NCBI GenBank assembly: GCA_020055645.1
Contig: CM034546.1
Span: 104,429,812 to 104,493,811 of the forward strand
Length of the DNA: 64,000 bases
DNA from: Tomocerus qinae
Lineage: Eukaryota > Arthropoda > Collembola > Entomobryomorpha > Tomoceridae
Reading direction: 5' to 3'
Shown: piece by piece, positions 1 through 64,000 of the stretch
Numbering within the stretch: the stretch's first letter is position 1
Layout: every line of letters starts with the position of its first letter
Notes under the pieces: generated by a model
Databases searched by the model: none
Told to the model about the DNA's origin: nothing
The model's input: the letters and a program-made list of their open reading frames with translations, nothing else
Made by a program: the position numbers and the translations under genes

Positions 1-1
1 C

Positions 2-1033
2 ATTTTAAACAGATTGAAGAAAAGGCCCATTGTATGCAAAAGCGGAAGATTTCAGTTCCAAGGTTTTATCCATAATTTCCGTAGAAGGGGCCATCGAATT
101 GGGGATTCTAAAAAGCATGGAATCCTTCCTGATGGACAGTTAAAATATGAAAATGAGTTTTATCGCCCAGAAGAATATTGTGTCAACGGGTGAGTATTAC
201 TTCAATTCATTGATAAATTCTTTGGAAGTTTTTGTTTTAAATGGTTTTGGTTTGGAATTTTCAGTATTAGTCCTCGTATAGTGGAAGTTTTAATTTGCAA
301 ACCGTACTGTTCTTCGTCTGAGACACCTTGCATTCAGAAGTGCTGTGGTATAAATGAGATTTACAGCCTGGGCTTACCATCACCGAAAAATCCAGACAAG
401 ATTCCCCCAAGAGGTTGTCAGCCGCTCAATTCAGACGATACTCCTTGGAAGCCAAGATTATTTCACGATATGAAAACAGAAATCTCTACTGTTGAATTTA
501 ACAGTCTGAAACCCCATGTAGTTCAAAAGTACCCTCCGGAATTTCAACACAATTGCTATAATAACATTACATTAGCGTTCCCTTACAGTAAAGAAGTAGC
601 CATTCGGCTTGGACCTCAAGAAGAACCCAGCAACGGAATATTCCGACATCTGCAGTAAGAATCATTGACGGATTGCTAAAAAATAACTCTTGCTCTCTAA
701 AATAATTGTTGCTTTTTTAGATTTAAAGTAAGAAAAGATGGGAAGGTAATGTATGCGTATCCAGACAGCGAGGCATCGCCTTACACATCAATTATGGACA
801 GTGCCCACTACTGCATCGATGGGATTAGGAATTACGGGGAAACAGACTCATTCTCTAACGAAGAAATGCAAACTATTCTTTTCATTTGTGCCATGAACCA
901 GCCTCCGACTCCTGCGGTCGCCGATCCACTTTTAGTGAATGTACCTTCCTCATCAGTTTCGTCCTCCGACTCGGATTCCGTAGAAAGCCACACGGTCGAG
1001 TCTCAAACAGAAGCAATTAACACCATTAGTTAG
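2..1033 (+). CDS. Methuselah-like ectodomain-only protein, 5' end missing
   Basis: Three exons are visible: 2-189 (cut by the left edge), 265-654 and 721-1033, joined in frame at GT-AG borders. They match exons 2, 3 and 4 of the complete Methuselah-like receptor genes further right in intron phase and in the pattern of cysteines, including CIQKCC and the YCVNG and YCIDG motifs. The protein is a beta-rich, cysteine-rich extracellular ligand-binding type domain. In the complete paralogs, the exon equivalent to 721-1033 splices to exons encoding seven membrane segments. Here it runs on into a Ser/Asp-rich tail and a stop codon at 1031-1033, and no membrane exon follows before the next gene. The product should therefore be secreted, provided the unseen first exon carries a signal peptide. 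It converges tail to tail with the next receptor gene. Family assignment is confident; loss of the membrane domain is read directly from the sequence; any decoy function is inference. Confidence 0.8.
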
Positions 1034-1837
1034 TCAATCCAATGAATCTCAATCGCGATTTTGTTTTAGATTCCATTTATATCCTATATGTACATAGAAC
1101 AAACATTCGCGTGTTTGTAAGTTTGCAAGTAGTTAATCCTTACTGGATGTTCCAAATATTTAATTCTCTACTTTGTACTATAAGCAGATATTACATTCTA
1201 TAGAGAACAAATTCCTACAATCTACAAATATTACATGTTCATGTATGCCATGAAAATGCTGGGTTATTACGATTTTCATTTCGGTCTCATTTTACTGTTA
1301 CTATTTACGGAATATTGTTGTGTAAAATGTGTTGGAATAAATACAGACGTTTTCGGTTGATGTCTGTTTGTTGTCATTATTCATTTCATTATGAGTGTTG
1401 AGGGAATTTGAAGCAGAAAACCAAAAAATACTACTAAAAAATAAATAAATCATGTTAGGTAGAGGACGACAGTTTTAGAATTTATGTAATTGACAGGTAC
1501 AGTAACGTGGTAATTGGTATCCAGTACAATACTAATTGTATATCTATGGTCAAGCATTTACTTAAATAATAGTTAAATCTAGATTAAAATAGTAAATACC
1601 ATATAAAATGGGACGATATGACAATAGTTTGTTACATACATGACAGCATTGTATGTACATAGCAAATACCGATAGATGTTTAATTGTAAAGTAATTAACA
1701 AAGTATTATCTCGCATAAATGACACGTGACAGCTAAAATACTTGGACTGAGAAAACCCATTTTTCGTTAACATTCGGTAGGCTTTTCTCTGTGATATAGT
1801 CACTTAATATCAAATCGATTTGTAAATTAATGGCTTA
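1034..1837. other. Intergenic, convergent 3' ends
   Basis: This is the short non-coding stretch between two converging Methuselah-like genes. The part at about 1600-1830 resembles 10600-10740 (shared blocks around AAATGACAC and TAAATACTT-like sequence). It therefore belongs to the tandem duplication that produced the two adjacent receptor genes. Confidence 0.6.
1336..1341 (+). terminator. Polyadenylation signal AATAAA
   Basis: AATAAA lies about 300 bases after the stop codon of the ectodomain-only gene. This supports that gene ending here rather than continuing into membrane exons. Confidence 0.6.
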
Positions 1838-4800
1838 TTATGAATCATACCCCAAGGCCACTTTTAACTGGTTGAAGATATTAGGTTTGCAGACGTAGAT
1901 TATGAAAATAGCCACCCCTTGCAACGAATTTATGGCATCTGGTGGAAGGAAAAGTAGAGTGCTTAAAATTGGATTTTCTGGAAATGATACTTCAACCGCC
2001 CACGATATAAACTCAAACATCCACAGAACTCCCATTACGATAAATAACTTGCTGAATAGTCGAAATCTTCTATGTACAAAATATTTATGTAAGAAAACGA
2101 AAAATAATTTCATTCTCTACTCTATCGTAATTAAAAATGTTTTTTTACCCTATTCGGTCTTCAGTGTTACTGTTAGTTCTTGCCAGTTCCGTATTTCGTT
2201 GGTATCTTCTTAAATGAATTATGGTGCTAGTAAAAAATATTATGTTGATAAAAAATAACACTGCTTCCGGTCCTTTTGCGTAAGGGAACTCTCCTTCTTT
2301 TGAGCTGAAATAGCAAGCCAATTTACCAAACTGCGGAATTGGAATCGGATGTTCTTCATGTGGGATATTCCTGTCATAAATTACATCAATAACATCTAAT
2401 TTCCTTGTTACTTATTATACTATTTTGTATAACATATATGAACGCGATTGACAATGAGTGAGGATACAAAACATTTTATACTTGTAAATATAATCCATAG
2501 ACACAGCACAGGAAGCGAACAGAAATGGAAAGCCAAAAGAAAATAAGGCAAAGTAGAAAAACTTTTTCTTGTCTCCAGTAGGTCTGGATCGCGTTTTCAA
2601 TGGACGGCAACCACTGTAATGTATACAAATTAGACTTAATTTTATTTGGCTGGAGTTAGCAATTTCCTATCTACAAATTTCTGTCATCAATAAATTATTC
2701 CAAAGTACGGCTGCCTTATGGCAAAATTACAGCGTAGATAATAAATTTAGATCACCTGAATCGAAACCAGAGGTCAAAGTTCATTGATGTCATCCAGAAG
2801 AATGCACTTAAAAAGGAGAAGTGAACTAAAGAGCCTAAAAGAAGTTAATACACAAATATCAAATTTAATACATCAATAAATACTTGTACAGTGCATTTAG
2901 GATTATCTCAATTACTTGCACAACTAATCACAGCTAATTGAGTGAATCATCTGAGTGTATTACATGTAATTATATTTACAAACCTAATATTTTACATAAG
3001 TTGGTGCTTATGCCTTTTATTTCATCCACCCAAATGGTGGCAATTGCCAGTGCACTGAAAGCGAAGAAAAAAGAAGTCGCACAGCAAAACTGGAGCCATT
3101 CGTGTATATTTTTGTATTTCCAAAGAATTAGGTAAACAATATCGGTAATGAGAAGACAAAGTGCTGATATTGTAAGCAGAGTAGTTGTGAAGTAATACTT
3201 GAATTTCTAAATTAGAAAAGGCAGAAAAGTTTATTAGGTAAGATTTGTTATCCAAATCATTCTACTTTTATGTACTAGGAATGTGTATGCACTAAATTCG
3301 AAAAACATCCATTTCCAAACATGTTTAGGTAGTCTCATTTCATTCTTATTTAGAACAAAGAAATCATACGTTATAACGCGTTACCTTGATATTAGTGCAT
3401 AATTTGCAATCTGGTGGTGAACAAATGATGGCTAACTGATCCCATTCGGAGCCACTGTAGTTGACTTTCCCAAGACTGCTTCCGCCGTGATAAGGATAAC
3501 CATCTATGCAAAATTCTCTTGGATTCAATACAGTGGATTTTCCATTTATCTGAACCAAGCTCCCATTTAAAAGCAAATTCAGCCTAAGTCAGTAGAATGC
3601 AATTAGTGCGGTATTGGTAGAATATATTCATGAAAATTGGATTGTTGCATACTTTATATCGCCTTTGTTATTCACTTGAGACGTTTTAAATAATTGCATC
3701 AAGTATTTCTGCTTGCACGTAGGAATTCCATACGTTACTGTATAGCCAACTGATTCATCTGACTTGTGATTAGCAGCAGTGTAGAAAAACGGTTTCCAAA
3801 TCTTGGTTGTTTGATTACATGTTTTAGTAATTGGGTCTAAAATGCTGTCAGGGTGGCAACATTTCCGTACGCAGGGTTCTTGCTTGGTACACCCGGATGT
3901 ACAAATCACGAACGTCACAATGGTTTCTCTGCATAAGTGATAAAATCTGCTGTCGTAAGTAGTTACTAATATTATGTATTATGTCATAACCAAATATTCC
4001 TTTACCAATCATATATGTACAATGGGTCAAACTTCCATGAAAGTTGACAAAAGAGTTTCACAGTTACATATACCAAATACTTTAGATTTGCGATAATTCG
4101 ATGCGGAAACATTGAAGAAAATAAACTTTCTAAGCAGAATTTTCAATAGTTTACTTTTTTCAATACAGCCATCCCACTATGATATTAAATATTTCCTGTT
4201 CGTTCTTAGGTAGAAATATATTCAAAAACATCTAAGATAACTATAAAATAATCCACCCTTAAAAGGATGTGCTTTTGTTTGGCAAAAAACAAAAGACTGA
4301 TTGTCAAGCAATTCTTTTGGTATACATACATTTATGTTTCGATTGATACTCTATGACCTTGGATTTCAAGGATGAACAACATCAATCATAAAAAGCAATT
4401 TGCAGATTAGATTTGCATTTTTAGTTTAAGCAGCAAAAAACGAACTTTAGGAATCTCTCAATATTATCATAATATATCTTTGGAAATGATTTGACCCACA
4501 AAGGTCACACGTGTTCTTAGGACCATAATCCCTGAATTAGTAAATAAATAAACAAGGCATGAAAGAGTGTTTTTAAATTATTGTGGTAATAATCGCACAC
4601 ATGGTAAGGTATTTTTGAAAATGAAACATATTCTAAATCTCTTGTAATCAACCGTATTTACTGCGTATCATGAATCATCGTAGTTTAGGAAATAGAAAAT
4701 AAAAATATTATTAACATAAGTCACATTTTCTAATCTATTAATTCAAAATTAATGAACCTCTGACTTGGGCTACATACAAGAAATCCTACTATTTTACTGA

Positions 4801-6567
4801 TGGGTTCAGAATTGAGGTCAGGTTTCCTAGTACTTGAGACGACCTTAAGAATGTTATAAGTCTTCTCAATGTATCTTCGCGGCAAGTATTTATTCCAGGG
4901 GTCAAAATGTGAGGGATCAAATCATCATAAACGACACCATTTATGACGAATTGGGGCTATGTGATATAAGCCTGAGTCTTTTGTGACCACAGTACAAATT
5001 TTTTTCAAAGGCTACACATCATAGTCTTTACATAAACGACACAAACTGGACCCTTATAAAATAACATTTGACTAAAGTCCTATTTTGTAATTTATACTTT
5101 CAGAATTAGTCTACTTGAGACATGGGTCACAAGAAATGTTGTCATTTTAGTTGTAGGTTGAAAGAGTCAAATATTATCATGACAATTGATAGTAGTTGAA
5201 ACGAGCTTTCGAACGGTATATAACTTGATAATAAAAGCTACAGGAAAAGTATTTCTGTTAGCGTTCGAAAGTTTAGGACCATTTTATCATAAGCGACAAT
5301 TTTGATTTTCACGTATTTTCCCTATTTTTTCTGTACTGCGTGAAAAGTTTAAACTAATTAAAAATTGTAGTAAATAGGTAGTTGACCTAGAAATTTTTGG
5401 TATAACCCATATTGATATAGGTTGTTGTTTGACTTAATTATAGACGTAATTGTAATTAAAGGGCTAACTGCACATATGATGTACAACACTTTTGACATGT
5501 GTATAAATCTGAAAGTCATTTTCATAGTGATGCATTGCGTCTGAAAAATTAAAAGACATGTTTAACAATTGCAACTTTATAGTTTGAACTTTTTATGCAT
5601 TGTTTAAGGATATCTTATAAGAATTATAAGATTGTCGCTTATGATCATATGGTCCGAAATCGCTTATTATGCCACTAAGTGTAGTTATGATTACATTCTG
5701 TCTCAACCAAAGTCAATACTTCTCGTGTAATTACATTGGCAAGACCAGTGTGAATCGAACGTTCGATTCACACTGGGCAAGACTGTTTGATCTAAAGATC
5801 AAGTCAAGGACTATTAAATGATTTCCAACGCAAAATTGGTGGATTTTATTCACGCCCAATATGATAGATCACTGAGATCAGAATGGTAATCGCATGTAAA
5901 CTATTGTCTAGTTATAATAATAATAATAAGCTACTTTACATACAGGCGAGCTAAATATGAAGATGTTCTTACGTATCTAGGTCAATACAGTAATCTCGAG
6001 GTGAAGATGAATGCATGTATCCATCGTTATCTTGCCAGATCAATTCTCCTTTCGGTGTAAGGTTTTCTATAATATATTTTCCTGAAAAAGAAAGGTCGTT
6101 TTCTTCATTTTCCTTAGTGAAGTTGATGCGTATTTCACCAAAAGAGCAATTAGGTTGAAAATTTGTCAATCTAGTTAACAATAATTGTGGAAATGAAACT
6201 AATGAAATTAAATGAACAGAAAATTATGTAAGACTTAATTTGGTATGATATACTTGATTGGCTGTGAGACAATTCCTTACTTGAATTTCACGACTTCAGA
6301 TCCTAAAAATGTCCAATTTTCATATGCTTCTAATTTCTGGGGATCTTCTTTAATACCTAAACTATCAGTGGACACTAGAGGCAAAGAGCACCTATTAATC
6401 ACTGTCACTTGCGAATCTACCAATTCTTCAGTAACACCCGTTTGAAGGAAATAGCCAAAACTGATCAATAATAAAAACATTTGTAGTGAACGTCGCTCTG
6501 AAAATCTTGTCTTGAAAATTCCATTTTTCACACTGAGTTCCGAAGATTCCCGTTTTTTCTTATGCAT
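1838..6567 (-). CDS. Methuselah-like seven-transmembrane receptor (copy 1)
   Basis: Nine coding exons on the minus strand, in order: 6567-6281, 6170-5973, 3928-3653, 3583-3385, 3206-2984, 2834-2756, 2613-2482, 2370-2149, 2069-1838. They total 1848 bases and encode 615 residues. Residues 1-60 hold a leader with a hydrophobic stretch (FLLLISFGYFLQTG). Residues 60-320 form the extracellular domain with paired cysteines (CVRKCC near residue 180). Membrane segments 1 and 2 lie in exon 5, 3 in exon 6, 4 in exon 7, 5 in exon 8, and 6 and 7 in exon 9 (FIVMGVLWMFEFISWA, then GVAIFIIYVCKP). This is the class B-like secretin/Methuselah architecture: a surface receptor in the plasma membrane signalling through G proteins. 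The ligand cannot be told. The exon 2-3 intron is 2.0 kb against 125 bases in the next paralog, because repeats have accumulated in it. Confidence 0.88.
5277..5656. repeat. Inverted repeat, possible MITE
   Basis: GGACCATTTTATCATAAGCG near 5277 is matched in reverse by the sequence ending at 5656. A 15-base core (ATCATAAGCGACAAT, 5287-5301 and 5633-5647) is perfect. The span is 380 bases. I see no clear target-site duplication, so the element class is unassigned. Confidence 0.4.
5738..5783. mobile_element. Minimal hAT-like palindrome with exact 8-bp duplication
   Basis: GGCAAGAC at 5738-5745 and again at 5776-5783 flank a perfect 30-base palindrome (5746-5775) whose half is CAGTGTGAATCGAAC. 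An 8-bp target duplication plus ends starting CAG is the signature of hAT transposons. Here the two terminal repeats touch with nothing between them. It sits inside intron 2 of the first full receptor gene. Confidence 0.6.
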
Positions 6568-9500
6568 TATGAATTCGTTTGTAGTAGCTCCTAAAATTCA
6601 CTGATTGTTATTTTTCGTGTGTTCTATAAATGATTTTAGTTGTATTTGCAATTGTAAATGTTATTATGGAATAAATTAACATAATACTGGTGGTAAAATG
6701 TAATGTTATCTAAAAAAACAGATTAAAGTAGGCATGTAGTTGTTGTCCTCAAATTTATTATAAAATTTATCCGGAGGACGCGAGAATGAAGGTGATAAAC
6801 GATCATCGACCGAGATGTGATTCAGTTTTAAAATAAAATGAAACCTTGTAGAGACTATATGTATCGCTAAGTGAGATGTAAAGTTTGTTCTGCCCACGAT
6901 GTCCGCAGTTAACATTTTACATAGCAGTTATGTTCTTGTATGGTTTGGGCCCTATGAATACACATTTATATCATGATATTGTGAAGCAATATGATCTTAT
7001 AAAGGAGCAAGAAGATCATGGAAAAGAATTCCCCGTATCCTGTCATCTTGTAGCGGCTCTTTTCTTCTTTTTTGATGCATAAGGCAAAAGGGCATGAATT
7101 CAACTTCTGCTCGGGCTTGTCTTTGCTCCAGCTCGGCTTATCTTTCGAAGTGACTTTGAAATTGTGTTATTAAACAGCAGATATACATACACATAAAAAG
7201 TATACTGTATACACTTACCTAATGCATACAGATACGTGTATTTGTCAACTACCAATACATTTCAACAGAATTAGAATTGAAATCAAAATTTATTTGTACA
7301 CGCTGCATGTAAATTTATTCTCTTAGACCCTGATATGTAATTCTAATGACTTTGTCCAATGCGCACACAACGCACCCCTATTTTTTATTTTTCTAGTTTT
7401 TGTTTATCAATGCGGCCGGATAGAAGCGAGATTGAAATGATTTTCCTCGTCAGAAGCTATTTAAATACCTACCCATACATTACAGGAACATTAAAATTGC
7501 TAAATTCACTGTACTTCTACTCTATGATTTTATTTTTAATTTGACAAGTCGAGGATACCTAGAAATCTGCCTTTGGTCAGCACTAAACGCTTTTCTTTCT
7601 AATAGTAAATATTTTTTATAAATCTAGCAAATGGACACTTTTGCTTTTTATGTTTACAAATAAACGTTGCCTTATGAAATGCCAATTTGTCTTAATAATC
7701 ACTGGCAGACGTGTTCGATTTCATTCTATGAAGTAACTTCGTCAGATATTTCGATTGAACATAATAAATAAAAACAGTTTAGAATAATGTCTATACTCTA
7801 TACAGACATTACTCTATACTGTTTCATTGTCTATACAGACTATAGACATTACACATCACTTGTTTGTACATATGGTTGATGTTATGTTCTGATAGTGCTG
7901 ATGCGGTCATGTTAACAAATACTCTTACAGCACCACTTACTAGTAATTTGTTCACAAATGCGAAAATAACTGACCTACAAGATACTATATGTACAACGTA
8001 GGTGCTTAAAGGCACATATTATCTAAACATTTGCACATTTTCTTACAGACGCAGATTATATTGATCTTCTTCATTCTCCTGTTTGCACCTTAAGATAATG
8101 ATGCCCCTAATTCATTCAAAAATATATTTTGGATACCCGATACCCCAATCACCATCATATGATATGCATACGATGGCGACATTTTTATGACTGCCGTTTG
8201 CAGATCATAAAAATGTAACGCATCCGCACCAGCAAAAAATGTGCTTTAAGATTCCTTGTTTTACAGGACTAATTATTCCATAGTGGAAAGTTACTGTACC
8301 TACAGGCACTCAAAATTCTACCTATAGGCTAATAAATTCACAGAATTTCAATTGCACTCCCATTAAATCACGGTTACTACTGTGTCTTATTGTCAGTTAA
8401 TTGGAATACAGATTGTTGAATACAGATTGTTGTATTCATTGGCATAATATTTGAAAATTTGCATATCAAGCGATCTATTCTGCAATTTCTCAGTGAAAAT
8501 ATTCATGTTAAGTAAATAATCAACGAGTTACAATATGTTCCTCTCGGTCTAGTCCATATTAATTTATTGCAGTAACCATCAATTTTTGTGCTATAGTAAG
8601 TCTATTCTCTTTTACCTGATGTTTGCTAAACGTGTTCACACAATGCTGCCTAGCTTTTGGCATGATATTACAAAAGTAAATATGTTTTTCATGGTTTTTG
8701 GAGACAAAAATTATTAAATTGCCAGAACCACCAGATGGCACAGTAAAGTTTCATCCTATGCTATGATTTGTGTAGTATTTTACAGTCATGGAATTGTATA
8801 ACTGTTTTCGTCTTTTTTGAATATTATTTTAAATTCTTTCGATGTAGTTTTACCTACTTGTCACTCATTTGAAATCGAATGAAAAATGCAGATCATATGA
8901 ATGCAATTAACTGATTCTATCTCTGATCAGTTCATGAAACGTGTAAACAAATCCACTATTCTCGTACTGTATACAATCCAGAAATGTATGGATTACAATT
9001 ATTTGTTTTAGAAAATTCGACAGCTTTTAGGGAGGAGTTAACCTAAATATCTTTCTTCAACCTGTCTGAGTAGAAAAAGGACCTTCCCAACAACCGATCA
9101 TTTTTGAATGTCCAAGATCTACATGAAACTGCAACTAACCACAAATACTCCAGATTATTAATTACAGAGGACACTTAATTTAAATGATGGGTTATTTCCG
9201 TGTCCTGAAGCATAAGATATATATGCTGTTTGCTGTGCTAGGCAGCATGAATTTGCGTTACAAATATTAATACTGAAATATGGCTCATGCTGAACACGCA
9301 GGCATATCATGAACATGACCATAATCATTAGTAGATTATTATTAGATATTAACATCTACTTCGAATTTTGAAATGTACATAAAGGTTGTAGATTATATAT
9401 ATAGGTTATAAAAATATGTATGACCATAACCACATTTCTGTAATGTATATGCAGTTATGAGGAAGATCCTATTTGACAAATCATTCTAAAGCGTTCTACC

Positions 9501-10777
9501 GTATAGTCAGCAACAGTCATACTAATCATATGTGTCATAATCTTGAAAACGTGCTTTCCCGTCCAATATGATTTGAATGAAAATAGTATATAACCAATAA
9601 TAACTGTATAGTGATGATGATTTTTTCCAAGCAGATAACTCTGGTATATCAACTATCGATTTACTATATACTACTACATACTAGGATTATTACTACTTAC
9701 ATGCATCCTGCTGTCTGAATTAACACGATATAATCCGCATCATGTGCAGAATATGTGCATCATGTAGTTTTGTGATTCTTAGGTAATAAGATTGAAAGTG
9801 TTAAGACTTTTAATTTTTATTGGCCAATAATGACATTAGACTTAAGTCCAGAGTCTGACTGTCTCTCTCATTTTTTCGCTTAATTTGACAGATAGTGGCT
9901 AAATGTAATCTATGAAACAACTCCTACTAGCAGAATCAGCATTCTGTCTTAGAAAAGTCATCTGGTGAAAGGAGACTGTTATATCACTATAATATGTATG
10001 AACTAGTCAATGAAAAAAAGTGTCCTTTCTTTGCCATTAGGCAAAAAGCATTTATTATATAATTGTCTTCAGTGCATGCATTATAAAAGTTGAATATGTA
10101 GTTGTAAAGACAGCAAAATAGTGTTGAGTTTGAATTACAGGACAGTGACTTCTAGTTGGGAATTTAATGCACACGATATATGAAATGGACTTACGAAGGT
10201 AATAATTTATTCTAAATAATCTACCAGCCACGTAGCAAAAGCAAACAGGTATAGCAATTTTGGATATTTTACAAATACGTGCTATACAATAGACATTTCT
10301 GTGAAGGCACCAAAATGTCTGACTTTATTCGAAACAATAATCAAATGTACATAAATGTGCCTATATACATAATAAGTATATGATTTATGTCTATAAAATA
10401 GTTAAATCAAAAAGAAACATTTTACACAATATGTACACAAGTAACACGGAACGACGTAATAATATTATTTTCTTCATACACGTGTTCATTTATATGCAAC
10501 TAGAAAGACCTATTCGACAAATGCTTAAAGGAAGATGACTTGGTGAAATGGGCTATTTGTACTTTACATGTAGTGCAACTTAGGTTGGCCAACGTACTTA
10601 AGTAACTACTAAATTGTAACAATTAATATAACTAAGTAAATAGTAATATTTCACATATAAATGACACACATGACAGTATCTAAATACTTTTTCAATTGTA
10701 AAATATTTATGCTTTTGCCTTCAGTCGAAAGGCAATTAGCATTCGTGTGACGAAAATTTTCGTCATTGGTATAATTA
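6568..10777. other. Intergenic, duplicated upstream region
   Basis: No gene is supported here. The portion 6568 to about 8570 is homologous to 14326 to about 16290. Shared landmarks include AATTAACATAATACTGGTGG, GAAAAGAATTCCCCGTATC and AAAGGGCATGAATTCAACTT. It therefore probably contains the promoter region copied together with the receptor gene. The rest, up to 10.6 kb, is AT-rich with no open frame worth calling. Confidence 0.6.
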
Positions 10778-13700
10778 TCAACTTGGAGTATGAGCGTTTT
10801 TAACCGAAGGGTGCTTCAAAGGATCATATCCGAAGGCTACTCTTAATTGGTACAGAACATTCGGTTTACACACGTAGATTATAAATATAGCCAATCCTTG
10901 CAGAGCGTTCATTGCGTCTGATGGAAGAAATAGAAGATGGTTCAAAGTTGGATTTTCCGGAAAGTATGTTTCAACTGCCCAAGAGATAAAGTCAAAAATC
11001 CAAAGCACTCCCATCACAATAAATAACTTGCAGAACAGTCCAAATTTCCTGTAATCAAAAATATAAAATGAAGCCACGAGTACTATTCGACCTTTAGTCT
11101 TCATTAAAGGTGAAAATAATATTCTCGACACTTTAGACAGAGCGTGCAATAGAAAAAAACTTTAAGCATCTTTTTTTGTACGACCAAAAGTCTATTTGAA
11201 ATTCAAAATAAGTTATTTGAGAGAAAAAGTCTGGTAAAGTACCCTATTCTATCGTCGGCATTACTGTTTGTTCTGGCCAATTCAGTTTTTCTCTGGTATC
11301 TTCTTAAATGAATAACAGTGCTGGTGAAAAACATTATGTTGATAAAAAATAACACTGCCTCTGGTCCTTTAGCGTACGGAAATTCACCTTTTTTCGTGCT
11401 GAAATAACAACTTAATTCACCAAATTGCGGTATTCCTATCGGAGCTTCATTTGGGGAATTCCTAAAAATATTCAAGAATAAACTCTTATAAATTATCATA
11501 TACTATAATGTATTAAGTGAAAATGATTGACAAAAATACGATGAAGATGTAAAATTTTACTTGTAAATGTAATCCATTGATACAGCACCTGCAGCAAAAA
11601 GAAACGGAAAGCCCAAGGAAAACATGGCGAAGTACAAAAATTTTTTCTTGTCGCCCGTAGGTTGGGATCGAGTTCTCAATGGACGGCATCCGCTATATAG
11701 TAATATGACATATTGATGAGTTATCATTTCCATCATCATTATTTTTTTCTATTTGATTCTTAATTAAAGGATCAGTCACACGTAAAAAACATTATAGTAA
11801 TAAAATTTTCAGGATATTACATCAATATTTTGAATCTTGCATCAGAATCTTTAACTAGCTAATGTTATTTATTTCTAACAATAAACGATACGATACAAGA
11901 TATAAGACTATAAATACGAAATGACATAATATTGTTACTGCTTTCATATGTTATGGATAAACTGCTTTGTATACGGATAATATAGTTACTAGCATCACGT
12001 TACAAGTTCATTAATTATAGCTGAACTCAGATTTGTCAATAGACATAGATAATAATATTGTATATCAGCAGTAGTAGTCTAACGAGCTTAGATAACACTA
12101 CTTTCGCATTCAATTGATGACATGATTATAATCAAATGATCAATAATAAACGATAATATTGTTTATTATGCTTACTACTCAATGTCAATCACGAATGCGT
12201 ATGGGTTGTTAATGAGCAAAACGGTGGTCCAAACACCATTATATAAATAGCTCAAATGTAATATCTGTAAACTAAACCTGATATGGTTGTGGTTGTGGCT
12301 ATGGCTCATTGAGACACAAACTCCATTAATTTGCTGTTAACTTACGTATTTTTCATAGCAAACTTAAATGGAAAACTACCATACTAAGGTAGGAAAACAT
12401 TTTTCTTACCTAACTAGCGATTACACTGACAGAATAAATGTCTACTTTCTTGCAGAGAAATTATTAGCGTATAGAAAGCATAACTAACCTGAATCGAAAC
12501 CAGAGGTCAAAGTTCATTGATGTCATCCAGAAAAACGCGCTTAAGAAGGAGAAATGAATCAAAGATCCTAAAGAGTTAATACGCAAAAACAAAATCAGTG
12601 AATACCATCGGTTAACTAGTACTCTATTGCTAATTATAGTAATTATCAACACACAAACAACATAAAACCATTGTTTTGTTATTACCTAATATTTTACAAA
12701 GGTTGTTATTTATTTCCTTTATTTCATCCACCCAAATAATGGCAATTGCCAGTGCACTGAAAGCGAAGAAAAAAGAAGTCGCACAGCAAAACTGGAGCCA
12801 TTCGTGAATATTTTTGTATTTCCAAAGAATTAGATAAACAATATCAGTTAGCAGTAGACAAAACGCTGATATTATAAGGAGAGCAGTTGTGAAGTAATGT
12901 TTGAAATCCTGCAGTAGAAAAGGAAATATTTAGCTTTATTATAATTTTCGATTCAATTTGCCATTTTCAAATGAAATGAGAACTAGGGTAGTTTAAAATT
13001 GCAATACATAGTATGGAACATAAACAGAATGACAGATCACTACCTGAATATCAAATTCAGACTCCGATTCATATTGGGGTTCGGGTGAGCAGACGATAGC
13101 TAACTGATCCCATTCTGAGCCACTGTAATTGGCCTTACCATGGTTGCTTTCACTGTGATAAGGATAACCATCAATGCAAAATTCTTCAGGATTCAGTACA
13201 GTAGATATTCCACTTATCTGAACCAAGCTCCCATTTAGAAGCAAATTCAGCCTAAAGTAATAAACAATGTTTTAGGACACTTTCTTAAAAGAAATAAAAC
13301 ACAAATCATGAAATAGATTTTACTATATAATCATTGAGAGGTTACTTACGTTATTAATCCTTTATCGTTCACTTGAGATATTTTAATCAAGTATTTCACT
13401 TTGCAGGTAGGGATTCCATAAATTATTTTGTAGCTTATTTTTTCGTCTGCTTTGTGATTGATAGCAGTGTAAAAGAAGGGTTTCCAAGATCTTATTGTCT
13501 GATTGCATGTTTTGCTATTTGGATCTATGATACTGTCAGGAGGGCAGCATTTCCTTACACATGGTTCTTGGATTGTACATCCGGATTTACAAATTACAAA
13601 CGTCACTTCATTTTTTCTGCAGAAAAATTTCACCGTGTTGGCATTAGAAAGTACTTTCAGATGATGAGGTGTGAGTAGAGTTTTAAACAACAGTAAAAGT

Positions 13701-14325
13701 GTGAAACATAAAAATTATAATTGACAATTTGAAAAACTCACACATCTAGATCAACACAGTATTCCGGGGGTGAAGATGAATGCATGTAACCATCTTTATC
13801 TTCCCAGATCAAATCTCCTTGAGATGTAAGGTTTCTTACGTCATATTTTCCTGGCAAATAATGGTGCTTTTCTTCATTTTCCTTTGCAAAGGTGATGCGT
13901 ATTTCACCGAAAGAGCAAGTAGGTTGAACATTTCTCACTCTAAAATTGACATCAAAACAAAAATTACATTTTGAAACAATACCTGGTTGCATATGGATAT
14001 GTTTGATTGGTAGTTAGATAAAGATAATATTTCCTTACTTGAATTTCAGAACTTCGGAATCAAAACCTACAAATGTCCAATTTTCATGTGCTGCTATTTT
14101 CTCCTGAAGTTTGTTGCTTAAACTATCAGAATCGAGGGACACTAAAGACGAAGAGCACCTATTAATCACTGTCAATTGTGTATCTTCCAACTTTTCAGTG
14201 ACGCCAGAGTGAAGACACATACCAAAACTGAGAAATAATAGGAAACTTTGTGAAAATCTTGTAAAGTGAAATCGGAAAACTTCATTTCCCCCGCAGATTT
14301 GCGAGTCTGTTTTTTTCTTATGCAT
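10778..14325 (-). CDS. Methuselah-like seven-transmembrane receptor (copy 2)
   Basis: Nine coding exons on the minus strand: 14325-14039, 13939-13742, 13616-13350, 13251-13044, 12908-12686, 12567-12489, 11692-11561, 11461-11243, 11048-10778. They total 1884 bases and encode 627 residues. Every intron has the same position and phase as in the receptor at 1838-6567. The start is MHKKK in both copies. The order is leader, cysteine-rich ectodomain (CVRKCC, WDQLAIVC), then seven membrane segments in exons 5-9. The C-terminal tail is 12 residues longer than in copy 1 (ending NAHTPS). Exons 5 and 6 are almost identical in DNA to copy 1, while the other exons are clearly diverged, which suggests local gene conversion. 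It is a plasma-membrane G-protein-coupled receptor with unknown ligand. Confidence 0.88.
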
Positions 14326-17300
14326 TATGTATTCGTTTCAGGTAGAAGATTATAGGAAAATTCACTGATAATATTATATTTGAAAGTTTTACAGTTAATA
14401 TTATTAAGCGTAATTGTGGTAAATGTTATGTGGGAATAAATTAACATAATACTGGTGGTGAAATCTAAGGTTATCCTAAATGTCTATGCAAAATTTCAGA
14501 TTAAAGTCCGCATGTAGTTCTTGTCCCCAGATTTGTTATAAAATGGATCGAGAGGATGAGAGAAGGAAGATGATAAACGATCAACGACCGAAGAGATGTG
14601 GCTTAGTTCTAAACTGAAACTATGTACTGTACAGTGTGATGCCATGTTGTGCTGTCCATATCCACAGTTCATATTCATATGAGGATGGTTACTGGTTTGA
14701 TTTGGAACATATTGGTTAAAAATTGTATACCAATATACTTATTATAAAAGGAGTAAGGAGATCATCATGGAAAAGAATTCCCCGTATCATGCCATCATGC
14801 GCGGCTCTTTTCTTGTCGTCTCTTTTCGAGCATCAGGCAAAAGGGCATGAATTCAACTTCTTTTCTGGTTAGAATTTGCTCCAGCTTATCTATATCTTTC
14901 AAATTGACTTTGAAATGGTAGTAGAACTTGGAAGAACCTTTAAGTAGAAAGATATGACATGTACTATGTATAGATGTATGAACATTTTATTATTTGTTAA
15001 CTGCCAACACACTCCATTATCAAATGAAATCTGATTTATTTATGCACAATATGTCATGTAGGCGGGTGTGCTGTCTCTGTCTACATTTAATTTCCTCTCT
15101 GCTTCAAGTATAATACTATACATAGACAGGAACGTATCTTGAAATTTGACCAAGGGGGGACAAATTAAAATATATTGGTAAAATTATGACATTTGCCATG
15201 AAGCGCCAAAATTTATGGATTTTTAACCTTTTTTGATAAAAATTAATCCTCTTTTACTGAGAACTCAAGAGGGCCAGTGACCCCCCTTTAAATACGTGCC
15301 TGTACATGGAAGTATGCAATGCACCCCTTCATTTTTTATTTACACATTATATTTACACATTTTTGCTTATCTAAGGAAAGAATACAGATTGAATTGATTT
15401 TCTTGTATACCTACTTCATTACTATTCGTTGAAAACCCTTATTAAGTTGCGAAATCCAATAAATCGAGACGAAAAATTGGTTTTCCTCATACTATTACAA
15501 GCAACTGTCATTTAAATTTCAAAACGTCTGATAGACTGGCTGATAATTTCCATAAGCAAAAAATGCCTTCATTTATCAACAAAATCTATTTCAATAAATG
15601 GTACAAGTGCAAAAAAGTTTCTTTTTTGGTTCTTTTTTGTGAAAAAATGCTTTGTAATAGTGTTTTTCTTACTAGTACAACGATTGCTTCATGATGTTCT
15701 GATAAAATACTATCACTTAAATATTTGTATGATATATTCATCTAAGAACCTTGCATTCTCTGCATTTCCATGCTCTCATACATTTTGCATTGCAAATAGG
15801 AACACAAATGCAACATGGCCGCCTTAGACATGGCTTGCTAAAGATTTTTCTGATAGCTTATCGCACCTAAAGTCGGCTTTTCTACTTCTTTGAATATTTA
15901 GCGTGAAAAGACAAAAGACTTAATTTTTTTCGAGCCCATGTTCTTTTTAGGCATTTTTATACATCTGCAAGAACAATTGTAGTTGTCAACTTATGCTGAA
16001 ACAGCTTGTTATAGTAAAATCTGTATCACATCAATCTATCTTGAGCAAGTTTGTCAGAACATGGCACTGGCACATGGCATTCTTAATTGTGGATGCTTCT
16101 GACATGTGACAATCGTGATTTATAGCTTATTGGAATTGGAAATGTTGTATTTAGGAATTGGAAGCATTGTTGAATATTTACATGAGATCTGCATATCGCG
16201 AGATCTGTATTAGGTATTCCTGAGAAGAAGATTCCATGTTTATGTAATGGACAAATTACAATAGCTTCCTTTCAGTCTGGTTCATTTTATTAGCTTAGAT
16301 AATCACCAATCTCGTGGACTGTCTTCTGGTGTCAAGGATGAATTTAAGAATATATTTAATTTACGAAAAAAAGAAGATAGTATTGGGCAACCCGACAAAC
16401 CTCCCTAAATAAAAATGTATTTATTTCGTCTGTTGTTCTGTTAAAATATTATAGAATTTCATTTTGCGCACAGGTTCACCTACCAATAATACTGTTATTG
16501 CAGAAATGCGCATTTAGCAACTGTTATTTTTACTTTTATATGCTAATAATTTAAATAAACCTTGCCTACCTGTGTAAACATTCGCCTTTTGAGACAAAAC
16601 ATACCCTTTATTCGAATTTCTATGTCATGGTCATGTCCCATTGTGGGCAACTAGATGCGCATCAAGACAAAATTGCAAAAAATTGAACAAAGCAGATACT
16701 AGTTAAAAAACGAGTCTACATTCTGTTGCGTAATCCTTTGTCCTTTTTGATGGATGCTGTGCTGCGTAATAAATAATCATCTAATGCATATTTCATAAAT
16801 ATCAGATTATTTAATATAGTAATGATTACTCGGTAAATAGTACCTACTATATATCATTACCCACCTACGCGTTTAGGTAATTTTTCATTTTTTTAGTGTA
16901 CCTATACTGAGGATATTATATGGACATGAATAATTTGTATGTAGCAATTCACGGTGTTATGCATTATAGATTGGGATAAACATTTATATAGCAGTTTAAA
17001 AAAGAAGCCGCTTTAGTATATTCATCTGCCTGCTTGTATTGCTTGTTTTCTATAAGTTTTGATGTGTCATTCCTAATCAAGTTTGACTTGTAAATAATAT
17101 CCTGCTTAAGTTGGGATTGGGACTTGGAAACTGACAAATGAGTGAATATGCTATGATTATCTAACAGAAAAGTTCTTTATAAAGTCAACAACTATGCTTT
17201 CATCAATCATGAATTAAGCAAATAAGGTTTATGTTGTTACCTACATAATTGACTTATAATGTTATAATTACCACAAATAGAACTATCATGTAGATACCAA

Positions 17301-19324
17301 TGTATAATGTAGCGTCCTATGTTACTGTCAGTGTCACGTCAATTCTAAATTCAATGACTCTTTACAAGGACTTTAGTAAGAACAGTCTTCTTCCACAGAT
17401 TTTGCAACGTGTCTCTAAGGACGTAATTTTGAGACGCAATCAATAATTGTAACGTTGTCAGCACTCATCAGACTATAAATTAACGAGGCAGAGCTTAATA
17501 ATTATCAATAGGAGTAGGTACCAATACCAAGTACAGTAACACAAGTAAGTCTTTACACAACTATTACACAAACAGTGGGAAATTCACAGAGTCTTAAGAT
17601 TCCTTGACTTTAGTATGTCCAGCATGTCAATCAGACAGCGAGCGACGACCGACCTTAATGAGTCACGGACAAATTCAGTGCAAACTGATGAGTAGTACAA
17701 GAAATATGTTACTACATACATTAAATGTACAGTTGGTTATTGTATTCGAATCATGCATGGACTCACAGATTTCCCTACCCATTTCATATCTGATGCCAAC
17801 ATTAGTCCAGTTATCCAGTTTGATTGCAAATAAACAAAAAAATACCCCATCTGCCAATATGAACTAATTCCTGAGCGATTTCTGCCCAATCCCATTCCAG
17901 GGTCATGATATGCAAATGGTATCTATAAATAAATGTATTTGTAAGTAAATGAATTACACTGTCTCTTCCAACCTTCTATCCAGCTGTACAATTATTCCAC
18001 TAGCACCTTTACTTCTACTGGCACAGTCCGCATAAAATTGTGGCTACTTCTACATGGAATATATATAGCAATATCGATATGCGCAGTATTTATGAATAAA
18101 TTATAATACACATTTATTGGATTTTACATTCCATTTTCCTTGTCACATAGACTCTGCTGTTGCTTGTTAACACAGTAGTGGTGTTGTATAATCAGAGACA
18201 CAAGCATACAACTTGGTGACTACATTTGTTAGCTTATTCAGCATTAGTTTCCCTAAAGCCCGATTTGCATTGCATGTATCACGAAATATCATCCACAAAT
18301 CACGTATGCTGATATACATACATGTACATTTAATTCTAATCCGGTAATCAATGTGAGTATGTCTAATTGCTAGTTCGACAAGCTAAAGGCAAGTCAATCA
18401 ATATATTAGGTTCAATCGTTAAAGACAACCGCAACCCTGAACCCACTACGACTATAAAGAAAAGGTCATGATTTAATAATAGTAGTATAAAGTATGAACT
18501 AGTGTAGGAATGCAAAATTGTGTATGGAATAGGTCTGCAGAGGGTTGGTAATGGCTCTCTACTAGAAGTAAATCACAATCAATTAAAAGCTCAGTATTTC
18601 TTATGGCCATGGCAGAAGCTTCATTCATTCAGGTCTAGATGTATCAAAACAGCTTGGTCATTAAGTATTTAACATAAATATCGTAAATTGTACATTAAGT
18701 ATAAGATCCAGTAATATTTAATACATAAGATTACCTAATAAGTAATTCATAAGCTACTTGAATCTTGGTTGATCAAACAACAATCATACCGCTGTTAAAG
18801 ATTAAGCAATTACCCAGTCGCTCCGTCGTAAGTCACTCGTACTTTTCACAGACACTCTCTCAGCTGTTATTCCTCCAGTTTAGGTTCCCATTTAATCAAA
18901 TAGACATCAAAACAAAACCAAATCAACCAAATAGTAACGCTCAATAAACTTGTCAGGATTTCGATAAAGTTGGCCGATAAAATTTATCATTTTTAACAAG
19001 TAGAATGCATGGAGACATTTTAATATTAACACAGACGTGTTTATCTTTTGGCCACAGTCATGCTCCATGCTTATGCATATTTTCATGTAATAAATCCTAA
19101 ATGCTCGCAATTTACTCCTGTAAACTCATTTTGACATGCAGAACTTTTATTGGATTATTATGACAGCTGGATCATTTACAGCATGAATGGATCAATGCAT
19201 TTGCTACTGGTGAATAGAAGAGGTCGAAACAAGCATATTAAATATCATAGGTTGTTTACTACGTAAGAATTTTTCTGGAATTCATCTGCCAAAGAGCAAT
19301 TTTTTTCAAGAAAATCACTCTTTT
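14326..19324. other. Intergenic region upstream of receptor copy 2
   Basis: No gene is supported. The part from 14326 to about 16290 matches the region upstream of receptor copy 1. A small hAT-type MITE lies at 15127-15302. From 16.3 to 19.3 kb the sequence is AT-rich; its open frames are short and have no splice partners. Confidence 0.55.
15119..15310. mobile_element. Small hAT-like MITE (176 bp)
   Basis: The element runs from CAGGAACGTAT at 15127 to the reverse-complementary ATACGTGCCTG at 15302, with G-runs just inside both ends. The flanks are TACATAGA (15119-15126) and TACATGGA (15303-15310), an 8-bp duplication with one mismatch. It has no coding capacity. Confidence 0.55.
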
Positions 19325-22300
19325 TCAATACAGCGTATTGGACTTTTGAGTGCTGTTTCTTTTGAATATTCCTTGCTTCCAGAAAGCACGAAGGAATTTC
19401 TGCTTTAGTTGTCGACGAGTATGAGGTTTCCACACAAACATTACAAACACTGCAACTCCTTGCAGAGAATTCAGAATATCTGTAACAATGAATATGCGGC
19501 TTATTTTCTCATCCACTTGAAGTATCTCTGCCATCCAGGAAATCAACTCAAATATCCACAAAACTCCCATCACGAAAAACAGCCGAGTAAATAGTTTAAA
19601 CCTATGAATTGATTCAATTTTTAAAGAAATTTTGTCATGATTGGAAGAAATTATCACAATAATGTTATAACATCACCTTTCCCTGTCGTAATCTCCAGCA
19701 GTGCTATTACAATTGGCTACTTTTGTTTCTTTCTGCCTTTCTCGAAGACAAGCAGCCGTACAGAAAAAGAAAATGAGATTCACCACCAGAAGAGTTCCCA
19801 CTGGAAAATAAAAATAGTAAAGCTGGGCCATTTTATCGTACAAGTTTAATGTACACGCATCCTCTCCGATTTTGGACCTGGGTAGCACTGATTGTATCTC
19901 AGGGTGTTCTCTAAAAATATCTGAATTAGTTCATCTAGACACTTTACCTTAGTACATACTCAGATTTTTTGCATTGGTCTTACCGATACTCCCTATCTAT
20001 TATAACAGCCGTAGCTACAATAGCCGCCGGGATGCCAACACAAATCAATGCGAAACATAAAAATTTACGTTTTCCCTTTCGTTTTCCCAGATTGGTTTTC
20101 ATTGGGCATGCTCTAAAATACATTTTCATTAGTAATTTTGCTGATATTTTCAATTACATTTTACGACAAACCTGAATATTAGATAAAGGTCAATGTTCAT
20201 GCACGTTAGCCAAAAGAATACGCTCAAAAAAGACGCCAGAATGGTGTAGCCTATTAAGAATTCCAATAAATGTAATTTGTCATCATTTTACACGTATTTA
20301 AATACGCATTAAAGTTAGATATTATTTAGAATACCAATAGCACGACATAGATGAACGGAAAAGTCAAATACTTCCTGCGTCCACAACTGGACAACTGCAA
20401 GGAAAGTAAATGCAATAAATAAGGAAACAGTGTAAGAAAACTGTAACCATCCTGGCAGACCATGATCTTTCCATAGAATCAGGTATATCACGGCTGTGAC
20501 CAGAAGGAAAAATGACGAAATCAACTTAAGGGTTGGAAATACAAAGAAACGCCAATTCTGAAAACAGAAATTCATTCATCAACACATTTTTACTTCACCG
20601 ATTACTTCAATCGGATATATCAATAGATGGTAAACAATGACGTAACCATTTCTTAGAAATGATTTATATTAAGAACTGTTAATTACATAATAAATATCTA
20701 AAGAGATGTAAAGTAATTGAGACTCATAACCATAACTTTATCTTCATGCATGAAGACTTTTGTGTGATAACTGAAAGATGTTTACAATGTTGCTTACAAT
20801 GAAAAAGATACGTAGGTAGTTCTGAAAAATGTTTTGACAGTATAGTGAAAGGAGTCTTCACTGTCTCAACTTAGTCTTAGGACTCGAAATAAATTATGTT
20901 GTAACACGATGACATAATGAATTAGTATGTATAGTATTCGCTTGTAAGAACGTATAATAAGGTATATTCAGTAATATATTATAATCTAAGAGCAGAATCT
21001 TACTGACCCATGGTAATATTAAAACTGCTAATTTGTCTGAAAGCCTATTGGATTCCAAGACTCCATCGTCAGCTTCTTCCTCCCCGTCAGGAAAACAAAC
21101 GAAAGCATATTGATGAGATTCTAAGTAGGACTTAAGAGAGTTTAACAAACTGACGTTTGCTTTTGTCTCCTTGATGTTGATGAAGGATTTTGCTAATCGG
21201 TACATAATATTTTCTTGCTCATCAACACTAAGAGCTCCATCAACACAAAATTCATCTGGAGTTAAAATATGAAAACGTCCGTCCCCTCTGTCTACAGCTA
21301 GATCGCCGGATGTTAGTAAATAAAAGCTAAACGAATTTCATTTTCATTAAATTCTATATTTAATATGATTTATAGCGATCTCATTAAGATTATGGAATGA
21401 TAGATAATACTACCTCTTTTCTTTAAAACTTATATCGTATTGTGAACCATTTAGACAATTTGGGGCTCCTATTTTCAAGAAACTTTTTTTAATTCGCGAA
21501 TTGGTAGATCTGATTGGTCTTGGTAGTATCTCCTGGTCAATTTCGTTTTCAGCAGCTGTTGAATTACTCTTTGATTCAGATAAAACCATATCGTACACAA
21601 TTGGAACCCAGACTTGCTCTTTGGTACTGGCTGAAACGCATTCAAAAGTTTCCACATCAATTACTTGATGAGGTAAGCAGCATTTTCTGAAGCAAAAGCT
21701 GTCTTTATTGCATTCTGCTTGACAGACTTCCACCACGTACGACCTGTCAAGCGTCCTGTAAATATTTTGATTAGCTATCAATCACAACTTATACATGTGT
21801 TTTTAATTTTTTTTAAATCCACAAATTGCTTAATATGCAATGTCTATATATTTTATGATAACATGTTTTCATCTTTTCCTTACCAGTCGATACAAAAGTT
21901 TTCTTTCTTAATAAACACCAGCTTCCCATCCTTATCCTTTAATCTTAGCTGCCCCTCCAAACTGATATTTACAGGTAACTGATTCCCTTTTAAATGAAAC
22001 ACATTGCAGTTTTGCGGACGTTGTGTTCTCCCTCTTTAGAAAAACCAAAAACAAATGCAGATCCAGGCAACATTTACTGATATTATTAGCAGATGGATTT
22101 ATTATAACATATTGTACTAACAATGAAAACAATACCTGCTTGTCCTAATAGTTGCCCCTGTATAAGATGATGAGCTTAATCTGCGATCTTTAACTAACAT
22201 TGCATTAGATGAAATTTTCCATTTGGAAAAACTCGTGGAATTATTTTTCTCGCTTAAATCGGGGACACATTGAAAGTTGTCTAAAGCATGTCCATAATTA

Positions 22301-22446
22301 CAACACTTGTTTACAACCACAGTGAAATCTTTAGCACTAATTTCTGCTATATGCCCTAACATGTAAATTACTAAAATTTTCAACCATATTTTGTTCACAG
22401 TTTTTAAATTGAAGGTAATTCTGAACTTTAATGGAATGATTTCCAT
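19325..22446 (-). CDS. Methuselah-like seven-transmembrane receptor (copy 3, diverged)
   Basis: Nine coding exons on the minus strand: 22446-22136, 22033-21884, 21755-21414, 21326-21008, 20557-20335, 20250-20172, 20112-19984, 19910-19677, 19601-19325. They total 2064 bases and encode 687 residues. The exon count and all intron phases match the two neighbours, although the protein is much diverged. Residues 20-35 form a hydrophobic leader, followed by VVNKCC, typical of the family's first strand. The ectodomain has CFRKCC near residue 170 and an insert-rich third part (EFCVDGALSV). Membrane segments lie in exons 5-9, including FFVMGVLWIFELISWM and GVAVFVMFVWKP. The C-terminal tail is basic. 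The exon 4 donor is GTCAGT, weaker than the others but required by frame. It is probably a surface receptor; ligand unknown. Confidence 0.85.
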
Positions 22447-24276
22447 TCTAATTCACAAAAACCTAGTAAAACTTTTCGCAAAGTTTTCTCATTGCTCGTT
22501 AATGGAAATGGAAGCTTGTTTTTATCAAATAGCACAAACTCAATAGCTATTGAACTTGTTTTTTTTTCCTTGTGAATTTCACAAACGGAGGCGTATATTC
22601 TTATTCGTAGGTCAATTGTGTTGCAAATATAGCACTTGAACTATTTACAGAATGAAACGCACTTTTAAACGTGGTAGGGTAGGTACGAACATTTTTTTAT
22701 TTTTGTAGAATTTTATCCTGCTTAGTTCTTGGCAATAACTGCAACTGCGTTTCGTCCTTTTCCCTATCCTTTAGCCAATGCAATGCAATGTCTACAGAGC
22801 AAAATTATTTATTACGTTTACATTACAAATGACGGATTCTCGATAAATACCAACATTTGTGTACGAACACAATTCGGCTCTATGGACTGGTTCTTTTCAT
22901 GTTGTTTTCAATTTCTAAAACGTTACCTTACTACTATTTGTTATGAACTGAGCCATTTTCTGTGACAGAAAAATTTGTTTCGGGGGAAGGGATGCGGAAA
23001 CTGAATCATTACGATTGAGACTGTCCTACAAAATGGTATTACGACTGCTATGTTGACAATGTAGCAGGATTGATTAGCACATGTCATAGGCTAAGAAAAT
23101 TCACCAAAACTTCTCAATTAAACAAAAAAGATGAATAAATAAAATTTTATACATTACACCAAAAATGCTGAAATAATACAGATTTATTTCGAAGTTATTC
23201 AACTTCTGTATCACATTTATCTTCAATATTACATCCATTGACCAGAGAAGCTGTTAGTCTGATTACAAAACTCACCCATGACATATAGTTAAGTAGCAGC
23301 TATTAATCTCTTAGGGAAATGGTATTTCAATTAAATTAAGTCACAATTTTAACTTGAGCGTGTCTTCTCTCCCGAACCATCAAAGAGACAGATGACACGC
23401 ATGCTACATAAAATGTGTTAGTCACAAAGTAAATAAAACATGTATTTAATTACTCAAACATGCAATCCAACCTTCAAGTAACCCAATTACTACTACCGAA
23501 TAATCTACTCTTATGAATGAATTTCACACGACTAGTCAAATGACTTGCTCTATGCGGTAATATTTTCCACGTAACAAGGCGTATGTAATTAATGCCCAAA
23601 GAAAATTCTTGTAGTAATACTACCTCTGTAAATGCTCCGGTACGGAAGATAGCATCAAGTGAATTCATTGAGCATTCTTTAAAAGGGCATCTGATAAAAT
23701 GAGAGTGTATGAACTCTTAATTACTGCTAGCTACCTAATAGCAATTATAATAATTTAGGATATACATAATAGTACCTAATTGTTTGATAGCTACACGCTC
23801 CAATTACCATTAGATGTACTTTTAATCTCATGACCATAATACGACAGATGGCTACTTTCGCATAATGTCCTTTTCCTGTAAAAACGATACCTTTCCATAT
23901 TTTCCAATCGATTGGTTGTTTTAGACATGCCCAACTAATTAAACTCATCCAGGTTTTCTAACATTACAATTTTGATGCATTAATATCAATAGAAATACAT
24001 GGTAAAATCCAAACACATCATAATCATGAATTAATGCGTGACGACTAAACGGAACTTGTTAATTCCAACTAGCTAACCTCAAATCATGCTGTCAAATGAG
24101 ATGTTTTATATTGTGATAGTAAAACACATATCATACACGGATGGTCTTTAATGTGGCTACAATTATAACTCAGGCAGACAAATAATTTATGTTGGTAGTT
24201 AAAAAAGTATTATACATCAATAAATGTTAATGTACACAACAAAATAAATAAACTGTTTAGCAAGTTGTATAGACTT
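22447..24276. other. Intergenic, nothing recognised
   Basis: AT-rich sequence between the third receptor gene and the crystallin-like gene, both on the minus strand. It should hold the receptor promoter. No coding exon, RNA gene or repeat family is recognised. Confidence 0.5.
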
Positions 24277-25676
24277 CTATTTCGTCAAGCGGAAAAGCCA
24301 TTGCTGGTTGGCAGCTCGATACACACAAGGAACAGGAACAATCTCATCCTTTTTCCTAATTAATACACAAATAGTTATTGTCTTAACCTGACATTGTAAA
24401 AAAGTCTTGTAAAATAAGTTTTTACCCTTTATCCGTAGCCGTAGCTAAACATTTTTTAGTTCGAGCTTCCTTAATTACATATTTCCAGTCATCAACACTC
24501 TCGATTAAAAATGCAGGCTTTTCGAATTTCAATTTGCCCAATCGTTGTAAATCTTTAACATTGTAAATTATAGGTTTTTCAGAAAAAGACGGATGATCCA
24601 CGGGTTGTAACTCGTAAAGAAACTCAGACCCCTGTACGACAATCCAATAATATACTTATGCTTTACTAAACAGGATATGGAGGTAATTATGCAATATTTA
24701 AAGACTAATGAATGATAAGGCAATGCATTTACCGCTACGAATCCAATGTCCCAATGTTGGGCTTTAAGATTTGCCCAGTATTTTGAGTAGACTCTTGAAT
24801 ACAAGTCGCTGTCTTCTACCACAGTTAACATCTATTCAAAATCATAAAAACAGCAATATTATATAATGCAATTTTTTTTTACTGAAAGGTTAAAATTGTT
24901 TTTGCAATAAGCTAAAAAAAACTACAGGATAATAAGTCATAATGATATCATTATGCAATGTCCGTCAAAAACGGAGAGTATTTACATACACAACATAAAT
25001 AACCACATTTAATTTTCTTGCCTTGTTATCTCCGAGATTTTGAATGACGTATCTTCCGGCTTCAACTGGCACATGAAAGTATAAAAAGATAATTTGTCAA
25101 AAAGGTTGTAGTAAATGCCATAATAAATTATGACACAATCGTAAATGATTGTAAGAGTAAGAGTGTATCACTTACAATGACGCACGGTCGTGGATTTGTG
25201 TAATACAAATGTAAATAAAAATGGACTTTACTTACTTTGTAAGGAGCAAGGGCTAAGAGAGCTAATAACGTCATTAAAGCCGAGATCCTTTAGGTTATCT
25301 TGATAATCAGCATGGTACTGAGACCTAAATGTTACGTATTTTCCTTTGCAGTCTGCATGTTCAAAAAATTTGATGCAAATACTGTCGTAGATATTAATAG
25401 ATGATGCCCTGTCATGCCAATCCTGTGGCATATTTGTGCAGTTTTGTATATTCATGTAAATTTCCTCTCCTGAAACCAATACATGGATGGAAATGATAAA
25501 TCAACAAAATAAAAGTTTTAGATCTACTTTCTAAATAAAAATAATTTTACTGTAATTTCCTCCCGACCTCGTTTATTAAAGTTGTCATATACAGTGACTT
25601 CTACTCCAGTGACACTCACAGTACAAAAAAGATGTATCACAGAAAAGATAAATGCTGAAAATACTTTTGGTTTCAT
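24277..25676 (-). CDS. Secreted protein with beta/gamma-crystallin-like domain
   Basis: Proposed exons on the minus strand: 25676-25568, 25469-25236, 25065-24992, 24831-24733, 24631-24426, 24355-24277, giving 266 residues. The start is chosen at MKPK because it opens a clear signal peptide (FSAFIFSVIHLFCTVSVTG). Residues 25-115 look like a beta/gamma-crystallin unit: strand VEVTVYDNF, then FFEHADCKGKYVTF with the usual aromatic-x-G turn. The C-terminal 150 residues are unfamiliar, ending in NQQWLFRLTK, reminiscent of beta-trefoil lectin repeats but too short to claim. The first junction is uncertain. Frame requires the unusual donor GTCGGG at 25567. A better donor at 25550 (GTAAAA) is out of frame with the next exon, and a short block (GAGGAAATTACA-like) is repeated on both sides of the intron. 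Function unknown; extracellular by its leader. Confidence 0.6.
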
Positions 25677-27019
25677 TTTGACTTTTGATGCTAAAGAAAA
25701 GTAAATTTCTTCCAAGTGCAAAGTGCAAGCAGACAAACTCACTGCCAGTATTAAAACTGAGATTGACGTTAGTATCACCAGATTCTTTAGCTCTCACTTA
25801 TTTTTGCGTTTTCCCTTCACTCCATCTCAAATCAAGTTTTCCAACCCTTTCAGAAGATCTTGCATGGCTATTCATGACAATTTCTGAGAATAAGAACATA
25901 GTACAACATGCAGTGCAAAGTGCAACAGACTCTCAACAATCACGCTATTCAATACTTACAGTAAAGAACATCAGGAGTTGAGGTACACATTTGATCATTA
26001 AACCAGTTGGTCAGTAGGTTTTGGTGGTACGAAGAGGGTAAGAATTTGGGAAATGAGACTTCCAATGTAGATCTTGAACCAAACACATGTAACTTTAATT
26101 AATGCATGAACATTGTTTATGCCAATATTCGTGTCACATCAGCTAGGATATGCACTACGCAAGTTTGTTTGCAATCAATTGTAATTGTATAGTAGTTACG
26201 TGCATCGAGTACGTCTAAGAGTATGAAACTAAAAACTTGTACGTTTTAAATATAAATCCAGTTTTTACTGTTCTCCACTCTTTTGTGCTACAACTACTTG
26301 AGACAGATTTAAGAAATACATCTGCAAGACTTATGATGCACATACTTACATATATATTACCTACATGTTTGACGTTCCTATTACATTATATACTCATAAG
26401 TACACTATAAATGCATATTAATTGCCAATTCATTTTTCACTCCATATCATTCAAAGACAAGTATCTAAGACCGGATTGACAATGGAAGTAGGTTAAACAA
26501 CAGCAACTAAGAATCAATGAAGTTAACTCAAAGAATCGATTGCCTTTTGCACCCAATCCACTGATTGCAGTTTGTACTTCACTTACAACTTTCATCATGA
26601 AATAGACATACATATCGCTAATTTTAAATAAACAAAAATAAATCAGTAACTGTCTCTTACTGTAGTTATGCTCCTACATAAATGAGTTTAGTATTGCAAT
26701 TATTGCAATATTTAATATTATGCTGATAACGTTTAGTGACCTGGATCAACCAATGATGAAAACAAAAATACTACATATTTACTAAGGCGGATGGATTTTT
26801 AGTCAGGTACGAAATAATAAAGCCATAATATGTACTACATGCATGAGATGGTAATAGCAATTCTATTCTAGCAATTGATAGACATTCCTTTTGGCTATGG
26901 ACGTTCATGGAAGAGTACACTAGATTACTGATTAAGATGATCAAAAGGACAAAACTTGCATTAAATATCAATAATGCAAATGGTTTTAAAAATTGTACTT
27001 TACTATTATATCAAGTTTA
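25677..27019. other. Intergenic, nothing recognised
   Basis: AT-rich non-coding DNA between the crystallin-like gene and the fold-back MITE. Nothing recognisable on either strand. Confidence 0.5.
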
Positions 27020-28279
27020 CCCTTACGGAAAAGTCACCATAGATATCTTGTAAGAAATTGTGTGATAATGGAGGCCAATTCCACATAAGTTTCTTACAAG
27101 TAACTTATAAGATCTTACAAGTCACTTGTATGAAAATTGTAAGCATTTTGTATATTTCTAGCAAGAATTTTAGCATTTGCTTATATGAATCATGAAAGAC
27201 ATTATTGCAGGATGAATATCTCCTAAACCATTTCTCGCTATCCACTAAATTCAATTCCCATGGTAACATAAATATTTGTTTAAGAATGTCATGTTTTCGT
27301 CATAATTTTATTTTTGTTCCGTGAACACAAACGACATAGAAAATAGAAGCAGTCGCAATTTTTAATTTCCAAAGTTCTTTTCTTGACTTAGGTCTTTGGC
27401 AGACTCCAAAAGTACTGCAACTGCATTATCTCGATTTAGAAGTTACTCAATTTAGTCGGAAATGTACTACCGATCGGGTGGACTTATCCTATAGGCAACA
27501 TTACACCTAACATCCTTTCTATTCAAAAAACCGCAAGAGTCAGGTTAACATACAACGGGGTTTAACTATCAATGAAACCTTCCACACACTTACATTCAAA
27601 TCCGTCTGGTAGATTTTGAGAAAATTTGAATCCAGCATCCAGAAAAGAAATCAACATTTTAGAAAATTATCAATAACTGGAACTATACATTTAACAAATA
27701 TGGTTTTACAGACCGACGTAATGTCTTGAAAGTCAATTGAAAGTAATGAAAGTAGTTTCCACTCCTACTCCGATATATAATAGTAACTGACTCTTACGGT
27801 TTTGAATAGAAAGGATATCAGGTGTAATGTGACCTATAGGATAAGTCCACCCGGTCGGTATACACTTCCGATGAAACGCTATTTAGTCACTTTTAATTGG
27901 AGATAATGCAATTGCAGTACTTTTGGAGCCGAAGACCTAAGACAAGAAAGAACTTTGGAATTTAAAATTGCGACCGCTGACTGACAGCAAATTGTATTTT
28001 CTATTTCCTTTCTGTTCACGGGACAAAATGATGACGGAAACATGAAATTTCCAAACAAATATTTATGTTACCATGGGAATTAAATTTAGTGGACTGCGAG
28101 AAATGGTTTTGGAGATTGCAAACTTACATATTTTCAGGATGTAAGATTAAAATACGATGAACTTACAAGTTGAATGTAATATCAATACAAGATTCATATG
28201 AGAAATAATGAACATGGCCAGTCGTACAACAATCTTATAAGATCTATTGTAGAACTTATAAGATTTTTGCGTAAGGGTA
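27018..28279. mobile_element. Fold-back MITE, 1258 bp, TA target site
   Basis: The ends CCCTTACG (27020) and CGTAAGGG (28277) are flanked by TA on both sides. Arms of about 500 bases are imperfect reverse complements: for example GGGTGGACTTATCCTATAGG near 27476 pairs with CCTATAGGATAAGTCCACCC near 27834, and CCCATGGTAACATAAATATT pairs with its complement near 28055. The middle 200 bases are unpaired. There is no transposase. A TA duplication fits a Tc1/mariner-type mobiliser (established trait); the family itself is not recognised. Confidence 0.65.
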
Positions 28280-28832
28280 ATAATAGTAATAATATGGTCA
28301 TGGTTCAAGCATTTAAGAAGTATATGCAAACGAAAACCAAACTCAAAGTATTCAAGCTAAAGTACCTAATTTTACCAATTATTTGACACAAGCCTCTTTC
28401 GTCATGAATGTCCACCTCATACATACGCATTATCATCATTATATTAGAAATACTCGGGAAGTCAGCGGTTGTGGTCAATGCTGGAATCATTTAGCACTTT
28501 CCTGCTATTTGCTATAACTTGAGATTTGTATTACATATGTTTACATTAAAGTGAATAAGGGTAATAGATATCTATACTACCTATATACATATATATACAT
28601 ATGACATATTGTCATCATATTATTAGCAAATTAATGGGTGAAAATTATAATTAAGCTATTCATAAAGGATATATAACAGCCATTAAAGAACTTTTTGAAG
28701 TCCGTATAGTCAGAGAACTCAATAGGTCAGAGTAGGCCTGCTACTTGAATTGTAAATTCTTCTCCCATTGTCCTGCTTAATAGGTATAAATCTCATTTAC
28801 AAATCCCCCTTCACTAACCGAGATTAAACATT

Positions 28833-29510
28833 ATGAATTGTTATATATTATTCGGGATGTTTTCGACCTTTGCAACAGGTAATGAAAAAACGATATAAAT
28901 AAATTATAATGCTATGCTAATTAATTATGTACCCTTACACAAAAATTACAAGAATAACAGTTCTATATATTTTCAGTAATTTCATCTTTGTTTAATTCTA
29001 GTTTGGTGCAATGATAATATGCCCACGTTGTTGCATGAACGAAATCTCCCCAATAGTGTCAACTCAGATTGGCCGCAGCCTGTCAGTTCCAGTTCAAAAA
29101 GTGTTTGCGATACCAAGACCATTTTAAAAGATCTGAGAGAACGGCGGAACAAGATTCTAATTAGAGATTTTTATCAGGAGGTGTTTGGTGACAAAAATGT
29201 TAGTGCAATCGACAAGTATATCAACAGAGAGATTTATATTCAACACAATCCAACAATTGCAGATGGGCGACACGCCTTTAAAGAAGCTGCTGCTCAGTGG
29301 TTCAAAAATGCTCGAAGAGAAACAATCAATATTCAGCGAATCAGTGCTGATGGGGATTTGGTTTGGGTTCATACTAAAACAACTAACGATGTTGGAAAAT
29401 TGGCTTCCTGCATAGACATTTTTAGAATTCATCTTGGAAAAATCTTTGAGCACTGGGATGTCATTCAAGATGTACCAGAAGAATCAGCCAATTCTCATCC
29501 AATGTTTTAA
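28833..29510 (+). CDS. SnoaL-like (NTF2-fold) enzyme with leader exon
   Basis: Two exons, 28833-28878 and 29002-29510, join in phase 1 and encode 184 residues. The first exon gives a short hydrophobic leader (MNCYILFGMFSTFATG), a possible signal peptide. Residues 50-184 are a full SnoaL-like domain: KILIRDFYQEVFGDKN, then YIQHNP, DGRHAF, GDLVWVH, DIFRIHLGKIFEHWDVIQ and a terminal NSHPMF. This pattern is characteristic of the small bacterial and fungal proteins annotated as predicted SnoaL-like aldol-condensation enzymes. The conserved His/Asp residues line the pocket in that family; the substrate is unknown. The domain itself has no intron in this gene. Bacterial-type similarity plus an animal-type leader exon suggests old horizontal transfer, but this is inference. 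An AATAAA follows at 29792. Confidence 0.82.
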
Positions 29511-29791
29511 GTACTATTATATTGTGTGTAAACCAGTCTGTAAATGAGGCCCTAGGGTTCCCTCCATCTATCCGATCTTCAGCCGTATTTATATAAATGT
29601 AAATGTTTAAACGTAATAATATCTAGAAATGATTTCTTGTCTATACAAACGATTCGTCCTAAAGTGAGAACTCACTTTGATTTGACGCTGCGTTTTTGCC
29701 TATTGTTCAACACTTAAAATGGTTCATTGCGAATGCTTAAGTATTGTACATGTATATTGTACACTATATACTGCCACAAAATTGGCTTAGA

Positions 29792-29797
29792 AATAAA
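29792..29797 (+). terminator. Polyadenylation signal AATAAA
   Basis: AATAAA about 280 bases after the stop of the SnoaL-like gene, in a region with no further coding sequence. Confidence 0.55.
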
Positions 29798-29974
29798 TGA
29801 CATTACTATTTGTATTTATTTTAAGTCTGAATCTAAAAACTCTTCGTTTGCAAGTAGAAAGTCAAATTGAAACTCTATAGACATTTTATTACGAATAGCG
29901 CTCTCAAGGCTAGGCACTATTGTTAAAAGCTTTGCAAAGCTTAGTAGCTTTCGGCTTTCCTAATCGGAAAGCTT

Positions 29975-30245
29975 GTCAAATCAAATCAAATCAAATCAAA
30001 TCAAAGCTTTATTGTCAGGTTGCATCAGTACAAGTACAGGACAAGGACTGTTCTCCAGCCGCGGACATAATGTCCAAAAGGCACTGATATACCTTGTCAC
30101 CCCTAGACGAGGTTTTAGCATTGGCTATCAAATAATGAAAACTAAAACCAAAGCTTATTAAGAATAGCACCCTGAATACGCTTTCGTCATGCCATTTCTG
30201 CCAAAAGGAAGACGAAGGAATACAATAATTGCTTATATACATCTA
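29975..30245 (-). mobile_element. Probable 3' end of a LINE retrotransposon
   Basis: Read on the minus strand, a short non-repetitive stretch runs into ACAATAAAGCTTTGATTTGA and ends in a (TGATT)n pentanucleotide tract (29975-30005). Poly-adenylation-like AATAAA followed by a pentamer tail is typical of 3' ends of I/Jockey-group LINEs. No reverse transcriptase remains, so it would be a severely 5'-truncated copy. Confidence 0.4.
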
Positions 30246-30538
30246 CATTATTATTAGATCAGAGGAGTCATCTTACATGTTGTCATTTTCGGATTTTCGT
30301 GGTAAAAGTAATGTTAATAAATTCTATAATTAAGTAGAAGTACATTTATTTGCATAGTGGCATGATTCCAGAAGAGTGTTAGCATGTAATTAAATGATGT
30401 AAGCATGTATCGGTAGCATTAGCAGTGTTCAAAACACGAAAATGACTCATTTACATAAGTATCAAAAAGAGGATGAAATCTCAACCTGTCTCACTTTGTT
30501 AACTATTGGGTGTCTATACTATATTATAATTTCCGGGA

Positions 30539-30576
30539 GTATGTATGTATGTATGTATGTATGTATGTATGTATGT
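30539..30576 (+). repeat. (GTAT)n microsatellite
   Basis: About nine GTAT units just inside the Helitron 5' end. The inverted partial copy at 37.9 kb carries a (CA)n tract at the same relative place. Confidence 0.9.
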
Positions 30577-30597
30577 GTGTCCGCCCCCCAGTTTCCC

Positions 30598-31525
30598 TAT
30601 GTTGACACTTCTAGAAGCAGTAAAACCCTATGTTGACACTTCTAGAAACAGTAAAACCCTATGTTGACACTTCTAGAAGCAGTAAAACCCTATGTTGACA
30701 CTTCTAGAAGCAGTAAAACCCTATGTTGACACTTCTAGAAGCAGTAAAACCCTATGTTGACACTTCTAGAAGCAGTAAGACCCTATGTTGACACTTCTAG
30801 AAGCAGTAAAACCCTATGTTGACACTTCTAGAAGCAGTAAAACGCTATGTTGACACTTCTAAAACCCTATGTTGACACTTCTAGAAGCAGTAAAACGCTA
30901 TGTTGACACTTCTAGAAGCAGTAAAACCCTATGTGGACACTTCTAGAAGCAGTAAAACCTTATGTTGACATTTCTAGAAGCTATAAAACCCTATGTTGAC
31001 ACTTCTAGAAGCTATAAAACCCTATGTTGACACTTCTAGAAGCTATAAAACCCTATGTTGACACTTCTAGAAGCTGTAAAACCCTATGTTGACACTTCTA
31101 GAAGCAGTAAAACCCTATGTTGACACTTCTAGAAGCAGTGAAACCCTATGTTGACACATTTAATAGCAATAAAACTCTATGTTGACACTTCTAGAAGCTG
31201 TAAAACCCTATGTTGACACTTCTAGAAGCAGTAAAACCCTATGTTGACACTTCTAGAAGCAGTAAAACCCTATGTTGACACTTCTAGAAACAGTAAAACC
31301 CTATGTTGACACTTCTAGAAGCAGTTAAGCCCTATGCTGATACTTCTAGAAGCAGTAAAACCCTATGTTGACACTTCTAGAAGCAGTAAAACCCTATGTT
31401 GACACTTCTAGAAGCAATGAAACCATATGTTGACACTTCTAGAAGCAATAATACTATATGTTGACACTTCCAGAAGTAGTAAAACCATATTTTGACACTT
31501 CTACAAACAGTGAAAACCCTATGTT
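30598..31525 (+). repeat. 31-bp minisatellite with heat-shock-element-like core
   Basis: About thirty monomers of 31 bases. Each monomer starts TATGTTGACACTTCTAGAAG and ends GTAAAACCC. By eye, 26 monomers keep TTCTAGAA and one has TTCCAGAA. TTCnnGAA is the tail-to-tail pair of 5-bp units in the heat-shock element bound by HSF (established). The 31-base period is close to three helical turns. One monomer near 30850 is truncated, and one near 31160 has lost the palindrome. Confidence 0.9.
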
Positions 31526-33210
31526 ATGTTATTTTAATTGGAATGGGGCGGTGAGGTTAAGACTACATGTAGATGAACCAATTATGTTATTTTGGATGGC
31601 GCCGGGATGTGTAGGCTACATGTCGATGAAGCAACTATGTTAATTTGGAAGAGGCTGGGATATGGAGACCACATTCCGATGAAACAATTGTTACTTGGGG
31701 GGTGGAGGTTACATTTCGATGAGAAGTTATTATTTGGGATGGAGAAGGGAGGTAGAAACTTCATGTCGCTGTAATAATAGTTATTTGGGGGAAGGTGCAG
31801 GTTACATGTCGGTGAAACAATTGTTATTTAGGTAGGGGCGGGGAGGTGGATGGAGGTTACACGTCGGTGAAGAAGTTGTTTTTTAAGGAGGGGGCGGTAA
31901 GGTGTAGACCACAGGTCGTTAAAACAATTGTTATTTGGGAAGGGGTGCGGATAGGCTATATGTCAGTGAGAAGTTGCTATTTGGGAGGGAGAATGGAGGT
32001 CGAAATTTCATGTCGCTGAAACAATTGTTATTTGGGAGGGGGAGGTGCAGGCTACATGTCAGTGAAACAATTGTTATTTGGGAAGGGGTGGGGAGGTGGA
32101 CTGAGGTTACATGTCGCTGAAAAAGTTGTTATTTGGGAGGGGGCGGGAAGGTGGAGACTACATGTCGTTGAAACAATTGTTATTTGGGAAGGGGTGGGGA
32201 TAGGCTATATGTCGGTGAGAAGTTGCTATTTGGGAGGGAGAAGGGAGGTAGAAACTTCATGTCGCTGAAACAATTGTTTTTGGGAATTGGAGGTGCAGGT
32301 TACATGTCGGTGAAACATTTGTTATTTGGGAAGGGGTGGGGATAGGCTATATGTCGGTGAGAAGTTGCTATTTGGGAGGGAGAAGGGAGATAGAAACTTC
32401 ATGTCGCTGAAACAATTGTTTTTGGGAATTGGAGGTGCAGGTTACATGTCGGTGAAACATTTGTTATTTGGGAAGGGGCAGGGAGGTGGAGACTACATGT
32501 CGTTGAAACCATTATTATTTGGGAAGGGGTGGGGATAGGCAATATATCGGTGAGAATTTGTTATTTGGGAGGGAGAAGGGAGGTAAAAACTAAATGTCGC
32601 TGAAACAATTGTTATTTGGGAAGGGGAGGTGGAGTTTACATGTCGGTGAAACATTTGTCATTTGGGAAGGTGCGGGGAGGTGGATGGAGGTTACATGTCG
32701 GTGAAATAGTTATTATTTGGGAGGGGGCGGGAAGGTGGAGACTACATGTCCCTGAAACGATTGTAATTTGGGAAGGGGCGGGGAGGAAGAAGCTACACGT
32801 CAGTGAGAAGTTGTTATTTGGGAAGGAGCGGGTAGGTAGAAACTTCATGTCGCTGAAACAATTGTTATTTAGGAAGGGGCGGGGAGGTGGATGGAGGTTA
32901 TATGTCGGTGAAAAAGTTGTTATTTGGGAGGGTGCGAGAAGTGGAGACTACATATCGTTGAAACAATTGATATTTGGGAAGGGGCGGGGAGGTGGATGGA
33001 GGTTATATGTCGGTGAAAAAGTTGTTATTTGGGAGGGTGCGAGAAGTGGAGACTACATATCGTTGAAACAATTGTTATTTGGGAAGGGGCGGGGAGGTGG
33101 AGGTTACACGTTGGTGCAAAAGTTGTTATTTGGGAGGGGGAGGGGGCGGGGGCTGGAGATTTCATGTCGATGAAACAATTATGTTTTTTGGTTAGGGACG
33201 GGGAGGTGAG
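31526..33210 (+). repeat. G-rich minisatellite, units of about 47-57 bp
   Basis: Units contain GTTATTTGGGAAGGGG-CGGGG, then AGGTGGAG, TACATGTCGGTGAAA and CAATT. Variable unit length moves the frame, so the apparent open frames (for example 32616-33173, with repeated VIWEGAG) are products of the repeat. At 33132-33152 four G-runs separated by single bases meet the usual G-quadruplex pattern. Confidence 0.85.
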
Positions 33211-33406
33211 ACTACTGAATGGTACGAATTGGTCGAGTTTGTATAGGGAACTGTGGTATGAAATATCAGTGCACTTGAGCTAGGGATTGGTCATATTTGA
33301 ATTTTTAATTTTGCTTTATGTGAAACAGAGCCCTGTCGTAGGACGGGCTAACCAGCTAGTATGGCATATTTTATGGGTATACTCAACATACACATGACAC
33401 ACACAC

Positions 33407-34516
33407 GGCTCATCCTATATACCCGACACCCGACAGTCAAATACCGGACAACCGACACCCTCCCACCCGACGCCCGACAACGACCAAATACTATCTACCC
33501 GACACCCGACAGCGAACTACCAGACACCCGATGCCTTCCCACCCGATGCCCGACAGCCCCCAAATCCTTCCCACCCAACGCCCGACAACTAACTACCGGA
33601 CACCCGATGCCTAACCAACCGACACCCGCCGCCTTCCCACCCGACAACTGACGCCCTTCTACCCGACATTTAGATTTTTGGAAAAATAAAATTTTTATAA
33701 TGTAAATTATTTTGTTTATGACTGCAGTGTAAATTATCTTGTTTATGAGAGTAATTATGTAACAATGTGCATGCCTTTGTGTTTATCTATCATTGCCTAG
33801 ACTTTACAGATATCGCTTCTTTCGAAGGCAATAAACTTTTAAAATTTGTTTAGTAGATACGCAAATATACTCAATAAAAATGAATTTTTCAATTAGTATT
33901 TGCCTTCTAGCAAATAAGGATAAAGGATGGCAATTAAAAATTTTACATTTTGGCGAACCAATGGTTCTTTTATTTGACACATTTAATACGGAGTATGGAT
34001 ACATAAACAACAACTATATAATTTGGTACACAGCATAATTGTAATGCAAACACATTAAAGATAAAATCATAATTTATGTACATCGTCTAGCAATCAATTT
34101 TAAATTTATTTCAGTAAAATTGAGGAACTTTATTAAATCTAACTACTATTTTATCTGGGCGTACAGGTCTGTCTAGTGGTCTAAACAGCCGCTTCTCAGG
34201 CTGATGTCTGGAGTTTGAATCTCTGGAGCGCCTCAGGTCTATAAGGTAGTAGTCTGGAGCTGGGAGAAGCTGTCATTGCCGTATATTCGTTATTAGCATT
34301 GATTTGCCTATCTTAGTGACAATATGATTATCTATCAATGCCCTGTCTGTAGTGTATGGATTGTTCTGTTGGTCTGTATACGTGCTACGAGTTCTACCTA
34401 GGACAAGTCTGGACAATGGGATGCACATGAGGTGATAAGGTGGATTGAAGTAGACTGCCATAAGTGATTTGTCTGCGGTCACTGGCGGTCGGCTTACATG
34501 TCCCGGTCCCTCTCTG
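33407..34516 (+). repeat. Left terminal inverted repeat
   Basis: It begins GGCTCATCCTATATACCCGA, then about 250 bases of degenerate CCGACA/CCCGACG repeats, then about 850 bases of unique sequence. It contains a tRNA-like segment and is repeated in reverse at 38671-39781. Identical conceptual peptides are read from both arms; they are not genes. Confidence 0.85.
34158..34233 (+). other. tRNA-like segment (SINE head or tRNA relic) in the left arm
   Basis: An A-box-like TGTCTAGTGGTC (34170-34181) and a B-box-like GAGTTTGAATCTC are about 40 bases apart. Between them a perfect five-pair anticodon-type stem, CAGCC/GGCTG (34186-34203), encloses an 8-base loop. A five-pair T-arm with loop TTTGAAT and a partly paired acceptor stem can also be drawn. 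The 8-base loop argues against a functional tRNA. The copy in the right arm lies at about 38954-39029, inverted. Confidence 0.45.
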
Positions 34517-34755
34517 TCTGCTCACCAGATCGAGTTGCGGGACAGTGTTGAGTCGTTCCGTCTCATGGTTCAGTACTCTTCACTAAGTCACTTCGTGTAA
34601 TCGTGTAAGTCTGTACACTTAGTAAATTTGTTCCGGGAGTCACTGCAAGTAAGCCCTCGCGGCTTGAGCGGTAGCATAGCTCTACTAATCAATAGTAGTA
34701 GCCGTGCTCTCCCCCTAACACACACACTATTTTATCTATTTAGAACCTTGTTTTT

Positions 34756-35743
34756 AGCTCGCCTGATAAGGCAGCTTATAGAATCGCACAGTCCGTCCGT
34801 CCGTCCGTCCGTCCGTCCGTTTACACGATAACTTTTGAAGACATTGATGGATTTCAACTAAACTTGGCAAAAACATTGCCAATGGGCCTGTGACAAAGCC
34901 TATTGAAAATGAGCCACATTGGTCCATAGGTTGCTGAGATGCCGCGCGCTCACTTTGTCTTCAATTTGATAGTCAAAATGAAAATGTGACATTAAATGGA
35001 CATTAAAAGTTCTAATGTGCTTCCTATGGATTGTTAGCGGGATAGTACAAAATATTAAATGCCGCTTCGACAAAATTTAAGATTTTATAATAAATTCAAT
35101 AAAACTGGAAAATACCTATTATAGGACGAAAATAAATCTATTTCGCATTTATATGCAAATAGATAGTTAAATTTATATTTTTCGAATTGCTTTCCATTAT
35201 GATAGCCAACATTAATCAATTTTGATTTTCTGTTGATTTTCATACTCAACATTAATAAATTTTGATTTTCTGTTGCTTTTCATAGTCAACATGATTAAAT
35301 TTTGATTTTCTATAGATTTTCATAGTCAACAATTATCTATTTTGATTTTCTGTTGCTTTTCATAGTCAACATCAATCAATTTTGATTTTCTGTTGATTTC
35401 CATATTCAACATTAATAAATTTTGATTTTCTATAGATTTTCATAGTCAACAATTATCTATTTTGATTTTCTGTTGATTTTCATAGTCAAAAATTAATCTA
35501 TTTTGATCTTCTGTTGATTTTCATTGTCAGGATTAATCTATTTTGAGTTTCTGTTGATTTTCATAGTCAACGTTAATCTGCTTTGATTTTCTATTGACTT
35601 TGATGGTCAACATTCATACATTTTGACTTTGATACTCAATATTAACCAATAAATATGAAAATAAACCTGTTTCTATTATTCTATTAAAACTGTGTACACG
35701 GCCCCCTTCACTCAGGCGAGCTTCTGTTACGGCTTGCCGTAGG
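34756..35743 (+). mobile_element. Helentron/HINE-like element, copy 1
   Basis: It starts AGCTCGCCTGATAAGG after a T-run. It carries a (CCGT)n tract near 34795 and a 40-bp tandem repeat core (35200-35640; TTTTGATTTTCTGTTG, CATAGTCAAC). It ends with the complementary CAGGCGAGCT and a hairpin, TACGGC-TT-GCCGTA (35728-35741), followed by GG and a T-run. Short subterminal inverted repeats, tandem core, 3' hairpin and T/T borders without duplication match HINE/Helentron-type non-autonomous elements. Confidence 0.6.
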
Positions 35744-36306
35744 TTTTTAACATATTAAGCTGACGTGACAGAAAGCTAAATTCTGTCGGGTTCTTTGGGA
35801 CATACAGATTGTTGGTGAGACGTTTCACCAATGTTGTTTGCATAGAAAACAACTGCATTACTTGGGTGTTTTTTAAATCACCATTATGATTGTCAAAATG
35901 GCCAATACTACTAGCAAAATTACTAAAACAGCAACAAAGTTGTAATCAAAATCTTTTGGTTTTGTTTCCGATGTCTTTGACTATTTCGGGTTTCACAAAA
36001 GGGACCAAATGCTTCATGGTTTTTTTTAATTATTGCTGAGTCATTACTTATATAGACAGCCTCGGTTGCAAATAAAATATTTGTAACAGCAATGGTTGAT
36101 GTTGATATGGTTTTGGTAGCACTAGTAGGCCTCCTGAATTTTAGCGGATACCGTGTTGGAGGTCCAAAAATCTGGGAAAAAGTAGTGGATATTATTAGAA
36201 ATAAAACGGCCGCCCTCATAACCCTTCCCGCGAAGACAGTCATCATCAGAAGTGCTAATTGATGTCGTTAAACCTGAAAATGCGTTAAAAATCGCAAAAA
36301 TATAAA

Positions 36307-36563
36307 CCTACGGCAAGCCGTAACAGAAGCTCGCCTGAGTGAAGGGGACCCTGTACACAGTTTTAGTAGAATAATAGAAGTAGGTTTATTTTCATATTTA
36401 TTGGTTAGTTGACCATCAAAGTCAACAGGGAATAAAAATAGATTAATATTGACTATGGAAATCAACAGAAAATCAAAGTAGATTAAATTTGACCATCAAA
36501 AGCAATAGAAAATCAATATAGATTAATGTTGACTTCCAAAATCAGCAGAAAATCAAAATAGAA
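36307..36563 (-). mobile_element. Helentron/HINE-like element, copy 2, 5'-truncated
   Basis: The 3' hairpin end (CCTACGGCAAGCCGTA at 36307), the complementary GCTCGCCTGAG and part of the AGTCAAC tandem core are on the minus strand. The element breaks off at about 36563, directly into reversed 31-bp minisatellite units. Confidence 0.6.
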
Positions 36564-36628
36564 CATAAGATATTCTAGAAGTGTCAACATAGGGTTTTAC
36601 TGCTTCTAGAAGTGTCAACATAGGTTTT
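36564..36628 (-). repeat. Reversed 31-bp minisatellite units
   Basis: Two monomers of the Helitron minisatellite in reverse orientation (TTCTAGAA in each), broken after CATAGG by the element that follows. Confidence 0.8.
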
Positions 36629-37743
36629 AGCTCGCCTGAATAAGGCAGCTTATAGAACCGTATTGTCTGTCCGTCCGTCCGTCCGTCCGTCCGTCCGTCC
36701 GGACGCACGATAACTTTCGAACGCATTGACCGAAGTTGACCAAATTACGCATAAACAATGCCTATGGACTGGGGACGAACCCTATTGATTTTGGGTCAAA
36801 TCGGTCCATAAGTTGCTGAGATACCGCGCGCTCACTTTGTCTTTATTTGATAGTCAAAGCAGAAAATGGGCCATAAAAATTTCAATTGTGTTTCAATTGT
36901 TAGCGGGATAGTATAAAATATTTAACTCCGCTTCTACCAAATTTAAGATTTTATAATAACGTAAATGAAACTGCAAAATGCACATTATAGGATGAAAATA
37001 AATCAATTTCGAATTTATATTCAAATTGATAGTCAAATTCCTTTTTTCGATTTCCTTTTAATTTTGATAGTCATTATTAACCGACCTTAAATTTCTGTTG
37101 ATTTTAATACTCATAATCAATCAAAGTTGAATATCTGTTGATTTTCATAGTCAACATTAATGTATTTTCATAGTCAGCATTAATCAATTTTGATTTTCTG
37201 TTGATTTTTATGGTCAACATTAATGTACTTTGATTTTCTATTAATTTTTAAAGTCAACATTAATGTACTTTGAGTTTCTGTTGATTTTTATAGTCAACAT
37301 TAATACTAATATGTTTTCATTATGTATTGATTTAGATAGTCAATATTAATATATTTTGAATTTTGATTTTCTGTTGATTTCCATTGTCAACATTAATCAA
37401 TTTTGATTTTCTATTGATTTTCATATTCAAAATTAATCAATTTTGATTTCTGTTGATTTTCATAGTCAACATTAATCAATTTCGATTTTCTGTTGATTTT
37501 CATAGTCAACATTTATCAATTTAGATTTTTTGTTGATTTTTCAAATAATATAGCTTCGTTTCCTTATAATATCAATGTCTGAATTTTTAATATGTCGTAG
37601 CTACATATTTAAAGACTCATTTCCGAAAGTTAGATCAAAATCAGTGCGCTCGTTTTTGTTTTACGTGCGAGTACTTTTCGTCTACCAAAATGTGTACACG
37701 GTAACCTTTACTCAGGCGAGCTTCTGTTACGGCTTGCTGTAGG
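36629..37743 (+). mobile_element. Helentron/HINE-like element, copy 3, inserted in a minisatellite
   Basis: Same ends as copy 1: AGCTCGCCTGAATAAGG with (CCGT)n at 36668, a 40-bp tandem core (37080-37540) and 3' CAGGCGAGCT plus a hairpin with one mismatch (TACGGC-TT-GCTGTA). The left flank ends CATAGGTTTT and the right flank begins TTTTTACT. Together these rebuild one minisatellite monomer, CATAGGGTTTTACTG, so the insertion point is visible and lies in a T-run. Confidence 0.7.
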
Positions 37744-37880
37744 TTTTTACTATTTCCAAAAGTGTCAACATAGGGTTTTACTGCTTCTGGAAGTGTCGAC
37801 ATAGGGTTTTACTGCTTCCAAAAGTGTCAACATAGGGTTTAACTGCTTCTAGAAGTGTCAACATGGGTAAAATGAGGGGT

Positions 37881-37915
<35 letters not shown>

Positions 37916-37944
37916 TACGCCCGGAAATTATAATATAGTATAGA
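37744..37944 (-). mobile_element. 5' end fragment of a second Helitron copy
   Basis: On the minus strand this reads A|TCTATACTATATTATAATTT, then a GTATGTATG/(TG)n microsatellite, then 31-bp minisatellite units. The order matches the start of the Helitron at 30513. Its 3' half is missing. The (CA)n tract is at 37882-37910. Confidence 0.75.
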
Positions 37945-38189
37945 TTATTTAGATGATTTAATTTGGTAAACAAATATTGATGATTAAAAATAAAATTACA
38001 AATGAATGTGGAGTGGAGTAACACTTGGACGTATACTAAAGATGTTAAAACTACTTGAAAGAGAATGAAGACAATGTAGACAGTTACAAAGATCTTGAAA
38101 TATCCGAGCACATATATAATACAAAATTGAAGCAAGCAGAAGAATAGTAAAAGTATTATTTCTTTCATGATGTCCTGGGAACAAACGCT

Positions 38190-38665
38190 GACTATGTTGT
38201 TTCCCCGCCGGAAGTCTCACCGCGTTTGGTACACAGTTGCGGTTGAGGCTCCTGGAGAACACTCCCAGGATTTACATCCCCGCCGGAGCTTTCGTTACCG
38301 TAGCAACCGTTCCTGGAGAAGTCACCACGGCTCCATTCACTACCAGAGCCCGCGTTGCCTTTGGAATTGGTTGATGAAGGAGACTCCGTGGGAACACTCT
38401 CCGCATTGACAATCCCCGCCGTAGCAGTCGTTGCCGTACCAACCATTCCCGGAGGAGTCTCCCCGTGAGTATTATCTCTACACATTTATATACTCCGCCG
38501 GAACTCTCGCAGCGTTTGGTACCCGTTGGCGGTTGAGGCTCAGAGAGAACACTCCCAAGATTTACATCCCCACCGGAGCTTTCGTAGCCGTAGCTACCGT
38601 TTCCGGAGGAATGACCACGAGTGGATTACCTTCAAGAGCCCGCGTTGCCTTTGGAACCAGTCGGT
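38190..38665 (-). repeat. GC-rich direct duplication inside the long-TIR element
   Basis: Two copies of about 165 bases (about 38200-38365 and 38495-38660) share GAGCCCGCGTTGCCTTTGGA and TTTACATCCCC. Read on the minus strand, both copies give the same Gly/Ser/Asn-rich frame (SKGNAGS, YGNESSGGDVN / YGYESSGGDVN). The second copy is broken by stops. The base composition is much richer in GC than the surroundings. It may be a captured gene piece; there is no family match. Confidence 0.5.
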
Positions 38666-38670
38666 AAAGG

Positions 38671-39781
38671 CAGAGAGGGACCGGGACATGTAAGCCGACC
38701 GCCAGTGACCGCAGACAAATCACTTATGGCAGTCTACTTCAATCCACCTTATCACCTCATGTGCATCCCATTGTCCAGACTTGTCCTAGGTAGAACTCGT
38801 AGCACGTATACAGACCAACAGAACAATCCATACACTACAGACAGGGCATTGATAGATAATCATATTGTCACTAAGATAGGCAAATCAATGCTAATAACGA
38901 ATATACGGCAATGACAGCTTCTCCCAGCTCCAGACTACTACCTTATAGACCTGAGGCGCTCCAGAGATTCAAACTCCAGACATCAGCCTGAGAAGCGGCT
39001 GTTTAGACCACTAGACAGACCTGTACGCCCAGATAAAATAGTAGTTAGATTTAATAAAGTTCCTCAATTTTACTGAAATAAATTTAAAATTGATTGCTAG
39101 ACGATGTACATAAATTATGATTTTATCTTTAATGTGTTTGCATTACAATTATGCTGTGTACCAAATTATATAGTTGTTGTTTATGTATCCATACTCCGTA
39201 TTAAATGTGTCAAATAAAAGAACCATTGGTTCGCCAAAATGTAAAATTTTTAATTGCCATCCTTTATCCTTATTTGCTAGAAGGCAAATACTAATTGAAA
39301 AATTCATTTTTATTGAGTATATTTGCGTATCTACTAAACAAATTTTAAAAAGTTTATTGCCTTCGAAAGAAGCGATATCTGTAAAGTCTAGGCAATGATA
39401 GATAAACACAAAGGCATGCACATTGTTACATAATTACTCTCATAAACAAGATAATTTACACTGCAGTCATAAACAAAATAATTTACATTATAAAAATTTT
39501 ATTTTTCCAAAAATCTAAATGTCGGGTAGAAGGGCGTCAGTTGTCGGGTGGGAAGGCGGCGGGTGTCGGTTGGTTAGGCATCGGGTGTCCGGTAGTTAGT
39601 TGTCGGGCGTTGGGTGGGAAGGATTTGGGGGCTGTCGGGCATCGGGTGGGAAGGCATCGGGTGTCTGGTAGTTCGCTGTCGGGTGTCGGGTAGATAGTAT
39701 TTGGTCGTTGTCGGGCGTCGGGTGGGAGGGTGTCGGTTGTCCGGTATTTGACTGTCGGGTGTCGGGTATATAGGATGAGCC
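38671..39781 (-). repeat. Right terminal inverted repeat
   Basis: Reverse complement of 33407-34516, ending ATGAGCC at 39781, with the CCCGACA-type repeats outermost. Its outer end lies 455 bases upstream of the Rbx1 start codon. Confidence 0.85.
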
Positions 39782-40236
39782 CACACACACAAAATAAATT
39801 CGCTGCTTCAAACAACGACAAACTTCAAACAAAGACTGACTACAAACTGCGCATTTCACTATAACGACAAGGAGACAAAAGACACAGAACACTGAACCGA
39901 CTGGCTAGCGCACTATTCCAATTTTCACTTATTGCCGTGTTGTTGTCAATTTCAGGCTACGGAGTTTGAGACAGCTCTCATTCGCAATTCAATTTTCTGG
40001 TCATTACAGCGGCTCAGTGGTAATCCAATTAGTGGTAAGTTAGTCACTTTTATGGTCCAATTTTTACCAATTCGTTGAACATTGAATTAAGGTAAAGTCC
40101 TCGTTATTCGTAATCTGCCAAGTTTTGGAATTACATTAGCTGTCGATTCATTGTTCTGTTTTTAACGCTTAATATAGATTTCATCGTTAAACGGGATTAT
40201 CAAGTAGTAAATTCAGCTTTCTTCAATTTTGCAAGA

Positions 40237-40836
<600 letters not shown>

Positions 40837-41124
40837 ACTGAAATGATCTGGCCCGGCTCCTACTAAACTTTATATTCGTTTTCACAAGTCTCAATAATTT
40901 CTCATAATTAAATGCATGCTATATGCTAATGGTGATTTATTATATTATAGTACTCCGACAATGGGTTTATTTGATGTAATTCGCAAAATGTGGACGCATA
41001 ATTATTATGCACTAGAATTAATTAATTATTTGATAGTTTAGATGATAGCTAAATACTGAAATTATCCCAAATTAAAATGATCTAAATTATTGTAATTTGT
41101 AAATGCGGCCATGCGAGTGCTAAA

Positions 41125-41130
41125 AATAAA
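41125..41130 (+). terminator. Polyadenylation signal AATAAA (Rbx1)
   Basis: AATAAA about 290 bases after the Rbx1 stop codon and before the convergent neighbour on the minus strand. Confidence 0.6.
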
Positions 41131-41404
41131 TCAAAACTTACAAATTTTGAATGATGTTATTTTACGTTTTTATTATGGTCAAAAGTGTTCAATTTTTTAT
41201 ACGTTAACGTTTTGTGTCACTAACAATGCGTCATTTTCATTCAAGTCTATCATCATTATTATTAACTATTAGTAAAGTTTTCGTTAAAATGTTTACGTCA
41301 CTAAGAAAGAAGCAGTTACATAACAGTTAAAGTTTGCACTGGAAATACTTACTGTACTAAACTAACAAATCAGAAATTCATCGAGATACTATCAACTATG
41401 GCAG

Positions 41405-43342
41405 TTAACCAATTATATCTTTGTTAAAACTCAAACTCTTTCTGAAACCAAATCCAGGACCACCAAATCCGTAAGAGCCACCAAACCCAAGTCTGTGATG
41501 GCCCCCAAGTCCATAAAGGCCACCAAGTCCATGGAGGCCACTTAGGCCACCGTATCCATGGTAGGATGGGTAATGGCGAGGAAAATAGTAAGGGTAGACC
41601 AGCCGCGTTCTCCCAAATTCTGTTACTGGAACTATTGGTTCTTCTAACGTCTGTGGTACTTCTTCCTCAAGAGGAGGTGTGTAGTTAGAAGTTGGGGGAT
41701 CGTAGCTAGTGCTAGGTGGTAGGTAACTTGTGGGTGGAGGAGTTGGAGTAGGAGAAGGTGCTGGAGGATAGTAGTATGTCGGAGGGGTTGGTGGAGGAGT
41801 TGGAGTAGGAGTAGGAGAAGGTGCAGGAGGATAGTAGTATGTCGGAGGAGTTGTGGGAGGATTAGTTGGTGGCGTTGTAGGAGGGTTAGTTGGAGGTGTT
41901 GTAGGAGGAGTTGATGGTGGGGGTGTAGGAGTCGGAGGAGGCTGTGGAACAGGAGGAGTGTAAAAGTATGGTACAACTGGAACTCCATATGTTGTTCTAG
42001 GAATATCCACGTCAATACCTTCCGGATTTGGCACTACTGGTACAGGTTCCACGTTTTCAAGGATATCCACATCAGTACCTTCCACGTTTTCAAGTGAATC
42101 CACATCATTCCCTTCCACCTTTTCAAGTGTATCCACATCAGTCCCTTCCACCTTTTCAAGTATGTCAACATCAGCACCTTCGAGATTCGGCACTACTGGT
42201 ACAGGTTCCACCTTTTGAAGTATCGGAATAACAATATGAATTGGTTGGTCCTTTACAATAAGTAGTTCATTTATTAATTTTCTTGAAATGCTTACAGGAG
42301 CAACAAGAGAAGCATCGTCCCTCACTAGAAACCCATCCAAACAACGAACATAACCGAAAGCGGGACATTGAGGAATAGTTCCATAGTCTCGAATATCAGT
42401 TGCATATGTTCCATATGGTCGTTTGCAACTTTTCTCTGCCACGCATGGAGCCAATTCGAAGTTACGGTCCTGAAAATGATAATAGAACAGTTAATGAGCA
42501 TATGAAAGTGTTGCAGCGCATTTTAGAAACGCATAAAACCAAAACACTTTGCTGCCTACCAACCTCGCTTAATCCTACGACATCGAGGCCTTGAAGGTGT
42601 CCATCAGCGTTTTCAGAAACGTGTACAACATTGTCCCTCACTACAAACCCATCCAAGCAGCGAACGGAACCGAAACCGGGACAGTGGGGAATAGTTCCAT
42701 AGTCTCGGACATCAGTTGCAGAAGTTCCATATGGTCGTTTGCAATTTTCCTCTGCCACGCATGGAGCCAAGTCCAAGTAAAGGTCCTGAAAATTGAAATA
42801 GAACAGTATGTCAATGTGTTAGCTATGCATAAAAACAAATACAATTAAGCAATTTTTACCTTAACTCCCGGCCAAGGTTTTCCATTCTCATAGTAGTCCC
42901 TTTGGCAGCATATATCATATTTTTTTCCACAGACCAAGGTAGTGGGTGTAATACGAAGAATTTCCTCTGTAATACGATATTCCTCTACGGTTCCACAACG
43001 TCCTGTTTGGACACATCCACAAACAGGAGAAACTTCATTGTAAATGAATTGAGTATTGCTTTCTCCCTCGACATCGTGGGTGTGAAGGTGTTCATCAGTG
43101 TTATTAGGATCGTGTTCAGCTTCGTGAGCATGACTATGGTCGTGTTCAGTTGCGGGAGCGTGGCTATGGTCGTGTTCGTGGTGATGGTGACGACCCTCTG
43201 GATGATATTTTCCTGAAATATCTCGATGAATACGAAGATTTGTTAGTCCACTCTCAAGGTCCAACTCGGCAGCTAAAAGTCCATTTTGCAAAGTCAGTAG
43301 TCGAAATATTATGGTGAGTAGAGTCAAAATATGTGTCTTCAT
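41405..43342 (-). CDS. Secreted His-rich / Pro-rich / Gly-rich structural-type protein
   Basis: Three exons on the minus strand, 43342-42860, 42785-42564 and 42469-41405, all phase 0, encode 589 residues. Residues 1-25 are a signal peptide. Residues 50-95 are a His-rich segment (HHHHEHDHSHAP and repeats), likely metal-binding. Residues 107-150 form a Clip-like module with paired cysteines (CGCVQTGRCG, CGKKYDICC). Exons 2 and 3 each begin with the same roughly 50-residue module (LAPCVAE-x2-CKRPYGT, RDYGTIP, VRCLDGF), evidence of exon duplication. Four to five acidic EKVEGTDVD-like repeats follow, then a long PPT/TPPTYYYPP tract, then a Gly/Leu/Tyr tail (GLGGLYGLGG). The layout suggests an extracellular matrix, cuticle or secretion protein. 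No named family is recognised. Both strands hold long open frames in the Pro-rich part; the minus frame is favoured by the splice phases and signal peptide. Confidence 0.8.
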
Positions 43343-45481
43343 TTTAGGGACCTATAAAGCAAAGTCAAACCATGGAAAATCAAAATCATAAGCTAAAATC
43401 GTAATTAATTTGCTGGAATGCATTTATATGAATTTAAATATTATAGTGAAAAGTCACATTAAAAGAGATCGAATTTACCTTTCATGAACTGCTATTAATC
43501 TTGAAAATCAGTTTATGTGGCCTGTAAATGTCAGTTTACTACTACAGAGTAAGAAAGTAATCTAAAAGAGAAATACTATTAGAAAAGAGAGGAGAGTGTA
43601 ATTTCGGCAGTCTATCCAGTGCAAACAGCCGAGCTAGACTGGAGAGTTTGAAAGCGTTGATCCGCATATCATTCTTATGCTACTTACCATATTCTAACAA
43701 TTCAGATAAAATCGTGGTTAAAATATTTCTATCCTAAGTAACAAAATGCATAAGATTGATTAGACAGCAATATTTAGGCGAAATTTTTCTTCAAAATCAA
43801 CATATTATTCAGATGTTTATTATTCACCACTGAACAAAGAAAACGAGCACATATAGATATCGTATAGGCATATATTTTATGACGAGTATACACTTAATTA
43901 TGATAATTATATTCAATAATAAAAACGTGTAATTAAATTAGAATTACGCAGTCTATCTATTCAATGCATTAATTTGCAAATGAGGAACTTAATTGTTATA
44001 ACAGATCATGAAAAGCCAACTATAGCTAACTACCTTCTCCCAGAAAGATTCTAACAACCAAACTTACTTACTGCACAGTACAATTATTTAAATGGATTTG
44101 ACTTCTGATTGGACTATGAATTATAATAAACCTATTTACGTAATGTACAGTATGATTGCTAATAAGGTCCACAAGGTCTAGGCCCTCTAGCTCCTAAACG
44201 GAGGCTGCTACGGAAATGAGAGGACCACTATTGGAAAGATGACAAAATTTCCTACATAACAGACCATAAGAACAAATTTATTGATTTCCACTTAAAAAAT
44301 TAAAAATCAGGAAGTCAAATACCAAATTTTCATGTTAAATTCCTCATTTTTACACAACCTTCTTTAATTAATGAATCTTTGTTCCTAAACTTCGGGGAGT
44401 TTTGGAAATGGTTTAAACCTGTTGTAACGAGTAATTGGAAGTTGAAACTCGCTAAAAAAACTGTTACAATGAATCTTAGTGATTTTCAGTGATCACTTTT
44501 TGGTTGAATTGCCAAATAGGGGTGATAAAGTCTTTTGAACTTAAACTCAAATTTTAAACCAGCTTTAAGGTACCAAAAACTGTAATGCAGTTGAAATGGG
44601 CAGCAGACCATTTGCATTTTCTTGTCTTCGCCCATTTCACTTCAAATACAGATTTGGATTGACAACAAAAATTGTTTGTAGTGGGTAGCCCATTTTCAAG
44701 AAAAATCTTTATTTCTTTAAACTTACTCATAACTTAAACAACGAAGCTGCCTTTGGATTGGAGCCAATAAGGTTGACTTGAGCTAATTTTTCACTTGCAA
44801 ATCAATGCTTGAATCCGTTTCAGATTGATAGAAGAAATTCTTTTACCACCGCCGATCAAGATTTCACTTGGAATAAAAAATGTTTCGCTAACCTGGGATC
44901 TTTACCTCAAATCAACCTGGGTGTCTTCGTTTTAATGTCTAAGCTGATGACAATAAATTTTTACCAATTTATTGTTATGATTTGCTCTTTGATGAACATC
45001 CACCATTTTAAGCAGCGTTAAAAGCTTAGCATTTACCATTTAAAATGAGCAACCTCATAAACTGCACACAAATACATACAATTATAGGCTACTTTTGTCA
45101 TATTTCATAAAATTTCCAAGCCCGAAACTAGAGTCAATAAAATTATCCTTATAGTCTGTTTTGTAGGAAATTTCCTCCTCTTTCCAATGATGGTTCTCTT
45201 ATTTCTGTAGCAGCCTCCGTTTAGGAGCTAGAGAGCCTAGACTGTGTGGACCTTATAAGCAATCACCCGGTACATAGGCTGAGATTTAAAACAAGAAATT
45301 CTTTACTAGCATCAGTTTCAGAAATACTCCCTCCAACACGGTCAACACACTTTGAGAGATGCGATAGGTTAATCGTTTACTGGAATCTAAGTTGTTTATT
45401 GCAATGTGCAACTGCCAAGGTTATGTCTTTGAAAGTCAACCAAGTGTATGACAAGATATTGAGGAGCTAGCAGAGAGATTC
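43343..45481. other. Intergenic region with a TIR element
   Basis: Non-coding region between two minus-strand genes. It should contain the promoter of the secreted protein gene and the 3' region of the BTB gene. Half of it (44153-45265) is an inverted-repeat element. A weak + strand frame at 44809-45021 lies inside that element and is not called. Confidence 0.5.
44153..45265. mobile_element. TIR element of 1.1 kb, class unknown
   Basis: The left end, TGATTGCTAATAAGGTCCAC, is repeated in reverse at the right (GGACCTTATAAGCAATCA, ending 45265). The arms continue for about 130 bases at roughly 85 percent identity by eye, including GCTCCTAAACGGAGGCTGCT on both sides. No convincing target duplication and no transposase. 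Confidence 0.5.
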
Positions 45482-48400
45482 TTAAGACGAGAAGAAAAAG
45501 TTCAAGGCTCGATTGACATCGAAGTCAGCTGCGATAGCGATACGTCCCAACTGCTCATTAGGAACATTATCTCCAAGAACGTCTCTCAACTGAGAGACGC
45601 ATCTTTCCATTTCTTCAGTGCTGAAAGTCGTGTCTCCCCCTCCGCTACAACCTCCCTGTCCTGCTGGAATGCTCTCTCGATTTCCCCGATTTGCATTTCT
45701 GACCTCAGATTCCCTGACAGAAGGAATGCTTCCATTCAAATCACTTGGTAACTGCTGACTGTTGAGACTTTGGCTGTGAGCAGAAGGAGACGAGTGATTC
45801 TGATTGGCGTGTGTATGAGTGGATTGGGAATCCCGACTCGACCTAGAGCCATGGTGGTGCTTGTTAGAGCTGGAGGATCCTCCATGTCGATGTGAGTGAG
45901 AGCGATTTCCACTTCCGCTCCCGCTGTTTCCTGAACCGGGATGGCACACTCCATGGGAGTGGCTGTGGTTATGACTGTGGCTATGGCCGTGCCCGTGCGA
46001 ACTATGCGTATGATTGCTGCTGCCGTGAGAAGAATGGTTGCTATTCCTGTGATGATGATGGTGGTGGTGATGGTGGTGATGATGGTGATGCGAGCCTGAA
46101 CGAGAAGACGATGACACTATCGGTGTCGATTCATCACCATCTAAATTACGGTTTGCATTTGATGCATCGTTTGAATTCGAGTGCATGTGGCGTCGACGAC
46201 CAAATGTTGGCGATGATGAAGTAGAAGATGACGATGAAGAAGGTGAATCCGGCACCAGCATGTACCGAGGACAGCTCAAAAGCTCATCGGGGGTTGAAAA
46301 TACTTTACGGCTAAACCCAAAAAAATATTCACATTCAGGAATATAGCAATGATGGCGAGATCGCAGCGATAGGATTCATTAGAATGTCATAAATGTGTAC
46401 AGTCTATGCTATTAACTTACTTAGGCTTCGACCACATTGTAATATCGTAAACTTCCATTTGCAATTCTGGACTCAATTCCTCAAATAACTCTCGGGCCAT
46501 TATCCCTGGATTGGCTGCTATGTACTCCATACAGGCTCCCTATATAGTTCGTTAAACCCACAATTAGAATAAGTAGTTTCGTGTTCCATAGTTATCTCCA
46601 GAAAATCACCATTAATTTGCATGACAAATTCATTTAAACAGCAAAGAAACAAGGTGAATGGACAGTGGATAATGATGGTATAGTACGGTATAGTATATTA
46701 TATGTTTTTACTCTTAAATTGCGAGCATTATATTGGTCCGCCATGGACAAAAGGAAAATGACGGAATTCTCATCCAAGTGTCGCACAGCCAATTCTTGTT
46801 CACAAGATAATTTCAAAGCATCCATCTCGTACCTGCAATCGAATATTTTTATACTTGTTTTTAGCCATCAGAACATGAGAGTTCCACAATGCAATATGAA
46901 AGCGCTGTTGACTTAATTGTCGCTTCTATACCTGTCCGAAAGGGCAATTAGTTCTGCCAAAGTTTCTAAGGTCACTTCCGAGTCAATTTGTCCCGAATAT
47001 ATATACTTAAGGAAGAGTTGAAACACGCTAATGGAACTATCATGAATAACGATCCTCCTAGAAAAGACAATTAATTAAAAATCATATTTATAAAGGATTT
47101 TTAAAATCGAACATTTTCATGAGTTAAGGCTTTAAAACATACTTTTGAATTGATTCTTTCATCCCAGAAAGTAAAGCCCTTCGAAACCAATCGCATCTTG
47201 CAGCTAATATCACACGGTGGGATGGAATTTCCACTCTTTCAGCATCTATTAAAAATAATTTAATGTTTAGTGTTTGGTTATTGATTACTGTGTATTACGT
47301 TTCTGGTCAATATCATCTTTGCAACTTTGTTTTCTTACGTAAAGAGCATTGAATAAAAAAAGAAATTCCAAACTATGAAACAATGGGAAAACAACAAACA
47401 ACTGTACAGATAAAGTTAGTTTTGTATGTAACATTTATAAGTTAAGGGAAAGTTGGTTGTCGAATAGACGTACCTTGTACAATTTCAAATACCATATCAG
47501 AATGCGAACTAGAATCAAACAATTTAACACAATTTTGGGCCAATATGCTATCCTTTGACCTTTTTGGTGTGCAGAGATTTTCGACCAAATTCAGCTGCAT
47601 AAAAATATATCATTCTCATGTTAGTCATTTCTCTTTTATTTTCAGTAAAAAAATTCAAAATACTTACGTCGTTAGTCGCGAAATCAGAGCTCATTCCAAA
47701 AGTATCCTTCCATCCTGGAAGTGGAAGTTCCTTATTTGCATTTAAATTTAGATTTTTGAGTCCAGTGAGCACTGATACTTCTGCTTTTTGACTAAAAGTA
47801 GAAACATCTTTTGCAGATTCTGTAGTAGTACTTACAGAATCCGCAACACCGGACCCAGATGCTTTTTCCGCATCCGAACAAGGGTTTTCAGTGCCTCCAG
47901 ATGAATCTTCAGCAGAAGATTCGGTTGGAGGGACACCTAATAGCTTCAGGTTAATTAAACTCTGGTGAAACTCATCCCTTTGCACCAAGTCTGTTAAGCT
48001 GAGTAAAAATCTCTGGAGACGATCTCTTTCCTTTTGTAAATGATGTACAGTTTGGCACTAGAAATGAAAATATATCATTTAAATGTATGTCTTGCAGTAA
48101 CAATTTTCTTATACTATTATTAGCTACTTACGACTTGAGATATTGCCAACTGCAAACAAAATTTGAAGTCCTTCCATTGAAACCTATCGTCGAAAGCAAT
48201 CATTATCTCTTCAATTCGGAGAAGAAATACAGGAAGTTCTTCTAGAAGTTGTTCTAGATTGCGAGAGACACAGCGTATCTTCACAGCGGCAGTCATCTCT
48301 TCAAAATTTTCTCTATTCGGAGCAAATATGTATTTTAATCATTAATTTTTGCTGTTGGGTATATCGAACCTAGCACATGTCATATTTAGACCAAATTTAG

Positions 48401-50320
48401 ACGTAATAAGTGACTTACTTTTTCTGAGCCAGGTACAAATGTATGGCAGCGACTTGCCCTTGCACACTGTGCAACTTAACAATTTCCCTCTTTCTGAAGA
48501 TTAGGAAAACAGTCTCCGTTAAATTTTTCTCGGCAGGCGACATATCTCCTCTGGAACTGTTATTGCTATTTCCAGGAGCATAACCTGAACCATTGTTATG
48601 ATTCTGTCCATTTCCGTAACTTTCATGGCCCCACAAGCCATAGCCGTTATTTGAATTGGAATGAAGATTGGACCATCGAATCCAGATCTCATTACAAGCA
48701 TCCCTTGCTTCTCTCATTAAATTGGACAGGGACTCCAGTAAAGTTTCTATTTCGGGTGCGACATGAGCAGCAATGTCGTTTCTATCCGCTGGCTTAACAG
48801 TTGAAAAATCGCTCTTTATATTTCGAAGGAGAGCGACAAACTGTGTTAAGAATATTGGCAATCTTGTTTTTGCATATCGAAGAATTTCGAGTCGTTCGTT
48901 TCGATTCAGCAGCGGAGCTTCTTCCCCGTAGAGAACGCATAGCTCTACTAACTTCATAAATGCAACTGCTGCATGTCTTAAAGCTAATTTAATCACATAA
49001 CAAAATCGCGAAGGGCTTGTCACAGAATTTTCATGAAATGCTGCGGTCATCGACTCAGCACAAGAGTGGACTTCATTCACGAGCTTTACGATTTCTGCAA
49101 AAAAACATCGATTAGACAACGATATTGAATAAAACCGACGAATGCTTGCAAAAATAATGTTTTTTTTTACTTACTTTGTTTCAAAGAAGTTCTATGAAGA
49201 TAATCACGGCACATTTGAATCAAATCGGCCATACTATCTGGGGCCATTGTAATACACCTGTTGGCTGTCTCATTAGACAAAGTCAGAGGAAGACTTTGAG
49301 AGTAGAGGAAATGCAAAACAGTCTCTAACACATCCTCAGGAAGTCCATCTAACTCGTCAATTTTTGCATTGCTCAGTTCCATTACCACAGAATGAATCTT
49401 GAACTGTCACGAAAATACAATAAAAAAATGTGAAATACAACCCATTTTACAGAATCCAACCACACTTTTTTAACTACGCGCGCACTAAGTTAATTTTAAA
49501 GGTTATTTTGTAGGTTTTTTCTTGTGCTATATCTACAATATTTTATTTTGTATAAAAATTCAGAATTCAGAACTAAATAGAGCATGGAATTACCTCTTTA
49601 GTCAAAGCTTTTTTCGTCAACACTGTAAAATCTTCCCCAGAAGATACTTGTGTTTCCTCCGCCCGAGGCATTTGCAAATCCGAAAAATAGCCATCAGTAA
49701 ACGCTGGTAGAAACGAGAAGGGAAAATCCAACGGAGGTTGAATTGCATTGATTTGCTGACACTGAATCATACACCATCCTTCAAACGTCAGAAGCATTAA
49801 GTCTCTGGGAATGGGACGGTCAATCCAAAATTCAAACATGTGCCCTGACACAGCCCCCATCTGGATACAGACTCCGACAAAAGTGTGAATGACTTCATAG
49901 CAGTCACATTGAAACAGTGGGAATTCTTTATCCACTGACGGCGGAGAAAGATCCCAACGAATCTCCCCATTTTCTTGTAATACAAATATTGCTCTGAGGA
50001 AGAAAAAATATTATTAGTATCATCAATATATATATTTATAATAATAAATGTGTATTTATACGCAGTGCAGCAAGAAACAATTGTGATTGGTGACAGCCTA
50101 TATAAATAAGTACTTACCCATCGATTTCTGCGGGAGGGGCTAGCCGTGAATTGGATATGTTGACACATTCCACTATCTGTAAAACAAATCCATTGAAACA
50201 ATTGTCATTTGGAAATAGTTATATTGCAGAAAAATTAGTGCTTACATAGAAAAAAAATAATTAGAGTTTGCAGTGTATATGAATTACCTTCCAAGTTCCA
50301 TGAAAAACTTCGACGGACAT
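45482..50320 (-). CDS. Large BTB/POZ protein with C-terminal UBA-like domain
   Basis: Thirteen exons on the minus strand: 50320-50288, 50176-50118, 49993-49594, 49403-49175, 49094-48419, 48312-48132, 48057-47668, 47594-47474, 47245-47143, 47057-46932, 46832-46712, 46539-46421, 46310-45482. They encode 1128 residues. Residues 1-164 form an unfamiliar beta-rich domain (VFHGTWKIVEC, EGWCMIQC). Residues 170-235 resemble the second half of a BTB fold (LPEDVLETVLHFLYS). Residues 240-560 are mostly helical with an Asn/Gly linker. A full BTB domain spans about 677-800 (HSDMVFEIV, IPSHRVILAARCDWFRRALL, FLKYIYSG). A BACK-like piece follows. Residues 870-1060 are rich in Ser and His, with 14 consecutive His encoded near 46060. 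Residues 1080-1128 resemble the HBS1-type UBA fold (LRDVLGDNVPNEQL, DVNRALNFFF). A cullin-3 adaptor role with ubiquitin binding would fit, by inference. The ortholog is not named. Confidence 0.8.
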
Positions 50321-52409
50321 AATGAAAGAGACTTGATTCGTGAAAGTGAACAAAACTGTTAATTTGCTGCTTCAACTTTCAGCTGATTCTCACACGGTAT
50401 TAACCTACTTAATTTTAAACCTATTAGGTGATTAGTATAGGTACCTAAGTAAGTTGTAAATGGATATTTCTTCTGGTATAGTACTTAATGAGATACTCTG
50501 TCAAAGTTGTAAAACTTTCTTCCTATTATCACGTCAATTAAATGACATTGACTTCCCAAAGCAACTATCGCAAGAGAAAGTACAACTGTCATCGATTTGA
50601 AAATAGTTCAGCTGGAGGAGTGGTAATTTAACAGTTCCTATTGTGTAACAATTTTACGAAGCGACTATTAAAATGTAGTAGTTTTGGACTTCACTTTATC
50701 TCAAATCTCAACTGGCTGAATTTTCTGACAATTATAGGATATTTAAAGTCTGGAGTTACTAATAGTGCTTTCACTCTATTTAAAATTAGGTCCTTCAATT
50801 TTCAATGCTGACCTACTTCGGAGCTGAATTTCTCTGCCATGGCCATGAGTCCATGAGTGCTCCCAATTCTGCTAGTGTAGTATGCGGGTATAAAATGTTC
50901 CTCCTTTACACGGGTAGTGTAGAATCGGGTTGGTCTATTTGTCCTATAACTCCCTACTCCGTATATGTATATACAGAGTAACAGTACCGTGCTATGATTT
51001 GACTTTGACACTGGGAAAGTTCCATCTTTCTCTGCGCGTATACGTGAATCTGGAAGTGGATGCATTCATCTGTACGAAACAGACAGAAGTGTAAGTTTGA
51101 CTTGGAATCCTCGTTTTCTTTCTCCGATTCTACAACATCAGCAGGAAGACCAGACACAGACTTGTCCTGCTGATCCTCCAGGCTGGGTCGAGCCCATTCG
51201 TATTCCTTTCACTATAACCGCCGCTAAATAGAAAGGAAGATTTCGTTCTATCGTGATAGTAGTTCTTCTTGAAGTTCAATAGCTAGGAAAGTGGTGGATA
51301 TGCTACATACGTTAGTTACATATGGACTCTGCTTTTGCTCACGTAATTTTTGCTCTGTATGCAGTTCTTATGTGAAAAGTAGCTCAAGAGTTCTGATTCT
51401 GTGCTGGAAGGCCGAACTGAAACTAAATTAGACTGCTTTTTATATTCTGAACTATTTGATAGTGGTAGGTACTAGCTCTACGAAGAACCAAGAAATAAAT
51501 GCGCTGTCGCTGTCTGCTGCTCCACTACCACATTCTGACTGAAATGCAGATAGACGAAATAGCACAATAGTACTTTGTTCCTTTCTACTACTAACTAACA
51601 CTACGGAAGAACATTATTGTTCGCTGGATGTTCAGGAGAAGGTATAACATTAATAATATAGAAGGGAACTCTGACTTTTTACTCTTCAATCTCTAAATTA
51701 TTATGCCTACTATTCTCGATTTTCTCCACCTTAGTCTTGCAGCTTGCAATGCAAGGACATGAGTTCAGGACAATAAAGTACTTAGTATTTACAGAATACA
51801 GATTGCAGGTGATTACTACAGATATGACACAAAACTACTACTACTACTAGTCTAGTCGTGTCTGTTCTAGAGTATTGCACATTACCCACCCTCATATATA
51901 AGGTTCAATCTGTTGTACTAATCTCCCCGATGGTATATTACAGATATCTCAGGCATTGACATTTCCTTTGCCGACATATTTCATATAGTAGACTCATGGG
52001 CGAAACACTCATTTAGTAACAACGAAGGCTAATAACTAATTAATGGCTCAATGACATTGCATAATTCATATTGACACAACACTACCTCTAAACGGAACTA
52101 AATAGATAATAATAATACCCAAAAGGCACACTGGACGAAATGCCTTCTCTATAGACAGACGAAATGTTTGTTATGTTTAATAGACTTATTTATTAATGAT
52201 TAAACTATAACCTATAAAATTATAAAGGTTGTCTTAATGGATTACATTTTTAAATTGCTAGAACAAAGCTAAGTTGAGAAAATAAACATTAAGATTTAAC
52301 ATGAAATGAACAAAATATTCAAAACAAAAATTAGTTAGTACACCTAACTTTAATTAACGATCGATTGTTTCAAGTTTCAGGACCACGAAAGACATTATTG
52401 TCAATAATT
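50321..52409. other. Divergent intergenic region
   Basis: 2.1 kb between the starts of the BTB gene (-) and endonuclease V (+). No coding exon, RNA gene or repeat family is recognised. An AG at 52379-52380 just before the endonuclease V start codon could be the acceptor of a 5' untranslated exon. Confidence 0.45.
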
Positions 52410-53722
52410 ATGGACACATCTGATGATAAGATCGTTTCAGCTAAGGCTTCTCCGGTTACTTCATCGGCCAGAGCAGCAGTCGATTCAGAATTGCTGAATA
52501 AATGGGAAAGCATACAAAATGAGCTGAAGAACAAACTGATATTAGAAAACACAGAACCCTGGCAGAATGATTTGAGGTACCTAGACCTATTGAGAATGTC
52601 TATTAAGAATGCAATCGATATAATTGGGATACATACAATAAAAATATATAGCCCAAACGCTATATAGTCTAACACATTTCATTTTCTATCAATCAAGTAA
52701 GTTGAAACTTGTAGCTGGACTGGACATTTCATACCCTGTTGAAGCACACGATAAGGATTCTTGTGACGCATTCGCTGCAGTTGTAATCTGTGATTATCCA
52801 GACATGAAAATTATTCACCAGGAAGTAGAGACTGTGAGATTACAAAGTCCTTATGTTCCAGGTTGGTATACTTTTGAGACGGTATCGGTATCTATACTAG
52901 TTAGGAAATAATTTAGGTGAACTTAGCCAAGCTGTTGTTTCAAGTACTAATACAAGAAAAACACATATGTATACATATAGGTTTCTTGGCATTCCGGGAA
53001 TCGGATCAACTAGTGAGCGTTTTGAAGAAAATAATTGAGAATAATCCTTCGCTAAAACCAGATGTTCTTCTAGTCGATGCGAATGGCCTTTTGCATCCCC
53101 AAAGATGTGGGTCTGCATGTCACATAGGATATAAAACGTCTATACCTACTATAGGAGTGGCCAAAAATTTGCATCTTTTAGAAGGTATTGACTGCACAAG
53201 GTACGACCTTCAAAACATACCGAATCGAGGAGACTACATTTTAATTAAAGATGAAGCAGATTGCATCTTAGGAATGGTAAAAACTATTAACACAAAAAAT
53301 ATCCAAACCATTTGTTTTTACGATAATATATAACTGTACAAACGTTTATTTGCTTTTCAAAGATAGGCAGTAAAGGTACATACGTATATTGTTTCGAATA
53401 GATGAAACGTATAGAATTATGCAATTAAATTATCACTGTAATGTTTCTTAACGTTACGATTTTTGATACACATTTTTATAAACAGGCTTTAAAAACTGCT
53501 GAAAAGACTAAAAATCCTATGTATATATCTATTGGACACAAAATTAACTTGGAAACTGCCCGTGACGTTGTAATTTCTTGTTGCAAGTTTCGAGTACCGG
53601 AACCGGTTCGATTTGCTGACAATTTATCAAGAGAAGCGATCAGAAACTTAGAAAATCCATGCCAAAACACTAAAAACAAATCTACACGCAAATCCAACTC
53701 TCCTAAAAAGGATTGTAAATAA
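52410..53722 (+). CDS. EndoV: Endonuclease V
   Basis: Four exons, 52410-52576, 52698-52861, 52981-53276 and 53486-53722, encode 287 residues. The ATG at 52410 (MDTSDDK) is chosen; an in-frame ATG at 52365 would add 15 residues but lies before a likely splice acceptor. The catalytic carboxylates are all in place: D65 in GLDIS, E117 in GFLAFRE and D143 in VLLVDANG. The PYVPG wedge motif, HIGYKTSIPTIGVAKNL and SIGHKINLETA are also present. Animal EndoV cuts inosine-containing RNA (and DNA in bacteria) one nucleotide 3' of the inosine (established). The C-terminus ends in a Lys/Ser-rich tail. The gene converges with the small Maf gene, the two stop codons being about 110 bases apart. Confidence 0.95.
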
Positions 53723-53834
53723 CCGGTAAGTCTTAATAAGTTTAATCCATGCATAGAAAACTTGTGGAGCAGACTTCGTAGCTGCTTATTTGTAGTTAAA
53801 TGTGATTATTAGAAGTAATCTATGTTTTGCGAAT

Positions 53835-54561
53835 TCAAAAGTCATATGGTAGTGGAATTTTTTTCTGTATAGCAAATTTACGGAGAGCATCAAACTTTGA
53901 TTGCAAGGATTCAACTTCATCTCTGACGGATTGATTTGCTGCAATCATCGATTCTATGTCTGTTTGTTCCAAATTTTTATCACCATCAAGAATTTCCCGT
54001 TGCTCAATACGCTTAACTCGACAACTGTGATAGAACCACAAACGAAAAAAATTGTTACTATTGCATTTATCGAAAATTTAGTTATGAGAGCATTTAATTA
54101 AAAAAGATTATATTATGCTACGAAAATTAATAAATAAGCATAAATAATAAACGTTCTCATTATACCTTGCAGCATAGCCTCTATTTTTAAGAGTTCGCCT
54201 TCTTTGCTTCATTCGAATAATATCATCTCTAGACAGTCCTCGCATCTTTAGCGTTCTGTTTAGGTCTCGCACAGATATCGTAACGAGTTCATCATCAGAC
54301 ATAACATCCATTCCCGCAATATGCCCAGACAGGCTGGAATCTAAATCTCGACCTCCGTGCATATTTGGAAGATGCATTCTCTGTGAAAAAAAACTGTTAC
54401 ATTAGGCTACTTCAAAAAACTTTATAATATACTTGTTTTAAAAAAACTATATTGTCGAAAGTAAAAACAACATGGATTTTTTGTTTCGTTTATCCTACTG
54501 TTCCTACCCTTTGATTTGAATCTTTTCCTCGATTATTATTAGATGATCCGTCGTAAGACAT
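53835..54561 (-). CDS. maf-S: Small Maf bZIP transcription factor
   Basis: Three exons on the minus strand, 54561-54508, 54380-54166 and 54024-53835, encode 152 residues. Residues 46-70 hold the Maf extended homology region ([19 protein letters not shown]). Residues 74-95 hold the DNA-contacting basic region ([20 protein letters not shown]), split by an intron exactly in the A-A-S-C motif. A short leucine zipper follows (to about residue 140). There is no transactivation domain, which defines the small Maf type. It would heterodimerise with CNC factors on antioxidant-response/MARE sites in the nucleus (established for the family). The first intron donor is GTAGGA, somewhat weak. The gene lies upstream of, and on the same strand as, nothing co-transcribed; its 3' end faces endonuclease V. 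Confidence 0.93.
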
Positions 54562-55425
54562 GAATGTGTAACTTTAAGGCACACAGAGTAGTTTAATGCG
54601 ATACTTTAATACTTTCAATGTAAAACAACAGCTAACTGTTTGCAACACAATGGGGCTACTTGAAAACAAAAATAATACCTCACTTTCATTGATTGAATGT
54701 AAATAATAATATTGACATAAAATGGCCCTTTAAATTAAACAATAACAGTAAAATTATCAAGATTTTTGGATTTGATTATGATAGAATAAGAGGACCAAAA
54801 TGGTGAAAGATTAGCCCAAAATTATTGCAAGTCATCATCCTGAAGGTCTGAGAAGTTTCCTTAGTCATTCTAGAAGTTGCCACATTGAACAACGAACTCC
54901 ACCGAGCTGTCTCTAGTTCCCCTTCTTTTGTTTAACAAAGCAATACTTTCGCGAGTTTGCTAAGCTACGTATACTTACATTACTACATGTACATTTTAGT
55001 ACTTGTAGTATCATAACCATAACGTAATATTGTAGCATAAAATTTCCCTTCGTAGCATCATGAGAAACTACGATTACTTCGATATTAAATAAATAAATAT
55101 CGATTCGTAACGGTATACATTTGCTATTAACAGTATAAAGCATATCACGTATCTGCAGTATATTATACATAATGGTTTCTACAGGAAGTAGTTTGCGTTT
55201 GCAATGATAATTCTCGTGCTTTCTATATTAATAAAATATTATGGCCGGTAGACACAAATCAGCCATGTAGACAAGTCTACATTACAAGTCTACATTATTA
55301 TGTTCTATAAAAGAATTTAAAATGATATTACTACCTTAGATTATTTGTAAAGCTGGTGTGCTGTGTATTTAAAATATCACCAACTCCAACAGAATATGAG
55401 AACTGGGCAGTGTCGCCCGATAACG
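54562..55425. other. Intergenic between small Maf and ATG12
   Basis: 860 bases, AT-rich; presumably the small Maf promoter and the ATG12 3' region. The open frame at 54913-55170 has no homology that I recognise. Confidence 0.5.
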
Positions 55426-56607
55426 TTATCCCCAAGCCGTTGTAGTACTGTAATGTAAAACTAATTTTCCGTCCGAACCAAAGCACTCGTATAAATTTCT
55501 TATAAGTTGGTCTGGGGATGGAGCAAAGGCTTGATTTACAAACACAAACTGTAATAATAACACATAAAACACATCATAGACAGAGATACATTAAAACTGT
55601 ATGAAAAGGTCATTGTACATACTACATACATTAGTACAGTGACTGCACTATTTTTTTGCTAATAATGGTTGTTATACTCATAGAATAGCCATAAAATATA
55701 GCCATGATACGTAATAATGTTTGTGGTAAAATACGGAAATGGAGAATAGCTTACCAAACCACCCTCGCTGGTAATTTTCAAATACTTTTTAATGAACTGG
55801 ATAATTCCGGAAACTTGCTTATCAGGATCTACTGCCCACAACTTTTGTTTTAAAATAGGAGCATCCCCGACTGGTTTGAGAATGACATTTACTATAAATT
55901 ATTAAAAAACAAGTATTAAATTACGATGTTCTTATTTCATTAGTAATAAAAATAAAAGTAATGATGTAACTGGCAGAATTTTTAAAGGAGATATACAGCC
56001 AAATTGGAACTAGAGTATTGAATTGGACTAACGATATAACAGGATATTATAATACTATAAAAATACTATTTTACTAATGCGCAGCATTGCAATGCGAACT
56101 TTTAACAATGCGCAACTGATAGTATTGATGCCGGATTAGCAAGACAGCTTAACTTAACTTAGCTTTCTTCATTAAGAGTCAAGAGTTAGTAACAGATATA
56201 GATTATATAGTCATTAACCTACCTTGCTATTATCTTGATTGACTCAATTGACTTGATTAAATATGAATTTACAAAATAATTACAAGCCTACAAATTGTAA
56301 ACAGGTTCACGTGATTCACATAAAATTATTAAAAAACGATGAGAAAAGGGAAAAACAAAAATAAGCAAGGGACTAAGAAAAAATAAAATAATTTGCAATG
56401 AAATAATTTAGGCATATGTATAAATTAAATATTATACGTACTTTTCTCTAGTTTCTTTGATGATTTTGGTGTTTCAGGGACTACTACTTTTTCTTCTACG
56501 CAAGCATTTGCTGACTCAGCAGTATTATCTTTATCTTTCTGTGTTCCAGAACTATCTTCAACTGGCTCTTCTGTAGTATTAGAAGTCGGTTTGTCTTCAC
56601 TTTCCAT
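55426..56607 (-). CDS. Atg12: Autophagy protein 12 (ubiquitin-like)
   Basis: Three exons on the minus strand, 56607-56442, 55891-55755 and 55548-55426, encode 141 residues, close to the human length. Residues 1-55 are an acidic, Ser/Thr-rich disordered region. Residues 56-141 are the ubiquitin-like fold: [61 protein letters not shown]. It ends in TAWG with the terminal Gly141 that is joined to Atg5 by Atg7 and Atg10; the Atg12-Atg5 conjugate drives Atg8 lipidation on forming autophagosomes (established). It is transcribed divergently from RhoGDI; the start codons are 1.17 kb apart. Confidence 0.95.
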
Positions 56608-57778
56608 AGTATTAAGCTTTACTTGTAGTCATCTTTGACTTGCATTTTCTATGAATCCTTTATCTGCATAATATAAAAATTCTATTAGGCTAAAAGTTAA
56701 CAACATTTTCCACGAATCAAATAATAATGGCAATAACTTAATACTTATTGCATCACACAACCCAAAGCAAAAAAGCTTCTCAGGCTAATAAAGTAAGGTT
56801 AATATTTGCATTTATTGCAATCTAAATCTGCAAATTACTTATCTCTTTTGCATAAAACAATCACGAAAATGAAAAATACTTAACGCCTAGACTTACGTAT
56901 AGTTGTTTAAAGACGAATGTAGTTTAGTTAGACTTCAAAAACACCAACCGATCAGCTTGTCAGTGTTGAACCGCAGTATAAGATATCTATAAATATAATA
57001 TTTAAAAAATTATACTTTGTTGTTTCCTGCTCTCTATCATGTGTTTCACAGTCACACAGATATTCTCCCACAACTTCAACCCACTAGTACATGAAAGGGC
57101 CAAAGTCGTCGGCAGAGAATGTTTTTCTAACCATATGCATTTAGATTGGAGGTTGCTACAGAATGTTTTCCTCTAGTGAGTTACGATTCTCCCTAAGCCC
57201 TGTCCGAGTGTTGCCAAATGTGTTCAGTTCTGAAAAGCATTAGACCTATCTTATCATAGAGTCGTCAGACTTCCGAAAGGAGGAAGGGGATCCGAAAACC
57301 CACGCCTAGAATTCAGGTGTTATCTCTTCATTGAAGTTTCCACAAGTCGCAGTCAAGTCAAACCTATACTACCTACGTTACTACACACTCATTACCATTT
57401 CTGCATCTTCTTTTTTTACTTTCTTATTTTTCACACATTTGTTTTGACAAGGATTTCTTTAATAGTACCCTTGTTCGTTGAAAACACATTAGCAATTACA
57501 GGTACGCTAAGATAATAAACATTTTACTTGTCATTGTCAAAACCAATAGCTGTCAATTTGCCAAATTACACGTCACATCAAATAAACTACTAATAGATTA
57601 ACAGTCTGAGTGGGCTTGCATTGCACATCGGGAAAAGCCGGTGACAGTGACATTTGCCAGGCGCATATACAAAAGAGAGTGCTTTATCGCTGATTGCAAG
57701 TTAGTACTAGACAGAGTTATAATATTTTCTGTTATTTTCAGATATAAAGACAATTTTCTATAAGACGACGATTCCACG
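56608..57778. other. Divergent promoter region of ATG12 and RhoGDI
   Basis: 1.17 kb without coding sequence between two divergent housekeeping genes. A shared promoter region is likely from the arrangement. No specific factor sites are claimed. Confidence 0.45.
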
Positions 57779-58550
57779 ATGTCTACTGAGGAAAATACTG
57801 CTCACGATGATCTAGGAACTGATGATGTTGATCCTAACTACAAACCACCTCCTCAGAAAACTATCGAGGAAATTCTGGAGACTGACAAAGAAGATGAAAG
57901 TCTTCGACGATACAAAGAAGCCCTTTTGGGTCAAGTTGCCACTACTGGAAATGTCATCGTTGGTAAGGCTTTTTTTTTTAAAAAAAAGAAAGTTTGTATT
58001 ATGCGACATCGTCATCAAATTAGATTTTTTGAGTAGATCCTGATGATCCAAGAAAAGTCATTGTCAAACGACTTGCATTAGTTGTGCAAGATATGCCAGA
58101 CAAAGAATTGGATCTTACCGGCGATACTACAAAGTTAAAAGAGCAAAAGTTCCGAATTAAAGAGGGCATTCCGTATAAGATCCGAATTGACTTTTTGGTT
58201 CAAAGAGAAATTGTCCATGGATTGAAGTATGTGCAAAAGACTTCTAGGAAGGGAATCACTGGTAATAAAATAATATATATTTTTAATCATTTGCTTACTT
58301 AATTAAATTAAACCACAGAAATAGTTAATCCTTAATTTTGCTACTTTTAGTGGATACGATGACCCATATGGTTGGGAGTTATGCTCCAAAGACAGAGTGG
58401 CAAAGTTACACTACCCCGCAAGAGGAGGCCCCTTCAGGCATGTTATACAGGGGGGACTACTCCGTCTCGTCTACTTTCACAGATGATGACAAGAACATCC
58501 ATCTCAAGTGGGAATGGAAATTTGAAATCGGCAAGGATTGGGAAAAGTAG
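57779..58550 (+). CDS. RhoGDI: Rho GDP-dissociation inhibitor
   Basis: Three exons, 57779-57962, 58037-58261 and 58351-58550, encode 202 residues, the normal family size. Residues 1-65 are the flexible N-terminal arm that contacts Rho switch regions (DVDPNYKPPPQKTIEEI). Residues 70-202 form the immunoglobulin-like prenyl-binding domain: DPDDPRKVIV, LTGDTTKLKEQ, IKEGIPYKI, DTMTHMVGSY and the closing HLKWEWKFEIGKDWEK. The protein extracts prenylated Rho GTPases from membranes and holds them GDP-bound in the cytosol (established). Both introns are under 100 bases. AATAAA follows at 58853. Confidence 0.96.
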
Positions 58551-61487
58551 AGCTTCATCAGAACAGCAATCAAAAACAAGCACATCTTCGCTGTAGATAC
58601 AAAAAATTCATCTTTGAATCAATAATTTAGCCTTAACTGTCTCATCTCAGCCGCTAGATAAAATACTAACTTATTACAATCAATAAGCCTTCCATTACGG
58701 TGTCTATTCATGTAAAAGACACTGTAAGCTTTCACTTGCTTTAATTAAGACTAAAATACCTAACCTTAGTCTTGAACAAATCTATTTCAACTTAATACTT
58801 AATGTCATGTCGTAATTAGCGTACTAAATAATATACTAATACTGATGAAATCAATAAATGAGCATTGAGCTGTTCAGATTGTTGAACGCATGTTAAGCAA
58901 CTTCACTCTAGAAGCTTTGCTCATCAATTGCTAACTTAACTTTCTTTAAGTATAAGGCAGATTTACACACGTGTTATTGGTTGATTGTATCTCAAATTCG
59001 TACTTTTTAATGGAAATTGAACACATTGAAAGCAATTGATTGTTGAAAGAGTAAAATCAGGTCAATATTATTCTAGTCAGAAATTTAAAAAAAGCAAATA
59101 CGTAGAGAGAAAAATTCACAGATCAAGTCGCTCAATTACACGCCAAAATACTTGACTTTCAAATACTTAATACAAAAAATATTTACAATGAAAAAGTCAC
59201 ACCTGTAGTTTTTAATGTGGTACTGACCCTGAGTGGGTACAGAGACTGCAGGTTACACATCACAGGTACACTCACGTATGCCCCACATTCAAAAAACATT
59301 TACCAATGCAATAAGCAGCATAAAGTTGCATGACTAAAATTAAACAAGTATTAAGCCAAAATGTATTACATTAATAATTTCTGACAATAAGTTAAACTGT
59401 TGTCAAACAGCTCATTTGTCAGCCTTTTCTGACTAAAAGTGTGGGATTCCTATTTATATCCGATTAATCTGAATATCAAACCACATCTGTGAAAATAAAT
59501 ATTTTTCTCATTATATTGCTATTGCTCCAAATTTGATATACCGAAATAGAATATGGAAAATCCTGACAAAATGGTAATTAAAGTAAAGTATAACCTAAAC
59601 ATACTTAAAAGTGTCATTGTCAACAACTATATAAATACAAATGCTATACTTATATTACTCATGTATGGAATAAGATATACGAAATGCTGGGAACAAGAAT
59701 GAAATTGTTACAATTTAAGACATAAATAAATAATGTGCCTTCTTACAGTTAATGTTACAGATATTCTACTTATTACGCATGGGCGTGGTTTAGCAATTAT
59801 ATAAGATATCCCCTACCTATAAAATCATGTAATAAGAGTCCTTCCTCCTTCCTAAGATATTAATCAAATATCAAGTGATTATATAAATGTCGAAATAATT
59901 TAATAAGTGATGAAAGCTATTGTTAATGTTACCACACTAAACTCTAGGCACGACAAATGCAACATTATTGATATCTACTGCTGATTTACTATTATTCATT
60001 TCTGTAGCAAACCATACCTTGGTATGTTGTAGACTTGTAAATACGGTTTTCAGATACTAGATTAAAGCATGTTTTGTAGTTACTCTGTGTTATTTTAAAT
60101 TGAATTTACTGATATTGGTTAATAAAAGTTATCTTTGCAGCATCATGCCTGATGCTTATTCGAATAATGCTTTTAAAACTTCAATCTTTTCCTGATCATT
60201 CAAATTTTTGGATATCATCATAATCCTTCCAGTTAAATGAATTAGTGCTAATGAATAAGTATGAAAATATGCTTTGAGATCAATTTTAGTCCTGTTTACG
60301 TGAAATTTACAGGCACTAATACCATGATTACTATGTATAAATATTAATACATAATGGCGGAGTTCCACCGTGGAATTAATCCAACCTGCTTTAAATATTT
60401 CAAATTCCCATGGGCCATTAGCCGATTAAATTACATTGTAAATAATTCGAGCGAAATGGTCTTCATTGGATTATACTTACCCTTGAACTGATGCATGACT
60501 CATGAATTCATTTCATGCTATGAATTTGCTTAAAAAGCTACTTCGCTACGCTTTGGTAGTAAAATAATACCTGAAAATCCGATAAGTATGCAAATGAGTA
60601 CTTTGATCACTGCGAAAATAGTACAGTTATATGAATCGTCATTCAAATCAAAATACCAAATATATCAGACAATCTCAACTTTCTAAGAAAGAAATTATGT
60701 AGAGAAATATTTCTTTCATGTTGCATAAATTCAGACGATGGTATAAGTGTTATATGGTATGGCCAGCTATTATATAGCAGAGATGGTGAGATCAAAAACA
60801 TAAGTTTTTTACTCATTACACTCATAATGGGAATAGGGAATGAGAATGATGGAATACGGATTGAGAAAGCTAATGATCAATGCATCTATGGTTACCCGTT
60901 ACCAAACAGTCCCAATCGGCACTCGGTACGGTAGACTCGGCAATACACTATGGCAAAATATTATTATTGTAATCTCCAGTCCAATCCTAATTCTAGGCAC
61001 CAAAGAATGAACAAGATCAAAATTATATGAAGCTCTTGCAAACTGCAAAAATCCTTTCGCATATTTAGATCTACATTTTCAAAAGTAAAATTTTAAAGCT
61101 GTCAGAAAGACAAACATCGGGATTTTTGTTAGCAGTTCTACTCTACATTATATTCTTTAGTAGGTATGTGAAAATAAATAATAATCTCTGCTGCTTAATC
61201 TAATAATTTTTAGCTGTTTTAAAATCTTTTGAGTCAAACAAACTTCTTTATGATTAGATTACTACCACATAGAACAAACAAAGTAAAACTTGTGTGTAAA
61301 TAATATTTTCTTTAGACACTAAACCCGAGTACACGGAAAACTTTTGCTTGGCTATTAGTAGGCAAGGCATGCATAATAAATATTTTGTATTGCGACGGAG
61401 GAACACTTATTATTATGTGAAGTATATCAATATAATCCAACATTCAATAACAACACGGACAAGAATCCCCACCTTTATGGCAGAAAG
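58551..61487. other. Intergenic, nothing recognised
   Basis: 2.9 kb of AT-rich DNA between RhoGDI and DZIP1, holding the RhoGDI 3' untranslated region and presumably the DZIP1 promoter. Open frames at 60156-60368 and 60643-60825 are short, isolated and unlike known proteins. Confidence 0.5.
58853..58858 (+). terminator. Polyadenylation signal AATAAA (RhoGDI)
   Basis: AATAAA about 300 bases after the RhoGDI stop codon. Confidence 0.55.
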
Positions 61488-64000
61488 ATGAAGCCTGAAA
61501 AAGCCGGAAATTTCATTAAGTCCTTCCCAAGGAAATCGGAAAGACTAGATTGGAGAAAAGTGGGTAAGTAAAAATGTAACAAGTCATTTCAATTGGAATT
61601 TTTCAAATATTGTGCAGAAGTGAATGAAATCACATTTGATATACCAACAAAAAGCAAACAATACGTGGAGGTAAGGCATATAGGCGGTAGAGATATTTAA
61701 TGGAAAAGAAAATGATGAAACTAATGGTTTGTCTTGTCGCTCTGTTGGTTTGTTGACTTACGAAAGCTTCCCTAGACATCGACAAAGTGTTTCAAGAGTC
61801 AGATTGGGAGCAACTAAAAGAACTCTTAAATCAAATAACATTTTGTCATCCGGAGTCAGAATTCAATCAAGAGAAGACAGATCCAGGATTTATCAAGGTA
61901 TTTCGCATTTCACAGATTCTTATGGAATATTTGGTCAGCAGTCAGGAGGATAACAAAGACAGGGAAGAAGAGCTACAGTCACGTTGCCAAGAGCTGGAAG
62001 TCGCAACGAAAACTTACTTAGAACAAATTGAAAATCTCAAGTCGAATCTTATAGCTGCGAAAAAGGAGTTGCGTAAGAGAAAAGAACTTCTAGCATCAAC
62101 TCAGAGTGAAGTTCTGCTAGGCGAAGAAAAAGATGAGTTTGATCAGGTGAGAATATGTGCTTACACAAAGATCTACGACTTTGTATTTACTAGACCTCAG
62201 CAGTTGTATATATAGGTATAATACAATTTGAAACTGGAAGTTATTCTGTAAACTTATAAATGCTACACTATTATTTAATAATATAAGGTTTAGAAAAAAC
62301 TTAAACCTTCTCAGCACGCCAGATTTATGTGTAACATTTGCACAGAAATATTAGGATCGAACTACAGCGCACTTCAACCGTAATTCAATTTTACTTGAGC
62401 AAAATAAGTTTTTGACAGTTCTTAAGAATGATTTCCTGTTTGCTTTTCCATTTTGCTAGTGTCCCTACTGCTCGAAGAAATTTTTAACTGGAACTTACCT
62501 CTTTGCCCATATGCAACGAAGACATCAAGGTCTTCCGATTCAGTCTGCTTTTCCGAGATCCTTTCACAATTTCCCAAATGTAGGATTTCCTATTCAGCAA
62601 ACATTCCCGATGGTCTACTCGAACAGTGATGGTGAAACTGGTGTTAAATCAGGGGCAATTACAGCGGCTACTCAGACTGAAACAGAAATGAGGGCTGATG
62701 CCACGACTGCAGCAATCAATCACCATGAGAAATCAAAGAGTAACGAACGGCCTGTACAAGACGGAAATGAGATTATTAATGATTCAATTGAAGAGCCAAT
62801 GGATAAGAGTATTTTGACTTCACATAGAATAGATCTGCATACTGTAAGCGAATTGGTGGAAAAATATCTAGAGCAAAAATCTATTGCCAGACAAAATCAG
62901 CATTACGATGAGATTCTTTCAACTATAAGAGCCGTGTCAGAAAATCGAGACAAGGATTTCCTGGAGAGAAGAGCAAGTTTTTCTATTGAAAAAAATTCGT
63001 CTGGGGATTCCAGCAGAAAAAGTTCTTTTAGAACTGCCAACCCCATTACAACAGTTTCAATTGAAGAGGCTGAGCGAAGTGTCAGTAAGATGAGAGAAGA
63101 GCTTCAAATTCAATGGCATGCTCTTAAGGGACAGGTTCATGAGAGTGGGATTGAAGAATTGAAAGAGAGGCTTTTGAATGAAATGCAGGTTGAATATTTA
63201 AAGCTATTAGGAGAGCAATTTATACTTCTGAACACATTTTTCTCTAAATTTTTTAGTTGCACATCTTTTAATCAACTTTTTTTTTTCTTTAGAAAATGCA
63301 GGATTTAATCATCAATTCCCCAAGAAACAAAGACACAGAAAATGGAGAGATAGGGAAGGCTGATGACCATTCCATGCTAGAAAGAAGTATGGACGAAAGG
63401 TTTCAAAAACAAGAAGAACAGCTAGAAGAAATCAAACAGACACTGCAAAGCAAAGTCAGATTCAATAATACATACATACATCTGATGTCTGGTTTTATAA
63501 AACATTGCAAGTGTTTTGTTTTGTACATCTCTCTATATTTCATTATTGCTTACAATTTGTAGGTTCAAGCTGATTTGGGAGTTCTGCAGACAAAGTTGGA
63601 GTCACAAGAAAAATATTGGAAAGCTAAACTAGCTTCTGTTGAAGAAAAGTATCAGCAACAACTATCAAATCTGAAAGACGAACTACAGCAAGCTAGCTGT
63701 CAAAAACCTGAACCACAAGTCCAACTTCCACCTGAACAAGTAGTAGATGGTAATAAAGAGCAGAAGGAAGAAACCAAAGTTGACAACTCCAGTATCGACG
63801 GAGAACTAGAACTTAATCAAACAGACGAAGATGCCATTGATGCGAACAACCAGATTGTACCAGTAGCAAAACCAAGGAAAACTACTCCAGTTCCAACAAC
63901 CACATCTTTAGTGACTGTTATGAAAGTTGCACAAGTTTCTACGAACAACTCTACAGCAACTGACGTAAAGCCTCAACGAAGACTGGCACCTCAGCCGCCC
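61488..64000 (+). CDS. DZIP1: DZIP1-like zinc-finger/coiled-coil protein, 3' end missing
   Basis: Five exons are visible: 61488-61563, 61767-62146, 62460-63188, 63293-63454 and 63563 to the window edge, giving 595 codons so far. Residues 10-60 match the DZIP1 N-terminal domain (SERLDWRKV, LDIDKVFQESD, QITFCHPESE). Residues 75-150 include the FRISQILMEYLVSSQE helix and a coiled coil. One C2H2 zinc finger lies at 153-174 (CPYC ... H169, H174), opening exactly at exon 3. Further coiled coils follow, then a Pro/Thr-rich region. DZIP1 acts at the basal body and transition zone in cilium assembly and in Hedgehog signal control (established in vertebrates, gene iguana). The exon 4 donor is GTCAGA, weak but required by frame. 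The start codon precedes the conserved domain by only a few residues. Confidence 0.88.

What the first reader, a model, noticed from the sequence alone, without database searches (positions are those of the whole stretch)
30513..33359. Helitron carrying about 26 heat-shock-element cores in a 31-bp array
The element has canonical Helitron ends. Its first minisatellite repeats TTCTAGAA (consensus TTCnnGAA) every 31 bases, close to three helical turns, so the sites would face the same side of the DNA. Each site is a two-unit HSE; strong HSF binding usually wants three units. From memory, published work in Caenorhabditis describes Helitrons that spread HSF-1 sites, so this could be an independent arthropod case. 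Binding and heat response here are inference.
Basis: partly seen in the sequence, partly recalled or inferred. Interest (0 to 1): 0.85.

Follow-up and report, generated by a model that had tools for sequence, protein, structure and literature searches.

The report
Helitron with a heat-shock-like repeat array
A common non-coding jumping element in this genome carries a long tandem repeat whose unit happens to contain a short heat-shock-factor-type site; the element and repeat are real, but the site is no better preserved than the rest of the unit, so a heat-shock role is possible but not supported by the sequence.

Summary
Window 30513-33359 is a non-autonomous Helitron (TC...CTAG ends, 3' hairpin) with a 31-bp minisatellite holding 26 TTCTAGAA and 27 TTCnnGAA. 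Its family has 219 5' ends and 179 3' ends at up to 3 mismatches. 29 of 30 fetched exact 5' ends carry the array.

Over 862 monomers TTCnnGAA survives in 67.6%, rank 11 of 31 among identical footprints slid round the unit. C15 and G18 (the C of TTC, the G of GAA) rank 25 and 26 of 31 positions. Perfect three-unit sites occur in 2 of 860 monomers. A shuffled unit contains TTCnnGAA 1.3% of the time; tandem amplification multiplies one accident.

In favour: TTCnnGAA is a real two-site HSE, the genome has a normal HSF DNA-binding domain, and 1,362 of 9,649 genomic TTCTAGAA (14%) have this repeat's flank. HSF binding stays testable.

Verdict: ordinary minisatellite-bearing Helitron; incidental HSE-like core; heat function unproven.

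The parts
30513..33359 (+). Non-autonomous Helitron, 2,847 bp, 5' TC to 3' CTAG
   Evidence: ends read; 219 5' ends and 179 3' ends genome-wide with up to 3 mismatches, reversed controls 0; flank bases of 40 5' and 34 3' ends
30513..30544 (+). 5' terminal 32-mer TCTATACTATATTATAATTTCCGGGAGTATGT
   Evidence: 36 exact places among the 219 with up to 3 mismatches
30539..30580 (+). GTAT microsatellite between 5' end and array
30595..31525 (+). 31-bp minisatellite, 30 monomers by my parse, 26 TTCTAGAA and 27 TTCnnGAA cores
31560..33215 (+). Second minisatellite, about 51-53-bp units (TRF rows 31560-31689 and 31789-33215); 31526-33215 holds the 10-bp palindrome AACAATTGTT 11 times and no TTCnnGAA
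   Evidence: 28 of 30 fetched 3' ends show a stretch of its unit (TTATTTGGGA) in the 1.5 kb upstream
33329..33349 (+). 3' subterminal hairpin, 10 nt before the CTAG end
   Evidence: its sequence is part of the 3' 30-mer
37740..37944 (-). Truncated second copy: 5' end plus 4 monomers (2 with TTCnnGAA); no 3' end was paired with it

Best explanation
This is a non-autonomous Helitron family that carries two internal minisatellites and is spread by rolling-circle transposition supplied by an autonomous Helitron elsewhere (inferred). The 31-bp unit contained TTCTAGAA by chance when it was first amplified. Slippage or unequal exchange then multiplied and partly homogenised it (4 to 46 recognised units in the 29 array-bearing exact 5' ends, counted only within the 1.5 kb fetched), and transposition scattered the arrays. 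The HSE-like core is therefore hitch-hiking rather than maintained: its bases vary about as freely as the rest of the unit. Shown: ends, insertion flanks, family size, array presence, lack of core-specific conservation. Inferred: rolling-circle spread, slippage, chance origin, absence of heat function.
For: Ends and A/T insertion flanks; family counts with zero in reversed controls; 96 matches to the Helitron domain PF14214 in the genome. Core conservation with the core masked during monomer selection: 465 of 680 monomers in the 30 exact 5'-end copies, rank 13 of 31 slid footprints; 67.6% of 862 in all arrays in hand, rank 11 of 31, median 62.5%. Position means: six core bases 91.6%, the two nn bases 89.9%, the other 23 bases 90.3%; C15 and G18 rank 25 and 26 of 31; core against rest in the 30 copies, one-sided Mann-Whitney p 0.27. 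Variants at C15, G18 and A19 occur in 34, 35 and 31 of 44 arrays. A C-to-A change at position 10 would give a perfect three-unit HSE, but only 9 of 860 monomers have that A and 2 of 860 carry GAAnnTTCnnGAA; 0 carry TTCnnGAAnnTTC. Chance of TTCnnGAA in a shuffled 31-mer is 0.0126, before counting all the other motifs that could have been noticed.
Against: TTCTAGAA is the majority core (403 of 680), T13, T14 and A20 are among the best-kept bases, and the core mean (rank 14 of 31) and intact fraction (rank 11 of 31) lie slightly above the middle of the rotations. In the window's own array the core is intact in 27 of 29 recognised monomers. TTCTAGAA is over-represented in the genome (9,649 against 6,277 for the reversed word), and 1,362 have this repeat's flank. 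Monomers within an array are not independent, so the conservation test has fewer real observations than 862.
Confidence: 0.78

Rival explanations
1. The arrays are real HSF-binding platforms: HSF trimers bind the two-site core plus the imperfect GAC unit, and array-bearing insertions recruit neighbouring genes to the heat-shock response or soak up HSF, as reported for Helitrons of Caenorhabditis.
For: Tail-to-tail two-site HSEs are bound by HSF1/2 with higher affinity than head-to-head ones, as PMC8379338 states citing earlier work (passages). The genome encodes an HSF DNA-binding domain close to Drosophila HSF (E 1.8e-43). 550 of 860 monomers read GACnnTTCnnGAA. 1,362 of 9,649 genomic TTCTAGAA have this repeat's flank. 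Precedent: HSF-1 and Pol II occupancy at Caenorhabditis Helitron HSEs (PMC6927752, abstract and sections).
Against: C15 and G18 are among the less conserved positions; strong three-unit sites are nearly absent (2 of 860). The nearest of the 100 listed 5' ends (of 219) to an HSP70 or HSP20 match is 215 kb away (which took 67 of the 98 matches, leaving out further exons of the same loci); recruitment of other genes was not testable. No expression or binding data are available.
Confidence: 0.12
2. The palindrome CTTCTAGAAG works as DNA structure: neighbouring units pair into hairpins in single-stranded intermediates, which drives array expansion or helps transposition. The second array also has a 10-bp palindrome, AACAATTGTT.
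For: Two two-unit stretches of the array fold better than shuffles as single-stranded DNA (z -3.1 and -4.2). Both minisatellite consensus units contain a perfect 10-bp palindrome, expected in 4.0% and 1.8% of shuffled units.
Against: The diverged second copy does not fold better than shuffles (z -0.8). The common variants TTCTAATA, TTCTAAAA and TTTTAGAA break the palindrome, so it is not maintained either.
Confidence: 0.08

Closest known systems
Non-autonomous Helentrons (HINEs) carrying satellite-like arrays in Crassostrea gigas (PMC7492417; passages seen)
   Same: Non-autonomous Helitron-superfamily element with a microsatellite near a central tandem array, in a few cases two arrays, dispersed through the genome.
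   Different: HINEs have subterminal inverted repeats, units of about 140-180 bp and oligo-T insertion sites; this element has Helitron ends, 31-bp and about 51-bp units and inserts between A and T.
Caenorhabditis Helitrons with HSF-1 sites (PMC6927752; abstract, sections 5, 6, 8, 9 and some passages seen)
   Same: Helitrons holding many HSE-like sites that look repetitive and clustered.
   Different: There HSF-1 occupancy and heat induction were measured. For its cross-species scan the paper used a three-unit pattern and reports Helitron enrichment only in Caenorhabditis. Here the sites are two perfect units plus an imperfect one, the three-unit form occurs in 2 of 860 monomers, and no binding data exist.
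Heat-responsive satellites: human SATIII and Tribolium TCAST (review PMC9032817; passages seen)
   Same: Tandem non-coding repeats linked to heat shock; SATIII transcripts are HSF1 targets.
   Different: Those are centromeric or pericentric satellites with measured transcripts or siRNAs; these are short arrays inside dispersed transposons with nothing measured.

Membership tests
Helitron (non-autonomous) | 5' TC and 3' CTRR ends (feature recalled) | tested here: met
   TC at 30513, CTAG ending 33359; 34 of 34 3' ends in hand end in CTAG
Helitron (non-autonomous) | Insertion between A and T without target-site duplication (feature recalled) | tested here: met
   35 of 40 5' ends preceded by A, 34 of 34 3' ends followed by T; this copy itself has G on the 5' side. 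Empty sites and the lack of a duplication were not examined.
Helitron (non-autonomous) | Hairpin about 10-12 nt before the 3' end (feature recalled) | tested here: met
   Hairpin ends 10 nt before the CTAG end, though 17 of 200 shuffles fold as well; its sequence recurs in the 3' 30-mer
Helitron (non-autonomous) | Autonomous partner encoding Rep/helicase with the same ends | tested here: inconclusive
   96 PF14214 matches in the genome. One (C1:100278676, +) lies about 10 kb upstream of a 3' end (C1:100289093, +), but no exact 5' 13-mer lies between C1:98002433 and C1:100551805 and the DNA between was not read.
Helitron-borne HSF-site arrays (Caenorhabditis type) | HSE-like motif present in many copies of the element | tested here: met
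   29 of 30 exact 5'-end copies have 3 or more monomers, each array with at least 3 TTCnnGAA
Helitron-borne HSF-site arrays (Caenorhabditis type) | Canonical three-unit HSE | tested here: not met
   GAAnnTTCnnGAA in 2 of 860 monomers, TTCnnGAAnnTTC in 0
Helitron-borne HSF-site arrays (Caenorhabditis type) | HSF occupancy and heat induction of nearby genes | not testable with these tools
   no ChIP or RNA data
   rank 11 of 31 slid footprints; C15 and G18 rank 25 and 26 of 31 positions

The most novel reading that the evidence does not exclude
A Helitron family has, independently of the nematode case, scattered more than a thousand phased two-site HSF targets (1,362 with the exact repeat flank, about one in seven of the genome's TTCTAGAA). 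[quoted passage not shown]
Probability: 0.13. Interest if true: 0.75.

Novelty: new member of a known kind. Interest (0 to 1): 0.3.

Why it matters
It separates two questions that are easily run together: whether a transposon carries many transcription-factor-like sites, and whether those sites are kept as such. Here one motif amplified in tandem gives 26 'sites' in one element and over a thousand in the genome, with no sign that it is preserved. If HSF does bind them, it would be a clean natural test of whether unselected, phased two-site HSEs can rewire a heat response.

Tried and rejected
Phasing: 31 bp is near three helical turns, but this is simply the unit length and is shared by every base in it; I gave it no weight.

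Chance in the array: counting 27 sites against background (0.50 per kb) would look overwhelming but treats tandem copies as independent; I used the single-unit shuffle (1.3%) and slid footprints instead.

Placement near heat-shock genes: the nearest of the 100 listed 5' ends (of 219) to an HSP70/HSP20 match is 215 kb away (67 of 98 matches used, the others being further exons of the same loci). One 3' end with 1 mismatch (C1:80804815) lies about 2 kb from an HSP70-like match inside a long open frame, not a standard hsp70.

Autonomous partner: only a weak candidate; the 1.5 kb upstream of its possible 3' end (L058) has no frame of 90 aa or more on the element's strand.

Literature: the strings of the two ends and of the unit (4 strings) occur in 0 papers. 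Listings for Helitrons with heat-shock elements (235 papers, 20 listed, 36 papers, 15 listed, 4 papers, all listed) showed no report of an arthropod Helitron with HSEs by title or abstract start; this covers open-licence PMC papers only, and unlisted papers were not seen.

An early script did not turn the minus-strand loci round and so counted only 457 monomers; one search corrected it. One search ended with an error while saving a file, after its results were printed; those results are used. One search prints the inverted-repeat arms as 100%; one search shows they differ slightly.

Full report
What is there. The window lies at C1:104429812-104493811 of a 334-Mb genome. Positions 30513-33359 begin with TCTATACTATATT and end with CAGCTAG. 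A GTAT run at 30539-30580 is followed by a 31-bp array at 30595-31525 and then a second minisatellite of about 51-53-bp units to 33215. A hairpin at 33329-33349 sits 10 nt before the end. The array parses into 30 monomers with 27 TTCnnGAA, of which 26 are TTCTAGAA; the element has no TTCnnGAA outside the array. The only open frame of 110 aa or more inside the element (32604-33173) is a translation of the second minisatellite; I did not scan it against a library.

Is it a Helitron family. The defining features of Helitrons used here (TC and CTRR ends, A/T insertion, 3' hairpin) are recalled from general knowledge. The 5' 32-mer occurs at 219 places with up to 3 mismatches and the 3' 30-mer at 179; the same patterns read backwards occur at 0. 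In the stretches in hand, 35 of 40 5' ends follow A (3 T, 1 C, 1 G) and 34 of 34 3' ends are CTAG followed by T. Twelve of the 40 5' ends could be paired with a 3' end, giving lengths of 793 to 3,922 bp. This copy is one of the 5 whose 5' flank is not A. The genome has 96 matches to the Helitron domain PF14214, so a source of transposition proteins exists, but I could not tie one to these ends.

Is the array a family trait. The unit with its core masked occurs 1,949 times with up to 2 mismatches, against 0 for the reversed control. Of the 30 exact 5' ends fetched (the window's own included; 36 exact places exist), 29 have 3 or more units and one (L026) has none by the profile. For the 30 fetched 3' ends only the 1.5 kb upstream could be seen: 11 of 30 show the string TTGACAC of the unit and 28 of 30 show TTATTTGGGA of the second minisatellite; the rest of those copies lies outside the fetched DNA.

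Is the HSE core kept. I chose monomers with the tested bases masked and asked how often the six bases TTC and GAA are intact. In the 30 exact 5'-end copies it is 465 of 680 monomers, rank 13 of 31 when the same footprint is slid round the unit. In all stretches in hand (46 arrays, 44 of them with 3 or more units) it is 67.6% of 862, rank 11 of 31, median 62.5%. By position, leaving each position out of its own selection, the six core bases average 91.6%, the two free nn bases 89.9% and the other 23 bases 90.3%; the mean of the core ranks 14 of 31 rotations. TT at 13-14 and A at 20 are very well kept, but C15 and G18, the C of TTC and the G of GAA, rank 25 and 26 of 31. Variants at C15, G18 and A19 appear in 34, 35 and 31 of 44 arrays. 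If HSF binding had been kept, these should be among the best bases and nn the worst; that is not seen. Against this reading, the window's own array is unusually intact (27 of 29 recognised monomers), and the family values lie slightly above the median rotation; I do not find that convincing.

Is the site being improved. The unit reads GACacTTCtaGAA, so a C to A change at position 10 makes a perfect three-unit HSE. Of 860 monomers, 9 have that A and 2 have GAAnnTTCnnGAA; none has TTCnnGAAnnTTC. Genome-wide, GAAnnTTCnnGAA occurs 4,824 times against 3,411 for the reversed word, so the arrays in hand hardly add to strong sites.

What speaks for a heat link. TTCnnGAA is the tail-to-tail two-site HSE, which PMC8379338 says HSF1 and HSF2 bind with higher affinity than head-to-head sites, citing earlier work; the same source says that a trimer optimally binds three repeats (passages). 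The genome has an HSF domain: one exon passes the Pfam cut-off, and the domain read from L099 matches Drosophila HSF best among solved structures (149.9 bits, E 1.8e-43; human HSF1 133.8 bits). TTCTAGAA occurs 9,649 times against 6,277 for the reversed word, and 1,362 of these follow TTGACAC as in the unit, against 1 in the control: 14%, and probably a lower bound for the repeat because the flank had to match exactly. So the family does change the genome's stock of weak HSF sites, selected or not.

Chance. A shuffled 31-mer of this composition contains TTCnnGAA 1.26% of the time and TTCTAGAA 0.11%. These are small, but the motif was picked after reading the sequence, from all motifs a reader might know. 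The second array makes the same point: it holds AACAATTGTT 11 times, which resembles a SOX site (recalled, not tested).

Heat-shock genes. The nearest of the 100 listed 5' ends (of 219) to an HSP70 or HSP20 match is 215 kb away (with 67 of the 98 matches, one or more per locus). This says nothing about other genes.

Hairpins. Because the core is a palindrome, adjacent units can pair; two two-unit stretches fold better than shuffles (z -3.1 and -4.2), though the diverged second copy does not (z -0.8). The common core variants break the palindrome, so I hold this as a minor rival for how the array grew.

Comparison. Non-autonomous Helentrons of the Pacific oyster carry satellite-like arrays beside a microsatellite (PMC7492417, passages), the closest structural relatives that I saw described. 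Caenorhabditis Helitrons carry HSF-1 sites with measured occupancy and heat induction, and that paper's cross-species scan with a three-unit pattern reports enrichment only in Caenorhabditis (PMC6927752, section 9). The present family would score almost nothing by a three-unit pattern such as GAAnnTTCnnGAA (2 of 860). I file it as a Helitron with internal minisatellites and not as a demonstrated HSF-site carrier.

Limits. The fetched 5' ends are those with an exact 32-mer, so they favour one subfamily; among the 44 arrays of 3 or more units, 12 had no 5' end in view and 3 belonged to other 5'-end subfamilies. Arrays may run past the fetched 1.5 kb. Monomers in an array share history. No functional data exist. 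The arthropod label is unverified.

Noticed in passing
window 33407-39781: A 6.4-kb structure with about 1.1-kb inverted arms (33407-34519 and 38668-39781) that are identical except for a one-base length difference and one mismatch at the inner end. An 801-bp part of the arm recurs as four inverted pairs about 5 kb apart at 99-100% identity (C1:104463511, C4:3547219, C1:102326564, C1:84337308), and each pair encloses a Helitron 5' end of the GGGCGTATGT type. So the truncated second Helitron piece of the window looks like a passenger of another young mobile element, which starts 47 bases after the 3' end of the main Helitron.
   Followed up: partly
G000 C1:26.9-27.4 Mb and C1:128.9-132.4 Mb: Many HSP70-domain matches (E down to 4e-183) lie in open frames of about 600 to 1,850 codons, unlike the 653-662-codon hsp70 frames at C2:14.68 Mb. 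This looks like a repeated large gene or mobile element with an HSP70 domain.
   Followed up: no
window 31526-33215: The second minisatellite also contains a perfect 10-bp palindrome, AACAATTGTT, 11 times.
   Followed up: partly
window 28980-29510: An open frame with a SnoaL-like domain (PF07366, E 9.2e-10; 10 of the 30 frames listed were scanned) lies about 1 kb upstream of the Helitron.
   Followed up: no
L037 and L038 (C4:33655142 and C4:33807982): Two Helitron copies have nearly identical 12-base upstream flanks (TGGCTATTGGTA and TGGCTATTGCTA) but 45 and 6 recognised array units, suggesting a duplicated locus whose array length changed greatly.
   Followed up: no
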